Shown: one piece after another, positions 1 through 64,000 of the stretch | How the letters are laid out: each line of letters opens with the position of its first letter | Position numbering within the stretch: position 1 is the stretch's first letter | Assembly (NCBI RefSeq): GCF_000685075.1 | Contig: NZ_BAYD01000003.1 | Location: 62,001 to 126,000, forward strand | Length of the DNA: 64,000 bases | Origin: Paraburkholderia oxyphila NBRC 105797 | GTDB lineage: Bacteria > Pseudomonadota > Gammaproteobacteria > Burkholderiales > Burkholderiaceae | Direction: 5' to 3' | Made by a program: the position numbers and the translations under genes | Notes under the pieces: generated by a model | What the model was told of the DNA's origin: nothing | The model's database searches: none | The model's input: the letters and a program-made list of their open reading frames with translations, nothing else

Positions 1-2462
1 AGAACAAGCTGCGTTTCGACGTGGCGCGCGGCCACTACCGCAACTTCGTGCTGCGCGACGTGAGCGGCCGCATCGACGAGCTGGGCATCAAGGGCTCCGA
101 TCTCGTGATCGAGGGTGCCGGAAGCGGGCCGCTCGCGGACCTGCTCGACTACGCGGACAACAGCTCGATCGGCGCGATGTCGAAGCACGCGACCGCGAAG
201 GTGCGGGCGCAAGGGCCGGCCACGTTCGCGCTCAAGCTCACGATCCCGCGCAAGCCGATGCCGAAGGTGAAAGTCGCGGGCGCCGTCGGGTTCGAGAACG
301 ACACGCTCAGCGCGCAAAACGTGCCGCCGCTTTCCAGCCTCACGGGCAAGGTGCGCTTCACGAACCGCAGCGCGCAGGTCGAGCGGCTCACCGGGCACTT
401 TCTCGGCGGCGACGTGCGCGCGAACGGCGGCTTGAGCGAGGACGGCCGCTTTACCGTGAACCTCGCGGGCAACGTGGCCGTGGGCGCCGACACCGCGCGC
501 AGCCTGAACCTGCGCGGCACGCCGGCGGCGGTGCTCGGCCGCTTCTCGGGCTCGGCGCCCTGGTCGCTCTCCGTGGCGGGCATGCGCGGCCATCTGCCGG
601 ACGTGAAGGCGAACTCGGATTTGACCGATCTCGCCATCGACCTGCCCGCGCCGTTCGGCAAGACCGCCGGAACTTCGATGCCGTTGCGCTTCGAGCTGCA
701 ACCCGGCACCGGTGACAGCAACGATGCCGGCACGGTGGCCGCCCCCACGGACGCGTCGAAGTACGAGCATGCCGAGCTCGCGCTCGGGCCTTTTGCGGCG
801 CGCTACGTGCTGCGGCGCAATCCGGGCCACGTGCCGGACGTCATGCGCGGCGTGATCGCCATGAACCGGCCCGCCGATCTGCCCACCGAGGGCGTGGTCG
901 CCGTGGTCGACGTGCCCACCTTCGACGCCGACGCATGGCGGCGCGTCGCGCAGGAGCTGCGCGGCACGGCGGCGGCGAGCGCTGCCGCGGCGGCAAGCAC
1001 GACAGCGAATACGGCGGCAAACCCGGCGACCAACATGGCGAGCAACGCGGCGACGCAGGCAGCGGCAAACGCGGCGGCCCGCGCGGCGACCGCCAGCGCC
1101 ACGCCCGAAACCGGAGAAGGCACGCAAGCGCCAGCGGCCGCCGCGCTACCCGCATCGCAAACGTTGGCAACGGCCACTCCTCCGACGCAAGCCGCTTCGC
1201 AAACGCAGGCGGCCGCCAGCGCGCCGCAAGCCGCATCGCAAGCGATGGCGACGGCAGACGCCAACAACCCGGCGGTGCCCGGCGGGGTATTCGCGTCCTA
1301 CGTGCCCTCGCGCTTCGCGGTCCACGTCGGCATGCTCACGCTGCTCAAGCGTCACTGGGAAAACGTGATCGTGGGCGCCACGCGCACCGGCAAGGAGTGG
1401 CAGGCCAACGTCGCATCGAACCAGGTCTCGGGCCACGTCTCGTGGAAGCCGGGCCCGGTGGCGGGCTCGCCCGGCACGCTCGAGGCGCGGCTCGCGCGCC
1501 TCGTCGTGCCCGCCGCGACCGAGAACGACCTGCTCGGCCAGGCCATGTCGCAGCGCGCCCAGAACATGCCGTCGATCGACCTCGTCGTGAACCAGCTCAT
1601 CGTGCGCGGCCACGACCTTGGCCGCCTGCAGATGAACGCCCACAACTACGTCGACAACGGCGTGCCGGTCTGGCAGCTCGACACGCTCGACATCGTCAAC
1701 CCGGCCGCGCACCTCACGGCGACCGAGAACTGGCGCGCCGTCGGCGACGAGGCGCCGCCCACCGACTCCGCAGGCGGTGCGGGCGAGACGCCGCGGCGCA
1801 CCGCGGTCGACTTCCACCTCGACATCAAGGACGCGGGCGCGCTGCTCGAACGCGCCGGCGTGGTCCATGTGCTCAAGGGCGGGCAAGGCACGCTCAGTGG
1901 CAAGCTCGCGTGGCGCGGCGGCCCGACGATGCTCGACTATCCGACGCTCGACGGCAGCCTCGCACTCGACCTGCACCACGGCGAGATCCTCAAGATCAAT
2001 CCGGGCGTGGCGTCGCTGCTCGGCGTGCTGAGCCTGCAAAGCCTCGCGCATTTTCCGGAAATGGACTTCCGCGACGTGATCGGCACCGGCCTGCCCTTCA
2101 CGAGCGTCACCGGCACCGGCCAGATCCAGAACGGCATCGCCCGCACGGACGACTTCAAGATCGTGACCGCACCCGGCCGCGCGCAGATGACGGGCACCAT
2201 CGACCTCGCCCACAAGACCGAGGACCTGCGCGTGCACGTCGTGCCCACGGTGAGCGCGGGCGCCGGCGTGATCGCCGCGGCGATCATCAACCCGCTGTTC
2301 GGCCTTGGCGCGCTGATCGCCGATTTCGCGCTCCTGCATACCGTCGAATCGACGTTGGCGCGCACCTATGCAATCTCGGGCTCGTGGTCCAAACCGCACG
2401 TCGAGCGGGAGCAAGGCGATCAGGGTAAGATGAATGCGCCGGCTCCGGCGGTGGCGCATTGA
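1..2462 (+). CDS. YhdP family protein, C-terminal part (5' end outside window)
   Basis: This is the C-terminal part of a very large AsmA-like envelope protein of the YhdP (TIGR02099) type. The frame is open from the first bases and the true start lies upstream. In E. coli YhdP is an inner-membrane-anchored periplasmic protein that helps move phospholipids to the outer membrane. The visible part has the family's long beta-rich repeats and a C-terminal AsmA-like domain with the hydrophobic stretch near GVIAAAIINPLFGLGALIADF. An Ala/Thr/Gln-rich low-complexity segment, encoded by roughly 960-1270, sits in the middle and looks like a lineage-specific linker. The stop is TGA at 2460-2462, and the gene is followed by the amidase gene on the same strand 154 bp later. 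Family assignment is good, but the exact function in this organism is inferred. Confidence 0.85.
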   Translation, partial: NKLRFDVARGHYRNFVLRDVSGRIDELGIKGSDLVIEGAGSGPLADLLDYADNSSIGAMSKHATAKVRAQGPATFALKLTIPRKPMPKVKVAGAVGFENDTLSAQNVPPLSSLTGKVRFTNRSAQVERLTGHFLGGDVRANGGLSEDGRFTVNLAGNVAVGADTARSLNLRGTPAAVLGRFSGSAPWSLSVAGMRGHLPDVKANSDLTDLAIDLPAPFGKTAGTSMPLRFELQPGTGDSNDAGTVAAPTDASKYEHAELALGPFAARYVLRRNPGHVPDVMRGVIAMNRPADLPTEGVVAVVDVPTFDADAWRRVAQELRGTAAASAAAAASTTANTAANPATNMASNAATQAAANAAARAATASATPETGEGTQAPAAAALPASQTLATATPPTQAASQTQAAASAPQAASQAMATADANNPAVPGGVFASYVPSRFAVHVGMLTLLKRHWENVIVGATRTGKEWQANVASNQVSGHVSWKPGPVAGSPGTLEARLARLVVPAATENDLLGQAMSQRAQNMPSIDLVVNQLIVRGHDLGRLQMNAHNYVDNGVPVWQLDTLDIVNPAAHLTATENWRAVGDEAPPTDSAGGAGETPRRTAVDFHLDIKDAGALLERAGVVHVLKGGQGTLSGKLAWRGGPTMLDYPTLDGSLALDLHHGEILKINPGVASLLGVLSLQSLAHFPEMDFRDVIGTGLPFTSVTGTGQIQNGIARTDDFKIVTAPGRAQMTGTIDLAHKTEDLRVHVVPTVSAGAGVIAAAIINPLFGLGALIADFALLHTVESTLARTYAISGSWSKPHVEREQGDQGKMNAPAPAVAH

Positions 2463-2616
2463 GAGACGCATCGGCTCGCTTCGCCGCCTCGCGCCGGACC
2501 CCGATCGCCGATGCGGCCGCGTGCCGGGCACGGCGCATGCGGGCCTGTGCCGGCGATTGCGCCGCACAACGCACTAATCCCGGGACCACCCTCTTCTGTT
2601 CATTCAAGAGCCGTCG

Positions 2617-3486
2617 ATGAGCGATACGCCCTCTCCCGCAACGCCCGCCTCCAATGGATCCAGTGGATCGGCCGAGACGCCGTTTCGCGTCGCGGCGTTG
2701 CAGATGGTCAGCACACCCGATCGCGAACGCAACCTGGCCGACGCCGATCGCCTGATCGCTGAAGCCGTGAGTCAAGACGCGCGCCTCGTGCTGCTGCCGG
2801 AATACTTCTGCTTCATGGGCCACAAGGACAGCGACAAGCTCGCCGTGCGCGAGGCCTACGGCGACGGTCCGATCCAGCGCTTCCTTGCCGATGCTGCGAA
2901 GCGTCACGGTGTCTGGGTCATCGGCGGCACGCTGCCTTTGAAGGCGCCCGAGGAAACGCGCGTGCTGAACACGACGCTCGTGTTCGACCCGAGCGGCGCG
3001 GAGCGCACACGCTACGACAAGATCCATCTGTTCAGCTTCGAAAAAGGCGCCGAATCGTTCGACGAGGCGCGCACGATCCGCCCCGGCGCCGAAGTGCGCA
3101 CCTTCGATGCGCCGTTCGGCCGCGTCGGCCTGTCGGTCTGCTACGATCTGCGCTTTCCCGAGCTCTATCGACGTATGGGGGACTGCGCGCTGATGGTCGT
3201 ACCGTCCGCCTTCACATACACCACGGGCCGCGCGCACTGGGAAACCCTGCTGCGCGCCCGCGCGGTCGAGAACCAGTGCTACGTGCTCGCCGCGGCGCAA
3301 GGCGGCCAGCACGAGAACGGCCGCCGCACCTGGGGCCACAGCATGCTGATCGACCCGTGGGGCGAGATCGTCGACGTGCGCGACGAAAACCCCGGCGTGG
3401 TGATCGGCGACATCGACCTCGAACGCATTGCCGCCGTGCGCGCGAGCCTGCCCGCGTGGCGGCATCGCGTACTGGACTGCCCCTGA
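2617..3486 (+). CDS. Carbon-nitrogen hydrolase (Nit1-type, probable deaminated glutathione amidase)
   Basis: This is a 289-residue cytosolic nitrilase-superfamily amidase. The catalytic triad is visible: Glu62 in LLPEYF, Lys135 in YDKIHLF and Cys175 in SVCYDLRFPE. The Nit1 branch usually hydrolyses deaminated glutathione as a metabolite-repair step; a general omega-amidase activity is the alternative. The length fits the family. About 20 N-terminal residues rich in Ser, Thr and Pro precede the conserved domain, so the start could lie slightly downstream. The ATG at 2617 has only a weak AAGAG upstream. It lies between the YhdP-type gene and tldD on the same strand and probably shares their transcript. 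Confidence 0.9.
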   Translation: MSDTPSPATPASNGSSGSAETPFRVAALQMVSTPDRERNLADADRLIAEAVSQDARLVLLPEYFCFMGHKDSDKLAVREAYGDGPIQRFLADAAKRHGVWVIGGTLPLKAPEETRVLNTTLVFDPSGAERTRYDKIHLFSFEKGAESFDEARTIRPGAEVRTFDAPFGRVGLSVCYDLRFPELYRRMGDCALMVVPSAFTYTTGRAHWETLLRARAVENQCYVLAAAQGGQHENGRRTWGHSMLIDPWGEIVDVRDENPGVVIGDIDLERIAAVRASLPAWRHRVLDCP

Positions 3487-3581
3487 GACGGCCTTCAAGC
3501 GCAACTGCAGTGCTTGATTTCAAGGCGTTTCGCCCGAATTTATCCTGACAGACATTGCTTACTGAGATTGCTACTGAGCGC

Positions 3582-5048
3582 ATGAACATCATCGAACCCG
3601 GCATCCGCAATCTGGCGACCGCGAAGGACTTGCTCCTCACGCCCTACGGCCTCGACGAGGCAGTGCTCACGCGCACGCTCGGCGAGATCTTCACGCACCG
3701 CGTCGACTACGCCGACCTCTACTTCCAGACCACGCGCAGCGAGGCCTGGAGCCTCGAGGAAGGCATCGTCAAGTCGGGCAGCTTCAGCATCGACCAGGGT
3801 GTCGGCGTGCGCGCCGTGTCCGGCGAGCGCACCGCCTTCGCCTACTCCGACGACCTCTCGCCCGAGGCGATCCGGCAGGCGGCCATCGCCACGCGCTCGA
3901 TCGCGCAGGCGGGCGGCGGCAAGCAGAAGATCAAGGTGGCCACCTCGCTCAAGGGCATCGCGGGCCGCGACCTCTATCTGCCTTCCGACCCGCTTTCCTC
4001 GCTCGACGCCACCGAGAAGGTGAAGCTGCTCGAGCGCATCGAGCAGATGGCGCGCAGCCGCGACCCGCGCATCACCCAGGTGATGGCCGCGCTCGCGGGC
4101 GAATACGACGTGGTGCTGGTCGCGCGCAGCGACGGCGCGCTCGCCGCCGACATCCGCCCGCTCGTGCGCGTCTCGGTCACCGTGATCGCCGAGCAGAACG
4201 GCCGCCGCGAGATCGGCAACGGCGGCGGCGGCGGACGCTTCGACTACGCCTATTTCACCGACGACGTGCTCTCGAAGTACGTCGACGACGCCGTGCACGC
4301 GGCGCTCGTCAATCTGGAAGCGCGTCCGGCCCCGGCCGGCGCGATGTCCGTGGTGCTCGGCCCGGGCTGGCCCGGCGTGCTGCTGCACGAGGCCATCGGC
4401 CACGGGCTCGAGGGCGACTTCAACCGCAAGGGCTCGTCGGCGTTCGCGGGCCAGATCGGCCAGCGCGTGGCCGCCAAGGGCGTGACCGTGGTGGACGACG
4501 GCACGCTGCCCAACCGCCGCGGCTCGCTCAATATCGACGACGAAGGCAACCCCACGCAGTGCACGACGCTGATCGAGGACGGCATCCTCAAGGGCTACAT
4601 CCAGGACTCGCTCAACGCGCGCCTCATGAAGATGCCCGTGACCGGCAACGCGCGCCGCGAATCGTATGCCGCGCTGCCGATGCCGCGCATGACCAACACC
4701 TACATGCTCAACGGCGACAGGGATCCGCAGGAAATCATCGCTTCGGTGAAGAACGGGCTGTATGCCGTGAACTTCGGCGGCGGCCAGGTCGACATCACGA
4801 ACGGCAAGTTCGTGTTCTCGGCCTCCGAGGCGTACATGATCGAGGACGGCAAGATCACCTACCCCGTGAAGGGCGCGACGCTGATCGGCAGCGGCCCGGA
4901 ATCGCTCAAGTACGTGAGCATGATCGGCAACGACATGCGCCTCGACTCGGGCGTGGGCGTGTGCGGCAAGGAGGGCCAGAGCGTGCCCGTGGGCGTGGGC
5001 CAGCCGACGCTGCGCATCGACCGCATGACGGTGGGGGGCACGGTCTAG
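3582..5048 (+). CDS. tldD: Metalloprotease TldD
   Basis: TldD is the zinc-dependent subunit of the TldD/TldE protease, which trims peptides such as modified-peptide precursors and the CcdA antitoxin. The metal-binding motif HEAIGH followed by GLEGD is present in the middle of the 488-residue protein, and the length is normal for the family. I place the start at ATG 3582 ([10 protein letters not shown]). An in-frame TTG at 3555 would add nine residues that do not look like the family N-terminus. The gene is 95 bp downstream of the amidase and ends at TAG 5046-5048. A decayed DUF1016 fragment on the opposite strand reads right up to its stop. Confidence 0.95.
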
Positions 5049-5476
5049 GGGCCCACGGCCCCCAGGTCGACAGTGAGGTTGCGCGGCGCCAGCCAGATCG
5101 GTTTCGGCGCCGCGTTGAACAGCGGCAGACGCTCGGAAAAATTTGTCACGGCCTGGCCCGTGCGCTCCAGCCAGCGGGTTTCAATGTGGATGTTCAACAC
5201 ATTACGTGACCACCCATGCACCAATGCCGCCTGCGCATAGGCCAGGCGCTGCTCCGGCTGCTTCAGTCTCGTCGACAGGACCAGATTATGTCCCCAGGGC
5301 AATTGTCCAACAGCCTGTTGGACAAACTCGGGAACCGGCCAGGCCTCGGCAAATGCCCGCATGTACATGAGGTTGGAGCGGGAAAAGCCCTTCATTTCCG
5401 GAAAGGCCGTGCGCAGGTCATGCGCGAGGCGCTCGATGACCTTGGCACCCCAGCCTTGCTCGGCCTGTCGCTGCAA
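5045..5476 (-). pseudogene. Remnant of a DUF1016/YhcG-family nuclease gene
   Basis: The translation is clearly the N-terminal winged-helix part of a DUF1016 (YhcG) protein, with RQAEQGWGAKVIERLAHDLR, MKGFSRSNLMYMRAFAEAWP, VGQLPWGHN and HGWSRNVL. The family's C-terminal PDDEXK nuclease domain is absent: the frame ends in an unrelated tail at 5045, against the tldD stop. The family's first residues are also missing, because an in-frame stop lies just upstream of the only possible start, a TTG at 5476. Intact relatives are about 350 residues and are often found in defence or mobile contexts. I read this as a relic of a mobile or defence gene that once sat between tldD and aroG. Confidence 0.7.
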
Positions 5477-5546
5477 AAGCCCACGGAATCAAGCAGGGCA
5501 AATCCGGGCCTGGCGAAATTCTCCCGCCACCAGCCAAAGGCTTCAT

Positions 5547-5579
5547 GCGTGGCCATGCGGATATTCCGCATGGCCACGC
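5547..5579. repeat. 33-bp palindrome (15-bp perfect arms)
   Basis: GCGTGGCCATGCGGA is followed by TAT and then its exact reverse complement. The heptamer TCCGCAT of the right arm recurs twice just downstream, near 5586 and 5616. It lies at the edge of the DUF1016 remnant, upstream of the aroG promoter. It could be the end of a lost mobile element, a regulator-binding site or a small cruciform. It has no T-run, so it is not a typical terminator. Confidence 0.75.
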
Positions 5580-5639
5580 GAATTTTCCGCATCACTTGCA
5601 CGATTCGAGAAAATAATCCGCATTTTTCGACAACCCCGC

Positions 5640-5669
5640 TTGCCAGCCACGAGAAGCTCGGGTTATAAA
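5640..5669 (+). promoter_or_regulatory. Predicted sigma-70 promoter of the aroG leader
   Basis: A -35 box TTGCCA (5640-5645) and a -10 box TATAAA (5664-5669) are separated by 18 bp, each matching consensus at five of six positions. Transcription would begin near 5676, about 40 nt before the leader-peptide ATG at 5717. This placement fits an attenuated leader transcript for aroG. Confidence 0.6.
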
Positions 5670-5716
5670 GGCAATCACCCTTTTCGACGTACGAACGTTT
5701 CGACACGCAACCCGCC

Positions 5717-5785
5717 ATGTTCGCCACGAAGTTTTACTTTTACTTCTTTTGGTATCTCAGACCGCTGGCGGATCGAGAGGGTTGA
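5717..5785 (+). CDS. aroG leader peptide (Phe/Tyr-rich attenuation peptide)
   Basis: This is a 22-codon ORF from ATG 5717 to TGA 5783-5785. Codons 6-13 read KFYFYFFWY after the initial MFAT, giving a run of Phe, Tyr and one Trp codons, the end products of the pathway that AroG starts. No good ribosome-binding site is visible. The last sense codons (Leu-Ala-Asp, 5765-5773) contain CTGGCGG, which is also the downstream arm of the terminator that follows. This is the arrangement of a ribosome-stalling attenuator. The peptide itself is expected to have no function beyond being translated. Confidence 0.85.
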   Translation: MFATKFYFYFFWYLRPLADREG

Positions 5786-5845
5786 CAGTACGCGCAGGAA
5801 CCCGAATACACGAGAAACCGCCAGCAAAGTCTGGCGGTTTTTTTT
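5759..5845 (+). terminator. Transcription attenuator of aroG (antiterminator/terminator)
   Basis: The terminator stem is AAACCGCCAG (5815-5824) with CTGGCGGTTT (5831-5840), loop CAAAGT, then Ts to 5845. The competing antiterminator is GCTGGCGG (5764-5771), inside the leader-peptide codons, pairing with CCGCCAGC (5818-5825). It is helped by AGAC (5759-5762) with GTCT (5829-5832). A ribosome stalled on early Phe/Tyr codons would leave 5764-5771 free to form the antiterminator. A ribosome that reaches the stop at 5783 would cover it and let the terminator form about 95 nt before the aroG start. Confidence 0.85.
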
Positions 5846-5940
5846 CGTCCTTACCCCATACGAGCCTCACTTTCATCTAACCGATTTTCGAAGCACCGTC
5901 TGAGAGACGCACGCTACACACAGGATCAGGAGAAACGACC

Positions 5941-7014
5941 ATGCCCCCGCACAACACCGACGATGTCCGCATTCGCGAACTCAAGGAACTCACGCCGCCC
6001 GCACACCTGATCCGCGAGTTCCCGTGCTCGGAAGCCGCCTCCACGCTGATTTTCGAGTCGCGTCAGGCCATGCACCGCATCCTGCACGGCATGGACGACC
6101 GCCTGATCGTCATCGTCGGTCCGTGCTCGATCCACGACACCACGGCCGCGCTCGAATACGCGAACAGGCTCGTGGCGCAGCGCGAGCGCTTCAAGAACGA
6201 ACTCGAGATCGTGATGCGCGTGTACTTCGAAAAGCCGCGCACGACGGTGGGCTGGAAGGGTCTCATCAACGACCCGTACATGGATAACAGCTTCAAGATC
6301 AACGACGGCCTGCGCACCGCGCGCGAGCTGCTCGTCTCGATCAACGAGCTCGGCCTGCCGGCGGGCACCGAGTACCTCGACATGATCAGCCCGCAGTACA
6401 TCGCCGACCTCGTTTCGTGGGGCGCGATCGGCGCGCGCACGACCGAGTCGCAGGTGCACCGCGAGCTGGCCTCGGGGCTCTCGTGCCCGGTCGGCTTCAA
6501 GAACGGCACGGACGGCAACGTGAAGATCGCCGTGGACGCGATCAAGGCCGCCTCGCAGCCGCACCATTTCCTCTCGGTGACGAAGGGAGGCCACTCGGCC
6601 ATCGTCTCGACGGCCGGCAATGAGGACTGCCACGTGATCCTGCGCGGCGGCAAGACGCCGAACTACGACGCGCAAAGCGTGGATGCCGCGTGCAGCGACA
6701 TCGGCAAGGCGGGTCTCGCCGCGCGCCTGATGATCGACGCGAGCCATGCGAACAGCTCGAAGAAGCACGAAAACCAGATTCCAGTGTGCGCGGACATCGG
6801 CCGCCAGGTTGCGGCGGGCGACGAGCGCATCATCGGCGTGATGGTGGAGTCGCACCTCGTGGCGGGCCGCCAGGACCTCAAGGAAGGCTGCGAGCTGACC
6901 TATGGCCAGAGCATCACCGATGCGTGCATCGGCTGGGATGAAAGCGTGGGTGTGCTCGAAGGGCTCGCCGAGGCGGTCAAGCAGCGCCGTGTCGCGCGCG
7001 GCTCGGGCAACTGA
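5941..7014 (+). CDS. aroG: 3-deoxy-7-phosphoheptulonate (DAHP) synthase, AroG type
   Basis: This class I DAHP synthase of 357 residues condenses phosphoenolpyruvate with erythrose 4-phosphate, the first step towards chorismate, Phe, Tyr and Trp. Family hallmarks are GPCSIHD, the KPRTTVGWKGLINDP substrate-binding loop and DASHANSSKKHENQ near the C-terminus. The ATG at 5941 follows a good ribosome-binding site (AGGAG). Expression is probably governed by the upstream attenuator with its Phe/Tyr leader peptide, which suggests a Phe- or Tyr-responsive isozyme. Feedback specificity cannot be read from the sequence with certainty. Confidence 0.96.
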   Translation: MPPHNTDDVRIRELKELTPPAHLIREFPCSEAASTLIFESRQAMHRILHGMDDRLIVIVGPCSIHDTTAALEYANRLVAQRERFKNELEIVMRVYFEKPRTTVGWKGLINDPYMDNSFKINDGLRTARELLVSINELGLPAGTEYLDMISPQYIADLVSWGAIGARTTESQVHRELASGLSCPVGFKNGTDGNVKIAVDAIKAASQPHHFLSVTKGGHSAIVSTAGNEDCHVILRGGKTPNYDAQSVDAACSDIGKAGLAARLMIDASHANSSKKHENQIPVCADIGRQVAAGDERIIGVMVESHLVAGRQDLKEGCELTYGQSITDACIGWDESVGVLEGLAEAVKQRRVARGSGN

Positions 7015-7023
7015 TCGGCACCA

Positions 7024-7056
7024 GGCGCGCGTGCCGCATCGGGCGGCATGCGCGCC
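7024..7056. terminator. Strong hairpin between convergent genes
   Basis: A 14-bp stem (7024-7037 with 7043-7056, one G-T wobble) with a 5-nt loop lies between the aroG stop and the stop of the convergent glycosyltransferase gene. It has no T-run. It may work as a processing or stabilising 3' structure, or with Rho. Confidence 0.45.
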
Positions 7057-7066
7057 CTGTTGACGC

Positions 7067-8005
7067 TCAAAGCCGTTCGGCGCGCTCCGGCCGGATTGCG
7101 CCGACGCACAGGTCGGCAATGCCGATCACGTTGCCGATGAGCCGGCCGCGCCGGTCGAGATGCGCCTCCGGGCGCACCGACTTCACGCAGTTCATGCTCA
7201 ACGCGCGAAGGATGTTGCTCGTGGCTTCCTTGCGCGACATCACGCCCTTGTGGCACAGATACATCGCGTTGACCACCTGCGAATAGCCGAAGCGGCGGCC
7301 CGACACGCGCCCGCCGCGCAGCCCGAGATGGACCCCGAGCACGTAATCGCAGTACACGATCGCGCCACGCTTCGCGAGGCGCCGCGAAAAATCCTTGTCC
7401 TCCAGCCAGCCGTACAGCACGAGGCGTTCGTCGAAGCGCAGATCGGCGATGGCCTGCGCGCGGCACGCCATGTTGCAGCCGTATAGCTCCACACAGGGCC
7501 GCAGCGGCGGACGCCGCAGCACCTCGGCCTGCGCGCCGTCCACGAGCGCGACCGCCTCCTCCCACGCAAGCGGCTGGGTATTGGCGCCATCGCGCAGCGT
7601 GCGTCCCGAGAACCCCACCAAGGACGGATCGCCCTCGAACAACTGCACGCAGAGTTCGATCCAGTGCTGTTCGGGCGCGAAGTCGTCATCGAGGAAAATC
7701 ACGACGTCGATATCCGGTGCGAGCGCATCGAGTGCGCGATTGCGCTGCACGCTCGAACCCGCGGTGCCGATCAGCTCGTCCACGCGCAGCCCGTTGGCGT
7801 CGTAAGGCCCGATGTCGTCCGCGCTGCTCGCCGAGAGAATGACCTGATCCGGCGGCACCGTTTGCCGCGCGAGCAAACACACGACCCATGCCGTCGCAGA
7901 AGGCCGGCCTTTCGTCGCGATCACGGCCGCGACGCGCATGCGCCCCTTTGCACCGTCGCGAGCCGCGATGGGAAACGGGAGATTGTCGGTTGCGCGCGTT
8001 GTCAT
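7067..8005 (-). CDS. Family 2 glycosyltransferase (exopolysaccharide locus)
   Basis: This is a 312-residue GT-A fold glycosyltransferase. It has an N-terminal nucleotide-binding region (AAVIATKGRP), a metal-binding Asp triplet in VVIFLDDDF, and WLEDKDFSRRL, the ED-type acceptor motif typical of GT2 enzymes. It probably adds one sugar from a nucleotide donor to the lipid-linked repeat unit at the cytoplasmic face. The start at ATG 8005 is supported by GGAG about 7 nt upstream; longer in-frame versions lack this. It forms the left edge of the polysaccharide locus, divergent from the next glycosyltransferase. Donor and acceptor are unknown. Confidence 0.85.
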   Translation of the reverse strand: MTTRATDNLPFPIAARDGAKGRMRVAAVIATKGRPSATAWVVCLLARQTVPPDQVILSASSADDIGPYDANGLRVDELIGTAGSSVQRNRALDALAPDIDVVIFLDDDFAPEQHWIELCVQLFEGDPSLVGFSGRTLRDGANTQPLAWEEAVALVDGAQAEVLRRPPLRPCVELYGCNMACRAQAIADLRFDERLVLYGWLEDKDFSRRLAKRGAIVYCDYVLGVHLGLRGGRVSGRRFGYSQVVNAMYLCHKGVMSRKEATSNILRALSMNCVKSVRPEAHLDRRGRLIGNVIGIADLCVGAIRPERAERL

Positions 8006-8475
8006 CGGTTTCTCCGCAGTCCGGTGGTCGCCTGGAACCGGCAGTTGTCGCGCGATAGCGCATCGCACAGGCGGCGCAACACGCCGCGCCTCGACTCCTG
8101 CCGAGGTTAGCAGAGGCCCGCGCGCTGCGAGCCGTCCCCGAATCAAGTTGTCCGAAACGAACTATTCATCGACTGATTCCAGCGGTTTGCGAACGACACG
8201 TCAGGCCCGCGCGTAACGAGACTCCTTTTTCACGCCATTTTCTCGCTCTTTTTCGCACGCTTGTCGTGCGTCGCCTGTGTGTTGATCGCGCATTTATCGC
8301 CGATTCATTGCGTATTTATCGATTACGCATTACCCATAGTGCGGCACCACCAGCGGCATTTTTCCAATAGCAATTTTCGGATTCCTCTTTCGCAACGGCT
8401 CGCCTACAACTGCTAAAAGAGATCGCGCAAATATGACTGAACAACCAGGCAGGTAACCGGAAGATTCGCCCCAAC
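8006..8475. promoter_or_regulatory. Divergent intergenic region with AT-rich core
   Basis: No gene is seen in these 470 bp between two divergent glycosyltransferase genes. The part from about 8220 to 8450 is clearly AT-richer than the surroundings. It holds an inverted repeat, TGCGTA (8309-8314) with TACGCA (8324-8329), and two related TTTATCG copies. It is a likely promoter and regulator-binding region for both flanking genes, but I could not pick a convincing -35/-10 pair. Confidence 0.4.
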
Positions 8476-9669
8476 ATGACTGCGTCGACACGCCGGAGCC
8501 AGGCCGAGGACAACGAGATCGTCTCTTCCGGGACGCCTGCCGGCGAAGGCGAAGGCGCATGTGGCGCACGGATCAAACGGCCTGTCCTCTTCTACGTGCA
8601 GCCCTTGATCGCGCGCTATCGCATCGAAGTCATCGAATCGCTGAACCGCCTTTTTTCCGTCAAGGTGTTCGCCTGCTCCGAGGGCGTGGAGGCGAGCGGC
8701 TTTTCGCGCGAGCGGCCCGACTGCGACGAGTTCGTCGAAACGCACATCGCCGGATTGCCCTCGCGGCGCATCCGCATGCAAAAGCGCGTGCTGAGCCGCA
8801 TCGTTCTCGAACGTCCCGACGCCGTGCTGATCTTTGCCGACGTTCGCTATCTATCGCTGTGGTTCGCGCTCGTCGCCGGGCGCATGGTGCGCGTGCCCGT
8901 GCTCATTCACGGACAGGGGCTGTACCGGCATCGGTCGGCGGGCCTGCTGCGCACGGCCTGCTACCGGCTCGCGGTCGCGCTCGCCGTGCGCTATGTCTGC
9001 TACACCGAGGCGTCGCGCCGTTCGCTCATCGATATCGGCTGCCCGGTTGCGAAACTCGTCGTCGCGAACAATTCGCTGACCGTGTCCTGCGGCGTGGAGC
9101 CCGCCATCAAAACCGGCACGGAGAACGGCATCCTCTTCATCGGCAGGCTGCGCGAAGGTTCGGAGATCGAACCGCTCATCGACGTGGTTGGCCAGCTGCA
9201 CGGTGAAGGCAGCGATATCACACTGCACGTGATAGGCGACGGCGAGCACGGCGAGCGCCTGAAGCGCAAGTATGGCGACCGCAGCTATGTGATCTGGTAT
9301 GGCGCGGTATTCGACGACAATGCGATCGCGGCGATCAGCCTGCGCTGCCGCGTGGGCTGCTATCCGGGTTCGGCGGGGTTGAGCGTCGTCCACATGTTCG
9401 CGTTGAGCCTGCCGCCCATCGTGCACGACCATCTGCCGCTGCACATGGGCCCGGAGCCGGGCTATATCGAGGACGGCCGCACCGGCTTCTTCTTCAGCCG
9501 CGACGGTGGAACGGACGCGCTCGCCGCCACGCTGCGGCGCATCTGGGCGCTGCCGCCCGAGGCCATGCGTGCGACCGCCACTGCCGCGCATGCGGTGTAC
9601 GGCCAGCTCAACTCGCCGACGCTCGGGCACCAGCTCGCGGAAATCGTCGAAGCCGCGCTGCACGCTTGA
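8476..9669 (+). CDS. Glycosyltransferase, GT4-like (exopolysaccharide locus)
   Basis: This 397-residue protein looks like a GT-B fold glycosyltransferase. The C-terminal half has GILFIGRLREGSEIEPLIDVV, a nucleotide-sugar domain entry motif, and later a VIGDGEHGERLKRKYGDR segment. The usual EX7E motif near the C-terminus is not obvious; PGYIEDGRTGFFFSRDGG occupies the matching place. The first 35 residues are polar and poorly conserved, so the true start could be internal. The upstream ribosome-binding site is weak. It probably acts in repeat-unit assembly at the inner membrane. The sugar transferred is unknown. Confidence 0.75.
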   Translation: MTASTRRSQAEDNEIVSSGTPAGEGEGACGARIKRPVLFYVQPLIARYRIEVIESLNRLFSVKVFACSEGVEASGFSRERPDCDEFVETHIAGLPSRRIRMQKRVLSRIVLERPDAVLIFADVRYLSLWFALVAGRMVRVPVLIHGQGLYRHRSAGLLRTACYRLAVALAVRYVCYTEASRRSLIDIGCPVAKLVVANNSLTVSCGVEPAIKTGTENGILFIGRLREGSEIEPLIDVVGQLHGEGSDITLHVIGDGEHGERLKRKYGDRSYVIWYGAVFDDNAIAAISLRCRVGCYPGSAGLSVVHMFALSLPPIVHDHLPLHMGPEPGYIEDGRTGFFFSRDGGTDALAATLRRIWALPPEAMRATATAAHAVYGQLNSPTLGHQLAEIVEAALHA

Positions 9670-9700
9670 GTGCCGCGCGCTGCCGCTGTGCCCATGCCCG

Positions 9701-10960
9701 CTATTTCTGCCGCGAAACGCGATACAGCATCCATCCCGCGCCCGAAGCCAGACCGAACGTCATCGACCAGGCAATGCCGGTCACGCCCCACACATGCATG
9801 GCGGGCGGCACGGACAGGATCAGCGCGACGACCTGAAGCAGCGACGCGACCGTGACGGCGCGCGCGTCGCCAACGGCGCGCAGATACGAAGCCAGCACCG
9901 AGTTCAGCGCGCTGATCGCCATGTTGATGACGAAGATGCGAAAGAGCGGCACAGCCGGCCGCCACGCGGCGCCGAGCACAAGCGAAAAGAGCGGCTCGGC
10001 GGCGAAGCGCAGCACGATGACCACGCCTGCGAGCCCCACCACGGCCGCCGCGAGATACAGCCGGAACAGCCGCGCCGCGGCTTGCGCGCCGCCGCGATGA
10101 TGCGCGGCGAACGTGGGGAACAGATACTGCGACATGGCGATCGCCGCGTCGGCGAGCAGCATCTGCGCGAGCTTGGAGGACATCTGCCAGGCGCCGAGCT
10201 GCGTCGGCCCGAGCAGCTTGCCGACCACCACTTTGTCGAACTGGTTGGTGATCAGGATGATGACGCTGCTGGCCCAGATCCAGCGGCTGAAGCCGACGTA
10301 GTGGCCGATGCCCGACCAGCGCAGCCGCACCGGCGGGCGCGGCGAGAGCGCGACCCACGTGACGACGCTCTTGACCGCCTCGCCGACCATCATGCCGAGC
10401 AGCAGCGAGTACGGTCCCGCCCCCGCCAGCGCGAGGGCGATGCCGAGGCCGCAGTCGATGCACGAGGACGAGATCTCGATTGCCGCAATATGCTGGAAGT
10501 GCCGCTCGCGCTGCGCGATGAAGTAGGCGGGCGACGCCAGCCCGCGCAAGAGCGGCAGCAGCGCGGCGATCTGGACGAGCCCGATGGCGCCGCCGAGGTG
10601 GAACTGGGCGTCCATCAACGGCGCGCTCGCCACGAGCAGGAGCGCGATCAGGAGACCGCGCGTGGCGAGCGTGGTCCACACCGCGCCGGCTTCGGCGCGG
10701 GTTGGCGGCGCCGGGCCCTGGATCACGGCCTGCGCGAGGCCGGTGTCCGAAAGCGCTTCGGCGATCGCGACCGCGAGCAGCGCGACGCTCGCAAGACCGA
10801 TCGCGGACGGCCCGAGAATGCGCCCGATCACGAGGAACTTGACGGCCACGAGGCCGCGCACCACGACCTGCTGCAGCAGCACCCAGGTCGCCGCGCCGGG
10901 ACCGAAACCCGCCTTGACCGGCCACGCCGGCAACCGCATCGCGCGCAATGTGCCTCCCAT
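9701..10960 (-). CDS. Polysaccharide repeat-unit flippase (Wzx-like)
   Basis: This is a multi-spanning membrane protein of about 419 residues, with roughly a dozen hydrophobic segments and the pattern of the MOP-family O-antigen/exopolysaccharide flippases, including VVGKLLGPTQLGAWQMSSKLAQ. It would flip undecaprenyl-linked repeat units across the inner membrane before Wzy polymerisation. The start is uncertain: ATG 10960, ATG 10939 and a TTG at 11047 are all possible, and none has a good ribosome-binding site. It is convergent with the preceding glycosyltransferase gene and divergent from the next. The role is inferred from topology and neighbours. Confidence 0.85.
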   Translation of the reverse strand: MGGTLRAMRLPAWPVKAGFGPGAATWVLLQQVVVRGLVAVKFLVIGRILGPSAIGLASVALLAVAIAEALSDTGLAQAVIQGPAPPTRAEAGAVWTTLATRGLLIALLLVASAPLMDAQFHLGGAIGLVQIAALLPLLRGLASPAYFIAQRERHFQHIAAIEISSSCIDCGLGIALALAGAGPYSLLLGMMVGEAVKSVVTWVALSPRPPVRLRWSGIGHYVGFSRWIWASSVIILITNQFDKVVVGKLLGPTQLGAWQMSSKLAQMLLADAAIAMSQYLFPTFAAHHRGGAQAAARLFRLYLAAAVVGLAGVVIVLRFAAEPLFSLVLGAAWRPAVPLFRIFVINMAISALNSVLASYLRAVGDARAVTVASLLQVVALILSVPPAMHVWGVTGIAWSMTFGLASGAGWMLYRVSRQK

Positions 10961-11264
10961 GCAGGATGGTTGCTTGTTGTGACGCCGCGCGCCGGTTGCG
11001 CACGTGCTACTCACGTTTGAGAACGCGTCTTGACTCAGGTTCTGCAAGTTACCGCGGCGCGAATGTCACCAAGCGCCATCAGCCAGGTGGAATCGGACGG
11101 GCCGGCCATCCGGGGGGCGGGCATCCGTGCGGCGGCCATCCGTGCATCCCCCCACCCCGCATGACCCAGGCGTTTTCGGCCAGCCCGACCCTCAATTTGG
11201 CGCTTGGCGCGCGCACCACGCTGCTATGGTGTTCGCAACACCTTTCATTCGTCAGGCCTCCTGC
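10961..11264. promoter_or_regulatory. Divergent intergenic region
   Basis: About 304 bp lie between the flippase and the next glycosyltransferase. Three GGCATCCG or GCCATCCG copies occur near 11104-11145 in a G/C-skewed stretch. No convincing small gene is seen. It presumably holds promoters for both sides. Confidence 0.35.
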
Positions 11265-12578
11265 ATGGACACCGTGTCGATCGCCAGATACCGCAGTGCC
11301 GCGCCCCACTCCCCAAGCGCATCGGTTCTGCCCGATGCCGAGGCCGACGTGAACGTCGTATCCGAGCCGCCCAGCCTGCACGCGTCCACGGATGAGGACT
11401 GGGTCGTCGTCATCGAGCCGAATTTCACCGGCCACCGCTGGCGCTACGTCGAGTGGATCGCGCAGGCATGCGTGGAGGCGGGCCATCGCTGCCTCGTCGT
11501 CACCGATACGGCCTACGCGAACCATCCGCTCTCGCAGCGCATTGCGAGCGAAGCGCGGCCCGATCTGCGCCTCGCGCTGCTCGACCTGCACACCGTGCCG
11601 TTCGGCCCGCAATACGCGTTCAGCGTCTACATGCGCTTTCGGAACTTCTATGCGCGCGCGCTCGAAGAGGTGAGCCGCACGACGCGCGTGCGCCTTGTCG
11701 TGGCGCCCTACGCCGATTACTTCTTCTACACGGTCGCGGAGTTAGGCACGCCGTTCGGCAAGACGCCGTGGATCGCCATCGTCATGGGCATGACGTTCCA
11801 TCACGCGAGCATCGGCCTGCGCACGCCGCGCCGCCCGATCGTCGACATGGCGAAGTCGCTCCTGTTCCGCCGCGCGATGCGCGCGCACGGACTGCGCGCG
11901 GTTTTCACGATCGACCCCACGATGCCGGACTGGTTCGCGAGCAAGCATCCCCGGCACGCCGCGACGCTGCGCTACGTGGCCGACCCGTTTCCGGAGATCC
12001 TGGCCGTCGATCCGTTGCTCGCCCGCGCGCGTCTGAAGCTCGACGCGCACGCACGCTATCTGCTCGTCTATGGCGCGATCGGCGAGCGCAAGGGCATCCG
12101 CGAGTTGATGCTCGCGCTCGCACACAAGGACGATGCGCCGTGTCTCGTGATCGCCGGTGTGCAGGACGACGAGACCCGCGCGTTCATCGACGCTCACGCG
12201 CCGCAACTCACGCCCGCGCCGGTGATCTTCAACCAGTTCGTGTCAGAGGAGATGGAGCGCGATCTCTTTTCCGCGTGCGACGCCGTGTGGCTAGGCTACA
12301 AGCAGCACTACGGCATGAGCGGCGTGCTCGTGCAGGCCTATCGCTTCGGCAAGCCGGTGGTCGCGAGCGCCGACGGCCTGATCGGCTGGTACTGCCGCGA
12401 CGGCTCCCTCGGACCGCTGCTCGACAATCTCGACCCCGCCACGATCGCGCGCGCGCTCGAAGCGCTCGCCGTTCTGTGGAACCGCGACGCGCCCGCCGTG
12501 CAGCCCGCGCAGTCGAACCTCCTCTCGCGCAACACACTCGAGCAGTTCAAGCGCACGCTGCAGGCCGCAATGGCCTGA
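11265..12578 (+). CDS. Glycosyltransferase, GT4-like (exopolysaccharide locus)
   Basis: This 437-residue predicted glycosyltransferase carries EPNFTGHRWRYVEWIA at the start of the N-terminal domain and YLLVYGAIGERKGIRELMLAL at the start of the C-terminal nucleotide-binding domain. It also has a late GMSGVLVQAYRFGKPVVAS segment, as in GT-B enzymes that bind a nucleotide sugar. The start at ATG 11265 (MDTVSIARYR) is the most plausible; an upstream extension to 11127 is low-complexity and unlikely. It is convergent with the acyltransferase gene. Substrate unknown. Confidence 0.75.
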   Translation: MDTVSIARYRSAAPHSPSASVLPDAEADVNVVSEPPSLHASTDEDWVVVIEPNFTGHRWRYVEWIAQACVEAGHRCLVVTDTAYANHPLSQRIASEARPDLRLALLDLHTVPFGPQYAFSVYMRFRNFYARALEEVSRTTRVRLVVAPYADYFFYTVAELGTPFGKTPWIAIVMGMTFHHASIGLRTPRRPIVDMAKSLLFRRAMRAHGLRAVFTIDPTMPDWFASKHPRHAATLRYVADPFPEILAVDPLLARARLKLDAHARYLLVYGAIGERKGIRELMLALAHKDDAPCLVIAGVQDDETRAFIDAHAPQLTPAPVIFNQFVSEEMERDLFSACDAVWLGYKQHYGMSGVLVQAYRFGKPVVASADGLIGWYCRDGSLGPLLDNLDPATIARALEALAVLWNRDAPAVQPAQSNLLSRNTLEQFKRTLQAAMA

Positions 12579-12651
12579 GCGGCGCGGTGCGCGCACCTTC
12601 GCGCATCGACAGTTCAGGGGATCGTCAACGGACCGGCCCTGCCCGCGCGGC

Positions 12652-13815
12652 TCAGGCAATGCCTTCGATCTTGCCCTCCACGGCGGGAGGCTCGCGGCGC
12701 TCGGCGGCGACGGCCCCTCCGCGCAGGTCCGGGAACAACGCGTCGCGCAGGCGCAGGAATGGAAACTCGACGGCACGCGTGGTCAGATAGCCGAGCGCAA
12801 TCGCGATGACGAACTGCGCGGCGAGCACGACCGGCCACGCGAGCAGCGACGACACGCCGAGCGCACTCGCCTTGTGGATCAGATAGTCGCCCGGTGCGAG
12901 CGCAAGCGAGTGCCACAGATAGATGCCATACGAGTACACGCCGAGCCACGCGAGCCCACGATACAGCCACGACGTGCGCAAGCCGCCCGAGTGCTCGAGC
13001 ACGAGCACGATGAGCGCGCAATAACCTGCAGCCTGAAGCGTATAGCCGATGCTCTCGTCGAGCGCGATATGCGGCGTGGCGAACGCGAGCCACGCAACGA
13101 GCAGCACCACCCCACCGACGAGCCAGCGCTTTTTCGCGGCGAGGCTGCGCCACATTTCGGGCTTCATCCAGTAGACGGTCGCGAGCATGACGCCGATGAG
13201 CAGGCTGTCCATGCGGTATTGCGTGTAGTTGAACGCCTGCTCGAGCTCGCCGTTCGCGACGGCGAAGCAGCGCACGCCGAGCACGAGCGCGCACAGCACG
13301 GCCATCACCGCGATCAGCGCGTTCGCGCGCAAGCGGAAATGCGCGAGCAGGATCAGGAACGCGGGCAGAAACAGGTAAAAGTGTTCCTCGACGGCAAGGC
13401 TCCACGTCTGCGCAATGGAGGTGCCGAAATAGTTCTGCATGTGCGTGAGGTTCTGCCAGAGGAACGTGTCGCGCGGATGGCGGCCCGCGAACACGTGAAA
13501 GAGAATCAGCACGTAGTACGCGGGCCAGATCTTGAAGATCCGCCGCACGATGAAGCGGCGCGCGCCGATGCGGCCGGTCTGCGCATACTGGCGCAGCAGA
13601 AGACCGCCGACGAGGAAGCCGCTCAGCGTGAAGAACAGGTTCACGCCCTCGTGGCCGAAGCTTTTCAGCGGGTACTCGAGGAAGTCGACCCACGCACGGC
13701 CGGTGTGCACGGTATGGAAGTGATAACCCATGACCGCGAGGATCGCGATGCCGCGCACGAAATCGAGCTCGACGGAGCGACTTCGCGCCAGTCGTGCGCC
13801 GTGCAATAGCTTCAT
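12652..13815 (-). CDS. Acyltransferase family 3 membrane protein
   Basis: This is a 387-residue integral membrane O-acyltransferase (Acyl_transf_3, OafA-like) with about ten hydrophobic segments. Typical family pieces are VRGIAILAVMGYHFH near the N-terminus, GVNLFFTLSGFLVGG, and NLTHMQNYFGTSIAQTWSLAVEEHFYL, the last carrying the SLxxEExFY motif. It would add acetyl or another acyl group to sugars of the exopolysaccharide. The start at ATG 13815 has GAGGGA 7 nt upstream. It is divergent from the polymerase gene. Confidence 0.88.
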   Translation of the reverse strand: MKLLHGARLARSRSVELDFVRGIAILAVMGYHFHTVHTGRAWVDFLEYPLKSFGHEGVNLFFTLSGFLVGGLLLRQYAQTGRIGARRFIVRRIFKIWPAYYVLILFHVFAGRHPRDTFLWQNLTHMQNYFGTSIAQTWSLAVEEHFYLFLPAFLILLAHFRLRANALIAVMAVLCALVLGVRCFAVANGELEQAFNYTQYRMDSLLIGVMLATVYWMKPEMWRSLAAKKRWLVGGVVLLVAWLAFATPHIALDESIGYTLQAAGYCALIVLVLEHSGGLRTSWLYRGLAWLGVYSYGIYLWHSLALAPGDYLIHKASALGVSSLLAWPVVLAAQFVIAIALGYLTTRAVEFPFLRLRDALFPDLRGGAVAAERREPPAVEGKIEGIA

Positions 13816-14119
13816 GACGCTTCCCTCGCTCGAACCGTGCCGAATCTCTGGACAAAAGCAGACGACGAACGTATCGCTGCCGACCCCATCATGCGCACGG
13901 ACATCGTGCAGCGTGCGCCAACTTCCCGCCGTTCTCGGACAGGCGTGCACGGCCAGGCGGGTGCCGGATCGGAATATTTTTTCTGCCGCCACAACCCGGT
14001 CGTTTCGCGCCACGCGCATACGCAAGCCGCTTGCGCCGTTTTATATTGAGTCGAGCCTTCGCATGCGGCGCATTTGCCGTGCGCGAATCCATGCCATGCA
14101 CGCACCGGGAGAAACGCCG
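13816..14119. promoter_or_regulatory. Divergent intergenic region
   Basis: These 304 bp separate the acyltransferase from the polymerase gene. A TATATT hexamer near 14042 could be a -10 box for the polymerase operon, but no matching -35 box is evident. No gene is seen here. Confidence 0.3.
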
Positions 14120-15529
14120 ATGCGAAACAAACATGCCGTCATGTGGATCTGGGTGTGTCTCGTGCCTCTCGCTTTCGACTACAAGGCACCCGACTCCCAG
14201 TTCGGCCATAGCGCGCAATGGCTGGTTGTCTTTCCGGCCCTGGCGGGCGCGGCCATCCTCACGATGATCGGCCCGCGCTTCTCGCGTCCGTCGCGGCTGC
14301 GCTCGTTCGTGACGAGCGCGCTCGTGCTGAGCCTCGTGGGCAGCGTCGTCGCGCAGATGCTGCAGCACAACCCGACCGGCCAGTACCTGCGCGTGATCCT
14401 GCCGTTCCTGCTGTTCGTGCTCGGCTACTTCGCCATGTGCCGCCCGTGGCACCCCATACGCCTCATGCAGATGCAGAACGCGCTCTATTACGCAAACGTG
14501 CTCGGTCTCGTCTTCACCTTCCTCTTCGGGATCTTCGTGGTGGGCGGCCCGCTCGCCGACATCCGCTTCCGGATCGTCTCGCCGACGATGCTCGCGCTCC
14601 AGGCCATGCTGCTGCATCAGTTCATCGTCGCGCGGCGCTTCACGATGACGATGGTGCTGATCTTCCTCGCCACGCTCGTCGTCGAACTGCTGAGCGTCAC
14701 GCGCAGCCTGCTGCTCGCCACGGTGCTGCTCGCCATGTTCGCCGCGTGGCTGGCCTCGCCGTCGTTCAGCCATCTGATCAAGTCGTTCGTGCGCACGGGC
14801 GTGGCGCTGTCGTTCATCGTGGCGCTCGGGGTGGGCACCGCGTGGCTCTTCCCTTCCATCACGAATCACTGGACGCAGCGCGTCACCGCCGCGGAAAACT
14901 CGGACTCCGACCGCGATCCGACCACCGTCACGCGTATTGCGGAAATGCGCGACCAGTACGACCAGGTCACCGAGTCGGCGGAAACGCTGCTGTTCGGCAA
15001 GGGCTATGGCCACGACTACCGTTATTCGCCGATCTACTATCCCTACGTAAGCGAAACGTTTAGCAAGTCTGATTATTTCGACACCAGCGACTGGGTGGCG
15101 GGCCACAACTTCTGGGTCTACCAGCTCTATGCGGAAGGCCTGCTGTTCGGCGCCTGCATGCCGCTCGCGGTGATCGTCGCGCTCGTGGTGGCGGGCTGCG
15201 CGTTCCGGCGCTGGCGCCGCATTGCGCCGCGCCACCCGCTGCTGATGCCGTTGAGCATGTCGATCCTCGTGCTCGCGGCGCTGCCGGGCGCGTCGATCGG
15301 TGGCAATCCGCTCGGCGCGCGTTTTTCGGGCCTCGTCTACGGGCTCGCGCTAGGACTCATCGTCGCGCTGTACTCGCAGCTCCATTACCGGATCGACCTC
15401 GTGCGCCGGCGCCAGCACCTGCACCCGCCGCCCTGCCGGCGCGAGCCTGCCGAACCCGCCTTCCGGCCAACGGCGCCCCCGGCGGCGCCGGTGCCGCTCA
15501 ATACCTGTGCGCCCCCGGAGCCCCGATGA
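14120..15529 (+). CDS. O-antigen polymerase/ligase-like protein (Wzy-like)
   Basis: This 469-residue inner-membrane protein has about ten to twelve hydrophobic segments and a large periplasmic loop rich in Tyr and Asp (around GKGYGHDYRYSPIYYPYV), as seen in Wzy polymerases and O-antigen ligases. It would polymerise the flipped repeat units. The start ATG 14120 follows GGGAG. The stop overlaps the ATG of the next gene by 4 nt, so the two are translationally coupled. The C-terminal 50 residues are Pro/Arg-rich and probably cytoplasmic. Polymerase rather than ligase is inferred from the locus, which lacks another Wzy candidate. Confidence 0.8.
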   Translation: MRNKHAVMWIWVCLVPLAFDYKAPDSQFGHSAQWLVVFPALAGAAILTMIGPRFSRPSRLRSFVTSALVLSLVGSVVAQMLQHNPTGQYLRVILPFLLFVLGYFAMCRPWHPIRLMQMQNALYYANVLGLVFTFLFGIFVVGGPLADIRFRIVSPTMLALQAMLLHQFIVARRFTMTMVLIFLATLVVELLSVTRSLLLATVLLAMFAAWLASPSFSHLIKSFVRTGVALSFIVALGVGTAWLFPSITNHWTQRVTAAENSDSDRDPTTVTRIAEMRDQYDQVTESAETLLFGKGYGHDYRYSPIYYPYVSETFSKSDYFDTSDWVAGHNFWVYQLYAEGLLFGACMPLAVIVALVVAGCAFRRWRRIAPRHPLLMPLSMSILVLAALPGASIGGNPLGARFSGLVYGLALGLIVALYSQLHYRIDLVRRRQHLHPPPCRREPAEPAFRPTAPPAAPVPLNTCAPPEPR

Positions 15530-16776
15530 AAATCCTGCATCTCGTGTCCACCGTCGACCCGCGTTCGGGCGGACCTATCGAAGGCGTGCGCCAGAGCGGT
15601 CTGGCGATGGCGGCGCTCGGCCATCAGATCGAAGTGGCATCGCTCGACCCGATCGACGCCCCCTGCGTGCGCGACTTCCCGCTCTCGCTTCACGCGCTGG
15701 GCCCCGGCCGCGGACACTACGGCTACTGCCCCGGCTACGTGCCGTGGCTGCGGGCTAACGCCGCCCGCTTCGACGCGGCGATCGTGCATGGCCTCTGGCA
15801 ATACCACGGCTTCGGTGCGTGGCGCGCGTTGCGCCATGCGCAAGTGCCGTACTACGTGTACACGCACGGCATGCTCGACCCGTGGTTCCGGGTCACCTAC
15901 CCGCTCAAGCATCTGAAGAAGTGGACCTACTGGCCGTGGGCCGACTACCGCGTGCTGCGCGACGCGGCCGCCGTGATCTTCACGACCGACGAGGAACGCC
16001 TGCTCGCACGCGAATCGTTCTGGCTGTATCGCGCAAACGAGCGTGTCGTGCCGTTCGGCACCAACGCGCCCCGCGAGGATGCGAACGCGTTGCGGGCAGC
16101 GTTCCTGCACGCGTCGCCGCATCTGCAGAACAAGCGCATCGTGCTGTTCCTCGGCCGTCTGCATCCGAAGAAGGGCTGCGACATGCTGGTTCACGCGTTC
16201 GCCGAGCATGCGCGCGAAACGCCGGATGCGCATCTGCTGATGGCGGGCCCCGACAAGGGCAACTGGCAGCCCGCGCTGCACGCGATCGCGCAGTCGCAAG
16301 GCATCGCGCATCGCATCAGTTGGCCCGGGATGCTGCAAGGCGACCTCAAGTGGGGGGCGCTCCACGCGAGCGACGTGTTCGTGCTGCCCTCGCACCAGGA
16401 GAACTTCGGCGTTTCGGTCGCGGAAGCGCTCGCGTGCGGCCTGCCCGCGCTCGTCTCGGACAAGGTGGGCGTATGGCGCGAGATCGACGCCGATCACGCG
16501 GGCTTCGTCGCGCCCGACACCATCGCCGGCACGAAGCGGCTCTTCGCGGCCTGGCGCGCGCTGGACGAACGCGCGCGCAATTCGATGCGCGCCCAGGCAC
16601 GGCGCACGTTCGACGCGCGCTTCGCGATGGACGGCATGGTGCGCGCGCTGCTCGGCTTGCTGCAGGAGCATCCGTCGCTCGCCGCCGTGCGTTCGCGCGC
16701 GGGGCGCCCGATGAGCGCCAGGGCGCGCGTCGAACCGGGGGAACCGGCCGAGGAAGCGGCCTCGGCGCAGAACTGA
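15526..16776 (+). CDS. Family 4 glycosyltransferase
   Basis: This is a 416-residue GT4 glycosyltransferase, easily recognised. It has an N-terminal GGPIEGVRQSGLAMAALGH motif, a C-terminal RIVLFLGRLHPKKGCDMLVHAF motif, and the EX7E-like segment in SHQENFGVSVAEALACGLPAL. It retains stereochemistry and uses a nucleotide sugar to extend the lipid-linked oligosaccharide. It is translationally coupled to the polymerase gene through the ATGA overlap at 15526. The sugar is unknown. Confidence 0.92.
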   Translation: MKILHLVSTVDPRSGGPIEGVRQSGLAMAALGHQIEVASLDPIDAPCVRDFPLSLHALGPGRGHYGYCPGYVPWLRANAARFDAAIVHGLWQYHGFGAWRALRHAQVPYYVYTHGMLDPWFRVTYPLKHLKKWTYWPWADYRVLRDAAAVIFTTDEERLLARESFWLYRANERVVPFGTNAPREDANALRAAFLHASPHLQNKRIVLFLGRLHPKKGCDMLVHAFAEHARETPDAHLLMAGPDKGNWQPALHAIAQSQGIAHRISWPGMLQGDLKWGALHASDVFVLPSHQENFGVSVAEALACGLPALVSDKVGVWREIDADHAGFVAPDTIAGTKRLFAAWRALDERARNSMRAQARRTFDARFAMDGMVRALLGLLQEHPSLAAVRSRAGRPMSARARVEPGEPAEEAASAQN

Positions 16777-16847
16777 GCGCCCCAAGCGGCGCGTGCGCGC
16801 CGGCCGCTCGTGGATCGGATCAGAACAGGAATATCAGATTGCAGACT

Positions 16848-16897
16848 GGCAGGCATGGGCAGGCATGGGTAGGGATTGGTAGGGATTGGCAGGGGTG
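16848..16897. repeat. Five 10-bp tandem units upstream of the export gene
   Basis: The units are GGCAGGCATG twice, GGTAGGGATT twice and GGCAGGGGTG once, back to back. The array ends 99 bp before the start of the polysaccharide-export lipoprotein gene at 16997. A 10-bp period places every copy on the same face of the helix. It may be a regulator-binding array or a slippage-prone minisatellite. Confidence 0.8.
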
Positions 16898-16996
16898 ACG
16901 AAGCAACGCAGCTGAACCGGAAAAAACAGTCAAACGATGAGCGGGCGTTGCACTTTCGTAGCGATGTGCGAATCCTGATAGTGAGGGGGCAAGGCT

Positions 16997-18280
16997 ATGT
17001 TACAAGACAGCACACCTGAATTTTCGAGCGCGGAGGCCGCCGACGGAACCGCAACAGCGCGCGTGCGCGAGGCCCTCTCGTGCGATCGCGCGGGCCGCCG
17101 TCGCAGGGCACTGCCGGGCCGCGCATGGGCGGCAATGGCGGCCACGGTGGCCGCAGTGACGTTCACGGCCCTGATCGCGGGCTGCGGTCTGTCGCCGGGC
17201 ATGACCGCGCCTTCGAGCGTCACGCAGGCGAAGGCCGCGACCGAAGCGGCGCGCACCGGCTCAGGCAAGGACGATCAGCCGCCGGCGGGCGCGCTCGTCG
17301 AGATCAACAACGAACTGGTCGCGAAGCAGGCGGCGGCGAGACCGACGACGATCCCGAGCGACGTCGAGAAGCTGTTCGGCACGCCCATGCCCTATACGCT
17401 CGGGCCCGGCGACGTGCTCAGCATCGTCGTGTGGGACCACCCCGAGATGAACCTGCCGACCACGTCGTCGGCCAACAGCGGCTCCCAGGACCAGAGCACG
17501 AGCCAGGTCGTGTCGGGCTATACCGTCGACTCGACGGGCTCGATCCAGGTCGCCTATGTGGGCGCGATCCACGTGGCCGGGCTGACCGAGTTGCAGGCGC
17601 GCGACCTCGTGGCGAACAAGCTCGCCTACTACCTGAACAAGCCGCAGGTGACGCTGCGTATCGAGGCATACCGCAGCCGGCGCGTCTATGTGGACGGCGA
17701 AGTGCGCACGCCCGGGCTGATGGTGCTCAACGACATGACGATGTCGCTGCCCGAGGCGATCAACCGCGCGGGCGGCTTCACGGCGTCGGGCGACCGTTCG
17801 CGGGTTAGTGTGACGCGCGGCAAGGAAACGATCATGGTGGACATTCCCGACATGATCAAGAAAGGCGTGAACCCGGACAACATCCTGCTGCAGAACGGCG
17901 ACCTCGTGCGCGTGTATTCGTCGAATGAAAGCCGCGTGTACGTGCTGGGCGAAGTCGGGCACCCGGGCCCCCTGCCGTTCGACAATGGCCGCCTCTCGCT
18001 GAACGACGCGCTCGGCGACGCGGGCGGCATCAGCCAGGGATCGGGCGACGCTTCGCAGGTCTATGTGGTGCGCGGGCAGAAGGAAGGCCACCGCACGGTG
18101 TTTCACCTCGATGCGTCGACGCCGGAAGCGATGGCCACCGCCGACGAGTTCGAGCTGAAGCCGAACGACGTCGTGTTCGTCGATGCATCGGCGCTCGTGA
18201 AGTGGAGCCGCGTGGTCAACCTGATCCTGCCGAGCACGCAGGCGGCATCGGCGGGCCGGTACGTCGGAGCCGGGTACTAA
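16997..18280 (+). CDS. Polysaccharide export outer-membrane lipoprotein (Wza/BceE-like)
   Basis: This 427-residue OPX-family protein forms the outer-membrane channel for polysaccharide. The N-terminus has about 30 polar residues, a hydrophobic segment and the lipobox ALIAGC with its Cys near residue 59. The mature part has the Poly_export domain starting at YTLGPGDVLSIVVWDHPEM. SLBB-type beta-grasp repeats follow (RRVYVDGEVRTPGLM and SRVYVLGEVGHPGPL). It works with the tyrosine autokinase encoded at 23634-25859 on the other strand. The unusually long n-region suggests the true start may lie slightly downstream. Confidence 0.93.
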   Translation: MLQDSTPEFSSAEAADGTATARVREALSCDRAGRRRRALPGRAWAAMAATVAAVTFTALIAGCGLSPGMTAPSSVTQAKAATEAARTGSGKDDQPPAGALVEINNELVAKQAAARPTTIPSDVEKLFGTPMPYTLGPGDVLSIVVWDHPEMNLPTTSSANSGSQDQSTSQVVSGYTVDSTGSIQVAYVGAIHVAGLTELQARDLVANKLAYYLNKPQVTLRIEAYRSRRVYVDGEVRTPGLMVLNDMTMSLPEAINRAGGFTASGDRSRVSVTRGKETIMVDIPDMIKKGVNPDNILLQNGDLVRVYSSNESRVYVLGEVGHPGPLPFDNGRLSLNDALGDAGGISQGSGDASQVYVVRGQKEGHRTVFHLDASTPEAMATADEFELKPNDVVFVDASALVKWSRVVNLILPSTQAASAGRYVGAGY

Positions 18281-18314
18281 CGGCTAATCAGCGAGAGCGG
18301 GGCATAAGCGGTGC

Positions 18315-18340
18315 GTGAGCGGGCCTGATGGCCTGCTCAC
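18315..18340. terminator. Hairpin between convergent genes
   Basis: GTGAGC and GGCC pair with GGCC and GCTCAC around a TGAT loop, with one mismatch. It lies between the export gene and the convergent acetyltransferase gene. It lacks a T-run, so intrinsic termination is uncertain. Confidence 0.4.
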
Positions 18341-18388
18341 GTCGCAACGACGGTTCACGAAAGGAGGGGCCGCGCCCTCGCGCGGGGA

Positions 18389-19060
18389 TCAGCGTTCCTC
18401 GAAGCGCCAGCGGATGAAGCGGCACGGGTTGCCGCCATACACGCCGCCTGCTTCGAGCGATCGATGCACGACCGACAACGGCGTGACGACGGCCGAGCGC
18501 CCGATCGTCACGCCCATCTGCACGACGCATTTCGACGACACCCACGCACCGTCCTCGATCACGATCGGCGCGACATGGAGGTCCATGTTCGTGCGCATGT
18601 CGTGCGAGCCGGCGCTGAGAAACGCGCCCTGCGAAATGCAGACGTTCGAGCCGATGCGGATAGGCGCCTGGTTGTAGATCCACACGTCCACGCCAATCCA
18701 GCAGTGGTCGCCGAGTTCGAGATTCCAGGGCGCCTTCACGCGCATGGGATGCACGAGCCGGCAGCCCTCGCCGACCTTCGCGCCAAAGAGCCGCAGCAGG
18801 CCCACCCGCAGCGCCGAGAGCGGCAGCAGGCGATTGTCGAGCACACAGGTCTCGACGACGTACCACACAGCCTGTACGAGCTTTCCGCGCCGCGCGACGT
18901 AGTTGCCCTTGCCCGCGCGGCTCAGGTCGATCACGGGAATGTCGGCGGCCGCAGACCGGTACGCCTGCGGCGGCACGACGCCTGCCGGCGAGGCGTCGCC
19001 GGACCCGTCCGCCAGCCCGCCGACACCGATACCGCCGATACCTTCGACCGCTTCCGTCAT
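18389..19060 (-). CDS. WcaF-like acetyltransferase (left-handed beta-helix)
   Basis: This is a 223-residue hexapeptide-repeat O-acetyltransferase of the putative colanic acid (WcaF) type. The repeats are clear (PIRIGSNVCISQGAFLSAGSH, VIEDGAWVSSKCVVQMGVTIG, GGVYGGNPCRFI). A His in AGSHDMRTNM is the likely catalytic base. The first 50 residues are Gly-rich and not part of the fold. The start ATG 19060 has AAGGAG 7 nt upstream. It would use acetyl-CoA to decorate the exopolysaccharide. It is divergent from the small secreted-protein gene at 19257. Confidence 0.9.
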   Translation of the reverse strand: MTEAVEGIGGIGVGGLADGSGDASPAGVVPPQAYRSAAADIPVIDLSRAGKGNYVARRGKLVQAVWYVVETCVLDNRLLPLSALRVGLLRLFGAKVGEGCRLVHPMRVKAPWNLELGDHCWIGVDVWIYNQAPIRIGSNVCISQGAFLSAGSHDMRTNMDLHVAPIVIEDGAWVSSKCVVQMGVTIGRSAVVTPLSVVHRSLEAGGVYGGNPCRFIRWRFEER

Positions 19061-19256
19061 GAATGCTCCTTGCCCATGCGGGTCCGCTCCTGCGGGTTGC
19101 GAGCCTGCGCCGGCCCACGAGGCCATTGTCCGGCGGGCGCCGCAGCGCCTGGCGCGCATGGCCGACACGGCAGGGGTTTTGGCGCGGCGGCGCGACGCGG
19201 CATGGGCACCATGAAGGCATCATGCCGCATGGTTCGCGGCGCGCAGGATAGACGCC

Positions 19257-19898
19257 ATGCTCACGTTTTGCCGTCAGTCTCCGTTGGCCGCTTGCGCTGG
19301 CTCCGCCGTGGCGGTCCACAGCGTGCCGCCCAATATGCTCGCTGCCGCACTCGTTGCCGCGTGCCTTGCGTGGCCGTGCATGGCGCTTGCGCAGCGCGCG
19401 GCGCCTGGTTCAGCGTCCGCCACGCCGGGCGAACAGACGGGCGACACCCTGTCCTCGACCGTGAGCCGCGAAAAGTCCGACGAGCAACGGCTGCTCGGCA
19501 GCCCGGGTTCGTCGGGCAGCAACCCCTACAGCGCCAATCCGTACAGCACGAACGGCGCCTCGCCCGACGACGCGGAAGACGCGCTCACGAACGAAAAGCA
19601 CATGCACATCGTCACGCCTTCGGACGCCGCCGCAAGCGGCGCGAGCGCGACCGGCGGCGGTGTGTCGAGAACCGGCCGCGTCGCCACGAGCGCCAGCAGG
19701 ATCGGCAAGAACGGCATCTCGCGGGCCGGCAACGCGCTGGCGAATGGCTCGGGTTCGAGCGCACATCGCGGCACCGCGGGGTATGACTACGGCGCCAGCC
19801 AGACCTCCCCGACCGCCCAGGTCTACGGCAACCCGTACAGCACCCCCTATACGTCGCCCGGCGAGGCCGCGGAGCAGCTATACAAATCGCCGTGGTGA
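19257..19898 (+). CDS. Hypothetical secreted protein with NPYS motifs
   Basis: This 213-residue protein is not assigned to any family. A signal peptide ends near ACLAWPCMALAQ, at about residue 46. The mature part is low in hydrophobic residues and rich in Ser, Gly, Ala and Thr. It has three SNPYS/ANPYS/GNPYS-type motifs, one cluster near the start of the mature protein and another near the C-terminus. It probably resides in the periplasm or envelope and is largely disordered. It sits inside the polysaccharide locus, between an acetyltransferase and a glycosyltransferase, so a role in export or surface display is possible but unproven. Confidence 0.7.
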   Translation: MLTFCRQSPLAACAGSAVAVHSVPPNMLAAALVAACLAWPCMALAQRAAPGSASATPGEQTGDTLSSTVSREKSDEQRLLGSPGSSGSNPYSANPYSTNGASPDDAEDALTNEKHMHIVTPSDAAASGASATGGGVSRTGRVATSASRIGKNGISRAGNALANGSGSSAHRGTAGYDYGASQTSPTAQVYGNPYSTPYTSPGEAAEQLYKSPW

Positions 19899-19955
19899 GC
19901 CGGGCGCACGGCTGATGGCGCCAGGCGTCGCCACGGGTTCAGCCGTCACGCGGCC

Positions 19956-21305
19956 CTACGTGCCCGCATCGGACTGCTCGACCTCCTGCAGCGCCTTCCC
20001 GCTCGTGCCTGATTTGCGTGCCGCAGGGGCTGCGCTGCCCGCGGGCTGCTGCGGGCCGGCCGCTGGCGCGGCATCGCCGCCCGTGAGCGCGGCGAGTCGG
20101 GCTTCGAGCGCACCAAAGATCGACTGCGGCGAGAGCATGCGCTGCGCGTACTGACGCGCGGCACGGCCTAGCGTCGCGCGCCGCGCGGGGTCGCCGGCCA
20201 GCGTGACGATCGCCGCCGCGAGCGCGGCGCTGTCCTCGGGCGGCACCACGATCCCATGGTCCGACACCACGTCAAAAAGGCACGTGCCGGGCCGCGCCAT
20301 GGCAACGACCGCGCGGCCGCTCGCGAGCATGCCGGTCAGCTTCGACGGCATCACGAGGTCGGCGGCGTCGTTGCGCTGCGGCAGCACGTGGATATCGGCA
20401 ACGTTCAGCAACGCGTTGAGCCATTCGGCCGGCTGCACCGGCAGCACGTGACAGTTCGCCAGCGGTGCGCAGCGCGTCATCAGCTCGCGTCTGGCCGCGC
20501 CGTCGCCGCAGAACACGAAGCGGATGTCGCGCCGGTCTGCCAGCGCCGTCGCGACGTCCGCGAGTATCTCGATACCCTGCTTCGCGCCCATGCTCCCGGC
20601 GTACAGCACGACGATACTGTCCGCCGCGATGCCGAGCCGCCGACGGAACATGCTCGGCTCAGGCAGCGGAAAGATCGCGCGGATGTCGACCCAGTTCGGC
20701 AGGCACATGGCGCGCGACGCGTCGACACCCTTGTCGATCGCCCGCTCGACCATGCGCACCGAAATCGACGACACGACGTCGAAGCTACGCAGCAGCGCGC
20801 GTTCGGCGGCATGGGCCGCACGTGCGATACGCGACGCGCCGCCGCCCTGCAGCAGCCCCAGATCGAACGCGGCGTCAACTTCGAAATCCTGAATATGCAG
20901 CCAGGCGTGCGCGCCGACGAGCCGCGCGAGCGCCAGCGCGCCCGGCGCGCACGCCAGCGTAGGCGCGATCAGCATCAGGACCTGCGGCCGCCATGGCGCC
21001 TGGCGCACGAGCAGCGGCAGCGACAAGAGCGCGAAGCTCGCCAGATGCACGATGCGCTTGAGCCCGCCGGGCCGCGACGGCACCCACAGCGGCGCGCGCC
21101 AGACCGGCACCCCGTGCCACGTTTCGTGCCGATAGCGCCACGCACGATAGCCGTCGTGCACGCGCCACTGCGGGTAGTACGGCTGGGCGCTCACCACGCG
21201 CACTTCGTGCCCCCGCGCCACCAGCAGCTCCGCCATCTCGGCCGTGTACTTGCCGACGCCCGTCACCTCGGGCGCGTAGTTCAATCCGTAGATCAGGATT
21301 CTCAT
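19956..21305 (-). CDS. WcaI-like colanic acid glycosyltransferase
   Basis: This is a 449-residue GT4 glycosyltransferase of the WcaI branch. The hallmark N-terminus RILIYGLNYAPEVTGVGKYT is followed by an SAQPYYPQW motif. The C-terminal domain begins at VVLYAGSMGAKQGIEIL, and DLVMPSKLTGMLASGRAVVA is the donor-binding region. In colanic acid loci WcaI transfers a sugar, probably fucose, which fits the gmd and fcl genes here. The start ATG 21305 follows AAGG. About 45 C-terminal residues are Ala/Gly-rich. It lies downstream of the fcl terminator on the same strand, so it may have its own promoter. Confidence 0.9.
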   Translation of the reverse strand: MRILIYGLNYAPEVTGVGKYTAEMAELLVARGHEVRVVSAQPYYPQWRVHDGYRAWRYRHETWHGVPVWRAPLWVPSRPGGLKRIVHLASFALLSLPLLVRQAPWRPQVLMLIAPTLACAPGALALARLVGAHAWLHIQDFEVDAAFDLGLLQGGGASRIARAAHAAERALLRSFDVVSSISVRMVERAIDKGVDASRAMCLPNWVDIRAIFPLPEPSMFRRRLGIAADSIVVLYAGSMGAKQGIEILADVATALADRRDIRFVFCGDGAARRELMTRCAPLANCHVLPVQPAEWLNALLNVADIHVLPQRNDAADLVMPSKLTGMLASGRAVVAMARPGTCLFDVVSDHGIVVPPEDSAALAAAIVTLAGDPARRATLGRAARQYAQRMLSPQSIFGALEARLAALTGGDAAPAAGPQQPAGSAAPAARKSGTSGKALQEVEQSDAGT

Positions 21306-21394
21306 CGCGTCGCCTTTCTGTTTCGTTTCGTCTGGCGCACGGCCGAAGCCGGATCGGCGCCATGCGGCGGCCGCGGCGCCGAACCTCCCCACAC

Positions 21395-21439
21395 AAAAAA
21401 AAGCGGGTGCCATTTAGCCGGTCCGCACACGGCGCCCGC
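21395..21439 (-). terminator. Rho-independent terminator after fcl
   Basis: Read on the minus strand, GCGGGCGCC pairs with GGCACCCGC (one wobble) and is followed by eight Ts. It lies 33 bp beyond the fcl stop. It would end the manC-priming transferase-autokinase-gmd-fcl transcript before the WcaI-like gene. Confidence 0.7.
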
Positions 21440-21471
21440 CGCCAACACAAAGGCACACCCTCAAGCGTGCC

Positions 21472-22431
21472 TCAGGCGCGCGCCTCGGCCTCGCAAGCCG
21501 GCGCCGCATGCGACTGAAGAAAGTCGCCATAGGTGCGCGCGAGCCCCTCGTCCAGGCCGATTTGCGCATGCCAGCCAAGGCTGCCGAGCCGCGACACGTC
21601 GAGCAGCTTGCGCGGCGTGCCGTCGGGTTTGGTCGCGTCGAACACCAGCTCGCCCGCGAAGCCCACCACGTCGCACACGCGCTGCGCCAGGTCGCGGATC
21701 GACAAATCCTCGCCCACGCCGACGTTGTACACGCCGTCGCCGGTCTCGTGCTCGAGCACGAAGAGCGTCGCGTCGGCGAGGTCGTCGACGTGCAGGAACT
21801 CGCGGCGCGGCGTGCCCGAACCCCATACGGTCAGCGTGCGCGCGCCGTTCGCGCGCGCCTCGTGCGCCTTGCGAATCAGTGCCGGCAGCACATGGCTGCT
21901 GCCGAGGTCGTAGTTGTCGTTCGGGCCGTAGAGGTTGGTCGGCATCAGCGAGACGAAGTGTGTGCCGTACTGATGGTTGTACGCTTCGCAGAGCTTGAGG
22001 CCCGCGATCTTCGCGATCGCATAGGCTTCGTTGGTCGGCTCGAGCGGCGCGGTGAGCAGGTAGGTTTCGCGGATCGGCTGCGGGCACTCGCGCGGATAGA
22101 TGCACGAGGAACCGAAGAACACCAGCCGCTCGACGCCCGCTTGCCAAGCGGCGCGTATCACGTTGGTTTCGATCGCGAGATTGTCGTACGCGAACTGCGC
22201 GGGCTGCGTCGCGTTCGCGAGGATGCCGCCGACGCGCGCGGCCGCGAGCAGCACTGCGTCGATATGCTCGCCGTCGAAAAAGGCGTCGACCGCGGACTGA
22301 TCCGTCAAGTCCAGCGCCTCGTGTGCGCGCGTGACGAGGTTCCAGTAGCCGTGCGCCTGCAGCGCGCGCAACAGCGCCGATCCCACCATGCCGCGGTGGC
22401 CCGCGACGAAGATTCGGGAGTTCGTGTCCAT
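21472..22431 (-). CDS. fcl: GDP-L-fucose synthase
   Basis: Fcl (WcaG) is the NADPH-dependent epimerase-reductase that turns GDP-4-keto-6-deoxymannose into GDP-L-fucose. The NAD(P) motif [12 protein letters not shown] is at the N-terminus, and the catalytic YAIAK motif lies mid-protein after SSCIYP. The length of about 319 residues is normal. I use ATG 22431. A GTG at 22440 overlaps the gmd stop and is also possible, so the gene is coupled to gmd. The terminator at 21395-21439 follows. The pair supplies fucose for the exopolysaccharide. Confidence 0.95.
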
Positions 22432-22436
22432 GTGCG

Positions 22437-23555
22437 TCACTCGTGATGTTCGAGAGCCTTGAAGCCGGCCAGCGTGACGAGCGCGTCGCGCCTGGCGATC
22501 TGGAAGTCCGAGCGCACCATCTCCTTGACGAGCGACTCGAATGTCGTGGTGGGCTTCCAGCCCAGCTTTTGCTGGGCCTTCGAGGCGTCGCCGAGCAGTG
22601 TTTCCACCTCGGTCGGACGGAAGTAGCGCGGATCGACGCGCACGATCACGTCGCCCGCCTCCAGCCGCGTCTCGCGCCCCTGCACCTGCTCGACGATGCC
22701 GACCTCATCGACGCCGCAGCCCTCGAAGCGCACGGTGACGCCCAGTTCCGCCGCAGCCGCGCGCACGAAGTCGCGCACGCTGTACTGCACGCCCGTTGCG
22801 ATCACGAAGTCTTCCGGCTCCGCCTGCTGCAGCATGCGCCACTGCATGTCGACGTAATCGCGGGCGTGGCCCCAGTCGCGCAACGCGGAGAGGTTGCCCA
22901 GGTATAGGGTCTTCTGCACCCCGACCGCGATGCGCGCGATCGCCCTCGTGATCTTGCGCGTCACGAACGTCTCGCCGCGCTGCGGCGACTCGTGATTGAA
23001 CAGGATCCCATTGCATGCGTACATGCCGTGCGCCTCGCGGTAGTTGACCGTGGTCCAGTAGGCGAACAGTTTCGCGACTGCGTAGGGGCTGCGCGGATAG
23101 AACGGCGTGGTCTCGCGCTGCGGCACCTCCTGGACGAGCCCGTACAGCTCCGAGGTGGACGCCTGGTAGAAGCGCGTCTTGCCCGTGAGACCGAGAATGC
23201 GGATCGCCTCCAGGATGCGCAGCGTGCCGAGCCCGTCCGCGTTCGCGGTGTACTCGGGCTCCTCGAACGACACCGCCACGTGGCTTTGCGCGGCGAGGTT
23301 GTAGATCTCGTCGGGCGCGACGCGCTGGATCACCCGCAGCAATGCCGTGGAGTCGGTCAGCTCGCCGTGATGCAGCTGGATGCCCGGTTCCGGGTCATGC
23401 ACATCGCGATACAAGTGGTCGATCCGGTCGGTGTTGAACAGCGACGAGCGCCGCTTGATGCCATGCACCTCGTAGCCTTTGTTCAATAGCAGTTCTGCCA
23501 GATACGAACCGTCCTGACCGGTGATGCCGGTGATCAACGCAACCTTACGAGCCAT
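22437..23555 (-). CDS. gmd: GDP-mannose 4,6-dehydratase
   Basis: This is a 372-residue short-chain dehydrogenase that converts GDP-D-mannose to GDP-4-keto-6-deoxy-D-mannose, the first step to GDP-L-fucose. Visible motifs are [17 protein letters not shown] (cofactor binding), [14 protein letters not shown], and YAVAK with [17 protein letters not shown] further on, all typical of Gmd. The start ATG 23555 has GAGGAG upstream. It is directly upstream of fcl and downstream of the autokinase gene in the minus-strand operon. Confidence 0.96.
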
Positions 23556-23633
23556 TGTTCTCTCCTCGCGTGAGCGAAATGGTTTCCACGCTTGCGCCGT
23601 CCGCGCGGCGCCGGCCGGCCGCGGACGTCCTGC

Positions 23634-25859
23634 TCAACCCGCAATGCTTTCGTATCCGTAGTAGCCGCCGCGATAGCCGCCGCCGGCGAACGCGCCGGTC
23701 TTCGGCACGTCGGTGAGCAGCACGCCGCACAGGTTCACGCCGCCGTTGCGCAGGCGCTTGACGGTCTCCTCGAGCTCGGAGAGCGGATGCCGGCCGTGGC
23801 GGATCGCCAGCAGCGACGTCCCCGCGTAGCGCCCGATCACGGTCGAGTCGGTCACCGCGAGCACCGGCGGCGTATCGACGATCACGAGGTCGTACTTCTC
23901 TTTCAGCTCGTCGAGCAGCGCCTCGAAGCGCGCGCTCATCAGCAATTCGGACGGGTGCGCATGCAGCGAGCCCTTGGCGAGCACGTCGAGGCCCGGCAGC
24001 ACCTCGTGCTGGATCGCCGTGTGCAGGTCGGCGCCGAGCAGCACGTCGGAGAGTCCCGGCTGATGCGCAATGCCGAAGTGCGAGTGGACGTCGCCGCGCC
24101 GCATGTCGCCGTCGACGATCAGCACGCGCTTGTTCACCGACGCGACCAGCGCCGCGAGATTGACCGACAGGAACGACTTGCCGACGTCGGGCCGCGAGCC
24201 GGTCAGCATCACGATGTTGTTGCGCGCGTCGTTCAGCGTGAGCTGCAGCGAGGTGCGCAGGCTGCGCACGCCCTCGACCGCGACGTCCTGCGGCGATTGC
24301 TGCGCGAGCACGTGCAGCCCGCGCCGGCGCAACGACACGTGGTGCTGCAGCCGCAACTGCTGCGCGCTGCGCGGCACCACCGCGAAGACCGGCACGCCGA
24401 GCGCCGCCTCGAGCTCGTCGGGACGCTCGACGCCGCCGTACAGCGACTTGCGCACGAAGGCAATCAGGATGCCCAGCACGATCCCACCGGCGAAGGACAG
24501 AACGATCACGAGCACGCGCCTGGGCCGCACCGGGTCGTTGGGCGCCTGCGCGTAATCGACGACCCGCACGTCGCCGACCTGGCCCGCCTTCGCAACGCGC
24601 AGCTCCTGCGCGCTGTTCAGGAGGTTGGTGTACAGCTCCGTGTCCACGTGCACGTCGCGCAGCAGCCGCACCGCGGTCTGCTCGGTGTCGGGCAAGGAAG
24701 CGACGTTGCGTGTCAGCGCCCCCTGCGCGTGTTGCAGCGTCGCGATCTGCGCGTCGAGCGCGGCGACCGCCGGGTGATGCTCGGTGAAGCGCTGGGCCAG
24801 TTCCGCCCGTTGCTGCTGCAGATCTTCGAGACGCGTCTTGTTGTCGACGACCTGCTGAAGCAATAGCCGGCTTTCTTCGCCCAGGTCGACCGTGCCGTGC
24901 TCGTTGCGGAACTTGTTGTAGCGCTGCTCGGCTGCGTCGAGCTGCGCGCGCAACTGCGGCAGTTGTTCGTCGAGGAACCCCAGCATGTGCTCCGCTTCAG
25001 CGGAACGGCTTTCCACGTCCTGCACGATGAACTCGCGCGCCATGTTGTTGAGGATCGCCGCGGTCAGCTGGCTGTCGTGCCCTTCGAGGCTCGCGCGAAT
25101 CACGCCCGACTGCAGCCCGACTTCGGACACGTCGAGCGCGCGCTGCAGGCGTTCGACGGTGGTCAGCGTCGAGGCACGCGTGAGCACGAACGGCGTGTCG
25201 GGAGGCCCGCTGAGACGTTCCACACGCAGGGCGATCGGACCGTCGACCGTGTTGACCGCAACGTCCTCACCCACGCGGCCCTGGAGCAGCGCGGCGCCAT
25301 CGGGGTCGCGCAGCACGAAGCTGCCGTCCTCGCCCGCGACCAGCGTGAAGTTGCGGTCGTACAGCGTATCCGGCGTGTCGAAGCGCGACACCACGATATC
25401 GCCACTGCCCCACGCATAGCCGGACGGCTTCAAGGACGATGGCAGCTTCACGCCCCAGTTGCCGTTCACAAGTCCGGAGAAGAGCGCGCCGATGACCGGC
25501 AGCTCGCGCGGGTGCGCAGCGATGTCCAGATGCAGGCGGCGCACCGTCTCCTCGGTGACGATGCGGGATTTCAGCATCTCGATCTCGCCGTTTGCGGACG
25601 TCTTCGTATCGAACATGCCGGTGAGCGGCGGCAGGCTGGCGTCCTTCTTGCTGCTGTCGGTCTTGTCCACCATATGGAACAGCACGTCGGCGCGATAGGT
25701 CGGCCGGGCGAGGAAGGCATACGAGGCGCCGAGCAGCGTGACGGCGAGCGTCACGAGCGCAATGACTCGCCAGCTCGAGACGATGGTTTGCAGATAGTCG
25801 CCCAGATATCGCTCGTCGGCGCCTGCCACGGCATAACCGCCTTCAAAGTTCATCGCCAT
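23634..25859 (-). CDS. Polysaccharide tyrosine autokinase (Wzc/BceF-like)
   Basis: This 741-residue inner-membrane co-polymerase and BY-kinase controls chain length and export. An N-terminal Wzz domain with a transmembrane segment (about residue 30-50) is followed by a periplasmic coiled-coil region and a second segment before LIAFVRKSLYGGVERP. The cytoplasmic kinase has a Walker A motif in GSRPDVGKSFLSVNLA, a Walker A' motif in VLIVDGDMRRG and a Walker B motif in YDLVIVDTPP. The C-terminus ends in a Tyr cluster (GGYRGGYYGYESIAG), the autophosphorylation sites. No low-molecular-weight tyrosine phosphatase gene, its usual partner, is present in the window. ATG 25859 has GGGAG upstream. Confidence 0.95.
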   Translation of the reverse strand: MAMNFEGGYAVAGADERYLGDYLQTIVSSWRVIALVTLAVTLLGASYAFLARPTYRADVLFHMVDKTDSSKKDASLPPLTGMFDTKTSANGEIEMLKSRIVTEETVRRLHLDIAAHPRELPVIGALFSGLVNGNWGVKLPSSLKPSGYAWGSGDIVVSRFDTPDTLYDRNFTLVAGEDGSFVLRDPDGAALLQGRVGEDVAVNTVDGPIALRVERLSGPPDTPFVLTRASTLTTVERLQRALDVSEVGLQSGVIRASLEGHDSQLTAAILNNMAREFIVQDVESRSAEAEHMLGFLDEQLPQLRAQLDAAEQRYNKFRNEHGTVDLGEESRLLLQQVVDNKTRLEDLQQQRAELAQRFTEHHPAVAALDAQIATLQHAQGALTRNVASLPDTEQTAVRLLRDVHVDTELYTNLLNSAQELRVAKAGQVGDVRVVDYAQAPNDPVRPRRVLVIVLSFAGGIVLGILIAFVRKSLYGGVERPDELEAALGVPVFAVVPRSAQQLRLQHHVSLRRRGLHVLAQQSPQDVAVEGVRSLRTSLQLTLNDARNNIVMLTGSRPDVGKSFLSVNLAALVASVNKRVLIVDGDMRRGDVHSHFGIAHQPGLSDVLLGADLHTAIQHEVLPGLDVLAKGSLHAHPSELLMSARFEALLDELKEKYDLVIVDTPPVLAVTDSTVIGRYAGTSLLAIRHGRHPLSELEETVKRLRNGGVNLCGVLLTDVPKTGAFAGGGYRGGYYGYESIAG

Positions 25860-25977
25860 CGTCGATCTCCCGAAACCTGGTGAAACTCGCGCGGAGTGCC
25901 TGTGCGTCGATCGCTTCGCCGGTGTCCGCGTCCCGCGTTCATTCAGCACACTTATTCAGCATGCTCAGCCTGCGTTC

Positions 25978-27366
25978 TCAGTAAGCGTTGGGACTGGTCA
26001 GCCCGTGAGCGATCGTGGCCGCGATGATGCGCATGTCGAGCCAGAACGACCAATGGCCGAGGTAGTACAGATCGTGCGCCACGCGCAGTTCCATTTTTTC
26101 GAGGCGATCGGTCTCGCCGCGAAAGCCGTTGACCTGCGCCCAGCCCGTGATGCCCGGCTTGATGCGGTAGCGGTGGATGTACCCTGTCACCACGCGCTGG
26201 TAGAGATCGTCGTGCTCGAGCGCGTGCGGGCGTGGGCCGACCACCGACATGTCGCCACGCAACACGTTGTAGAACTGCGGCAGCTCGTCGAGACTCGTGC
26301 GACGCAGGAACGCGCCCAGCCGCGTGACGCGCGGGTCGCCGCGCGTCGCCTGGCTGAGCGTGCCCGGCGCTTCGGTATGCTCGCGCATCGTGCGGAACTT
26401 GTAGATCGTGAACACGCGGCCGTCAGCCCCCTTGCGGCGCTGCCTGAAGAGGACCGGCCCGCGCGACGAGAGCTTCACGGCGATGGCGATGCCGATCAAA
26501 AGCGGCATCAGGCCGAGGAGCGCCGCGCTCGCGAACAGCCGGTCGAACAGCGCCTTCTTGAACTGTGCGCCCGCGGACAACGGCGAGGCGACCAGATTGA
26601 TCGCCGGCACGCCGAGCAGCTCGATCACGCTGCTGGTGTTGAAGAGCGCCAGCGAGCGCACGTCGGGAATGAAGCGGATATTCACGAGATCGTTGCGGAA
26701 TTCGGTGACGAGCCGCACCACGGTGCGCTCTTCGGCCAGCGAGAGCGCGAGCCACAGCTCGTGCACGTCATGCTCGCGGATGTATTGGGCGAACGCCTCG
26801 ATGGTGTCGCAGAGCGTCGCCTGGCCAGCGTTTGCGGGCCGCATCTGCGGCATCGTGTTGTAGAGCGCGGCGGCGCGAAAACCCGAGCCCGGCTCGGCAT
26901 CGATGCGCCGCGCGATCTCGTCGCACTGCGAGGCCGATCCGGCGATCGCGACCTGATGAAGATTGTGTCCCGCGCGCCGCACGCGCGCGAGCACGCCATG
27001 CGCGCCGATGCGCCACGCGATGAGCAGCGCGCCGGACATCGCGGTCCAGTACGCGAACCAGAGACGCGAAACCGCGTCCACATGATGCACCATCGAGTAC
27101 ATCGCAATCAGCGCGCAGCCCTGCACCACCAGCCACGCGAGCGACACCTCGCCGGCCAGCAGCGCCTTCGAGCGGCCGCGCCACGACTGATAAAGCTCGA
27201 ACGCCGGAAAGATCGTAAGGGTGAACGCGGCCGCCAGCAGCACGAACGCCTCGTTCATGCCGCGCGGCGCGATGTCGTCGAAGCGAATCTGCGACGCCAC
27301 GCTCGCGCCCAGCCCCACCGCGGTCACGTCCAGCAGCCTCGCCATCAGGTTTTGAAGCTCGCGCAT
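25978..27366 (-). CDS. Undecaprenyl-phosphate sugar phosphotransferase (priming enzyme)
   Basis: This 462-residue polyprenyl glycosylphosphotransferase starts repeat-unit assembly by putting a sugar phosphate, commonly glucose-1-phosphate, on undecaprenyl phosphate. It has four N-terminal hydrophobic segments, a CoA-binding-like middle domain and a fifth segment. The C-terminal catalytic domain is well conserved (KLSSRGPVLFRQRRKGADG, KFRTM, SLDELPQFYNVLRGDMSVVGPRP). The layout matches BceB/WcaJ/WbaP enzymes. The start ATG 27366 follows AAGGTGA, only 31 bp after the manC stop. Glucose specificity is inferred, not visible. Confidence 0.94.
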   Translation of the reverse strand: MRELQNLMARLLDVTAVGLGASVASQIRFDDIAPRGMNEAFVLLAAAFTLTIFPAFELYQSWRGRSKALLAGEVSLAWLVVQGCALIAMYSMVHHVDAVSRLWFAYWTAMSGALLIAWRIGAHGVLARVRRAGHNLHQVAIAGSASQCDEIARRIDAEPGSGFRAAALYNTMPQMRPANAGQATLCDTIEAFAQYIREHDVHELWLALSLAEERTVVRLVTEFRNDLVNIRFIPDVRSLALFNTSSVIELLGVPAINLVASPLSAGAQFKKALFDRLFASAALLGLMPLLIGIAIAVKLSSRGPVLFRQRRKGADGRVFTIYKFRTMREHTEAPGTLSQATRGDPRVTRLGAFLRRTSLDELPQFYNVLRGDMSVVGPRPHALEHDDLYQRVVTGYIHRYRIKPGITGWAQVNGFRGETDRLEKMELRVAHDLYYLGHWSFWLDMRIIAATIAHGLTSPNAY

Positions 27367-27397
27367 GTCAGTCACCTTGCCGCTCGCGCCGGGCCGC

Positions 27398-28927
27398 TCA
27401 ACTGCAGCGGCCGTAGGTATCGTCGAAGCGGACGATATCGTCCTCACCGAGGTACGCTCCCGATTGCACCTCGATGATCTCGAGCGGCACCTTGCCGGGG
27501 TTTTCGAGCCGATGGCGCACGCCAAGCGGTATATAGGTCGACTCGTTCTCGCTCAACAGGAAGGATTCCTCACCACGTGTGACGAGTGCGGTTCCGCGCA
27601 CGACGGTCCAATGCTCCGCGCGATGGTGATGCAGTTGCAGCGAGAGCCGCGCGCCGGGTGTCACGACAATGCGCTTCACCTGAAAACGCTCGCCATGATC
27701 GATCGAGTCGTAGAAACCCCATGGGCGCTGGACCTTGCGGTGCTCGTCGGCCTCGGGTGCGTGCTGCGCCTTGATGCGCGAGACCAGCCCCTTCACCTCC
27801 TGGACCTTCGAGCGGTCGACGACCAGCACCGCGTCGGCGGTCTCGACCACGACGAGGTTCGAAGTGCCCACGCAGGCGACGAGACGGCCTTCGGAATGCG
27901 CATAGCTCGCGACGGCGCCTTCGAACATCACGCGCCCGCGCCCCGCGTTGCCGGCTTCGTCCTTTTCCATCGCGGCCCACACGGCGTCCCACGAGCCGAG
28001 GTCTGACCAGCCCGCGTCGAGCGCGACCACCACACCTTCGGGTGCCCAGCCGCTGCTGCTGGAAAGCCGCTCCATCACCGCGTAATCGATCGAGTCGGCA
28101 GGCGTGCGCGCGAACGCCGCCGCGTCCGGACGAAATACCGTGCCGTCCATCTGCCCGTCGGCGAACGCCGCGAGGCAGGCCGCATGCATATCGGGCTGCA
28201 GCGCGCGCAGCGCATCGAGCCAGACGCTCGCGCGCATCACGAAGATGCCGCTATTCCACCAGTAGCCGCCCTGCGCGACGTATTGCGCGGCAAGCTCGGC
28301 CGCGGGCTTTTCGACGAAGCCGTCGATGCGGTGCGCACCGTCTTCGAGCGCCGCGCCCACGCGGATGTAGCCAAAGCCCGTCTCGGGCGAGCGCGGCGGC
28401 ACGCCGAGCGTGACGATCGCACCGCGCTGCGCGTGGCGCGCGGCGCATGCGAGCGCGCGCTGCAAGGCGCCCACGTCGGTGATCGCGTGATCGGACGGCA
28501 TCACGACAAGGATCGCGTCGTCGCCGTTCGCGCTCGCAAGCGCCGCGCCGAGCGTGAGGGCGGGCGCCGTGTCACGGCGCGCGGGCTCGATCACGAGCCG
28601 CGCGTCCATGCCGCACGCGTGCAGTTGCTCGGCGATGACGAAGCGGTGAGGCTCGCCGCACACGACGATTGGCGCGCCCGCCACCTGCCAGCCCGGCGGG
28701 AAACCGTCGAGCCGGCGCACTGTCGCCTGCAGCAGCGTATCGCTGCCGACCACGCCGATCAGCTGTTTCGGAAAATGCTCGCGCGACATGGGCCACAAGC
28801 GCGTGCCCGAGCCACCCGCCAGCACCACCGGCACGATGCGTGTGCACGCAAGCGCATCGCTCTGCGGCGCGTCTGGCGCGACAGCTTGCGGGAGCACTTC
28901 TTGACCTACCCCTGATCTTTCATTCAT
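27398..28927 (-). CDS. manC: Mannose-1-phosphate guanylyltransferase / mannose-6-phosphate isomerase
   Basis: This is a 509-residue bifunctional enzyme that makes GDP-mannose. The N-terminal nucleotidyltransferase domain has VVLAGGSGTRLWP and FPKQL. The C-terminal cupin domain of the type II phosphomannose isomerase has RPWGFYDSIDHGERF and LQLHHHRAEHWTVV. It feeds Gmd directly. The start ATG 28927 has AGGAG 7 nt upstream and is preferred over the ATG at 28945. It is the first gene of the minus-strand operon that runs to fcl. Confidence 0.95.
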   Translation of the reverse strand: MNERSGVGQEVLPQAVAPDAPQSDALACTRIVPVVLAGGSGTRLWPMSREHFPKQLIGVVGSDTLLQATVRRLDGFPPGWQVAGAPIVVCGEPHRFVIAEQLHACGMDARLVIEPARRDTAPALTLGAALASANGDDAILVVMPSDHAITDVGALQRALACAARHAQRGAIVTLGVPPRSPETGFGYIRVGAALEDGAHRIDGFVEKPAAELAAQYVAQGGYWWNSGIFVMRASVWLDALRALQPDMHAACLAAFADGQMDGTVFRPDAAAFARTPADSIDYAVMERLSSSSGWAPEGVVVALDAGWSDLGSWDAVWAAMEKDEAGNAGRGRVMFEGAVASYAHSEGRLVACVGTSNLVVVETADAVLVVDRSKVQEVKGLVSRIKAQHAPEADEHRKVQRPWGFYDSIDHGERFQVKRIVVTPGARLSLQLHHHRAEHWTVVRGTALVTRGEESFLLSENESTYIPLGVRHRLENPGKVPLEIIEVQSGAYLGEDDIVRFDDTYGRCS

Positions 28928-29011
28928 GTTCGTACTCCTATACATCAGAGAGGGTCACATCGCCTCGCCGCGCACGATCCGCAACCTTAAGGAAGCCGCG
29001 GCTAAATGACG

Positions 29012-29029
29012 GCCAGGGGCACGCCTGGC
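29012..29029. promoter_or_regulatory. Inverted repeat upstream of manC
   Basis: GCCAGG and CCTGGC flank a 6-bp spacer about 85 bp upstream of the manC start, in the 166-bp gap behind the first GlxA-type gene. It is a candidate operator for the manC operon. No clear -35/-10 pair was found nearby. Confidence 0.3.
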
Positions 29030-29093
29030 GGGTCAATAGCCGGACGAATGAGCGGACGAATACGCGAGGGATTAAGCGGCTTGCCGGCGGCGC

Positions 29094-30080
29094 TCACCCT
29101 CTTGCTTCGCGACGGCTTTGCTCGCGATACTCGGATGGCGAAATCATCATGCGCTTACGGAAAATCTTGGCGAGACGATCGCCATTTCCCATGCCAGTGC
29201 GGCGCGCGATCTTGTCGACCGGCAACTCCGAATCGGTCAGCAGGCTGCAGGTAATGGCGAGCCGCGCATGCAGCAGATAGTTCGACGGCGTGATGCCCAT
29301 CTCCAGCTTGAAGCGGCGCAGGAAATTGCGCTCGCTCATCGCGGCGACCTGCGCGGCGTCGGCAATCGAGATCGCCCGCTGGCAGTTCTCCTGCAGCCAG
29401 CGCGCGGCCGTTCGCACCTTGTCGGCGGGCGCGCTGCCGAGCGCGTCGCCAAGGAACGGGGTCAGGTTGCCGCCCGAGTCGGGCATCAAACGGTCAGTCA
29501 CCGCACGCGCGATGTCCACGCCCAGATCGCGCTTGACAAGCGTGAGCGCGCTCTTCATCGACTCGAGCCGGTCACTGCCGTCGCCGCCGGGTTCGTCGTA
29601 CACGTTGTGCACCGGGTACGAGCATGCCGCGCTCTGGCTGCACAGGCTCGCCGCCTCCAGCAGCGAGCGCCCTTCGCCGATCGGGCGGATCGTGCCCGTA
29701 TTCGCGTGCACATGGCGCAACCAGGCGATCAGGCGCTCGTCGTTGGCGGCCGCGTATGCACCCTTGCCGCCCGCGACGAAGAGCGCGTCGAATCCCACAT
29801 AGTGATGCGCATCGAGCCCATCGGTCCAGACCCGCACCGACGACGAGCAGGTCACGTTGCCGCCATCGGAGGAAAGGATCCTCACGTCATAAGGCAAGCA
29901 GCGTGACGCATCCGACGACAGTTCGTTGGCGACATGAAACACCTCCGCCACAATGCCGGCGCCGAGCAGCGAGCAGCCATCGAATAGCAGTATCGCGATG
30001 TGGCGCACCTCACGACTGATACCCGAGGTCACCAGATGCGCATGAGCGAACGGCGGCAAATCCAGACTTGCGTATGCCAT
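29094..30080 (-). CDS. GlxA family transcriptional regulator (AraC-type), copy 1
   Basis: This 328-residue regulator has an N-terminal DJ-1/PfpI-like domain (IAILLFDGCSLLGAG, later FVAGGKGAYAAANDERL). Its C-terminal AraC double helix-turn-helix includes ISIADAAQVAAMSERNFLRRF and a second motif around LPVDKIARRTGMGNGDRLAKIF, ending in ISPSEYREQ. The nucleophilic Cys of active DJ-1 enzymes is not apparent, so it should act as a sensor. The start ATG 30080 has GGAGG. It lies between manC and the secreted glycosidase gene and probably controls one or both. Copy 2 (33580-34587) is a paralog. Confidence 0.9.
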   Translation of the reverse strand: MAYASLDLPPFAHAHLVTSGISREVRHIAILLFDGCSLLGAGIVAEVFHVANELSSDASRCLPYDVRILSSDGGNVTCSSSVRVWTDGLDAHHYVGFDALFVAGGKGAYAAANDERLIAWLRHVHANTGTIRPIGEGRSLLEAASLCSQSAACSYPVHNVYDEPGGDGSDRLESMKSALTLVKRDLGVDIARAVTDRLMPDSGGNLTPFLGDALGSAPADKVRTAARWLQENCQRAISIADAAQVAAMSERNFLRRFKLEMGITPSNYLLHARLAITCSLLTDSELPVDKIARRTGMGNGDRLAKIFRKRMMISPSEYREQSRREARG

Positions 30081-30695
30081 GCTTTTCCTCCAAACACTCC
30101 CCGTCCAAAGCGAAAAGTCCTGGTAATAGCATTCGGTGTGCAGTGCATCATAGGCAGAGAAAAATCAGCGCAACGACGACTGACCGAAACTGGCGAGACA
30201 TTGGCGCATTTAGTCCGGTCGCGAACCGTTTTGAAGCATGCACCTTACCGCTCGCATCGAAAAACGAGCCGTTCAAGCGCCGATTTCTTCGATGAAGTGA
30301 ACAAAGCGTGCACGCCTTACAAAAGGCGGCATAGCGGCCATTAATACGACAAAAGCCGGCGTTGTCTTCCGATCTTTGCGCGGACGCAGGATGGAAAAAA
30401 GGGGGGCGGAAAAGCAATAACTGCGCGCTCATTCGTCCGATTTAAATGGGCTGAATAAGCTTTAAACGCCGGATCGGCGTGCGCATTCAGGATATTAACC
30501 GTTTCAAATTTGGTTGCACTGCACAATTACAAATAATCGATGCGGGCGCTTATATGCCCAAATGACAGTGCGCCGTCAATTGCGCGGCCTGCGTGCGCCA
30601 GCGCACGGACAATTGCGTGAAAAGCCTGGACCCTGGCGGTGCGCGCAGGCTGCGAACCGCTAGGCTTGCCTTTCCACGCTGCCGGGAATTCGCCG
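30081..30695. promoter_or_regulatory. Large divergent intergenic region, AT-rich
   Basis: These 615 bp hold no gene that I can support. Base composition drops strongly between about 30380 and 30550. The region separates the GlxA-type regulator from the secreted glycosidase and presumably contains both promoters. A 30-bp motif at 30561-30590 is repeated upstream of the Nudix gene and is listed separately. A second GGACAATTGCG-like half copy lies near 30606. Confidence 0.5.
30561..30590 (+). promoter_or_regulatory. Shared upstream motif, copy A
   Basis: The segment contains GACAGTGCGCCG followed by CAAT and TTGCGC-like bases. It matches 32771-32803 nearly base for base. It sits 135 bp upstream of the glycosidase start; the other copy sits 143 bp upstream of the Nudix start. 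It is a probable common operator or promoter element, perhaps for the GlxA-type regulators. Confidence 0.55.
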
Positions 30696-32690
30696 ATGAA
30701 GCTGCGCTCCTCCGTTGGGTCCGCTCCGAAGCATGCGCGGGCCACGCATGCCCCTGACGTTGCGCTCGCCACGCGGGCCGACTCGCGTCAGGCGGCATTG
30801 CCTGCGGCGCTCGCCTTCAGGTCCGCCGGCTTGCTCGCGCTTGCGCTCGGCGCCCTGGTCGCCACGCAAACGTGCCGCGCCGCCGACGCGCCGGTCTGCC
30901 GCCGCGGCCCCGGCGTCATCGCGGCGCCGGCGGGCGACGAACTGATCTCGGCCGACACGCCCGGTAGCGACGGCACGCGGCTCTTTGCGCACGGCAAGGG
31001 CGTGCGCATCGAGGTGCTCACGCGCGCCGCGCGCGACGACACGGTGCAATGGCAGATCGCCGATACGTGGGGCCGCTCCGCGGCGAGCGGCACCTTCCCC
31101 GTGCCGGCCGGCGCGCGCATCACCTCGCTCGTCTGCACGATGCCGCTCGCGGGTTACTTCGCATTCTCCGCCTCGCTCGCCTCTGAACCCGCCGTCGGCT
31201 TGCCTCAGCGCGGCACACGTCCGGCCGGCATCGCCACATTCGGCGTGCTGCCCGACGTTTTCGCCACCTTGCCGGCGCCGCGCTTCACGCGCCAGGACCA
31301 GCATCGCTTCGGCGGCCAGGGCACGGCCTACATCGCGCCCGGCCAGCACTGCTGCGGCGGCGACGGCTTTCGTCCGCTCTATACCGACCTCGGTCTCGCG
31401 TGGGCCAACGACAACCGCAACTGGTACATCATGGAGCCGAAAGGTCCGGATACGTTCGATCCCTCGAGCGCGCAGCTCGCCAGCGGATTTCGCCCCGGCG
31501 ACATCATGCGGCTGATTCTGCTCGATGGCATACCGGCGTGGGCGAGCGCGAACGGCCAGGAAACCCATAGCTACGCGCCCGCCTCGGAGGCACAACTACG
31601 CGATTACATGGCGCGCGTGGGCACCGAGTCCGCGCGCGTGCGCGCGAGGACCTTCCCGCGCGAGGCGCACAACTACTACCAGGTCACGTGGGAGCCCGAC
31701 CCGGAGGGCGGCCTGCCATGGAAAGACACCGACGCCCATTTCGTCGATCTCTATGCCTCCGTCTGGCAAGGCATTCACGCCACCGACCCCTCCGCGGTCG
31801 TGATGGGGCTCACCTATTCCGGCGTGAGCGACAACACGAAGTGGCTCAGACATTTCGCACAACTTGGCATTGCGCGCTATCTCGACGGCCTCACGATCCA
31901 CGGCTATTACGACTTCGGCACGAGCCCCTCGCATCCGCCCGAGCGGCTCGCCGACGCCCCCGCGGGCGGCACGCCCTCCTTGCCCGTCGCGATGCGCGAA
32001 CTGCGGGCCGCGATGCACGAATTGCTCAAGCCCGGTGCGCCGCTGTTCGTGACCGAGACCGGCATCAGCTACGACATCGGCGCGAAGTACGGCCCGCACT
32101 ATCCCGACGCGCAGACGCTTTACGCACAGGGCGCGGTGGTCGCGCGCACGCATTTGATCATGCTGGGCGAAGGTGCGGACGTGACCTTCGTGTTCTACGG
32201 TGCGGACATGCCGGAAACCACGCCCGGCTACGGTGTGTTTTTCGAGCTCGATCATCCGCAGGGCGCCTATGGCGCGGCGAACATCAGCCCCAAGCCGGCC
32301 GCGCTCGCGGTTGCGGCCATGACACGCCTGATAGACGGCACCTTCACGCTCGGGCCGCTGCGCGGCACGCCCGCCGGCGTCTACGCCTATGCGTTCGCGC
32401 GGCCCGACGGCAAGGTGGTCACGGCGCTGTGGAGCCACGACAACGCGCACTGGAGCGCGAGCGCCGGTTTCGACGCGACCCGCGCGACCCTCTGGACGCT
32501 CCAGGTGGATGCGCGTGGCCGCTCGGGCCAGGTGAGCGTGTTCGACATGATGGGCAACGTCTCGACGATGCGCTACAAGGACGGGCTGCTGCCGCTCAGC
32601 CTGACCGAGTCGCCGGTCTACGTGGTGTCCGACAACGCGGCCGTCGTCAAGGCGAACGCGATGACGCCCGCAGGCTACGTCACGCACTGA
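30696..32690 (+). CDS. Secreted glycoside hydrolase-like protein (clan GH-A type)
   Basis: This is a 664-residue secreted protein. The signal peptide is long, with its hydrophobic core at AGLLALALGALVATQ before CRAADAP. The central domain reads like a TIM-barrel glycosidase. YYQVTWEPDPEGG could carry the acid/base Glu, as in the NEP motif of GH-A enzymes, and LFVTETGISYD could carry the nucleophile Glu. The C-terminal part looks like a beta-sandwich. It may trim or degrade the exopolysaccharide of this locus. The exact GH family is not certain; GH39- or GH5-like is the closest impression. ATG 30696 has GGGAA upstream. Confidence 0.75.
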   Translation: MKLRSSVGSAPKHARATHAPDVALATRADSRQAALPAALAFRSAGLLALALGALVATQTCRAADAPVCRRGPGVIAAPAGDELISADTPGSDGTRLFAHGKGVRIEVLTRAARDDTVQWQIADTWGRSAASGTFPVPAGARITSLVCTMPLAGYFAFSASLASEPAVGLPQRGTRPAGIATFGVLPDVFATLPAPRFTRQDQHRFGGQGTAYIAPGQHCCGGDGFRPLYTDLGLAWANDNRNWYIMEPKGPDTFDPSSAQLASGFRPGDIMRLILLDGIPAWASANGQETHSYAPASEAQLRDYMARVGTESARVRARTFPREAHNYYQVTWEPDPEGGLPWKDTDAHFVDLYASVWQGIHATDPSAVVMGLTYSGVSDNTKWLRHFAQLGIARYLDGLTIHGYYDFGTSPSHPPERLADAPAGGTPSLPVAMRELRAAMHELLKPGAPLFVTETGISYDIGAKYGPHYPDAQTLYAQGAVVARTHLIMLGEGADVTFVFYGADMPETTPGYGVFFELDHPQGAYGAANISPKPAALAVAAMTRLIDGTFTLGPLRGTPAGVYAYAFARPDGKVVTALWSHDNAHWSASAGFDATRATLWTLQVDARGRSGQVSVFDMMGNVSTMRYKDGLLPLSLTESPVYVVSDNAAVVKANAMTPAGYVTH

Positions 32691-32770
32691 GGCCGCAAAG
32701 GAGGCAGCGCAGTGCCTCGCATTGCCAGGCTGCGCGCATCTTGGCCCGCGATAGCGAAACTTCGGCGGCA

Positions 32771-32803
32771 AACGACAGTGCGCCGCAATATTGCGCCGCC
32801 TAG
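32771..32803 (+). promoter_or_regulatory. Shared upstream motif, copy B
   Basis: This is the near-identical partner of 30561-30590. It shows GACAGTGCGCCG followed by the palindrome CAATATTG and GCGCCGCC. It lies in the 223-bp gap between the glycosidase and Nudix genes, suggesting the Nudix gene has its own co-regulated promoter. Confidence 0.55.
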
Positions 32804-32913
32804 ACTGATTGCAGTTGACCGCGGTGCCGCGCGCTTCATACGTGTCGTACGCTTCGTACGCTTCGCCGCTTTCTGCGCCACGCGTCTTCTCCACCCTACG
32901 GAAACGCCCGCTC

Positions 32914-33366
32914 ATGCTGTCGCCTACCGAATTCCTCGATGTGGTGCGCCTCGCGCCGCTCGTCGCGATCGACCTGATCGTCGCGGACCCGGATGGCCGC
33001 ATCCTCGTGGGCCAGCGGCGCAATCGTCCCGCGCGCGGCACGTGGTTCGTGCCGGGTGGACGCATCCGCAAGGAGGAACGTCTGGACGCCGCGTTTGCAC
33101 GCATCGTCGAAACGGAGCTTGGCATCGCAGGCATGCAGCGATCGGCTGCGCGCTTTGGCGGCGTGTACGAGCATCTGTATCCGGACAACTTCGCGGCGGA
33201 GAACGGCATCGGCACGCATTACGTGGTGCTCGCCTACGCGTTCACGCTCGACAGCACCGTGGCGGTCGGGCGCTTCGACCAGCACAGCCAGTATGCGTGG
33301 CTCACGCCTGAGGAACTGCTCACACGCGACGACGTGCACGCGAATACGAAGGCTTATTTCCGCTAG
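32914..33366 (+). CDS. Nudix hydrolase, GDP-mannose mannosyl hydrolase type
   Basis: This is a 150-residue Nudix-fold protein of the Gmm/WcaH branch. The modified Nudix box (FVPGGRIRKEERLDAAFARI followed by ETELG) and GGVYEHLYPDNF and YAFTL segments are typical. Gmm hydrolyses GDP-mannose to mannose and GDP and is found in colanic-acid-type clusters. The start ATG 32914 has only a weak ribosome-binding site. With manC, gmd and fcl it supports a GDP-mannose/GDP-fucose-based polymer. It may tune the GDP-mannose pool. Confidence 0.9.
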   Translation: MLSPTEFLDVVRLAPLVAIDLIVADPDGRILVGQRRNRPARGTWFVPGGRIRKEERLDAAFARIVETELGIAGMQRSAARFGGVYEHLYPDNFAAENGIGTHYVVLAYAFTLDSTVAVGRFDQHSQYAWLTPEELLTRDDVHANTKAYFR

Positions 33367-33579
33367 GTGCGTGGCGCCCAGGACGCACGGGCGCATGCGC
33401 CGAAGGCTGCGTAACCAGCGCCTATCGAACCATTCTGCCAATTTCTCGGCGTTTTCCGACTGCGCCGCGCGGCGGCGACAGCTTGCGGCCTATCATGAGG
33501 GCCATCGAAACGCGGCCTGTCTGCACCCGCGAAAACGCAACGTACTCCTGCGAATCCATTTCTGCGCAAGGAACCGGCC

Positions 33580-34587
33580 ATGCACATCGATCGGGTGATC
33601 TGCCGGCAAGCCGCTTTCGGGCCACGCGGCACTCACTTCAACCTGGCACACATGGGCAAGCGCATCGGCATTCTGGTTTTCGAGGGTTTCCCGCTCGGGG
33701 ACGTGAGTCTGCTCGCCGATGTGTTTCGTCTTGCGAACGATGCCTGCGCCGGCATGCTGCCGTTCTATTCGCTTGCGATGCTCTCCGAGGCGGGCAACAG
33801 CGTCGCGAGCAACTGCGGGCTGCGCGTCTGGACAGAGAGTTTGCACGGGCCGCTGCGCGGCGCCTTCGACACCCTCTTCATCGCGGGCGGCTCGGGCGCC
33901 ACCCGGGCGCGCGACAACGAACGCTTGCTCGCGCGCCTGCAGGCACTCGTGCCAAAGGTGCGCATCGTGCGCGCGCTCGGCGAGGGACGCGCGGTGCTCG
34001 CCGCCGCCGACATGTCGTTCCTGCGCACCGGCTTGAACGCCGCGGCCTCGGCGCAGCGACTGCGCCGCTCGCTCGAGGCGCATCAAGCGAGCGCTTCGGT
34101 GATCTCGACGCCGCCCGAGGCGCTGCTTGCCGCGCTGAAGGTCGTCAAGCGCAATCTGGGCATCGCGCTCGCGCAGCGGGTCTCCGAAGACGCGATGCCT
34201 GGCGCGTGGGAGCGCATTGGACCCATGCTCGACGACGGCGAATCGGACAGCGCGAATGGCAAGATCAGCTCGGCCGCGCACTGGCTGCGCGAGAACTACC
34301 ACCAGCCGATCACCGTTGCCGATGCGGCGCGCGTCGCGCAGATGAGCATGCGCAACTTCCTGCGTCACTTCAAAACGCAGACCGGCCTCACACCTTCCGA
34401 ATATCTGCTGCGCGCGCGCCTCGACGCCAGTTGCCTGCTGCTCGCGCAAACCAATCTGCCGATCGACGAGATTGCGCAACGCTGCGGCGTGCCGCGCGGC
34501 GAGCAGCTCGCACGGATCTTCCGGCGCCGTCTGTCGATCTCGCCGTCTGGTTATCGCGCGGTGAACCGGCGCGCGTCGCAGGAGTAA
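33580..34587 (+). CDS. GlxA family transcriptional regulator (AraC-type), copy 2
   Basis: This 335-residue paralog of the regulator at 29094-30080 has the same architecture. It has a DJ-1-like N-terminal domain (IGILVFEGFPLGDVSLLADVF, FIAGGSGATRARDNERLL) and a C-terminal AraC HTH (ITVADAARVAQMSMRNFLRHF, then LPIDEIAQRCGVPRGEQLARIF). About 25 extra N-terminal residues precede the domain. The ATG 33580 has AAGGA 7 nt upstream. Together the two copies bracket the glycosidase and Nudix genes. The ligand is unknown. Confidence 0.9.
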   Translation: MHIDRVICRQAAFGPRGTHFNLAHMGKRIGILVFEGFPLGDVSLLADVFRLANDACAGMLPFYSLAMLSEAGNSVASNCGLRVWTESLHGPLRGAFDTLFIAGGSGATRARDNERLLARLQALVPKVRIVRALGEGRAVLAAADMSFLRTGLNAAASAQRLRRSLEAHQASASVISTPPEALLAALKVVKRNLGIALAQRVSEDAMPGAWERIGPMLDDGESDSANGKISSAAHWLRENYHQPITVADAARVAQMSMRNFLRHFKTQTGLTPSEYLLRARLDASCLLLAQTNLPIDEIAQRCGVPRGEQLARIFRRRLSISPSGYRAVNRRASQE

Positions 34588-34634
34588 GGCGCGAGAGCGA
34601 GCCGCCTGCGCTGCGCGGACCCGCAAACGCGCGA

Positions 34635-34654
34635 CGCCGCGCATGCGCGCGGCG
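34635..34654. terminator. Hairpin between convergent genes
   Basis: CGCCGCGC and GCGCGGCG form an 8-bp stem around ATGC between the second GlxA-type gene and convergent hmp. There is no T-run on either strand, so the termination role is tentative. Confidence 0.35.
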
Positions 34655-34685
34655 CCTGAAGATCACGCCGTTTCGGCGCGACGCG

Positions 34686-35897
34686 TTACAGCATGCCGGA
34701 GCCGAAGATCTCCGTGTGGATGCGCGCGGGATCGACGCCGCGGGCGACCAGCGCGTCGCGCTGCGCGCGCATGAATGCGACCGGGCCGCAGACGTAGTAG
34801 TCGGCATCCGGCAGGATCGCGTCCGCGGCGATGCGCTCGAGCTCGACGCGGCCTTCGAAGTCGTAGTCGATGCCCATGCGGTCCGCTGCGCCCACTTCTT
34901 CATAGAACACCGCGAGCTTCACGTTCGGATGCTCGGCCGCGCTGCGGCGCATCCAGTCGCCGAACGCATGCACGCTGCGGTTACGGCAGGCGTGCACGAA
35001 GCTCACCTTGCGCTCGCTGCGCTCGCTGCGCTCGGCCAGCAACGTGGCAAGCATCGACGCCATCGGCGTGACACCCACGCCGCCGCTCATCAGCACAACC
35101 GGCGTGGTCTTGTTGCGGTTGAGCTTAAATTCGCCCATCGGCGCGCTCACGTGCACGATCGCGCCTTCTTCCACGCCGTCATGCAGCAGGTTCGAGACGT
35201 GGCCCGGCTCCACGTCGCCGCGGCCGTCTTCGCGCTTGACCGAGATGCGCAGCCAGCCGCCGTGCGGTGCGTCGGAGAGGCTGTACTGGCGCGGCTGGTC
35301 GACGCCCAGCTTGTCGACATAGCGCGTCACGCTCACGTATTGGCCCGGTTCGAAGCCACCGGCCGGCGCCCCGTCGGCGGGCGCGAGATAGAACGAGGTG
35401 ATCTCTTCACTTTCAATCTGCTTTCGCACCACCTTGAACGGACGGAAGCCGCTCCACGGCGCCGCTTCATAGAGCTTCGCCTCGGCGCCGATCATGATGT
35501 TCGCGAGCTGCTCGTAAGCCACCGCCCAGGCGTCGAGCGTGGGCTGATCGACGGCGTCGCCGAGCACGTCCACCACCGCGCCCAGCAAATGACGGCCGAC
35601 GATCGGATAGTGCTCCGGACGGATGTTCAGGCTCGCGTGCTTGTTCGCGATGTGCGAGACCGCGCCGCCGAGTGCGCCGAGATTGTCGATGTTCGCCGCA
35701 TAAGCGTAGACCGCGCGTGCGAGCGTTTCGGGCTGGCTGCCGCTCTGCTGGTGCGTCTGGTTGAAGAGATTCTTCAGCTCCGGATGCGCGTTGAACATCC
35801 GCTTGTAGAAGTGCTTCGTGATGGTGGTGCCGTGTTCGGCGAAAACGGGCGCGGTGGCCTTGACGCGGGCAATCTGGTCGGCGGTGAGCGCAGTCAT
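34686..35897 (-). CDS. hmp: Flavohemoprotein, nitric oxide dioxygenase
   Basis: This 403-residue Hmp detoxifies nitric oxide to nitrate using O2 and NADPH. The globin domain covers about residues 1-140, with the proximal His in the ANKHASLNIRPEHYPIVG region. The FAD domain follows with RQYSLSDAPHG. The NAD domain has VVLMSGGVGVTPMASML and ends with DYYVCGPVAFM. The length is normal. The start ATG 35897 has AAGGAG. An NsrR-like operator lies 16 bp upstream of the start, so NO-induced expression is expected. Confidence 0.97.
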   Translation of the reverse strand: MTALTADQIARVKATAPVFAEHGTTITKHFYKRMFNAHPELKNLFNQTHQQSGSQPETLARAVYAYAANIDNLGALGGAVSHIANKHASLNIRPEHYPIVGRHLLGAVVDVLGDAVDQPTLDAWAVAYEQLANIMIGAEAKLYEAAPWSGFRPFKVVRKQIESEEITSFYLAPADGAPAGGFEPGQYVSVTRYVDKLGVDQPRQYSLSDAPHGGWLRISVKREDGRGDVEPGHVSNLLHDGVEEGAIVHVSAPMGEFKLNRNKTTPVVLMSGGVGVTPMASMLATLLAERSERSERKVSFVHACRNRSVHAFGDWMRRSAAEHPNVKLAVFYEEVGAADRMGIDYDFEGRVELERIAADAILPDADYYVCGPVAFMRAQRDALVARGVDPARIHTEIFGSGML

Positions 35898-35912
35898 TGC
35901 GGCTTCTCCTTG

Positions 35913-35941
35913 TTAAACATGCATATACGATACATGTTTAA
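35913..35941 (-). promoter_or_regulatory. NsrR-like operator of hmp
   Basis: TTAAACATG (35913-35921) and CATGTTTAA (35933-35941) form a perfect 9-bp inverted repeat with an 11-bp spacer. Within it, AACATGCAT and ATACATGTT fit the 11-1-11 layout of NsrR sites (AAGATGYAT type). It sits just upstream of the hmp ribosome-binding site. Identity of the regulator is inferred from family knowledge. Confidence 0.7.
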
Positions 35942-36074
35942 AGAGACGAGCCGGCCCAGGCATTTTGTCGCACCCCAGCATTGTCCGCATTGTTCTGATT
36001 GCGCGGTGGGAGCGGCATCGGCGGTCCGGTTTTCCAGGCGGTCGCCGCTCCTCTACCGCTTCGTTTCGACCCCT

Positions 36075-36680
36075 TTATTCGTCGGAGCCGGCTTCGGGCT
36101 GGCCATTTGCTGCACCGCGGTCGTGGCGCCAGAGCACGTCGGCGCCACCTGCCGCCCGGTTGAGCACGCGCGCGAGCACGAACATCAGGTCGGAGAGCCG
36201 GTTCACATACCGGCGCGGCGTTTGCGCGAGCGGCGCGGTCGATGCGTTCGAGCCCTGCTCGGCGCCGAGCGCGACGATCAGGCGCTCCGCGCGCCGGCAC
36301 ACGGTGCGGCAGACATGCGCGAGCGCCGCCGCGCGCGAGCCGCCGGGCAGGATGAACTCCTTGAGCGGCGGCAGCGTGGCGTTGTACTCGGCGAGCCAGC
36401 CGTCCAGACGCGCAAGATGAGCGTCCGTGACGATGGTGTGGCCCGGCATGCACAGCTCGCCGCCCAGGTCGAACAAATCGTGCTGAATCGCCGTCAGCGC
36501 GGCGCGCACGTCGTCGGGCAGTGTCTCGCACAGCAGCACGCCGATGTGCGAATTCAGCTCGTCGACTTCGCCGATCGCGGCGATGCGCGTGTCGTCCTTG
36601 CGCACGCGGCTGCCGTCGCCGAGGCCCGTCGTGCCGTCGTCGCCGGTGCGTGTGGCGATCTTGCTCAGGCGGTTGCCCAT
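36075..36680 (-). CDS. Cob(I)alamin adenosyltransferase, PduO/MMAB type
   Basis: This 201-residue ATP:cob(I)alamin adenosyltransferase makes adenosylcobalamin. The N-terminal motif KIATRTGDDGTTGLGDGSRV is the ATP-binding signature, and RRAERL with a YVNRLSDLMFVLAR segment belongs to the PduO helices. The start ATG 36680 has GGAGAG upstream; an extension to 36716 is unlikely. It is divergent from the flavoprotein gene at 36801. It is probably a stand-alone salvage gene here, with no cobalamin cluster around it. Confidence 0.94.
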   Translation of the reverse strand: MGNRLSKIATRTGDDGTTGLGDGSRVRKDDTRIAAIGEVDELNSHIGVLLCETLPDDVRAALTAIQHDLFDLGGELCMPGHTIVTDAHLARLDGWLAEYNATLPPLKEFILPGGSRAAALAHVCRTVCRRAERLIVALGAEQGSNASTAPLAQTPRRYVNRLSDLMFVLARVLNRAAGGADVLWRHDRGAANGQPEAGSDE

Positions 36681-36800
36681 GTGTCTCTCCGTATCGCAAA
36701 CAGGTTGAATCGTCATTGTCTCGTGCGCGAACGCCGGTGTGAACGTTGAGCGTAAAATGAAACGCGCTGAATATCACGTTCAAACGAAGGAGACACCCGC

Positions 36801-38225
36801 GTGAATCATCCCGCGCCGCCGGCCGCTACGTCCGCTCCCCGCCGTCCGTTCCCCGCCGATCTCCTCGACCAGTTGCGCAGCGCGTTCGGCGAACGCGTGT
36901 CCACCTCCGAAGCCATGCGCGCGCATCATGGCCGCGACGAATCGCGCTTCGATCCGCAGTTGCCCGACGCCGTCGTCTTCGCGCAAAACACCGAAGAGGT
37001 CCAGGCCATCGTGAGACTGTGCGCGCAATATGGCGTGCCGATCATTCCCTATGGCAACGGCTCGTCGCTCGAAGGGCATCTGCTCGCGGTACAGGGCGGC
37101 GTCTCGATCGACCTCTCGCAGATGAACCGCGTGCTCGCGATCAACGCCGAAGATCTCACCGTCACCGTCGAGCCCGGCATCTCGCGCAAGGCGCTCAATG
37201 AAGCGCTGCGCGACACCGGCCTCTTCTTCCCCATCGATCCGGGCGCGGATGCGAGCATCGGCGGCATGTCGGCGACGCGCGCCTCCGGCACCAACGCCGT
37301 GCGCTACGGCACGATGCGCGAGAACGTGCTCGGCCTCACCGCCGTGCTCGCGGACGGCCGCCTCATCAAGACCGGCACGCGCGCGCGCAAGTCGTCGGCG
37401 GGATATGACCTCACGCGTCTTTTCGTGGGCTCCGAGGGCACGCTTGGCGTGATCACCGAAATCACGGTGCGGCTCTACCCGCAGCCCGAAGCGGTGTCCG
37501 CCGCGGTCTGCGCGTTTCCTTCGATGGCCGAGGCCGTGCGCACGGTCATCGAGACGATCCAGATGGGCGTGCCGATCGCGCGCGTGGAATTCATCGATTC
37601 GCTCGCGGTGCGCGCGATCAATCGCCATTCGAACCTGACGCTGCGCGAGAAGCACACGCTGTTCTTCGAGTTCCATGGCACCGAAGCGGGCGTGGCCGAA
37701 CAGGCGCAGCTCGTGCAGGAGCTGGCCGCGCAAAACGGCGGCGAAGGCTTCGAATGGGCCACGCGCCCCGAAGACCGCAACCGCCTGTGGAACGCGCGGC
37801 ACAGCGCCTACTTCGCCATGTTGCAGCTCAGGCCCGGCTGCCGCGCCGTGACGACGGACGTCTGCGTGCCGATCTCGCGCCTCGCCGAATGCGTGGTGGA
37901 GACCGAGGCCGACCTCAAGGCCTCGCCGCTGCCCTGCCCGATCGTGGGCCACGTGGGCGACGGCAACTTCCATGTCGCGATCCTGATCGATCCGGACAAG
38001 CCCGAGGAAATCGAGGAAGCTGAACGCCTGAACCACCGCATCGTGCAGCGCGCGATCCGCATGGACGGCACCTGCACGGGCGAGCATGGCGTGGGGTTGC
38101 ACAAGATGGACTTCCTCGTGGAAGAGCATGGCGCCGACACGGTCGACACGATGCGCGCCATCAAGCACGCACTCGATCCGCACAATCTGATGAACCCCGG
38201 CAAGATCTTCAGTTGGGCGGCGTAG
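36801..38225 (+). CDS. FAD-linked D-lactate dehydrogenase-like oxidoreductase
   Basis: This is a 474-residue FAD-binding (PCMH-type) 2-hydroxyacid dehydrogenase, close to cytochrome-type D-lactate dehydrogenases. FAD-domain motifs are IIPYGNGSSLEG and DPGADASIGGMSATRASGTN. The C-terminal cap has GHVGDGNFHVAIL, with the metal-binding His, and CTGEHGVGLHKMDFL. The start is GTG 36801 with AAGGAG upstream. Substrate choice (D-lactate or another D-2-hydroxyacid) is inferred from similarity. It sits 129 bp before glcD, its relative. Confidence 0.9.
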   Translation: MNHPAPPAATSAPRRPFPADLLDQLRSAFGERVSTSEAMRAHHGRDESRFDPQLPDAVVFAQNTEEVQAIVRLCAQYGVPIIPYGNGSSLEGHLLAVQGGVSIDLSQMNRVLAINAEDLTVTVEPGISRKALNEALRDTGLFFPIDPGADASIGGMSATRASGTNAVRYGTMRENVLGLTAVLADGRLIKTGTRARKSSAGYDLTRLFVGSEGTLGVITEITVRLYPQPEAVSAAVCAFPSMAEAVRTVIETIQMGVPIARVEFIDSLAVRAINRHSNLTLREKHTLFFEFHGTEAGVAEQAQLVQELAAQNGGEGFEWATRPEDRNRLWNARHSAYFAMLQLRPGCRAVTTDVCVPISRLAECVVETEADLKASPLPCPIVGHVGDGNFHVAILIDPDKPEEIEEAERLNHRIVQRAIRMDGTCTGEHGVGLHKMDFLVEEHGADTVDTMRAIKHALDPHNLMNPGKIFSWAA

Positions 38226-38354
38226 TCGGGGACGTCCGGGTTTGAGCGCCCCGCTCGAAGCGGGAGCGCCATACAGGCAAAGGCAACAACGGCAACAACG
38301 GCCCGGACGGACAACGATCGGGCCACAATCATCATGCATGGGACCGGAGGAGAG

Positions 38355-39860
38355 ATGAACGCACCGGAGGCGAATTTGCCGGAGCTGACGCCGGAAGTCC
38401 TCGCGCAACGGCAGCGCGAAGTCGTTCAGGCGTTGATGGCGGTGCTGCCCGCGCACTGCCTGCTGCATCGGGAAGAAGACACGGTCGCCTATGAATGCGA
38501 CGGGCTCGCCGCATACCGGCGGCTGCCGCTTGCCGTCGCGCTGCCGGAGACGGAATCGCAGGTGCAGCGCATCGTGCAGATCTGCCGGCGCCTCGACGTG
38601 CCAATCGTGCCGCGTGGCGCAGGCACGGGTCTGTCGGGCGGCGCCATGCCGATCCGCCATGGCATCGTGCTCTCGCTCGCGCGCTTCAAGCGCATCCTCG
38701 AAGTCGATCCGTACGCGCGCACGGCCACCGTGCAGCCCGGCGTGCGCAATCTCGCGGTGTCCGACGCCGCCGCGCCTTACGGCCTCTATTACGCACCCGA
38801 CCCGTCGTCGCAGATCGCCTGCACGATCGGCGGCAATGTCTCCGAGAATTCGGGCGGCGTGCATTGCCTCAAATACGGCCTCACCGTGCATAACGTGCTG
38901 CGCGTGCGCGCGGTGACGATGGACGCCGAGATCGTGGAGTTCGGCTCGCTCGCTCCCGACGCGCCGGGCCTCGATCTGCTCGCGGTGATGATTGGCAGCG
39001 AGGGCATGTTCGCTATCGTCACCGAGGTCACAGTCAAGCTGATTCCGCGGCCGCAGACGGCGCAGGTGATCATGGCGAGCTTCGACGACGTCGTGAAAGG
39101 CGGCGACGCGGTGGCGGGGATCGTCGCCGCGGGCATCATTCCCGCGGGCCTCGAAATGATGGACAAGCCCGCCACGCGCGCGGTGGAAGAGTTCGTCAAC
39201 GCGGGCTACGACCTCGACGCCGCCGCGATCCTGCTGTGCGAATCCGATGGCACCCCCGAGGAAGTCGCCGAGGAAGTTGCACGCATGACCATCGTGCTGC
39301 GCGAGCATGGCGCCACGCGCATCCAGATCTCGCGCACCGAGGAAGAGCGCCTGCGGTTCTGGTCTGGCCGCAAGAACGCGTTTCCGGCCGCGGGCCGCAT
39401 TTCTCCCGACTATTACTGCATGGACGGCACCGTGCCGCGCCGTGCGATCGGGCCGCTGCTCGCGCGCATCCACGAAATGGAAGCGCAATACGGGCTGCGC
39501 TGCATCAACGTATTTCATGCGGGCGACGGCAACATGCACCCGCTCATCCTCTTCAACGGCAACGATCTCGACGAGTGGCACCGCGCCGAGGCGTTCGGCG
39601 CGGACATCCTCGAAACTTGCGTGGAGCTGGGCGGCACGGTCACGGGCGAGCACGGCGTGGGCATCGAGAAGATCAACTCGATGTGCGTGCAGTTCTCGCG
39701 CGAGGAGCGCGACGCTTTTCACGCCGTGAAGCATGCTTTCGACCCGGCCGGCCTGCTGAACCCCGACAAGGGCATCCCCACGCGGGCACGCTGCGCCGAA
39801 TACGGGAAGATGCACGTGCGCGGGAACCTGCTGCCGCATCCGGACCTGCCGCGCTTTTGA
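38355..39860 (+). CDS. glcD: Glycolate oxidase subunit GlcD (FAD-linked)
   Basis: This 501-residue FAD subunit of the glycolate oxidase complex oxidises glycolate to glyoxylate and passes electrons via GlcE/GlcF to the quinone pool. Clear motifs are VPRGAGTGLSGGAMP, DPSSQIACTIGGNVSENSGG, HAGDGNMHPLI and GEHGVGIEK. The start ATG 38355 follows GGAGGAG; an ATG at 38334 is less likely. It is followed by a 340-bp gap and then glcE-glcF. Confidence 0.96.
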   Translation: MNAPEANLPELTPEVLAQRQREVVQALMAVLPAHCLLHREEDTVAYECDGLAAYRRLPLAVALPETESQVQRIVQICRRLDVPIVPRGAGTGLSGGAMPIRHGIVLSLARFKRILEVDPYARTATVQPGVRNLAVSDAAAPYGLYYAPDPSSQIACTIGGNVSENSGGVHCLKYGLTVHNVLRVRAVTMDAEIVEFGSLAPDAPGLDLLAVMIGSEGMFAIVTEVTVKLIPRPQTAQVIMASFDDVVKGGDAVAGIVAAGIIPAGLEMMDKPATRAVEEFVNAGYDLDAAAILLCESDGTPEEVAEEVARMTIVLREHGATRIQISRTEEERLRFWSGRKNAFPAAGRISPDYYCMDGTVPRRAIGPLLARIHEMEAQYGLRCINVFHAGDGNMHPLILFNGNDLDEWHRAEAFGADILETCVELGGTVTGEHGVGIEKINSMCVQFSREERDAFHAVKHAFDPAGLLNPDKGIPTRARCAEYGKMHVRGNLLPHPDLPRF

Positions 39861-40200
39861 ACTCCGCTCCTGGACCGCGCTGGCGCACCGCCCGAAGCGG
39901 TGCGCCAACTGGGACGTAAAGCGCATAGGTCATGCAAGTGCCGATGCATGCGCCCTACGTAGTGCGCAGTGCATGCGTTTTGCGTAACCATCTGGCGTGC
40001 ATCGCACTAAATCTTGCGTTTTGCATGCCAATCGCAGGCATCACGCCCGATTTCACCCGCTTGCACGACCCACTGCGTGCCGTCGCCGGTCGCCATCGGC
40101 GGCCTCCGTCGTTTGCACCCTGCCACCATGCGGGCCTGCCCCGGGTTGCCAGAGTGGGGCGCGTCAGTACAATCGAACGAATCACAACGACAAACGCGCC
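39861..40200. other. Gap between glcD and glcE, no gene seen
   Basis: These 340 bp are less GC-rich than the flanking genes. They contain several scattered GCATGC and TTGCGTTTTG-like repeats near 39935-40030. No credible gene or terminator is seen. The length suggests glcE-glcF may have its own promoter. Confidence 0.4.
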
Positions 40201-41298
40201 ATGGAAATCATGGAAGAGGAAGACATCGTCGCGGTCTGGTCCGAGCGCATCCGCGCAGCGACCGCAGACGGGCGCACGCTGCGCATACGCGGCGGCGGCA
40301 CGAAAGACTGGTATGGCCAGATGCTCGAAGGCGAGGTGCTCGACACGCGCGCGCACCGGGGCATCGTTTCCTACGACCCGGCCGAGCTCGTCATCACGGC
40401 GCGAGCCGGCACGCCCCTGCTCGAGATCGAGCACGCGCTCGCGGCGCATGGCCAGATGCTGCCCTTCGAGCCGCCCCACTTCGGCCCCCAGGCCACGTTC
40501 GGCGGCTGCATCGCCGCCGGCATTGCCGGGCCGCGCCGCGCGAGCGCGGGTGCCGCCCGCGATTTCGTGCTGGGCGCGGTGCTCATGAACGGGCACGGCG
40601 AAGTGCTGCACTTTGGCGGCCAGGTCGTGAAGAACGTGGCCGGATACGATGTCTCGCGCCTGATGGCGGGCTCGCTCGGCACGCTCGGCCTCATTCTCGA
40701 GCTTTCGGTGAAAGTGCTGCCCGTGGCGCAGGCGGAGACCACGCTCAAGTTCGACATGAACGGCACGGACGCCGTGCGCAAGCTCAACGAATGGGGCGGC
40801 CGGCCACTGCCGATGACGGCCAGCGCCTGGCGCAACGGCACGCTCGCCGTGCGGCTCGCGGGCGCCGAGGCAGGTGTGAAGGCCGCGCGTGCGTTGCTTG
40901 GCGGTGAAGTCGTGGACGCCGTGGAGGCGGAACGCTTCTGGGCGGGACTGCGCGAGCAGACCGACCCGTTCTTCGGCTCGATTACGCCCGGCGCCGCGCT
41001 GTGGCGTCTCGCGCTGCCCTCGATTGCCGAGCCATTGCAGTTGCCGGGCGCGCAGCTGATGGAATGGGGCGGCGCGCAACGCTGGTGGATCACCGAAACC
41101 GACGCGCAAACCGTGCGCATCAGCGCGAAGCAGGCCGGCGGCCATGCCACGATGTTCCGCACGGGCCGCGACTACGACCGCAGCGCCGGGGTGTTCACGC
41201 CCCTGCCCGCGCCACTCATGAAGATCCACCGCGGCCTGAAGGCCGCGTTCGATCCGGCCCGCGTCTTCAATCGCGGGCGCCTCTATTCCGACTTCTGA
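40201..41298 (+). CDS. glcE: Glycolate oxidase subunit GlcE
   Basis: This is a 365-residue FAD-binding subunit of glycolate oxidase, shorter than GlcD as usual. The FAD-domain motif RIRGGGTKDWYG is near the N-terminus. FGGCIAAGIAGPRRASAGAARD and GGQVVKNVAGYDVSRLMAGS are typical of GlcE. It ends with FDPARVFNRGRLYSDF. I choose ATG 40201; an internal ATG at 40210 is possible, and a longer frame from 39997 is not supported. It is 18 bp upstream of glcF. Confidence 0.95.
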   Translation: MEIMEEEDIVAVWSERIRAATADGRTLRIRGGGTKDWYGQMLEGEVLDTRAHRGIVSYDPAELVITARAGTPLLEIEHALAAHGQMLPFEPPHFGPQATFGGCIAAGIAGPRRASAGAARDFVLGAVLMNGHGEVLHFGGQVVKNVAGYDVSRLMAGSLGTLGLILELSVKVLPVAQAETTLKFDMNGTDAVRKLNEWGGRPLPMTASAWRNGTLAVRLAGAEAGVKAARALLGGEVVDAVEAERFWAGLREQTDPFFGSITPGAALWRLALPSIAEPLQLPGAQLMEWGGAQRWWITETDAQTVRISAKQAGGHATMFRTGRDYDRSAGVFTPLPAPLMKIHRGLKAAFDPARVFNRGRLYSDF

Positions 41299-41316
41299 CC
41301 GGACCTTCACGCGGCA

Positions 41317-42546
41317 ATGCAGACGAACCTCGCGGACTTCATTCGCAACACTCCCGACGGCGACGAAGCCGACGCGATCCTGCGCAAGTGCGTGCACTGC
41401 GGCTTCTGTACCGCGACCTGCCCGACCTACCAGTTGCTCGGCGACGAGCTGGACGGCCCCCGCGGGCGCATCTATCTGATGAAACAGATGGTGGAAGGCG
41501 CCCCTGTCACGAAAAGCACGCTCACGCACCTGGACCGCTGCCTCACCTGCCGCAGCTGCGAAACCACCTGCCCTTCCGGCGTGCAATACGGCCGGCTCGT
41601 GGAAGTGGGCCGCAAGCATGCCGAGCAAATGGTGCCGCGCCCGTTGCGCCAGCGCCTCACGCGCCGCTTCCTCGCGGGCTTCCTGCCGCACCGCATGCTG
41701 TTTTCGCCGGTCATGCGCGTGGCCCAGCAAGTGCGCGCACTGCTGCCGCGGCGCGTGCGCGACAAGGTGCCGGTGCGCCAGCGCCCGCTCGCGTGGCCCA
41801 CGGCAAAGCATGCGCGCAAGATGCTCATGCTCGCGGGGTGCGTGCAGCCTTCGATGATGCCGAACATCAACACGGCCACGGCGCGCGTGCTCGACGCGCT
41901 CGGCATCGAAACCGTGGTGGCGCCGCAGGCCGGCTGCTGCGGCGCGATCCGCCTGCACCTCGGCTACGTGGACGATGCGCTGCACGACGTGCGCGCGAAC
42001 ATCGACGCCTGGTGGCCGTACGTCGAGCAAGGCGTGGAAGCGATCGTCATGAACGCCTCCGGTTGCGGCGCGACGGTCAAGGAATACGCGCACCTGCTGC
42101 GCAACGATCCGGCCTACGCGGACAAGGCGCGACGCATTGCCGATCTCACGCGCGATCTTTCGGAGATCCTGCCCGCGTTCCAGGACCAGCTCGTAGCGGC
42201 CACACGCCGGCGCGGCATTCACAGCGTGGCGTATCACCCGCCGTGCACGCTGCAGCATGGCCAGCAACTGCGCGGCGGCGTGGAGAAGGTGCTCGCCGCG
42301 CTGGGGCTGGACGTGCGCCTGCCCGTCGACAGCCACCTGTGCTGCGGCTCCGCCGGGACCTATTCGATCACGCAGCCGCGCCTGTCCTACACGCTGCGCA
42401 ACCAGAAGGTGGAGCGGCTCAAGGCGCTGGAGCCGCAACTGATCGTTTCGGCGAACATCGGCTGCATCGCGCACCTGCAAAGCGGCACGACGATTCCGGT
42501 CACGCACTGGATCGAACTCGTGGAACATATGCTGGCGGCCAACTGA
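41317..42546 (+). CDS. glcF: Glycolate oxidase iron-sulfur subunit GlcF
   Basis: This 409-residue protein has two ferredoxin-type [4Fe-4S] motifs near the N-terminus (CVHCGFCTATCPTYQ and CLTCRSCETTCPSGV). Two Cys-rich CCG domains follow, including QAGCCGAI, HPPCTLQHGQQLRGG and DSHLCCGSAGTYSI. It carries electrons from the flavin subunits to the membrane. It is closely coupled to glcE and completes the glcDEF set. Confidence 0.96.
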   Translation: MQTNLADFIRNTPDGDEADAILRKCVHCGFCTATCPTYQLLGDELDGPRGRIYLMKQMVEGAPVTKSTLTHLDRCLTCRSCETTCPSGVQYGRLVEVGRKHAEQMVPRPLRQRLTRRFLAGFLPHRMLFSPVMRVAQQVRALLPRRVRDKVPVRQRPLAWPTAKHARKMLMLAGCVQPSMMPNINTATARVLDALGIETVVAPQAGCCGAIRLHLGYVDDALHDVRANIDAWWPYVEQGVEAIVMNASGCGATVKEYAHLLRNDPAYADKARRIADLTRDLSEILPAFQDQLVAATRRRGIHSVAYHPPCTLQHGQQLRGGVEKVLAALGLDVRLPVDSHLCCGSAGTYSITQPRLSYTLRNQKVERLKALEPQLIVSANIGCIAHLQSGTTIPVTHWIELVEHMLAAN

Positions 42547-42674
42547 GCCTGAGGGTTTCGATGACGAACCAGCGTAGCGAATCGCCGCTTGCGCCAACAG
42601 TCGGCCATTCGGCATAGGGCTTTCGGCGGACCGCAAACCGGCTTTTGAGCGCCGGGGGCGGTCCGCATAGTCCG

Positions 42675-42680
42675 TATAAT
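42675..42680 (+). promoter_or_regulatory. -10 box upstream of yggS
   Basis: A perfect TATAAT lies about 80 bp upstream of the yggS start, in the gap after glcF. No good -35 box is found at 16-18 bp. It is still the best promoter candidate for yggS. Confidence 0.4.
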
Positions 42681-42755
42681 GGCCCTCGTTCGTTTCAAGT
42701 TCGCCACTACGGCCACGGCACGCGCGCGAGCGCGGCAATGCCTCGGCCGGCCTCC

Positions 42756-43460
42756 ATGCCGATGACCGATTTCGCTCACAATCTCGAAGCCGTCCGCCAG
42801 CGCATCGCCGCCGCCGCACGCAATGCGGGCCGCGCGCCGGAATCCGTCGCGCTGCTCGCCGTATCGAAGACCTTTCCGGCGCAAGACGTGCGCGCCGCAC
42901 ACGCAGCGGGCCAGCGGGCCTTCGGCGAAAACTACGTGCAGGAAGCCGTGGACAAGATCGAGACGCTCGCTGATTTGCGCGCGAGCCTCGAATGGCATTT
43001 CATCGGACCGCTGCAATCGAACAAGACGCGCGCCGTGGCGGAGCGTTTCGACTGGGTGCATTCCGTCGACCGTCTCAAGATCGCGCAGCGTCTCTCCGAG
43101 CAGCGCCCGGCTGGCATGGCGCCGCTGAACGTCTGCCTGCAGGTGAACGTGAGCGGCGAGGCGACCAAGAGCGGCGTGGCACCGCAGGAAGCCGCGCAGG
43201 TCGCGCACGCCGTCGCCGCGTTGCCCAACCTGCGTTTGCGCGGGCTGATGTCGATTCCCGAGCCCGAAGCGACGCTCGACGCGCAGCGCGCACCGCACCG
43301 GCAGTTGCGCGAGCTCTTCGATGCCCTGCGCGCCGATGGCCTCGCGCTCGACACGCTCTCGATGGGCATGTCGGCGGACCTCGAAGCCGCCGTGCTCGAA
43401 GGCGCGACTATCGTGCGCGTCGGCACCGCCATCTTCGGTGCACGCGATTACTCCCACTGA
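42756..43460 (+). CDS. yggS: YggS family pyridoxal-phosphate homeostasis protein
   Basis: This is a PLP-binding protein of about 234 residues with a single-domain alanine-racemase-like barrel. The PLP Lys is in LLAVSKTFPA. Other family segments are FGENYVQEA, WHFIGPLQSNKTR, CLQVNVSGEATKSG, LRGLMSIPEP and LSMGMSADLEAAVLEGAT. It keeps free PLP and amino-acid pools balanced and is classically next to proC, which here lies beyond an inserted iscB element. The start could be ATG 42738, 42756 or 42762; none has a clear ribosome-binding site. Confidence 0.93.
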   Translation: MPMTDFAHNLEAVRQRIAAAARNAGRAPESVALLAVSKTFPAQDVRAAHAAGQRAFGENYVQEAVDKIETLADLRASLEWHFIGPLQSNKTRAVAERFDWVHSVDRLKIAQRLSEQRPAGMAPLNVCLQVNVSGEATKSGVAPQEAAQVAHAVAALPNLRLRGLMSIPEPEATLDAQRAPHRQLRELFDALRADGLALDTLSMGMSADLEAAVLEGATIVRVGTAIFGARDYSH

Positions 43461-43490
43461 TCCACTGACGCACTCCAACACCGTCAATCA

Positions 43491-43792
43491 CCCCGGCCTA
43501 AAGGCCGGAGCTTGTGGGAGGTTCCACTAGCTCGAGTTTGACCAGACCCAGTGCCGTGAAGCACTACGTTGTGCAGAAGACAGTAGACCCACCGTCGAAT
43601 GCTTCCTCAGTTCGACGCTCTGGAAGTCGCAGCAGCAGACACGCCCCGGGGAGGCACGAAACGGGCTGTGACCGAAGCGAAAGCTTCACCTGCTGCACAA
43701 CATGGTCGAGGGGAGCCAGGCCTTATAGCCTGCGTCACAAGGCCCGTAAGGGCAACCGCGCCGGACAGCTTCCGGGGCGCAACATAACTGGA
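43491..43792 (+). ncRNA. IscB omega RNA (HEARO-type)
   Basis: The roughly 300 nt between the left-end hairpin and the iscB start have the expected position and character of an IscB omega RNA. They are GC-rich, multi-hairpin and without a conserved reading frame. Family knowledge places the guide at the 5' end, copied from the left flank, so the current guide would come from the DNA just before 43491, downstream of yggS. The boundaries are estimated. Confidence 0.7.
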
Positions 43793-45200
43793 GTGACAGT
43801 GGCGGTTTTTGTGCTGGACCGGAAGGGCAAGCCGGTGATGCCGTGCAGCGAGAAGCGGGCGAGGTTGCTCCTCGAGCGTGGCCGCGCACGCGTGCATCGT
43901 GTTATACCCTTTGTTATCCGGCTCGTTGACCGTCAGGCCGACTCTTGCACCCTGCAATCCCTGCGAATCAAGCTTGACCCCGGCAGCACGGCGACAGGCA
44001 TGGCGCTGGTGCGTGACACCGAGACTGTGGACGCATCCACTGGCGAGATTCAGCGCGGCGCGGCGGTACTCAATCTGTTCGAGTTGGTCCATCGCGGCCG
44101 GCAAATCAGCGAGGCACTGACTGCACGTCGCTCGATGCGCCGGCGGCGACGGGGTAACCTGCGCTACAGGGCACCGCGTTTTCTGAATCGTACTCGCCCG
44201 GCGGGGTGGCTTGCGCCGTCCCTGCAGCACCGGGTCGATACCACAATGGCATGGGTCAGGCGGCTGATGCGTTGGGCACCGGCTGCGGCCATCTCAAGCG
44301 AGCTGGTGCGTTTCGACATGCAGGCGCTTGAGAACCCGGAAATCAGTGGCGTCGAATACCAGCAGGGCACGCTGGCTGGCTACGAGGTCCGCGAGTATCT
44401 GCTGGAGAAGTGGAACCGCAGGTGCGCGTACTGCGATGCCTCATCTGTACCGCTGCAAATCGAGCATATCGTGGCACGGGCGCGCGGTGGCTCGAACCGG
44501 GTGAGCAACCTGACGCTGGGCTGCGAGCCCTGCAATCTGGACAAGGGTGCGCAGCCGGTCGAGGTGTATCTCGTGAAGGCGCCGAAGCGAATGGCGGCGA
44601 TTCTGGCTCAGGCGAAGCGCCCGCGGAAGGACGCGGCGGCGATCAATGCCACGCGCTGGGCGCTCGCCAATGTGCTTCGTGCAACCGGACTCCCAGTCGA
44701 GCTCGCCTCTGGCGGGCGGACAAAGTTCAACCGCGTGACGCTCGGCGTGCCCAAAACGCACGCTCTCGATGCCGCTTGCGTCGGCGCATTGTCGGGCATG
44801 ACGAGATGGCAGAGGCCGACCCTGTCGGTGAGCTGCACGGGCCGTGGCAGTTACCAGCGCACACGGCTGGACAGGTTTGGTTTCCCACGCGGCCACCTGA
44901 CCCGGGACAAGCGGATACAGGGGTTTCAAACCGGAGACCTGGTGCGCGCCGAGGTGCCGTCAGGCAAGAAGGCCGGCACACATGTGGGCCGCGTGGCGGT
45001 ACGCGCCACCGGTTACTTCAATATCCAGATGGCTGGTCGCGTGGTGCAAGGCATCGCGCGTCGTCATTGTCAGTTGATTCAGCGTAGCGACGGCTACGGA
45101 TATCCAAGGATAGCCTTTCAAAGAGGAGATGCGGGAGAAGGCCGTGCTTCGCACGGCGCGCTATCCATCCCCGGCCTGAAGGCCGAGGTTTCCCGCGCAA
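43491..45200 (+). mobile_element. tnpA-less IS200/IS605-like element carrying iscB
   Basis: About 1.7 kb is inserted between yggS and proC. The left end has the hairpin CCGGCCT/AGGCCGG (43493-43508). The right end has a hairpin at 45141-45157, then GCGCTATCCATCC, a second hairpin (CGGCCT/AGGCCG, 45172-45185) and a GAGGTTT tail. The only gene is iscB, with its omega RNA upstream. There is no Y1 transposase, so movement would need one in trans. The exact ends are estimates: the right tip could be anywhere from about 45191 to 45204. Confidence 0.8.
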
Positions 45201-45208
45201 CAGGATGA
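43793..45208 (+). CDS. iscB: RNA-guided endonuclease IscB
   Basis: This 471-residue IscB is an ancestor-type relative of Cas9. The N-terminal PLMP-like domain is FVLDRKGKPVMPCSEKRARL. RuvC-I is KLDPGSTATGMAL (Asp62), followed by the Arg-rich bridge helix around RRSMRRRRRGNLRYR. RuvC-II is SSELVRFDM (Glu170). The HNH domain runs from CAYC to EHIVARARGG (His225) and CEPCN. RuvC-III is KTHALDAACVGAL (Asp326). All catalytic residues are present. The start is GTG 43793 or GTG 43799. The stop TGA overlaps the ATG of proC, so proC may now be translated by coupling to iscB. Confidence 0.93.
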   Translation: MTVAVFVLDRKGKPVMPCSEKRARLLLERGRARVHRVIPFVIRLVDRQADSCTLQSLRIKLDPGSTATGMALVRDTETVDASTGEIQRGAAVLNLFELVHRGRQISEALTARRSMRRRRRGNLRYRAPRFLNRTRPAGWLAPSLQHRVDTTMAWVRRLMRWAPAAAISSELVRFDMQALENPEISGVEYQQGTLAGYEVREYLLEKWNRRCAYCDASSVPLQIEHIVARARGGSNRVSNLTLGCEPCNLDKGAQPVEVYLVKAPKRMAAILAQAKRPRKDAAAINATRWALANVLRATGLPVELASGGRTKFNRVTLGVPKTHALDAACVGALSGMTRWQRPTLSVSCTGRGSYQRTRLDRFGFPRGHLTRDKRIQGFQTGDLVRAEVPSGKKAGTHVGRVAVRATGYFNIQMAGRVVQGIARRHCQLIQRSDGYGYPRIAFQRGDAGEGRASHGALSIPGLKAEVSRATG

Positions 45209-46020
45209 AAATTGCCTTCATCGGCGGCGGCAACATGGCCGCTGCAATCATCGGCGGCTTGATCCGCAAGGGCGTGAGCGCCGGCGACCTGTACGCGATC
45301 GACCCTAGCGAAGACGCGCGCAAACGCAGCGCGGATCAGTTCGGCATCCGCACCGGCGCCGCCGCCGATGCCGCGCTCGCCGAATACGACGCGGTCCTGC
45401 TCGCCGTGAAGCCGCAGATCGCCAAGGCGGTGGCGCAATCGATCGCGCCGCATCTGGGCGCGCATCAGGTCGTGATCAGCATCATGGCGGGCATCCGCAT
45501 CGAAGACCTCTCGCGCTGGCTCGACGGCCACGCACGCATCGTGCGCACGATGCCCAACACGCCCGCGCTGATCGGCATGGGTGCGACGGGCCTGTGCGCC
45601 GGCAGTGGCGTGGACGCGGCGGGCCGCGAATTGGCCTCGAACGTGCTCGGTGCGGTCAGCCAGACCGTCTGGTTCGACGACGAAAGCAAAATCGACGCGG
45701 TCACGGCCATCTCGGGCAGCGGCCCGGCCTACGTGTTCTATTTCATCGAGGCCCTCGAAGAGGCCGCCCGCCAGCTCGGCATGGACGAGCAGCAAGGCCG
45801 CGCGCTCGCCATCGCCACCTTCACGGGCGCGGCGCAGCTCGCGCTGCAATCCGACGAGCCGCCAGCGGTGCTGCGCGAGCGCGTGACGTCCAAGGGCGGC
45901 ACCACCGCGGCGGCGCTCGCTTCGTTCGACGCATCGGCCATCAAGGACGCGATCGTGCGCGGCGCGCTGGCCGCGGATGCGCGTGCGAAGGCGATGGGCG
46001 AGGAGTTCGGCAAGCAGTAA
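45205..46020 (+). CDS. proC: Pyrroline-5-carboxylate reductase
   Basis: ProC, 271 residues, makes proline from pyrroline-5-carboxylate with NAD(P)H. The N-terminal Rossmann motif IAFIGGGNMAAAIIGGL is present, as are VRTMPNTPALIGMGATGLC, the signature AVTAISGSGPAYVFYFIEAL, and VTSKGGTTAAALASF near the C-terminus. Its own upstream region has been replaced by the iscB element. AGG directly abuts the ATG and no properly spaced ribosome-binding site remains. Translation may therefore depend on iscB reading through to the overlapping stop. Confidence 0.97.
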   Translation: MKIAFIGGGNMAAAIIGGLIRKGVSAGDLYAIDPSEDARKRSADQFGIRTGAAADAALAEYDAVLLAVKPQIAKAVAQSIAPHLGAHQVVISIMAGIRIEDLSRWLDGHARIVRTMPNTPALIGMGATGLCAGSGVDAAGRELASNVLGAVSQTVWFDDESKIDAVTAISGSGPAYVFYFIEALEEAARQLGMDEQQGRALAIATFTGAAQLALQSDEPPAVLRERVTSKGGTTAAALASFDASAIKDAIVRGALAADARAKAMGEEFGKQ

Positions 46021-46113
46021 TTCGGTCTGGCCGGGCAGGTCCGGCCGGGCAGGTCCGGTCATGCCCGGCCAGCCGCGAACGACGTATGCGATGTGCGTTG
46101 CCGCGACGCGCAC

Positions 46114-46145
46114 GTAAAAAAAGCGCCCTGAGGCGCTTTTTTTAC
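46114..46145. terminator. Bidirectional terminator between proC and ubiA
   Basis: GTAAAAAAAGCGCC and its exact complement flank a CTGA loop: a 14-bp perfect stem whose A- and T-runs serve both strands. It ends proC on the plus strand and the convergent ubiA on the minus strand. Confidence 0.92.
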
Positions 46146-46171
46146 GGCTGTTCCAGGCAAAGCCGCATCGC

Positions 46172-47035
46172 TTACATCCCCGCGGCCGCGTAGTGCGCCG
46201 CAATCCCGACGAAAAGCGCACCGCCCAGCCAGTTGTTGTGGCGGAACGCCGCGAAGCACGGCATGCGCTCGCGGTCCTTGATGAGCGTGTAGTGGTAGAT
46301 CGCACAACCCACCGCCGCCGCCCAGCCCAGCCAGTACAGCACGCCAAAGCTCAACGTCACGCCGACCCAGACGTAGATGCCGAGCGTGAGCGCGTAGCAG
46401 AGCATGATCGCCAGCACGTCGTAGCGGCCGAATGTGAGCGCCGACGTGCGGATGCCGATCTTGATGTCGTCGTCGCGATCGACCATCGCGTATTCGGTGT
46501 CGTAGGCCACCGACCAGAACACGTTCGCCACCAGCATGATCCACGCGAGCATCGGCACATGGTCCTGAACGGCGGCGAACGCCATCGGAATCCCGAAGCC
46601 GAACGCGATGCCCAGATACGCCTGAGGAATCGCGAAAAAGCGCTTCGTGAACGGATACGAGCCCGCCACGAACAGCGCCACCACCGAAAGCTGCTTGGTG
46701 AGCGCATTGAGCGGCAAGATCAGCAGGAACGAGACGAACGCGAGCCCCACCGCAATCGCGACCGCCTCCCAGGCGCGGATCCGGCCCGAGGTGATGGGGC
46801 GCTCGGCCGTGCGCTTGACGTGGCGGTCGAAGTCGCGGTCGGCGTAATCGTTGATCGCGCAGCCCGCCGAGCGCATGAGCACCGTGCCCACCGTGAAGAT
46901 CACCAGCAAGGACAGCGGCGGGCGGCCATTCGAGGCGATCCACAGCGCGTTGAGCGTAGGCCAGAGCAGCAGCAGGCTGCCGATCGGCTTGTCCATGCGG
47001 ACGAGCCGCAGATAGAGCGGGAGTCGGGCGAACAT
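46172..47035 (-). CDS. ubiA: 4-hydroxybenzoate octaprenyltransferase
   Basis: This 287-residue inner-membrane UbiA prenylates 4-hydroxybenzoate in ubiquinone synthesis. The two Asp-rich motifs are NDYADRDFD and [12 protein letters not shown]. About eight hydrophobic segments follow the family pattern, starting with [19 protein letters not shown]. The start ATG 47035 ([11 protein letters not shown]) fits the family; the longer frame upstream does not. No clear ribosome-binding site is visible. It is convergent with proC and downstream of dps. Confidence 0.96.
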
Positions 47036-47217
47036 GATGGGAGCGGGAAAAACGATGCCGCTATTGTAGGCGAGAGCCGAGGTGCTTCGCCGCCTGGCCA
47101 TCATCGTCGTGGGCGGAAATTCGGGCACGATGGGTGGCGACGATGGACGGGCACGATCGGTTGGCACGCTCGGTCGGCACAACGAGCCCGCCATGAAACG
47201 CGACACGCCGCCAGAAA

Positions 47218-47245
47218 AAAGCCCGCTGACTTGCCAGCGGGCTTT
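47218..47245 (-). terminator. Terminator after dps
   Basis: On the minus strand AAAGCCCGCTG pairs with CAGCGGGCTTT around a 6-nt loop and is followed by further Ts. It lies 72 bp beyond the dps stop. Confidence 0.88.
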
Positions 47246-47316
47246 GCACTTCAGTTGCTACGCCGATGTGAGAACCCGAGGGCGCATAGCCACGCCCTGG
47301 GCAAGCCGGCCAGGGA

Positions 47317-47805
47317 TCACGCCAGCATCGAGCGCAGCATCCACGCCGTCTTCTCGTGCGTCTGCATGCGCTGCGTGAGCAGGTCTGCGGTCGGCTCGTC
47401 GTTGGCGGCTTCCGTCGACGGGAAGATCGCGCGCGCGGTGCGCACGACGGCTTCCTGACCTTCCACGAGCTGGCGAATCATGTCTTCGGCGGCCGGCACG
47501 CCGTCGGCTTCCGGAATCGACGAGAGCTTCGCGAAATCCCTGTAGGTGCCCGGCGCGTGCACGCCCAGCGCGCGGATACGCTCGGCAATGGCGTCCACAG
47601 CCAGCGCCAGCTCGTTGTACTGCGTCTCGAACATCTGATGGAGCGTGTTGAACATCGGCCCCGTGACGTTCCAATGGAAGTTGTGCGTCTTCAGATACAG
47701 CGTGTAGGTGTCCGCGAGCAGGCGCGAGAGCCCTTCCGCGATCTGCTTGCGGTCCGGGTCGCTGATGCCGATGTTCACGTGCTGCACAACCGATTTCTTA
47801 CCCAT
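47317..47805 (-). CDS. dps: Dps-like DNA-binding ferritin
   Basis: This 162-residue Dps-family mini-ferritin forms dodecamers that store iron and protect DNA from peroxide. The ferroxidase region is visible as [15 protein letters not shown] and the following [24 protein letters not shown]. The ATG 47805 has AGGAG upstream. It lies in a minus-strand oxidative-stress block with the catalase and oxyR, so OxyR control is likely. It is followed by its own terminator. Confidence 0.95.
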
Positions 47806-47977
47806 GCGAACTCCTTTTTTGGCAATGAGACTAGCGGTCTTTCAATGTGGTCGCGCCGATGTGGCCCGCGACACGCGAATGCCAGATGGGGCGCTCTGTG
47901 GCGCAATCATTTCGTGCGGCCGCTCGCCCGCCCCTTCGGTCCGGCGCGACATGCGCGGCGTGCGCCGTCGTTCGGGC

Positions 47978-48154
47978 TCAATGGCCCATCAGGTGGGCGA
48001 GCCCTTGCGTAGCGAGTGCTACGAAACCGCTCGCCACGATCGCGAAGCCCACCACGCGACGTACCACCTGCGTACCCTCGGCACGCGTGCGCGCCATGGC
48101 CGCCGCGCGGCCCGGGCCCAAGGTCTTGAGTGTCATCGTCATCGTCCTGGTCAT
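47978..48154 (-). CDS. Small hypothetical membrane protein between catalase and dps
   Basis: This is a 58-residue ORF from ATG 48154 with a good ribosome-binding site (AGGAG, 8-nt spacing). The N-terminal half is basic (LGPGRAAAMARTRAEG) and the C-terminal half forms one hydrophobic helix (VVGFAIVASGFVALATQG), so it looks like a small single-span membrane protein. It starts 75 bp downstream of the catalase stop and is probably co-transcribed with it. Function unknown. Confidence 0.6.
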   Translation of the reverse strand: MTRTMTMTLKTLGPGRAAAMARTRAEGTQVVRRVVGFAIVASGFVALATQGLAHLMGH

Positions 48155-48229
48155 GATCGTGCTCCTGTGTCGCCCTGCCCGCGGGCAGCGGCTGTGGCCC
48201 GAATCCACACGCCGCCGCTCCTTTCCCGC

Positions 48230-49687
48230 TTATTTCGCAGCCTTCTGCGCCTCGGCGAGCGCGGCAATTGCCGCACTCACGCCTTGCCCGTACGCCGGAT
48301 CGGCGCGGCGGAAATGCTCGATCTGCCGCTGCACGATCTCGTCGGGCACGCCCGCGATGGCGCGCGCGATATTCGCGAAGAGTCGCTCGCGCTGGCCTGC
48401 ATCGAACAGGCGAAACAGCGCGCCCGGCTGGCTGTAGTAGTCGTCGTCCTCGCGGTGATCGTAGTGATCGACCGCACCCGCTGCGAGCGCCGGCTCACCG
48501 GCCTGGGGACGCTGCGCAAAGTCGCCCGTGCGGCTCGGCTCGTAGTTCACGGTGCCGCCGAGGTTGCCGTCGGTACGCAGCGCGCCGTCACGGTGGAACG
48601 AGTGAAACGGGCAACGCGGCGCATTCACCGGAATCTGGTGATGGTTGACGCCGAGCCGATAGCGCTGAGTATCGCCATACGAGAACAGACGCCCCTGCAG
48701 CAGACGGTCCGGCGAGAAGCCGATGCCCGGCACCACGTTCGCGGGCGTGAAGGCGGCCTGCTCGACATCCGCGAAATAGTTCTCCGGATTGCGGTTCAGC
48801 TCGATCGTACCCACGTCGATCAGCGGGTAGTCCTTGTGCGGCCACACCTTGGTGATGTCGAACGGGTTGTACGGCACCTTCGCGGCATCGGCCTCGGGCA
48901 TCACCTGAATGCGGAAATGCCACTTGGGGAAGTTGCCCTTCTCGATCTCGCTGTAGAGATCGCGTTGCGCCGATTCGCGGTCCTGCGCGACCACCTGGGC
49001 CGCTTCGGCATCCGTGTAGTTCTCCACGCCCTGCGCCGACTTGAAGTGGAACTTCACGTAAAAGCGCTCGTTATTCGCGTTGATGAACGAAAACGTGTGC
49101 GAGCCGAAGCCGTGCTGCTGCCGATAGTTTTTCGGAATGCCGCGATCGCTCATGAGGATCGTGACCTGATGCAGCGACTCCGGATGACGCGCCCAGAAGT
49201 CCCACGCCGCGACGTTGTTGCGCAGGTTCGTGCGCGGGTCACGCTTTTGCGTGTGGATGAAGTCCGGGAACTTGAGCGGATCGCGGATGAAGAACACCGG
49301 CGTGTTGTTGCCGACGACGTCCCAGTTGCCCTCTTCCGTGTAGAACTTGATCGAGAAACCACGCACGTCGCGCTCGGCGTCGGCGGCGCCACGCTCGCCC
49401 GCAACCGTCGAAAAGCGCATGAAGAGCGGCGTTTCCTTGCCGACTTCGCTGAACACCTTGGCCTTCGTGTAGCGCGAGATGTCGTGCGTGACCTTGAGCG
49501 TGCCGAACGCACCCGAGCCCTTCGCGTGCACGCGGCGCTCGGGAATCACCTCGCGGTCGAAGTGCGCGAGCTTTTCGATGAGCCACACGTCCTGCAACAT
49601 GACCGGGCCGCGCGGGCCGGCGGTGAGCGAGTTCTGGTTGTCGACGACGGGTGCGCCTGCTGCGGAGGTAAGGGTACGGTCGGTCAT
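48230..49687 (-). CDS. Monofunctional heme catalase
   Basis: This 485-residue small-subunit clade catalase breaks down hydrogen peroxide. Visible motifs are RVVHAKG-like [14 protein letters not shown] with the distal His, [30 protein letters not shown] and the heme-Tyr region around [14 protein letters not shown]. The start ATG 49687 has CAGGAG upstream. It lies downstream of oxyR on the same strand with a regulatory gap, and upstream of a small gene and dps. It resembles KatA/KatB; I leave the symbol open. Confidence 0.96.
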
Positions 49688-49771
49688 TCTGGACTCCTGA
49701 TAAGAGCGGTGATCGGTGCGGCGGAGCGGCGTTCAATGCAGGGGAACTGGCGAGCGCGCCAGCGGGTGGCC

Positions 49772-49891
49772 TCAGGCAGACAACGCCCGGTCGACGAGCA
49801 ACGAAAACGCGACTGTGCGCAGGCTCGTAGCGACGCGTGCTTGAGCAGTGGTGCTAGTGGTGGTGGCGGTGTTCGGAACGTTGGTTTGCAT
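49772..49891 (-). CDS. Small ORF upstream of catalase (39 residues)
   Basis: ATG 49891 has an excellent ribosome-binding site (AGGAGAAAGCG) and opens 39 codons ending at TGA 49772. The N-terminal half is Thr-rich (NTATTTSTTAQ), the C-terminal half mildly hydrophobic (TVAFSLLVDRALSA). It precedes the catalase by 84 bp. It could be a small protein or a translated leader. Coding status rests mainly on the ribosome-binding site and position. Confidence 0.5.
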   Translation of the reverse strand: MQTNVPNTATTTSTTAQARVATSLRTVAFSLLVDRALSA

Positions 49892-49934
49892 CGCTTTCTC
49901 CTATGGATCCCAAGGTGGGCCGGTTGGAGAAACT

Positions 49935-49986
49935 GTATCAAACACTATCGATACAAGTAATTTGATTTACTCAATCTATCGAATAG
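49935..49986 (-). promoter_or_regulatory. Candidate OxyR-controlled promoter region of catalase
   Basis: This short AT-rich stretch has two CTATCGA copies (49945-49951 and 49976-49982) and ATAG/CTAT tetramers resembling OxyR half sites. Spacing does not fit the four-block OxyR consensus cleanly. Its place between oxyR and the catalase leader makes it the likely promoter. Confidence 0.35.
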
Positions 49987-50064
49987 CCGCAACTTATTAG
50001 GGTCGCGAGAAAGATTACACATGAGGAAAGGCTGAGCGGGCGAACGCCGCGCAGTGAGGGAGAA

Positions 50065-50093
50065 GGCGCCGCGCGCTCCATGTGCGCGGCGCC
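50065..50093 (-). terminator. GC-rich hairpin after oxyR
   Basis: GGCGCCGCGC and GCGCGGCGCC form a perfect 10-bp stem just beyond the oxyR stop. There is no T-run, but position and strength suggest a transcript 3' end. Confidence 0.5.
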
Positions 50094-50100
50094 ACAAACT

Positions 50101-51060
50101 TCAAGCCACCTCGGCCGGCACTTCGACCTTCTTCACGCCCGGCAACTCGCAAGCGTGAATCGCATCTACGATCGCCTCGATCGCCGGCATGCGCGTGAAG
50201 CTCTTGCGCCATGCGAGCACGACACGGCGGTCCGGCACCGGCTCGTCGAACGGCACATACGAGAGCAGCCCCGAATCCACGCCGCCCGCATGCGGCTTCA
50301 CTTCCGTCACGGACATGCGCGGCAGCACGGTAATGCCCACGCCGCTCGCCACCATGTGGCGGATGGTCTCCAGCGACGAGCCCTCAAACGTCTTCTGAAT
50401 GCCGTCGGCGTTCTGCGAGAAGCGCATCAGCTCGGGACACACGCCCAGCACATGATCGCGGAAGCAATGGCCACTGCCGAGCAGCAGCATGGTTTCCTGC
50501 TTGAGGTCGTCCGGGTCGATCTTCTCGCGCTGCTCCCACGCGTGGCCCGAAGGCAGCGCGACCACGAACGGTTCGTCGTAGAGCGCGCGCAGCGTGAGCC
50601 CGGTTTCGGGAAACGGCAGCGCCATGATCGCCACGTCGATCTCGCCCTGCTTGAGCAGCTCGATCAGCTTGAGCGTGTAGTTCTCCTGCAGCATCAGCGG
50701 CATCTGCGGGACGCGCTTGATCATCTGCTTGACGAGCGTGGGCAGCAGATACGGCCCAATCGTGTAGATCACGCCCAGACGCAGGGGACCGACGAGCGGG
50801 TCCTTGCCCTGCTTGGCGATTTCCTTGATCGCGAGCGTCTGCTCGAGCACGCGCTGCGCCTGCGTCACGATCTGCTCGCCGATGGGGGTCACGCTGACTT
50901 CACTCGTGCCGCGCTCGAAAATCTGCACGTTCAGCTCGTCTTCGAGCTTCTTGATCGCGACCGAGAGGGTCGGCTGGCTCACGAAGCACGCCTCGGCGGC
51001 CCGGCCGAAGTGGCGCTCGCGGGCAACCGCAACGATGTATTTCAATTCAGTGAGCGTCAT
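50101..51060 (-). CDS. oxyR: LysR-type peroxide sensor OxyR
   Basis: OxyR, 319 residues, activates peroxide-defence genes. The N-terminal winged HTH is MTLTELKYIVAVARERHFG followed by FVSQPTLSVAIKKLEDEL. The redox pair is in GSGHCFRDHVLGVCPE: two Cys nine residues apart, as in E. coli Cys199/Cys208. The start ATG 51060 matches the family although no clear ribosome-binding site precedes it. It sits between recG and the catalase-dps block on the same strand, its likely targets. Confidence 0.96.
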   Translation of the reverse strand: MTLTELKYIVAVARERHFGRAAEACFVSQPTLSVAIKKLEDELNVQIFERGTSEVSVTPIGEQIVTQAQRVLEQTLAIKEIAKQGKDPLVGPLRLGVIYTIGPYLLPTLVKQMIKRVPQMPLMLQENYTLKLIELLKQGEIDVAIMALPFPETGLTLRALYDEPFVVALPSGHAWEQREKIDPDDLKQETMLLLGSGHCFRDHVLGVCPELMRFSQNADGIQKTFEGSSLETIRHMVASGVGITVLPRMSVTEVKPHAGGVDSGLLSYVPFDEPVPDRRVVLAWRKSFTRMPAIEAIVDAIHACELPGVKKVEVPAEVA

Positions 51061-51260
51061 TTCATTGGGGACCAATCAAAAAGGGTGAATCAATAGTTTG
51101 TACTTATACACCTATGGCGGCGATTCGCCAATAATCAACACCCCTATGCGGGGCGGGATCATATGAAGGGTCAGACGGCGTAGCGGCGCGCAGGTTCCGC
51201 GCTTGCGGCGATTGCGCTGACAGCGGGAAAGCAGGGGCCACCGGATGCGGCACGCGGACA

Positions 51261-53582
51261 CTAAGCCTTCAGATACTGCTCGCGCGCACCGAGCCAGCGA
51301 TTCAGATGCTGCATGACGACGTGGGGCCACTCGCGCAGCAGGCACTCCGCCGCGTCGCGCGCGGGGTCGATCAGCCAGGCATCGTTTTCGAGGCTCGCGA
51401 AGCGCAGCATGGCCGCGCCCGACTGGCGCGCGCCGAGGAATTCACCGGGGCCGCGAATCTCCAGATCGCGGCGTGCGATCTCGAAGCCGTCGGTAGTTTC
51501 GCGCATGGTTTGCAAACGCGCGCGCCCCGTGAGCGAGAGCGGGCCGGTATAGAGCAGCACGCACACCGACGCCGCTGTGCCGCGCCCCACGCGCCCGCGC
51601 AACTGGTGCAGCTGCGCGAGCCCGAAGCGCTCGGCGTGCTCGATCACCATCAGCGAGGCGTTGGGCACGTCCACGCCCACTTCGATCACGGTCGTTGCAA
51701 CCAGCAGCTGCACTTCATTGCGCGAGAACGCGTCCATGACGGCAGCCTTGTCCGCGGACGCGAGACGCCCGTGCACGAGCCCGACCGTGAGCTCCGGCAG
51801 CGCGGCCACGAGCGTCTCGTACGTCTCCACCGCGGTCTGGAGCTGCAGCGTCTCGCTTTCCTCGATCAGCGGACACACCCAGTAGACCTGGCGCCCCGTG
51901 AGCGCCGCCGCGCGCACGCGGGCGATCACTTCTTCGCGGCGCGCGTCGGAGACGAGCTTCGTGAGAATGGGGGTGCGGCCGGGCGGCAGCTCGTCGATGG
52001 TGGAGACGTCGAGGTCCGCGTAGTACGTCATGGCGAGCGTGCGCGGAATGGGCGTCGCGGACATCATCAGTTGATGCGGCTGGAACTCGCGCGCGGCGCC
52101 GCCGTGTTGCGGCGCTTTCGCGTTTTGCGCCTTGGCGCGCAGCGCGAGGCGCTGCTCCACGCCGAAGCGATGCTGTTCGTCGACGATCACGAGACCGAGC
52201 CGCGCGAATTCCACGGCGTCCTGAATGATCGCGTGCGTGCCGATCACGAGCTGCGCGGTGCCGAGCGCCGCGGCTTCAATCGCCGCGCGCTTTTCCTTCG
52301 CCTTGAGGCTGCCCGAGAGCCAGGCCACCTGCACGCCGAGCGGCTCGAGCCAGCCGCGCAGCTTGCGCGCGTGCTGTTCCGCGAGGATTTCGGTGGGCGC
52401 CATGAGCGCGGCCTGATAGCCGGCGTCGATGGCCTGCGCGGCGGCGAGCGCCGCCACCACGGTCTTGCCGCTGCCCACGTCGCCTTGCAGGAGACGCTGC
52501 ATCGGATGCGGCTGTTCGAGGTCGTGCGCGATCTCCGCGACCACGCGCTCCTGCGCCCCCGTGAGCTTGAACGGCAGCGCCTCGCGCAGACGCGCGAGCA
52601 GCGCCGTGCTGGTATCGCGTCCGGCCACGTGACGCGCCATCGCGGGCGCCGCGCGCGTGCGGCGCTCCTCGTGCGCGCGCTTGAGCGAGAGCTGCTGCGC
52701 GAGCAGCTCGTCGAACTTGATGCGCGTCCATGCGGGGTGCGTGCCGTCGATCAGCTCGTGCTCATCGGCATCGATGGGGGGATGGTGCAGCGTCTTCACC
52801 GCGTCCATCAGCGGCGGCAGATTGAGCGGCGCCGTGAATTCGTGCGCGACGGCGTCGGGCAACAGCTCGGGCAGCGAGGCGCGAGAGAGCGCATTGTCGA
52901 TCGCCTTGCGCAGATACGCCTGGCTCACGCCCGCCGTCGACGGATAGACCGGCGTGAGCGCCTGCGGCAGCGGCACATCGCCCTCCACCACGCGCACCGC
53001 CGGATGCACCATCTCCATGCCGAAAAAACCGCCGCGCACGTCGCCACGCACGCGCAGGCGCTTGCCCACTGCCATCTGCGTGACCTGCGAGCCGTAGAAG
53101 TTCAGAAAACGCAGATGCAGTTCGTCGCCGTTGTGGTCGCGCAGCTTCACGAGCAACTGGCGGCGCGGGCGATAAGCGATCTCGTTGTCGACCACGACGC
53201 CTTCGGTCTGCGCCACGCCGCCGGGCAATAATTCGCCGATGGGCGTGAGCGTGGTCTCGTCCTCGTAGCGCATCGGCAGATGCAGCACGAGGTCGATGTC
53301 GCGCGTGAGGCCGAGCTTCGCGAGACGGTCGGCGGTTTTGGTGAGCTTGGGCTTGTCTTTTGCCGTGACCTTGTCGGTAGCTTTATCAGTGGCTTTATCG
53401 GCGGATGGCGTACTGGCGGCGCGTTTGCGCGGCGCAGATGCCTTCGGCGCCTGAGTCTCGCCCGCCTCGTCGCGCTCGCGCAAGTCCTCGTGCGCTTCGC
53501 TCGCGGCATCGGCTTCGGAGTTGAAATCCTCCTCCCCATGAATGGGGAGGATTCCTGCCGTGCCGTCGACGGAGTTAACCAT
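51261..53582 (-). CDS. recG: ATP-dependent DNA helicase RecG, N-terminus altered by a tnpB element
   Basis: RecG, 773 residues, remodels stalled replication forks and Holliday junctions. The wedge domain begins after PKLTKTADRLAKLGLTRD. The helicase core has GDVGSGKTVVAALAA (Walker A), IVDEQHRFGVEQR (DEQH) and MSATPIPRTLAMTYY, and QLHQLRGRVGRG lies near the end. The first 21 residues (MVNSVDGTAGILPIHG and on) are encoded by the tnpB element: its last codons supply the ATG, and GILPIHGEED is its terminal hairpin. Native sequence begins near SEADAASEAHEDL. The ATG overlaps the tnpB stop. Confidence 0.95.
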   Translation of the reverse strand: MVNSVDGTAGILPIHGEEDFNSEADAASEAHEDLRERDEAGETQAPKASAPRKRAASTPSADKATDKATDKVTAKDKPKLTKTADRLAKLGLTRDIDLVLHLPMRYEDETTLTPIGELLPGGVAQTEGVVVDNEIAYRPRRQLLVKLRDHNGDELHLRFLNFYGSQVTQMAVGKRLRVRGDVRGGFFGMEMVHPAVRVVEGDVPLPQALTPVYPSTAGVSQAYLRKAIDNALSRASLPELLPDAVAHEFTAPLNLPPLMDAVKTLHHPPIDADEHELIDGTHPAWTRIKFDELLAQQLSLKRAHEERRTRAAPAMARHVAGRDTSTALLARLREALPFKLTGAQERVVAEIAHDLEQPHPMQRLLQGDVGSGKTVVAALAAAQAIDAGYQAALMAPTEILAEQHARKLRGWLEPLGVQVAWLSGSLKAKEKRAAIEAAALGTAQLVIGTHAIIQDAVEFARLGLVIVDEQHRFGVEQRLALRAKAQNAKAPQHGGAAREFQPHQLMMSATPIPRTLAMTYYADLDVSTIDELPPGRTPILTKLVSDARREEVIARVRAAALTGRQVYWVCPLIEESETLQLQTAVETYETLVAALPELTVGLVHGRLASADKAAVMDAFSRNEVQLLVATTVIEVGVDVPNASLMVIEHAERFGLAQLHQLRGRVGRGTAASVCVLLYTGPLSLTGRARLQTMRETTDGFEIARRDLEIRGPGEFLGARQSGAAMLRFASLENDAWLIDPARDAAECLLREWPHVVMQHLNRWLGAREQYLKA

Positions 53583-53700
53583 CGCAGTGCACCTGGGTGG
53601 GTTCCTGCTTCATCGAGTGGCCCGACTGCACCGACTCTCCACAGGCGATCCGGGCTAGTTCCAGCCCTTCACTGCTCAGTTGTACTTCGCCGCGGCGAAG
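53531..53700 (-). ncRNA. Putative TnpB omega RNA (reRNA)
   Basis: In TnpB systems the guide RNA overlaps the 3' end of tnpB and runs into the flanking DNA. Here that interval ends with the 53531-53550 hairpin. The guide would then start near 53520 and read into recG (CTCCGAAGCCGATG on the minus strand). The 5' end is a guess from known systems. Confidence 0.45.
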
Positions 53701-54816
53701 CACGTTGATGGCGCCGACCAGATCGGCGTTGGCCTCGTGGCCGCAATTTACGCAGGCGAAAAGCGCCTGTGTCTTGCGGCTACCGGCTGAAATATGGCCG
53801 CAGCACGGGCATGTGCGACTCGTGTTCTGGGCCGGCACAGCGACGAAGAACCCGCCGCGCCATGCCGTCTTGTACTCGAGCTGACGGCGGAATTCGTACC
53901 ACCCCTGGTCGAGTATCGCCTTGTTGAGGCCCGACTTCGCGCGAACATTGCGCCCAGGAGCGGCGACCGTACCGCTGGCCGACCTGCTCATGTTGCGAAC
54001 CTGCAGGTCCTCGACGGCGATCATTGCGTGGTTTTTGCTGATCGTGTTCGATGCCTTGTGCAGGAAGTCCGCGCGCGCGTTGGCGATGCGCGCGTGGATG
54101 CGCTGGATTCGGGCCTTCGTCTTTCTCCAGTTCGCCGAGCCCTTGATCTTGCGAGCCATACTGCGTTGATACTTTGCGAGACGCCGCTCGTGCTTTTTAA
54201 AGCTGGCGAGCGGCTCGATATATGACCCATCGCTCAGGGTTGCGAATCGGGCGACGCCCACATCGATACCGACCGCAGGCCCAACTGGAACAGGCTGCTC
54301 GGCCTCACGCGCCGTCAGAATGGAGACGTACCACTTGCCCGCGCGCTGTGAGAGCGTCGTACAGCGAACGTCGCCGAGCACCGTGCGGCTATTGCGGTAG
54401 CGTAGCCAACCGAGCTTGGGGACCGAGACGCGACCGTTCTCACGGTCGAGCTTGATCTGCTTGCGGTCCGGATAGCGGAAGCTGTCACGCTGATCGCTCT
54501 TGCGCTTGAAGCGCGGGAAGCCAGCGCGACCTTCGAAGAAGTTCTTGTAGGCCCGTTCAAGATCCTTCAGGGCATGTTGCTGCGCGTGGACTGGCGCATC
54601 CTTCAGCCAAGGCGTTTCGGCGCTGTTGCGCCAGCCCGTCAGCCACTTCGCCATACCGGCATACCCGACGAACTTCCCGCTATCCTCGCGATTCTTCTGC
54701 TGGGCGGCCAGCGCGTCGTTGTAGACGCGACGGCACAGACCGCCGAACTGGCGCATCTTGCGCACCTGCTCGCCGGTCGGCATCAGTTCGAATCGGAAGG
54801 CCTGGAGTCGTTGCAT
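53575..54816 (-). CDS. tnpB: RNA-guided endonuclease TnpB (IS200/IS605 OrfB)
   Basis: This is a TnpB of about 413 residues. The N-terminal HTH-like region is MQRLQAFRFELMPTGEQ. RuvC-I is VGIDVGVARFATLSDG (Asp), RuvC-II is MIAVEDLQVRNM (Glu), the Cys4 zinc finger is TCPCCGHISAG with CVNCGHEANAD, and the RuvC-III Asp is in NADLVGAINVLRRG. The catalytic set is complete and the length is normal, so it looks active. ATG 54816 is preferred; a TTG at 54822 would add two residues. Its stop TAA overlaps the new recG start. Confidence 0.94.
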   Translation of the reverse strand: MQRLQAFRFELMPTGEQVRKMRQFGGLCRRVYNDALAAQQKNREDSGKFVGYAGMAKWLTGWRNSAETPWLKDAPVHAQQHALKDLERAYKNFFEGRAGFPRFKRKSDQRDSFRYPDRKQIKLDRENGRVSVPKLGWLRYRNSRTVLGDVRCTTLSQRAGKWYVSILTAREAEQPVPVGPAVGIDVGVARFATLSDGSYIEPLASFKKHERRLAKYQRSMARKIKGSANWRKTKARIQRIHARIANARADFLHKASNTISKNHAMIAVEDLQVRNMSRSASGTVAAPGRNVRAKSGLNKAILDQGWYEFRRQLEYKTAWRGGFFVAVPAQNTSRTCPCCGHISAGSRKTQALFACVNCGHEANADLVGAINVLRRGEVQLSSEGLELARIACGESVQSGHSMKQEPTQVHCDG

Positions 54817-55010
54817 GTGCAAATCGTATCAGCATTCAAGCGTTGTCAAGGACGCCTGTGGCGTCCGCGCTATCCTTCCTCCCCGTGAACGAGGAGGTTT
54901 GACGCGCATCCCGATCAATCGGCTAACGGACGAGGGCATGAGCAGCTTCGCAAGTACAATATCGGCTTTCCGGCAAGGCGCAGCGCGTGACGCGCGGCAA
55001 CCCGCTCCAA

Positions 55011-55055
55011 ACGGGCATGTCCCAGACGGGCACGTCCCAGACAGGCATGTCCCGC
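55011..55055. repeat. Three 15-bp tandem units upstream of queA
   Basis: ACGGGCATGTCCCAG, ACGGGCACGTCCCAG and ACAGGCATGTCCCGC follow each other without a gap, about 140 bp upstream of the queA start. They contain GGGCATGTCCC-type imperfect palindromes, so each unit could be one operator half or full site. Confidence 0.75.
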
Positions 55056-55195
55056 AATCATAGCCGCTCGTTGTACGCGGGCGGGCATTGCGGCCGTTTT
55101 TTGGGGCGCAACCGCGGGCCACACGCCCGGCGTTCCAGCTGCTCAAAAGGCGGCGCGCGCCGGGTCCCAGCCGTATTTCCGTTTCATCAGGCCGT

Positions 55196-56257
55196 ATGTT
55201 CAAGCTTTCCGATTTCGATTTCGATCTGCCTCCCGAACTGATCGCGCAAACCGCCCTGCCCGAGCGCAGCGCGAGCCGTCTGCTGGAGGTGGATAACGCC
55301 ACGCAACCCGCGCGCCTCACCGACCGCCGCTTCGCGGAGCTGCCCGCGTGCGTCGCGCCCGGCGACCTGCTCGTCTTCAACGATACCAAGGTGCTCAAGG
55401 CGCGCTTCTTCGGCCAGAAGGCCAGCGGCGGCAAGATCGAGGTGCTCGTCGAGCGCCTGACCGGCGCGCGCACGGCGCTCGCGCAGATCCGCGCGAGCAA
55501 GAGCCCGGGCCCCGGCACGGTGCTGCGCCTCGCCGACGCGTTCGACGTCACGGTGGGCGAGCGCGTGGAGCCGTTCTTCACGCTGCATTTCCCCGACGAC
55601 TGCCTCACGCTGATCGAGCAATTTGGCCGTCTGCCGCTACCGCCCTACATCACGCACGACGCCGACGCCGGCGACGAAAAGCGCTATCAGACGGTGTTCG
55701 CGCAAAATCCCGGCGCGGTGGCCGCGCCCACAGCGGGTCTGCATTTCGACGACGCGCTCCTCGCGCAGCTCGACGCGCGAGGCGTGGAGCGCGCCACGCT
55801 CACGCTGCACGTGGGCGCGGGCACGTTCCAGCCGGTGCGCGTGGAGAACATCGACGAGCACAAGATGCACAGCGAGTGGTATCAGCTGCCGCAGTCGCTC
55901 GTCGACAAGATCGCGGCCACGCGCGCGCGCGGTGGCCGCGTGATCGCGGTGGGCACGACCTCGATGCGCGCGCTCGAAGCCGCCGCGCGTGACGCCGAAC
56001 GCGAAGGCCGCGAACTCGCCGCCACGGCCGCCGAGACCGACATCTTCATCACGCCGGGCTACACATTCCGCGTGGTGGACCGGCTCGTCACGAATTTTCA
56101 CCTGCCGAAGTCGACGCTCCTGATGCTGGTTTCGGCGTTCGCGGGCGTCGAGACGATTCGCGCCGCTTATCGTCACGCGATTGAAGAGCGCTATCGCTTC
56201 TTCAGCTATGGTGACGCGATGCTGTTGACGAGAACCGACGACGCGCTCAATAGCTGA
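55196..56257 (+). CDS. queA: tRNA preQ1(34) S-adenosylmethionine ribosyltransferase-isomerase QueA
   Basis: QueA, 353 residues, transfers and isomerises the ribosyl of S-adenosylmethionine onto preQ1 in tRNA to give epoxyqueuosine. Family segments are [78 protein letters not shown] and [19 protein letters not shown]. The start ATG 55196 (MFKLSDFDF) is the family start; a longer upstream frame is not supported. It is followed by tgt, the preceding enzyme in the pathway. Confidence 0.97.
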
Positions 56258-56338
56258 CGCGCTCACGCCCCCTTTCCCCGCCGCCGCGCAGCGTGCGCGA
56301 CGGCGTTTCACCCATTGCGCCGGACTGTTTTCCGGTAG

Positions 56339-57553
<1,215 letters not shown>

Positions 57554-57918
57554 GCGCCGGCCCGGCGGCCCCAAGGCCCGGCAACATCGCGAAGGCCGTC
57601 GGGCGCCGGACCGCAGCAGCGGCGCTTGCCGACGGCGCTTTCGAAGGTTTCCGATATCGGGACGCGGCAAGTGCGGCCAGACTTTACAATTGCCTTTCGC
57701 TACGTCGACGCTTCATGGGCGCGTCATTCATGCTTCATGGGCGCTCCGGCCCCAGGCGAGCCACGTCGAACCCCGCCCAGGCGGGCAAATACGTGATAAC
57801 AGCTTGATCGGAAAGCCCATTTCGCGTCGTCGTCGCGTATCTTGCCGGTGGTAGAATAATCGGCTCGCTTTTTGATCGTATCTTTGATCGTAGTGATCGT
57901 ATAAACGGAGAGACCAAC
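57554..57918 (+). promoter_or_regulatory. Intergenic region upstream of yajC
   Basis: These 365 bp separate tgt from yajC. I see no gene. TAGAAT near 57852 could be a -10 box. Just upstream of the yajC ribosome-binding site GATCGTA occurs three times (57874, 57886 and 57895) in an AT-rich stretch. yajC-secD-secF therefore probably has its own promoter besides any read-through from tgt. Confidence 0.4.
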
Positions 57919-58248
57919 GTGTCGTTTATTTCCAATGCCTTCGCCCAAGGCTCCGCAGTCGGTGGCGCAGAATCGAGCCTGATGAGCTTCCTGCCGCTCA
58001 TTCTGATGTTCGCCGTGCTGTACTTCATCATGATTCGTCCGCAGATGAAGCGCCAGAAGGAACACCGCAACATGCTCGCCGCCATGGCCAAGGGCGACGA
58101 AGTCATCACGAGCGGCGGCATCGTCGGCAAGGTGACCAAGGTCAGCGAAGCCTACGTGGGCGTCGAAATCTCGGACGGCACGGAAATCACCGTGCAGAAG
58201 TCGGCGGTCTCGACCATCCTGCCGAAGGGCACGATCAAATCGCTGTAA
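57919..58248 (+). CDS. yajC: Preprotein translocase accessory subunit YajC
   Basis: This is a 109-residue single-span membrane protein of the SecDF-YajC complex, which assists SecYEG. The hydrophobic segment SFLPLILMFAVLYFIMI is followed by RPQMKRQKEHRNML and the GDEVITSGGIVGKVTKV domain, as in the family. The start is GTG 57919 with a GGAGAG ribosome-binding site. secD follows after 149 bp. Confidence 0.96.
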   Translation: MSFISNAFAQGSAVGGAESSLMSFLPLILMFAVLYFIMIRPQMKRQKEHRNMLAAMAKGDEVITSGGIVGKVTKVSEAYVGVEISDGTEITVQKSAVSTILPKGTIKSL

Positions 58249-58397
58249 GCCTCCAGCGATCACTCCAGGCCGCCGCACCAATGCGCGGCCTTGCGCGTCC
58301 GGCCCCGCCACTGCATCGCCCGCGAAGGGCATCATGAAGGCTCGGTCGGACGCACGCACATCGTGCAGGCCATTCCCCTCCCCCGTTGGGCCAACCA

Positions 58398-60449
58398 ATG
58401 AACCGTTACCCCCTCTGGAAATATGTCGTGATGCTGGTGGCGCTCGCCATCGGCCTCTTGTACACATTGCCCAATTTCTTCGGCGAAGCGCCGGCGGTCC
58501 AGGTATCGAGCGGTAAAGCCACCGTCAAGCTGGACTCGAGCACGCTCGCGCAGATCGAAGCCGCGGTCGCCGCTAACAACATCAAGGCCGACGACGTCAC
58601 GTTCGATAATTCGACGCTGAACGCAAACATCCGCGTGCGCGTCGCCGACACGGACACGCAACTGCGCCTGAAAGACGTGCTCACGAAGGCGCTGAACCCC
58701 GACCCGAGCGATCCGAGCTACGTGGTCGCGCTGAACCTGCAAAGCGCCTCGCCCCGCTGGCTGACGGCGCTGCACGCGCTGCCGATGTACCTCGGTCTGG
58801 ACCTGCGCGGCGGCGTGCACTTCCTGCTGCAGGTCGACATGAACGGCGCGCTCAACAAGAAGCTCGACTCCGACGCTTCGGACGCGCGCACGATCCTGCG
58901 CGACAAGTACATCCGAGACGGCGGTGTGAACCGCGTCGACCAGAGCGTCGTCGTCAATTTCGCCGATCCGGCGGTGGCTGAGCAAGCGCGCAAGGTGCTC
59001 TCGGGCACCGGCGGCGTGAGCGAGCTCAACTGGGCCACGCAGAACGCGCCTGAAGGCGGCGTGCAGCTCGTCGGTACGTTCACGCCGGCGGTCAAGACAG
59101 CCGTTCAGGAAGCCGCGCTCAAGCAGAACATCCAGACGCTGCACAACCGTGTGAACGAGCTGGGTGTGTCCGAGCCCGTGATCCAGCAGCAAGGCAGCGA
59201 CCGGATCGTGGTTGAACTGCCGGGCGTGCAGGACACCGCGAAGGCGAAGGACATCATCGGCCGCACGGCCACGCTCGAAGCGCGTCTCGCCGACCCGCTG
59301 GGCCTGCATCCGGACCCGAACGCGCCGGTGCCGCCGGAAGACGAGCTCTTCACGCAAGGCAACGTCGGGCCCGTGCTGCTGCGCAAGCAGGTGATCTTCA
59401 CGGGCGACCGCATCATCGACGCATCCGCTGGCTTCGACGAGCACAACCGTCCGTCGGTCAATATCCGCCTCGACTCGGCGGGCGGACGCGCGGTGCGCGC
59501 CGTCTCGCGCGACAACATCGGCAAGCCGATGGCGATGGTGCTGTTCGAGAAGGGCAAGGGCGAAGTGCTCACGGTGGCCACAATCCAGTCGGAGCTCGGC
59601 GACCGCTTCCAGATCACGGGCCAGCCCACGCCGCAGGCCGCCGCCGACCTCGCGCTGCTCCTGCGCGCAGGCTCGCTCGCGGCGCCGATGGACATCATCG
59701 AGGAACGCACGGTCGGCCCGAGCCTCGGCGCGGACAACATCCGCAAGGGCTTCGACTCGGTGGTCTACGGTTTTGCCGCGATTGCCGTGTTCATGGTCTG
59801 CTACTACGTGCTGTTCGGCCTGGTCTCGATGATCGGCCTCTCGGTGAACCTGCTGCTGCTCATCGCCGTGCTCTCGATGCTGCAGGCCACGCTCACGCTG
59901 CCAGGCATTGCCGCTATCGCGCTCGCGCTCGGTATGGCGATCGATGCGAACGTGCTCATCAACGAGCGCGTGCGTGAAGAGCTGCGCCACGGCGCGCCTC
60001 CGCAACTGGCCATCCAGAACGGCTACGCGCACGCCTGGGCAACGATCGTCGACTCGAACGTGACCACGCTCATCGCCGGTCTCGCCCTGCTCGCGTTTGG
60101 CTCGGGACCGGTGCGCGGCTTCGCGATCGTGCACTGCATCGGCATTCTGACCTCGATGTTCTCGGCCGTGTTCTTCTCGCGCGGTCTCGTGAATCTCTGG
60201 TACGGCGGCAAGAAGAAGCTCAAGTCGCTGGCCGTGGGTCAGGTGTGGCGTCCGGAACCCGAAATGGGCACGGACACGGCCGGTACGCCGGCACTGGGCT
60301 CAGCCGACGCCGGCACCGACACGGGCCGCGCCATCGCGCAATCCACCAAGCCGCGCGAAACCGCGAAGGCCGGCGCCAAGGGTGCCGCGCGCGCCAAGCC
60401 CACGGTGCGTCGGCGCAACAGCCCCGACAACACGGGCTCGTCCCGCTGA
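58398..60449 (+). CDS. secD: Protein translocase subunit SecD
   Basis: SecD, 683 residues, uses the proton-motive force to pull proteins through SecYEG from the periplasmic side. It has a single N-terminal membrane segment (PLWKYVVMLVALAIGLLYTLPNFFG) and the D1 motif YLGLDLRGGVHFLLQVDM. The large periplasmic domain ends before IRKGFDSVVYGFAAIAVF, and the last five spans include ALALGMAIDANVLINERVREE. A polar Lys/Ala-rich tail of about 65 residues follows. The start ATG 58398 is preferred. secF follows after 15 bp. Confidence 0.97.
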   Translation: MNRYPLWKYVVMLVALAIGLLYTLPNFFGEAPAVQVSSGKATVKLDSSTLAQIEAAVAANNIKADDVTFDNSTLNANIRVRVADTDTQLRLKDVLTKALNPDPSDPSYVVALNLQSASPRWLTALHALPMYLGLDLRGGVHFLLQVDMNGALNKKLDSDASDARTILRDKYIRDGGVNRVDQSVVVNFADPAVAEQARKVLSGTGGVSELNWATQNAPEGGVQLVGTFTPAVKTAVQEAALKQNIQTLHNRVNELGVSEPVIQQQGSDRIVVELPGVQDTAKAKDIIGRTATLEARLADPLGLHPDPNAPVPPEDELFTQGNVGPVLLRKQVIFTGDRIIDASAGFDEHNRPSVNIRLDSAGGRAVRAVSRDNIGKPMAMVLFEKGKGEVLTVATIQSELGDRFQITGQPTPQAAADLALLLRAGSLAAPMDIIEERTVGPSLGADNIRKGFDSVVYGFAAIAVFMVCYYVLFGLVSMIGLSVNLLLLIAVLSMLQATLTLPGIAAIALALGMAIDANVLINERVREELRHGAPPQLAIQNGYAHAWATIVDSNVTTLIAGLALLAFGSGPVRGFAIVHCIGILTSMFSAVFFSRGLVNLWYGGKKKLKSLAVGQVWRPEPEMGTDTAGTPALGSADAGTDTGRAIAQSTKPRETAKAGAKGAARAKPTVRRRNSPDNTGSSR

Positions 60450-60464
60450 TACGGAGTCAAGAAC

Positions 60465-61415
60465 ATGGAATTTTTCCGCATCCGCAAAGACATCCCGTTC
60501 ATGAAGCACGCGTTGATCTTCAACGCGATTTCCTTCATTACGTTCCTCGCGGCGGTGTTCTTCCTGTTTCACCGCGGCCTGCACCTGTCGATCGAATTCA
60601 CGGGCGGCACGGTGATCGAAGTGCAGTACCCGCAGGCGGTCCCGCTCGAACCGGTGCGCGATTCGCTCGCGAAGATCGGCTATGGCGACGCCCAGGTGCA
60701 GAACTTCGGCACCTCGCGTGACGTGCTGATCCGCCTGCCGATCAAGCAAGGCCTGTCCTCGGCGCAGCAGAGCGATCAGGTGATGTCCACGCTCAAGGCC
60801 GACAATGCGCAGGTGCAGTTGCAGCGCGTGGAGTTCGTCGGTCCGCAGGTCGGCAAGGAGCTCGCCACCGACGGCCTGCTCGCGCTCGCCTGCGTGGTGG
60901 CGGGCATCATCATCTACCTGTCGTTCCGCTTCGAGTGGAAGTACGCCGTGGCCGGCGTGATCGCCAACCTGCACGACGTGGTGATCATTCTGGGCTTCTT
61001 CGCGTTCTTCCAGTGGGAGTTCTCGCTCTCCGTGCTCGCGGCGGTGCTCGCGGTGCTCGGCTACTCGGTGAACGAGTCGGTCGTTATCTTCGACCGGATT
61101 CGCGAGACCTTCCGGCGCGAGCGCAAGATGAGCGTCGTGGAAGTCATCAACCACGCGATCACGCGCACAATGTCGCGAACCATCATCACCCACGGCTGTA
61201 CGGAAATGATGGTGCTCTCGATGTTCTTCTTCGGCGGCCCGACGCTGCACTATTTCGCGCTCGCGCTGACGGTGGGTATTCTGTTCGGTATCTACTCGTC
61301 GGTGTTCGTCGCGGCGTCGATCTCGATGTGGCTCGGCGTCAAGCGCGAGGACCTCATCAAGGACAAGAAGGACAAGTACGATCCGAACGATCCGAACGCG
61401 GGCGCCCAGGTTTAA
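60465..61415 (+). CDS. secF: Protein translocase subunit SecF
   Basis: SecF, 316 residues, partners SecD. The periplasmic motif LSIEFTGGTVIEVQYP is present, and six membrane spans include AVLAVLGYSVNESVVIFDRIRE (the conserved NESVVIFDRIRE loop) and a C-terminal span group. It ends in a charged Lys/Asp tail. It is coupled to secD by a 15-bp gap and followed by a strong terminator. Confidence 0.97.
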   Translation: MEFFRIRKDIPFMKHALIFNAISFITFLAAVFFLFHRGLHLSIEFTGGTVIEVQYPQAVPLEPVRDSLAKIGYGDAQVQNFGTSRDVLIRLPIKQGLSSAQQSDQVMSTLKADNAQVQLQRVEFVGPQVGKELATDGLLALACVVAGIIIYLSFRFEWKYAVAGVIANLHDVVIILGFFAFFQWEFSLSVLAAVLAVLGYSVNESVVIFDRIRETFRRERKMSVVEVINHAITRTMSRTIITHGCTEMMVLSMFFFGGPTLHYFALALTVGILFGIYSSVFVAASISMWLGVKREDLIKDKKDKYDPNDPNAGAQV

Positions 61416-61440
61416 TCAGCGCTGCGTTCCATCGAATGGA

Positions 61441-61470
61441 AAAAGCCGGTTCTCGCGAACCGGCTTTTTT
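61441..61470 (+). terminator. Terminator after secF
   Basis: AAAAGCCGGTTC and GAACCGGCTTTT form a 12-bp stem with loop TCGC and a longer T-run on the plus strand. A-rich bases before it allow use on the minus strand for the convergent YceI gene. Confidence 0.92.
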
Positions 61471-61526
61471 TTCGCGTGGGCATACTGGCGCAAACGCTCA
61501 CGCACCGCTTGAGGGCTGACACCGGC

Positions 61527-62108
61527 TTACTGCTTGATGCCTTCGGCCTGAATGTGCAACGTGGTCTTCATCTTGAAGCCGTATTTCTTGCCCGAGTCCA
61601 TGCCGTAGTCGTCGCGATTGAGCTCTGCTTCAGCTTCCACGCCGCACACCTCGCGCTTGAGCACCGGGTGCTGCATGCACTTGAACGATTCGATCTCGAG
61701 CTTGAGCGGGCGCGTCACGCCGTGCAGCGTGAAGGTGCCGATCACTTCCTTGGGCTTGTCGCCGTCGAAGACGATCTGCGTGCCCTTGTAGGTGGCGGTT
61801 GGGTATTTCGCCACGTCGAAGAAGTCGTCGCCCTGTAGATGCTTGTCGAGTTGCGGATTGCCGGTCTGCACCGAGGCCGTGTCGACCGTCACGTCGACGG
61901 TGCCGGTCTTGGCCGCCCGGTCGAGCGTGACCGTGCCCGAGGATTTCGTGAACTTGCCGCGCCAGATCGACAGGCCGCCGAAGTGATCGGCCTCGAAGCT
62001 CGGAAAGGTGTGGTTCGGGTCGAGCTGGTAGGTATCCGCGGCATGCGCCAGCGACGCGGCGAGCGACACCGCTGCGGCCCCGGCGGCCATCAACACGAAT
62101 CTGTTCAA
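61527..62108 (-). CDS. YceI family periplasmic protein, copy 1
   Basis: This is a 193-residue secreted lipocalin-like YceI protein. The signal peptide ends after SLAHAADT. The mature part has [35 protein letters not shown] and [15 protein letters not shown], typical of the family, which binds isoprenoid-like lipids. The start is TTG 62108: a strong AAGGAGG lies about 6 nt upstream of it, closer than to any ATG. It lies downstream of the second YceI gene on the same strand. Confidence 0.93.
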
Positions 62109-62198
62109 GTACGCCTCCTTTGTGTTCAGTGCGCAAGCGCTACGTGGCCAATCTCCGGCAACGCCGTGAGAGAACCGCGCCGCCGCACGCGTTGTCCA

Positions 62199-62813
62199 CT
62201 ACTTGTGCGCGACGACGATGTGAAACTTGATCAGCACTTCGTCCGCGACGGTCGAGGTGTCCTTCCACTCGCCCGTGCCGATGCCGAACGCGAGCCGATG
62301 AATGGGCAGCGTGCCGTCGAAGGTCTGCGTCGCGCCCTGCTGGGTGAGCACGACCGGCGCCACGACCTGCTCGGTATGCCCCTTGATCGTGAGGTTGCCG
62401 CTCACGCTGTACTGGCTCGGGCCGGTCGACGCGATCGACGTGGCAACGAACGTTGCCTGCGGATACGCCTTGGCGTCGAACCATTCGGGGCCACGCACCG
62501 AGTCGTTATAGCTTGCGTCGCCAAGGTCGTAGCTACCGGTATCGACCGTCAGGCGCGCCGTGCCCGCCGCCGGCTTCGCCGGGTCGAAGTTGATCTGTGC
62601 GTCGAACTTCGTGAAGCTGCCCTCCACGGGCACGCTCATTTGCCGCGAGATCGCCACGAGCGTACTCTTGCCCGCGTCCATTTGCGCCCAGGCTGCGCTG
62701 CTCGCCGCCCAAATCACCGGCGCCGCGAGCGCGGCCCGCACGAGCGCCGCCCCCACCCTGGCCACGCGCGCCCGGCTTCTCATCAAACGCGCCAGTCCCG
62801 CCAATGCTTCCAT
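62199..62813 (-). CDS. YceI family periplasmic protein, copy 2
   Basis: This 204-residue YceI-type protein is divergent in sequence from copy 1. The signal peptide region is Ala/Arg-rich and cleaved near AAWAQMD. The mature part has SFTKFDAQINFDP, EWFDAKAYPQATFVATSI and LPIHRLAFGIGTGEW, all family-like. The start ATG 62813 follows GGGGA. In related genomes a cytochrome b561 gene often precedes such pairs; none is seen here. It forms a two-gene unit with the copy at 61527. Confidence 0.9.
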   Translation of the reverse strand: MEALAGLARLMRSRARVARVGAALVRAALAAPVIWAASSAAWAQMDAGKSTLVAISRQMSVPVEGSFTKFDAQINFDPAKPAAGTARLTVDTGSYDLGDASYNDSVRGPEWFDAKAYPQATFVATSIASTGPSQYSVSGNLTIKGHTEQVVAPVVLTQQGATQTFDGTLPIHRLAFGIGTGEWKDTSTVADEVLIKFHIVVAHK

Positions 62814-63271
62814 GCTTTTCCCCAACCCGGGCGTTGGGAACCTCCGCTAATCGCACCCGCCGCCCGCGCGGACCCTGAGGAGGGATGGCCGGTCACTCGG
62901 CCGCTCAGAAGGAAAGATAACCTGGTGGCGTGCAGGCGAACAGAATGCAAACATCCGGCACCAGGGCAAAGCGCGGTGCGCCCGCGGCGGCGCAACACCG
63001 GCGCGCGGCAATGCCCGCCGTGCAAAGCCGGCCCGCCAGTCTGCGCTGGCGCACGATGGCTGCGCGGGTGGCATACGCAGGTGCAGCAAACGTGGCACAC
63101 TCCCACGCCGTTCGGGCGGCCAAAGCGGCCGTCCCATCGAACGCGCGGCTCGCCGCGCCCCGTTGACGAAGGAAACGCGTGCTACCGGGCCGTTTGGTAA
63201 CATGGTCGCCAACGCCGCTGCGTCGCCAGCACCTTTCGTTCCGTTCACGTCGTTTTGCGTCTTCTGCCCGC
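62814..63271. other. Divergent gap, no gene seen
   Basis: These 458 bp between the second YceI gene and the PqiA-type gene contain no credible coding region on either strand. They presumably hold the two divergent promoters. No clear boxes were identified. Confidence 0.4.
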
Positions 63272-64000
63272 ATGGCCCAGGACAATCTGATCGCGTGTCA
63301 CGAATGCGACGCGCTCTACCAAAAGCCTCGCCTGCTCGGGCGACAGAGCGCGCGCTGCACGCGCTGCGGCGCAACGCTCTATAACAGCGCTTCGTCGCAG
63401 CTCGACCGCATCTGCGCGATCACCATCGCCGCGCTCGTCACGTTCGTCATCGCGCAGTCGTTCCCGATCATCGAACTCGATGCCAACGGCATTATCTCGC
63501 AGTCGAGTCTGTTCGGCGCGCTCGTGGTGCTGTGGAACGAGGGCATGGAAATCGTCGCGGTGATGGTTTTTTTTGCCACCATCCTCTGCCCGCTCACTGA
63601 ACTGGTCGCGCTGCTCTATGTGCTGCTGCCGATCCGGCGCGGCTACATTCCACCGGGCTTCAACCTCGTGCTGCGCACGATCCAGTTCGTGCGGCCCTGG
63701 GGCATGCTCGAAGTCTTCATGCTGGGTGTGCTCATCACCATCGTGAAGATGGTGAGCCTCGCACGCGTGATTCCGGAGACCGCGCTGTTTGCATTCGGTG
63801 CGCTCACACTCATGATCACCGTGGTCCTGACCTTCGACGCGCGCACGCTATGGGACGTGGCCGACGCCCTGCGCGAAAGCGCGCTCGCCGCGCGCCGCGG
63901 CGGCGCGGGTCCGGCGGGCAGCGGGACGGGTTCGGGTGGGCCAGGCGGTCCGGGCAGCCTTGACGGTTCGGGCGGCCCGCGCGGTCTGGGCGGCTTGGGC
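63272..64000 (+). CDS. Paraquat-inducible protein A (PqiA) family, cut by window end
   Basis: A frame from ATG 63272 stays open to the window end, giving at least 243 residues. The cytoplasmic N-terminus has two CxxC pairs (IACHECDALY and ARCTRCGATLY), the zinc-ribbon-like knuckle of PqiA proteins. Hydrophobic spans follow (ICAITIAALVTFVIAQSFPIIEL and on). A striking Gly-rich stretch (encoded from about 63895) runs to the end. PqiA works with the MCE protein PqiB in envelope lipid transport. The rest of the operon lies outside. Confidence 0.88.
   Translation, partial: MAQDNLIACHECDALYQKPRLLGRQSARCTRCGATLYNSASSQLDRICAITIAALVTFVIAQSFPIIELDANGIISQSSLFGALVVLWNEGMEIVAVMVFFATILCPLTELVALLYVLLPIRRGYIPPGFNLVLRTIQFVRPWGMLEVFMLGVLITIVKMVSLARVIPETALFAFGALTLMITVVLTFDARTLWDVADALRESALAARRGGAGPAGSGTGSGGPGGPGSLDGSGGPRGLGGLG

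What the first reader, a model, noticed from the sequence alone, without database searches (positions are those of the whole stretch)
5640..5940. Complete Phe/Tyr attenuator in front of aroG
A promoter, a 22-codon leader peptide whose codons 6-13 are almost all Phe, Tyr or Trp, an antiterminator and a T-tailed terminator lie in the right order. The segment GCTGGCGG inside the peptide's last codons repeats the terminator's downstream arm, and an AGAC/GTCT pair strengthens the alternative fold. I know of no described attenuator with this peptide for a DAHP synthase in this group, but I could not search.
Basis: partly seen in the sequence, partly recalled or inferred. Interest (0 to 1): 0.85.

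Follow-up and report, generated by a model that had tools for sequence, protein, structure and literature searches.

The report
Aromatic-codon leader switch for aroG
In front of aroG, the gene for the first enzyme of aromatic amino acid synthesis, lies a tiny open reading frame with eight phenylalanine, tyrosine or tryptophan codons in a row and a hairpin followed by a run of T, and together they likely act as a switch that would let aroG be read mainly when those amino acids run short; the same arrangement is found in front of this gene in many families of betaproteobacteria.

Summary
The finding is real and its interpretation is well supported by comparative sequence; there are no expression data here. 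Window 5640-5845 holds a predicted promoter, a 22-codon ORF whose codons 6-13 are all aromatic (FYFYFFWY), and a T-tailed hairpin 98 nt before aroG. The box CTGGCGG near the end of the ORF repeats the hairpin's downstream arm. Of 131 DAHP-synthase upstream regions read from the order, 60 carry aromatic leader, hairpin and box; 0 of 2620 shuffles do. Peptides diverge, the box sits in all three reading frames, and its neighbouring base covaries with both hairpin arms. Inferred mechanism: a ribosome waiting at the aromatic codons leaves the box free to form an antiterminator; one at the stop covers it. A new member of the leader-peptide attenuators; DAHP-synthase precedents exist in Corynebacterium and Acholeplasma. 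In 62 of 141 leaders a -10 element lies so near the ATG that the leader mRNA is predicted leaderless.

The parts
5640..5669 (+). Predicted sigma-70 promoter TTGCCA-N18-TATAAA
   Evidence: Sequence; TATAAA with a -35 of at least 4 of 6 matches at 16-18 nt in 35 of 36 own-family members, TTGCCA or TTGTCA in 32 of 36; TATAAA ends 47 nt before the leader ATG here and 34-73 nt in the 36. Not listed by the consensus scan. Start site not measured.
5709..5727 (+). Candidate region 1 (CAACCC 5709-5714 and GUUCGCCA 5720-5727) that can pair with region 2 and the following GGGUUG (5780-5785)
   Evidence: MFE folds; across 36 representatives only weakly better than shuffles (6 of 200 shuffles as good).
5718..5786 (+). 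Leader peptide ORF MFATKFYFYFFWYLRPLADREG with stop
   Evidence: Sequence; an ATG ORF with at least 5 of 9 aromatic codons is present in 62 of 131 upstream regions; such an ORF (ATG, GTG or TTG start) accompanies 84 of 124 pattern matches.
5733..5756 (+). Control codons 6-13: TTT TAC TTT TAC TTC TTT TGG TAT (F Y F Y F F W Y)
   Evidence: Sequence; the last aromatic codon starts 11-18 nt before the GGCGG box in 131 of the 139 attenuators (of 141) with an exact GGCGG.
5765..5772 (+). Region 2 (antiterminator 5' arm) GCUGGCGG, last base of codon 16 to first base of codon 19
   Evidence: Copy of the terminator 3' arm; covaries with region 3.
5813..5824 (+). Region 3: terminator 5' arm AGAAACCGCCAG, shared with the antiterminator
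5831..5845 (+). Region 4: terminator 3' arm CTGGCGGTTTTT and T tract
   Evidence: the variable pair is A-U in 17 and G-C in 17 of 36 representatives.
5928..5932 (+). Shine-Dalgarno-like AGGAG of aroG
   Evidence: Sequence.
5941..7014 (+). aroG, DAHP synthase, the controlled gene
   Evidence: NF006723, 605 bits against cut-off 568; Pfam PF00793.

Best explanation
The aroG leader holds a 22-codon ORF with eight aromatic codons in a row, a GGCGG box in its last codons and a T-tailed hairpin, the box and the hairpin's downstream arm both being complementary to the same middle segment, and it is most likely a ribosome-mediated transcription attenuator that would couple DAHP synthase synthesis to the supply of charged Phe, Tyr and possibly Trp tRNA. 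Inferred steps: RNA polymerase starts about 40 nt before the leader ATG and a ribosome follows it into the leader. If charged aromatic tRNAs are scarce, the ribosome waits within codons 6-13; region 2 (5765-5772) stays outside its footprint and pairs with region 3 (5818-5825) before region 4 is made, so the terminator cannot form in time and aroG is transcribed. If they are plentiful, the ribosome runs to the stop at 5784 and covers region 2, region 3 pairs with region 4, and transcription ends at the T tract near 5845. Without a ribosome, region 1 may hold region 2 and favour termination (weakest step).
For: Conservation of the whole architecture over the order: 60 of 131 upstream regions against 0 of 2620 shuffles. 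Pattern scan without any peptide requirement: of 124 matches, 78 have a leader with at least 5 of 9 aromatic codons and aroG within 700 nt, 6 have such a leader at the edge of the fetched DNA, and none of the 30 matches away from aroG has one. Covariation: base 5' of GGCGG against base 3' of CCGCC is T-A 64, C-G 49, others 25 (7 of them U-G wobbles) of 138; on 36 representatives own region 2-3 duplexes average -21.7 against -19.9 kcal/mol for permuted partners, 2 of 20000 permutations as good; the antiterminator covariation score is reached in 2 of 500 shuffles and by no slid version. The box occurs in all three frames of the ORF (47, 3, 89 of 139); relatives L014, L016, L018, L020 carry another frame after TGG with an unlike tail, and in those printed (L014, L018, L020) the RNA is the same. 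Geometry fits a ribosome footprint: last aromatic codon 11-18 nt before GGCGG in 131 of 139, stop 15-26 nt after it in 121 of 139. Folding with a masked ribosome (RNA from the ATG) gives antiterminator probability 0.99-1.00 with the A site at codons 2-13, 0.29 at 14 and 0 from 15 to the stop. Leader Phe codons are 417 TTT to 214 TTC, against 127 to 723 in the aroG stretches held in the same loci. Only one match in the 10.6-Mb genome covers the whole model, E 1.3e-19; the second DAHP synthase gene has no such leader (L114).
Against: No expression data. At equilibrium the full-length RNA prefers the terminator at every ribosome position (P at least 0.98), so the switch must be kinetic. With the predicted 5' end included, antitermination is uneven along the run (0.41 at codons 10 and 11, 0.95 at 12, 0.01 at 13). 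Without a ribosome the window RNA from its ATG would form the antiterminator (P 1.00); only with the upstream RNA does it fall to 0.12. In 11 of 36 representatives a ribosome at the stop still leaves region 2 open (P at least 0.5), and in 4 of 36 an aromatic stall does not raise P above the stop value. Own duplexes beat the mean of swapped ones in only 24 of 36. RNAalifold finds only a 5-pair core of the antiterminator, and the number of pairs with change on both sides (418 of 500 shuffles as high) and of further pair types (491 of 500) do not exceed shuffles; the signal comes from two pairs, the outer of which is unpaired in 22 of 36. Region 1 is weak. Distribution is patchy: leaders in 13 of 32 sampled families (corrected as told below).
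Confidence: 0.9

Rival explanations
1. The leader senses one amino acid only (most likely Phe), the Tyr and Trp codons being passengers, as reported for the Corynebacterium aroR leader. The mechanism is otherwise the same.
For: F is in 141 of 141 leaders and most frequent (mean 4.5 per leader; Y 2.0, W 0.8); in C. glutamicum Tyr availability had no effect on the operon behind an FYF leader (PMC11802643, passage read).
Against: Y in 134 and W in 113 of 141 leaders; among aromatic codons that start 12-30 nt before the box there are 433 F, 180 Y and 110 W.
Confidence: 0.4
2. The main role is in trans: the peptide or the short terminated RNA acts on other transcripts, as rnTrpL and peTrpL do in Sinorhizobium.
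For: A terminated leader RNA with an intact ORF is predicted; precedent in PMC7298713 (passages read).
Against: Peptide tails diverge and differ in reading frame while the RNA box stays, so selection acts on the aromatic codons and the RNA rather than on a peptide product. A trans role of the RNA is not excluded.
Confidence: 0.07
3. A constitutive terminator that blocks read-through, with a chance ORF before it.
For: The hairpin is strong; equilibrium folding always prefers it.
Against: 0 of 2620 shuffles give leader + terminator, against 60 of 131; the box in the leader tail covaries with the hairpin.
Confidence: 0.02

Closest known systems
Corynebacterium glutamicum aroR leader of aroF (Neshat 2014, not read; as described in passages of PMC11802643 and PMC4046766)
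   Same: Leader peptide with Phe and Tyr codons before a DAHP synthase gene; transcription attenuation by ribosome stalling.
   Different: Actinobacterium; FYF only; described as responding to Phe and not to Tyr. Here 8 aromatic codons including Trp. The aroR sequence was not fetched or compared.
uORFC-13-1 motif before aroF in Acholeplasma (PMC8632094, passages read)
   Same: Upstream ORF with Phe codon(s), terminator, DAHP synthase gene.
   Different: 24 representatives from Acholeplasma and environmental sequences; has an RBS; a computational prediction; different lineage. The same passage says that attenuation of E. coli aroF was hypothesised earlier (Camakaris 1980, not read).
E. coli pheL-pheA and trpL-trp attenuators (named in PMC11802643; the four-segment layout is recalled)
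   Same: Four-segment logic: control codons, segment 2 in or after the ORF tail, shared segment 3, terminator.
   Different: Different gene and peptides; no Rfam leader model matches; usually no Shine-Dalgarno here.
Sinorhizobium meliloti trpL / rnTrpL (PMC7298713, passages read)
   Same: Leader RNA starting at the ATG of the leader peptide; many betaproteobacterial aroG leaders are predicted to do the same.
   Different: Trp leader before trpE(G); in the window's own family the -10 lies 34-73 nt before the ATG.

Membership tests
Ribosome-mediated (leader-peptide) transcription attenuator | Short ORF with a cluster of codons for the end-product amino acid(s) | tested here: met
   8 of 8 aromatic codons at 6-13; at least 5 of 9 in 62 of 131 upstream regions.
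Ribosome-mediated (leader-peptide) transcription attenuator | Intrinsic terminator between leader ORF and gene | tested here: met
   by reading, folding and my own finder; the tool's consensus scan did not list it.
Ribosome-mediated (leader-peptide) transcription attenuator | Mutually exclusive antiterminator sharing the terminator's 5' arm | tested here: met
   Regions 2, 3 and 4 covary; two of the five measures do not exceed shuffles.
Ribosome-mediated (leader-peptide) transcription attenuator | Spacing such that a stalled ribosome frees segment 2 and one at the stop covers it | tested here: met
   Window: yes. Relatives: 131 of 139 and 121 of 139 within the stated ranges; 11 of 36 representatives leave segment 2 open at the stop.
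Ribosome-mediated (leader-peptide) transcription attenuator | Segment 1 that sequesters segment 2 in absence of translation | tested here: inconclusive
   Predicted in the window with the upstream RNA included; weak across representatives (6 of 200 shuffles as good).
Ribosome-mediated (leader-peptide) transcription attenuator | Read-through rises on starvation and needs translation of the leader | not testable with these tools
   Needs RNA measurement.
Rfam leader and riboswitch families | Match to a curated covariance model | tested here: not met
   No match at gathering scores in the region; with E up to 1 only RcsR1, 18.2 bits against a gathering score of 60, E 0.23.
C. glutamicum aroR leader | Sequence homology with the aroR leader | not tested
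   aroR sequence not fetched.

The most novel reading that the evidence does not exclude
A widespread, old, pan-aromatic attenuator: betaproteobacteria gate the entry step of the shikimate pathway with one leader peptide that reads Phe, Tyr and Trp tRNA charging together, and in many families transcription starts at the leader's own AUG, so that a leaderless mRNA loads a ribosome at once and couples it to RNA polymerase without a Shine-Dalgarno or a 5' untranslated region.
Probability: 0.4. Interest if true: 0.65.

Novelty: new member of a known kind. Interest (0 to 1): 0.5.

Why it matters
It gives a ready, testable control element for the first step of aromatic amino acid synthesis in a large bacterial group (Paraburkholderia, Burkholderia, Caballeronia, Cupriavidus, Variovorax, Polaromonas and Thiobacillus are among the titles of leader-bearing pattern hits) for which the ten answered literature searches showed none. 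The 141 distinct variants collected here, with different peptides, frames and tails, are a natural data set for how ribosome position sets RNA folding, and the predicted leaderless leaders pose a direct question: how is coupling started without a Shine-Dalgarno? It could also serve the engineering of aromatic compounds in Cupriavidus or Paraburkholderia.

Tried and rejected
Rejected: AGAC/GTCT as a conserved strengthening pair. Rejected: a second full copy of the element in the genome; of 17 model matches at E up to 1 only one covers the whole model, and the next best (L251) is an ordinary gene-end hairpin by inspection (150 of 4216 first-look candidates were scored). Rejected: most of the 88 of 369 class genomes with a model match. 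Of the 29 new loci from that call (L258-L286), the ones with aroG are L258 and L260 (own order) and L259, L261, L262, L263 (outside the order); the other 23 have no aroG. My script tried ATG starts only and found no leader in L263; one search shows one with a GTG start. Matches that got no locus were not looked at.

Counts to read with care. Upstream regions: all places listed were fetched, eight weak places (47-52% identity) and most genus paralogues (about 25) were not. Of the 62 ATG leaders, 60 pass the full test; L025 (one base missing in the Phe run) does not, nor does one more. One search counts as carriers the 60 plus L025 and L095 (4 of 9 aromatic). Its printed totals (119 genomes, 33 families, f1 36 of 43) count seven genus genomes twice and list f1 and f1b apart; corrected by hand: 112 genomes, 62 carriers, 32 families, 13 with a carrier (8 all, 5 mixed), 19 with none, f1 36 of 38.

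Led nowhere: RNAalifold on the antiterminator piece alone finds only the core, the MAFFT flanks being out of register. A homologue search with the leader peptide was not possible (query too short). No leader-peptide model in NCBIfam or Pfam matches five typical peptides (one chance line, E 0.18). No AroG tree was made, so gain or loss of the leader along the phylogeny is open.

Rows dropped: of 124 pattern matches, 30 without aroG, 5 before aroG with fewer than 4 of 9 aromatic codons, and 4 with GTG or TTG starts (L135, L199, L213, L245) were left out of the 141-member set; 146 entries were de-duplicated to 141 (58 from upstream regions, 83 from the scan). L049 and L055 have no exact GGCGG and are outside the 139.

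Full report
What is in the window. One search shows, on the + strand, TTGCCA-N18-TATAAA (5640-5669), a 22-codon ORF (5718-5786) MFATKFYFYFFWYLRPLADREG whose codons 6-13 are F Y F Y F F W Y, a box GCTGGCGG in its last codons (5765-5772), a hairpin AGAAACCGCCAG/CTGGCGGTTTTT with eight T (5813-5845), and aroG at 5941 with AGGAG 8 nt before its ATG. aroG is a class I DAHP synthase (NF006723 above cut-off; PF00793). Upstream genes are yhdP (cut by the window's start), a nitrilase-family gene and tldD. The consensus scan listed neither the promoter nor the terminator; I infer from its stated rules that this is because TATAAA lacks the final T and the A-U pairs run the stem into the T tract. The pattern hit L209, titled Paraburkholderia sp., has a 97% identical AroG and the identical leader peptide, so the window is likely from Paraburkholderia (inferred).

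Conservation. AroG was searched in 59 relatives and in 120 genomes of the order (in the latter 78 of 120 had a match at E 1e-130). From these, 131 upstream regions were read, paralogues included. 62 have an ATG leader of 10-40 codons with at least 5 of 9 aromatic codons; 60 of these also have a terminator and a copy of at least five bases of its 3' arm. In 2620 dinucleotide shuffles, 24 had such an ORF and none had ORF plus terminator. All 35 genomes of the window's genus and one of another genus of its family (G153) carry it, one of them (L025) with a one-base deletion in the Phe run; two small-genome members of the same family do not. Over 112 genomes it is present in 13 of 32 families: in all sampled genomes of 8, in some of 5, in none of 19 (totals corrected by hand as told under Tried and rejected). 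The second DAHP synthase gene of the genome (L114) and the eight paralogue regions fetched from six other genus genomes (L123-L130) have none.

Scan without a peptide requirement. 88 lie within 700 nt upstream of aroG; of these 78 have a leader with at least 5 of 9 aromatic codons, 5 have 4 of 9, 5 fewer. Six more have a leader at the edge of the fetched DNA. Of the 30 matches away from aroG none has a leader of 5 or more. Of the 84 leader-bearing matches, 76 have titles that name Betaproteobacteria, Burkholderiales, or (recalled placement) families and genera of them; four titles are uninformative (L153, L219, L243, L249) and four name other groups: Solimonas sp. SE-A11 (L225), a Lysobacterales MAG (L196), a Kiloniellaceae genome (L242) and a Terrimicrobiaceae MAG (L245, possibly mis-binned) (titles, list). 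A covariance model run on 369 genomes of the class gave full-length, aroG-linked matches with aromatic leaders in four genomes of two families outside the order (L259, L261, L262, and L263 with a GTG start); 88 of the 369 genomes had some match at E 0.01 and most looked at were bare terminators.

What is under selection. Over 141 distinct attenuators (58 from the upstream regions, 83 from the scan), F is present in all, Y in 134, W in 113, while the tails differ widely. The GGCGG box lies in frame 0, 1 and 2 of the ORF in 47, 3 and 89 of 139 cases. In L014, L016, L018 and L020 the tail after TGG reads ASQTAGGSRGV, because of one extra base, while the RNA ATCTCAGACCGCTGGCGGATCGAGAGGG is the same as in the window (seen for L014, L018 and L020). 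So the run is kept as codons and the tail as RNA. Phe codons are TTT in 417 of 631 leader cases but in 127 of 850 cases in the aroG stretches (many of them partial) held in the same loci: the leader prefers the codon that the gene avoids.

Alternative stems. The base next to the box covaries with region 3: T-A 64, C-G 49, all others 25 of 138; region 3 against region 4: A-T 73, G-C 62, others 3 of 138. On 36 representatives (75% clusters), own region 2-3 duplexes average -21.7 against -19.9 kcal/mol after permutation; 2 of 20000 permutations do as well, though own beats the mean of swapped in only 24 of 36. On alignment A2 the antiterminator helix forms standard pairs in 85.8% of cells, at best 56.5% when slid, and its covariation score is reached by 2 of 500 shuffles; the number of pairs with change on both sides and of further pair types does not exceed the shuffles, the signal coming from two pairs (13 and 8 cells), of which the outer is unpaired in 22 of 36. 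RNAalifold supports the terminator (variable pair A-U in 17 and G-C in 17 of 36), and of the antiterminator only the core.

Ribosome geometry. The last aromatic codon starts 11-18 nt before GGCGG in 131 of 139, and the stop lies 15-26 nt after it in 121 of 139. Folding the window RNA from its ATG, before region 4 exists, with a masked footprint gives an antiterminator probability of 0.99-1.00 for A-site codons 2-13, 0.29 at 14 and 0 from 15 to the stop, but also 1.00 with no ribosome. With the predicted 5' end included it is 0.12 without a ribosome, 0.98-1.00 at codons 2-6, 0.41-0.95 at 7-12 and 0.01 at 13. Over 36 representatives the mean is 0.85 with an aromatic stall, 0.28 at the stop and 0.41 with no ribosome; it is higher at the stall than at the stop in 32 of 36, and in 11 of 36 the ribosome at the stop leaves the box open. 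The full-length equilibrium fold prefers the terminator throughout in the window, so the switch would be kinetic, as in other attenuators (recalled). A region 1 that would sequester region 2 is predicted in the window but only weakly supported over the representatives (6 of 200 shuffles as good).

How the leader is started. Only 5 of 141 (3 of 36 representatives) have a purine-rich Shine-Dalgarno-like tetramer before the ATG. In 62 of 141 (16 of 36 representatives) an extended -10 (TGNTANNNT) ends 6-9 nt before the ATG, and TANNNT does so in 72 of 141 (20 of 36). That predicts transcription starting at or within a few bases of the leader ATG, a leaderless leader, as reported for S. meliloti trpL (PMC7298713, passages read). 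In the window's own family TATAAA ends 34-73 nt before the ATG (36 of 36, 47 nt in the window), with a -35 in 35 of 36, and the window's leader has no Shine-Dalgarno.

Literature. Ten searches were answered; their listings were seen. Passages were read in PMC11802643, PMC4046766, PMC8632094, PMC7298713, PMC2965389 and PMC5343134; none was read whole. DAHP synthase attenuators are described in Corynebacterium (aroR) and predicted in Acholeplasma; none was seen for Betaproteobacteria, and the main text of the attenuator survey PMC2965389 does not hold the words aroG, aroF, DAHP or phenylalanine. The library holds open-licence papers only, so subscription work (for example comparative attenuator surveys of the early 2000s, recalled) may mention it.

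Verdict. The scope (13 of 32 sampled families of the order), the mixed Phe/Tyr/Trp run and the predicted leaderless leader are the parts that go beyond the described cases.

Noticed in passing
window 43483-43721 (+) and ORF 43514-45208 (+): HEARO RNA (RF02033, 101.8 bits) overlapping the start of an ORF with RRXRR and HNH domains: it looks like an IsrB-type OMEGA locus (name recalled), just before a pyrroline-5-carboxylate-reductase-like gene at 45205-46020.
   Followed up: partly
window 5045-5476 (-): 143-aa ORF with most of a DUF1016_N domain (PF17761) between tldD and the aroG promoter, perhaps the remnant of an inserted gene.
   Followed up: no
L025 (upstream of aroG): One T missing in the Phe run: the leader frame changes and its stop falls inside the terminator hairpin; sequencing error or a natural loss.
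   Followed up: no
L199 (Candidatus Burkholderia humilis): The three-segment pattern stands before aroG, but no ATG leader with an aromatic run was recognised; possible decay in a symbiont.
   Followed up: no
62 of 141 leaders, e.g. L098, L107, L131, L134, L159: Extended -10 ending 6-9 nt before the leader ATG and almost no Shine-Dalgarno: predicted leaderless leader mRNA.
   Followed up: partly
L259, L261, L262, L263 and L225: aroG-linked aromatic leaders outside the order (L225 titled Solimonas); L263 has a GTG start. Inheritance or transfer not tested.
   Followed up: partly
leaders of 141 attenuators: Phe codons are TTT in 417 of 631 leader cases but in 127 of 850 in the neighbouring aroG stretches: codon choice is reversed in the control run.
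   Followed up: partly
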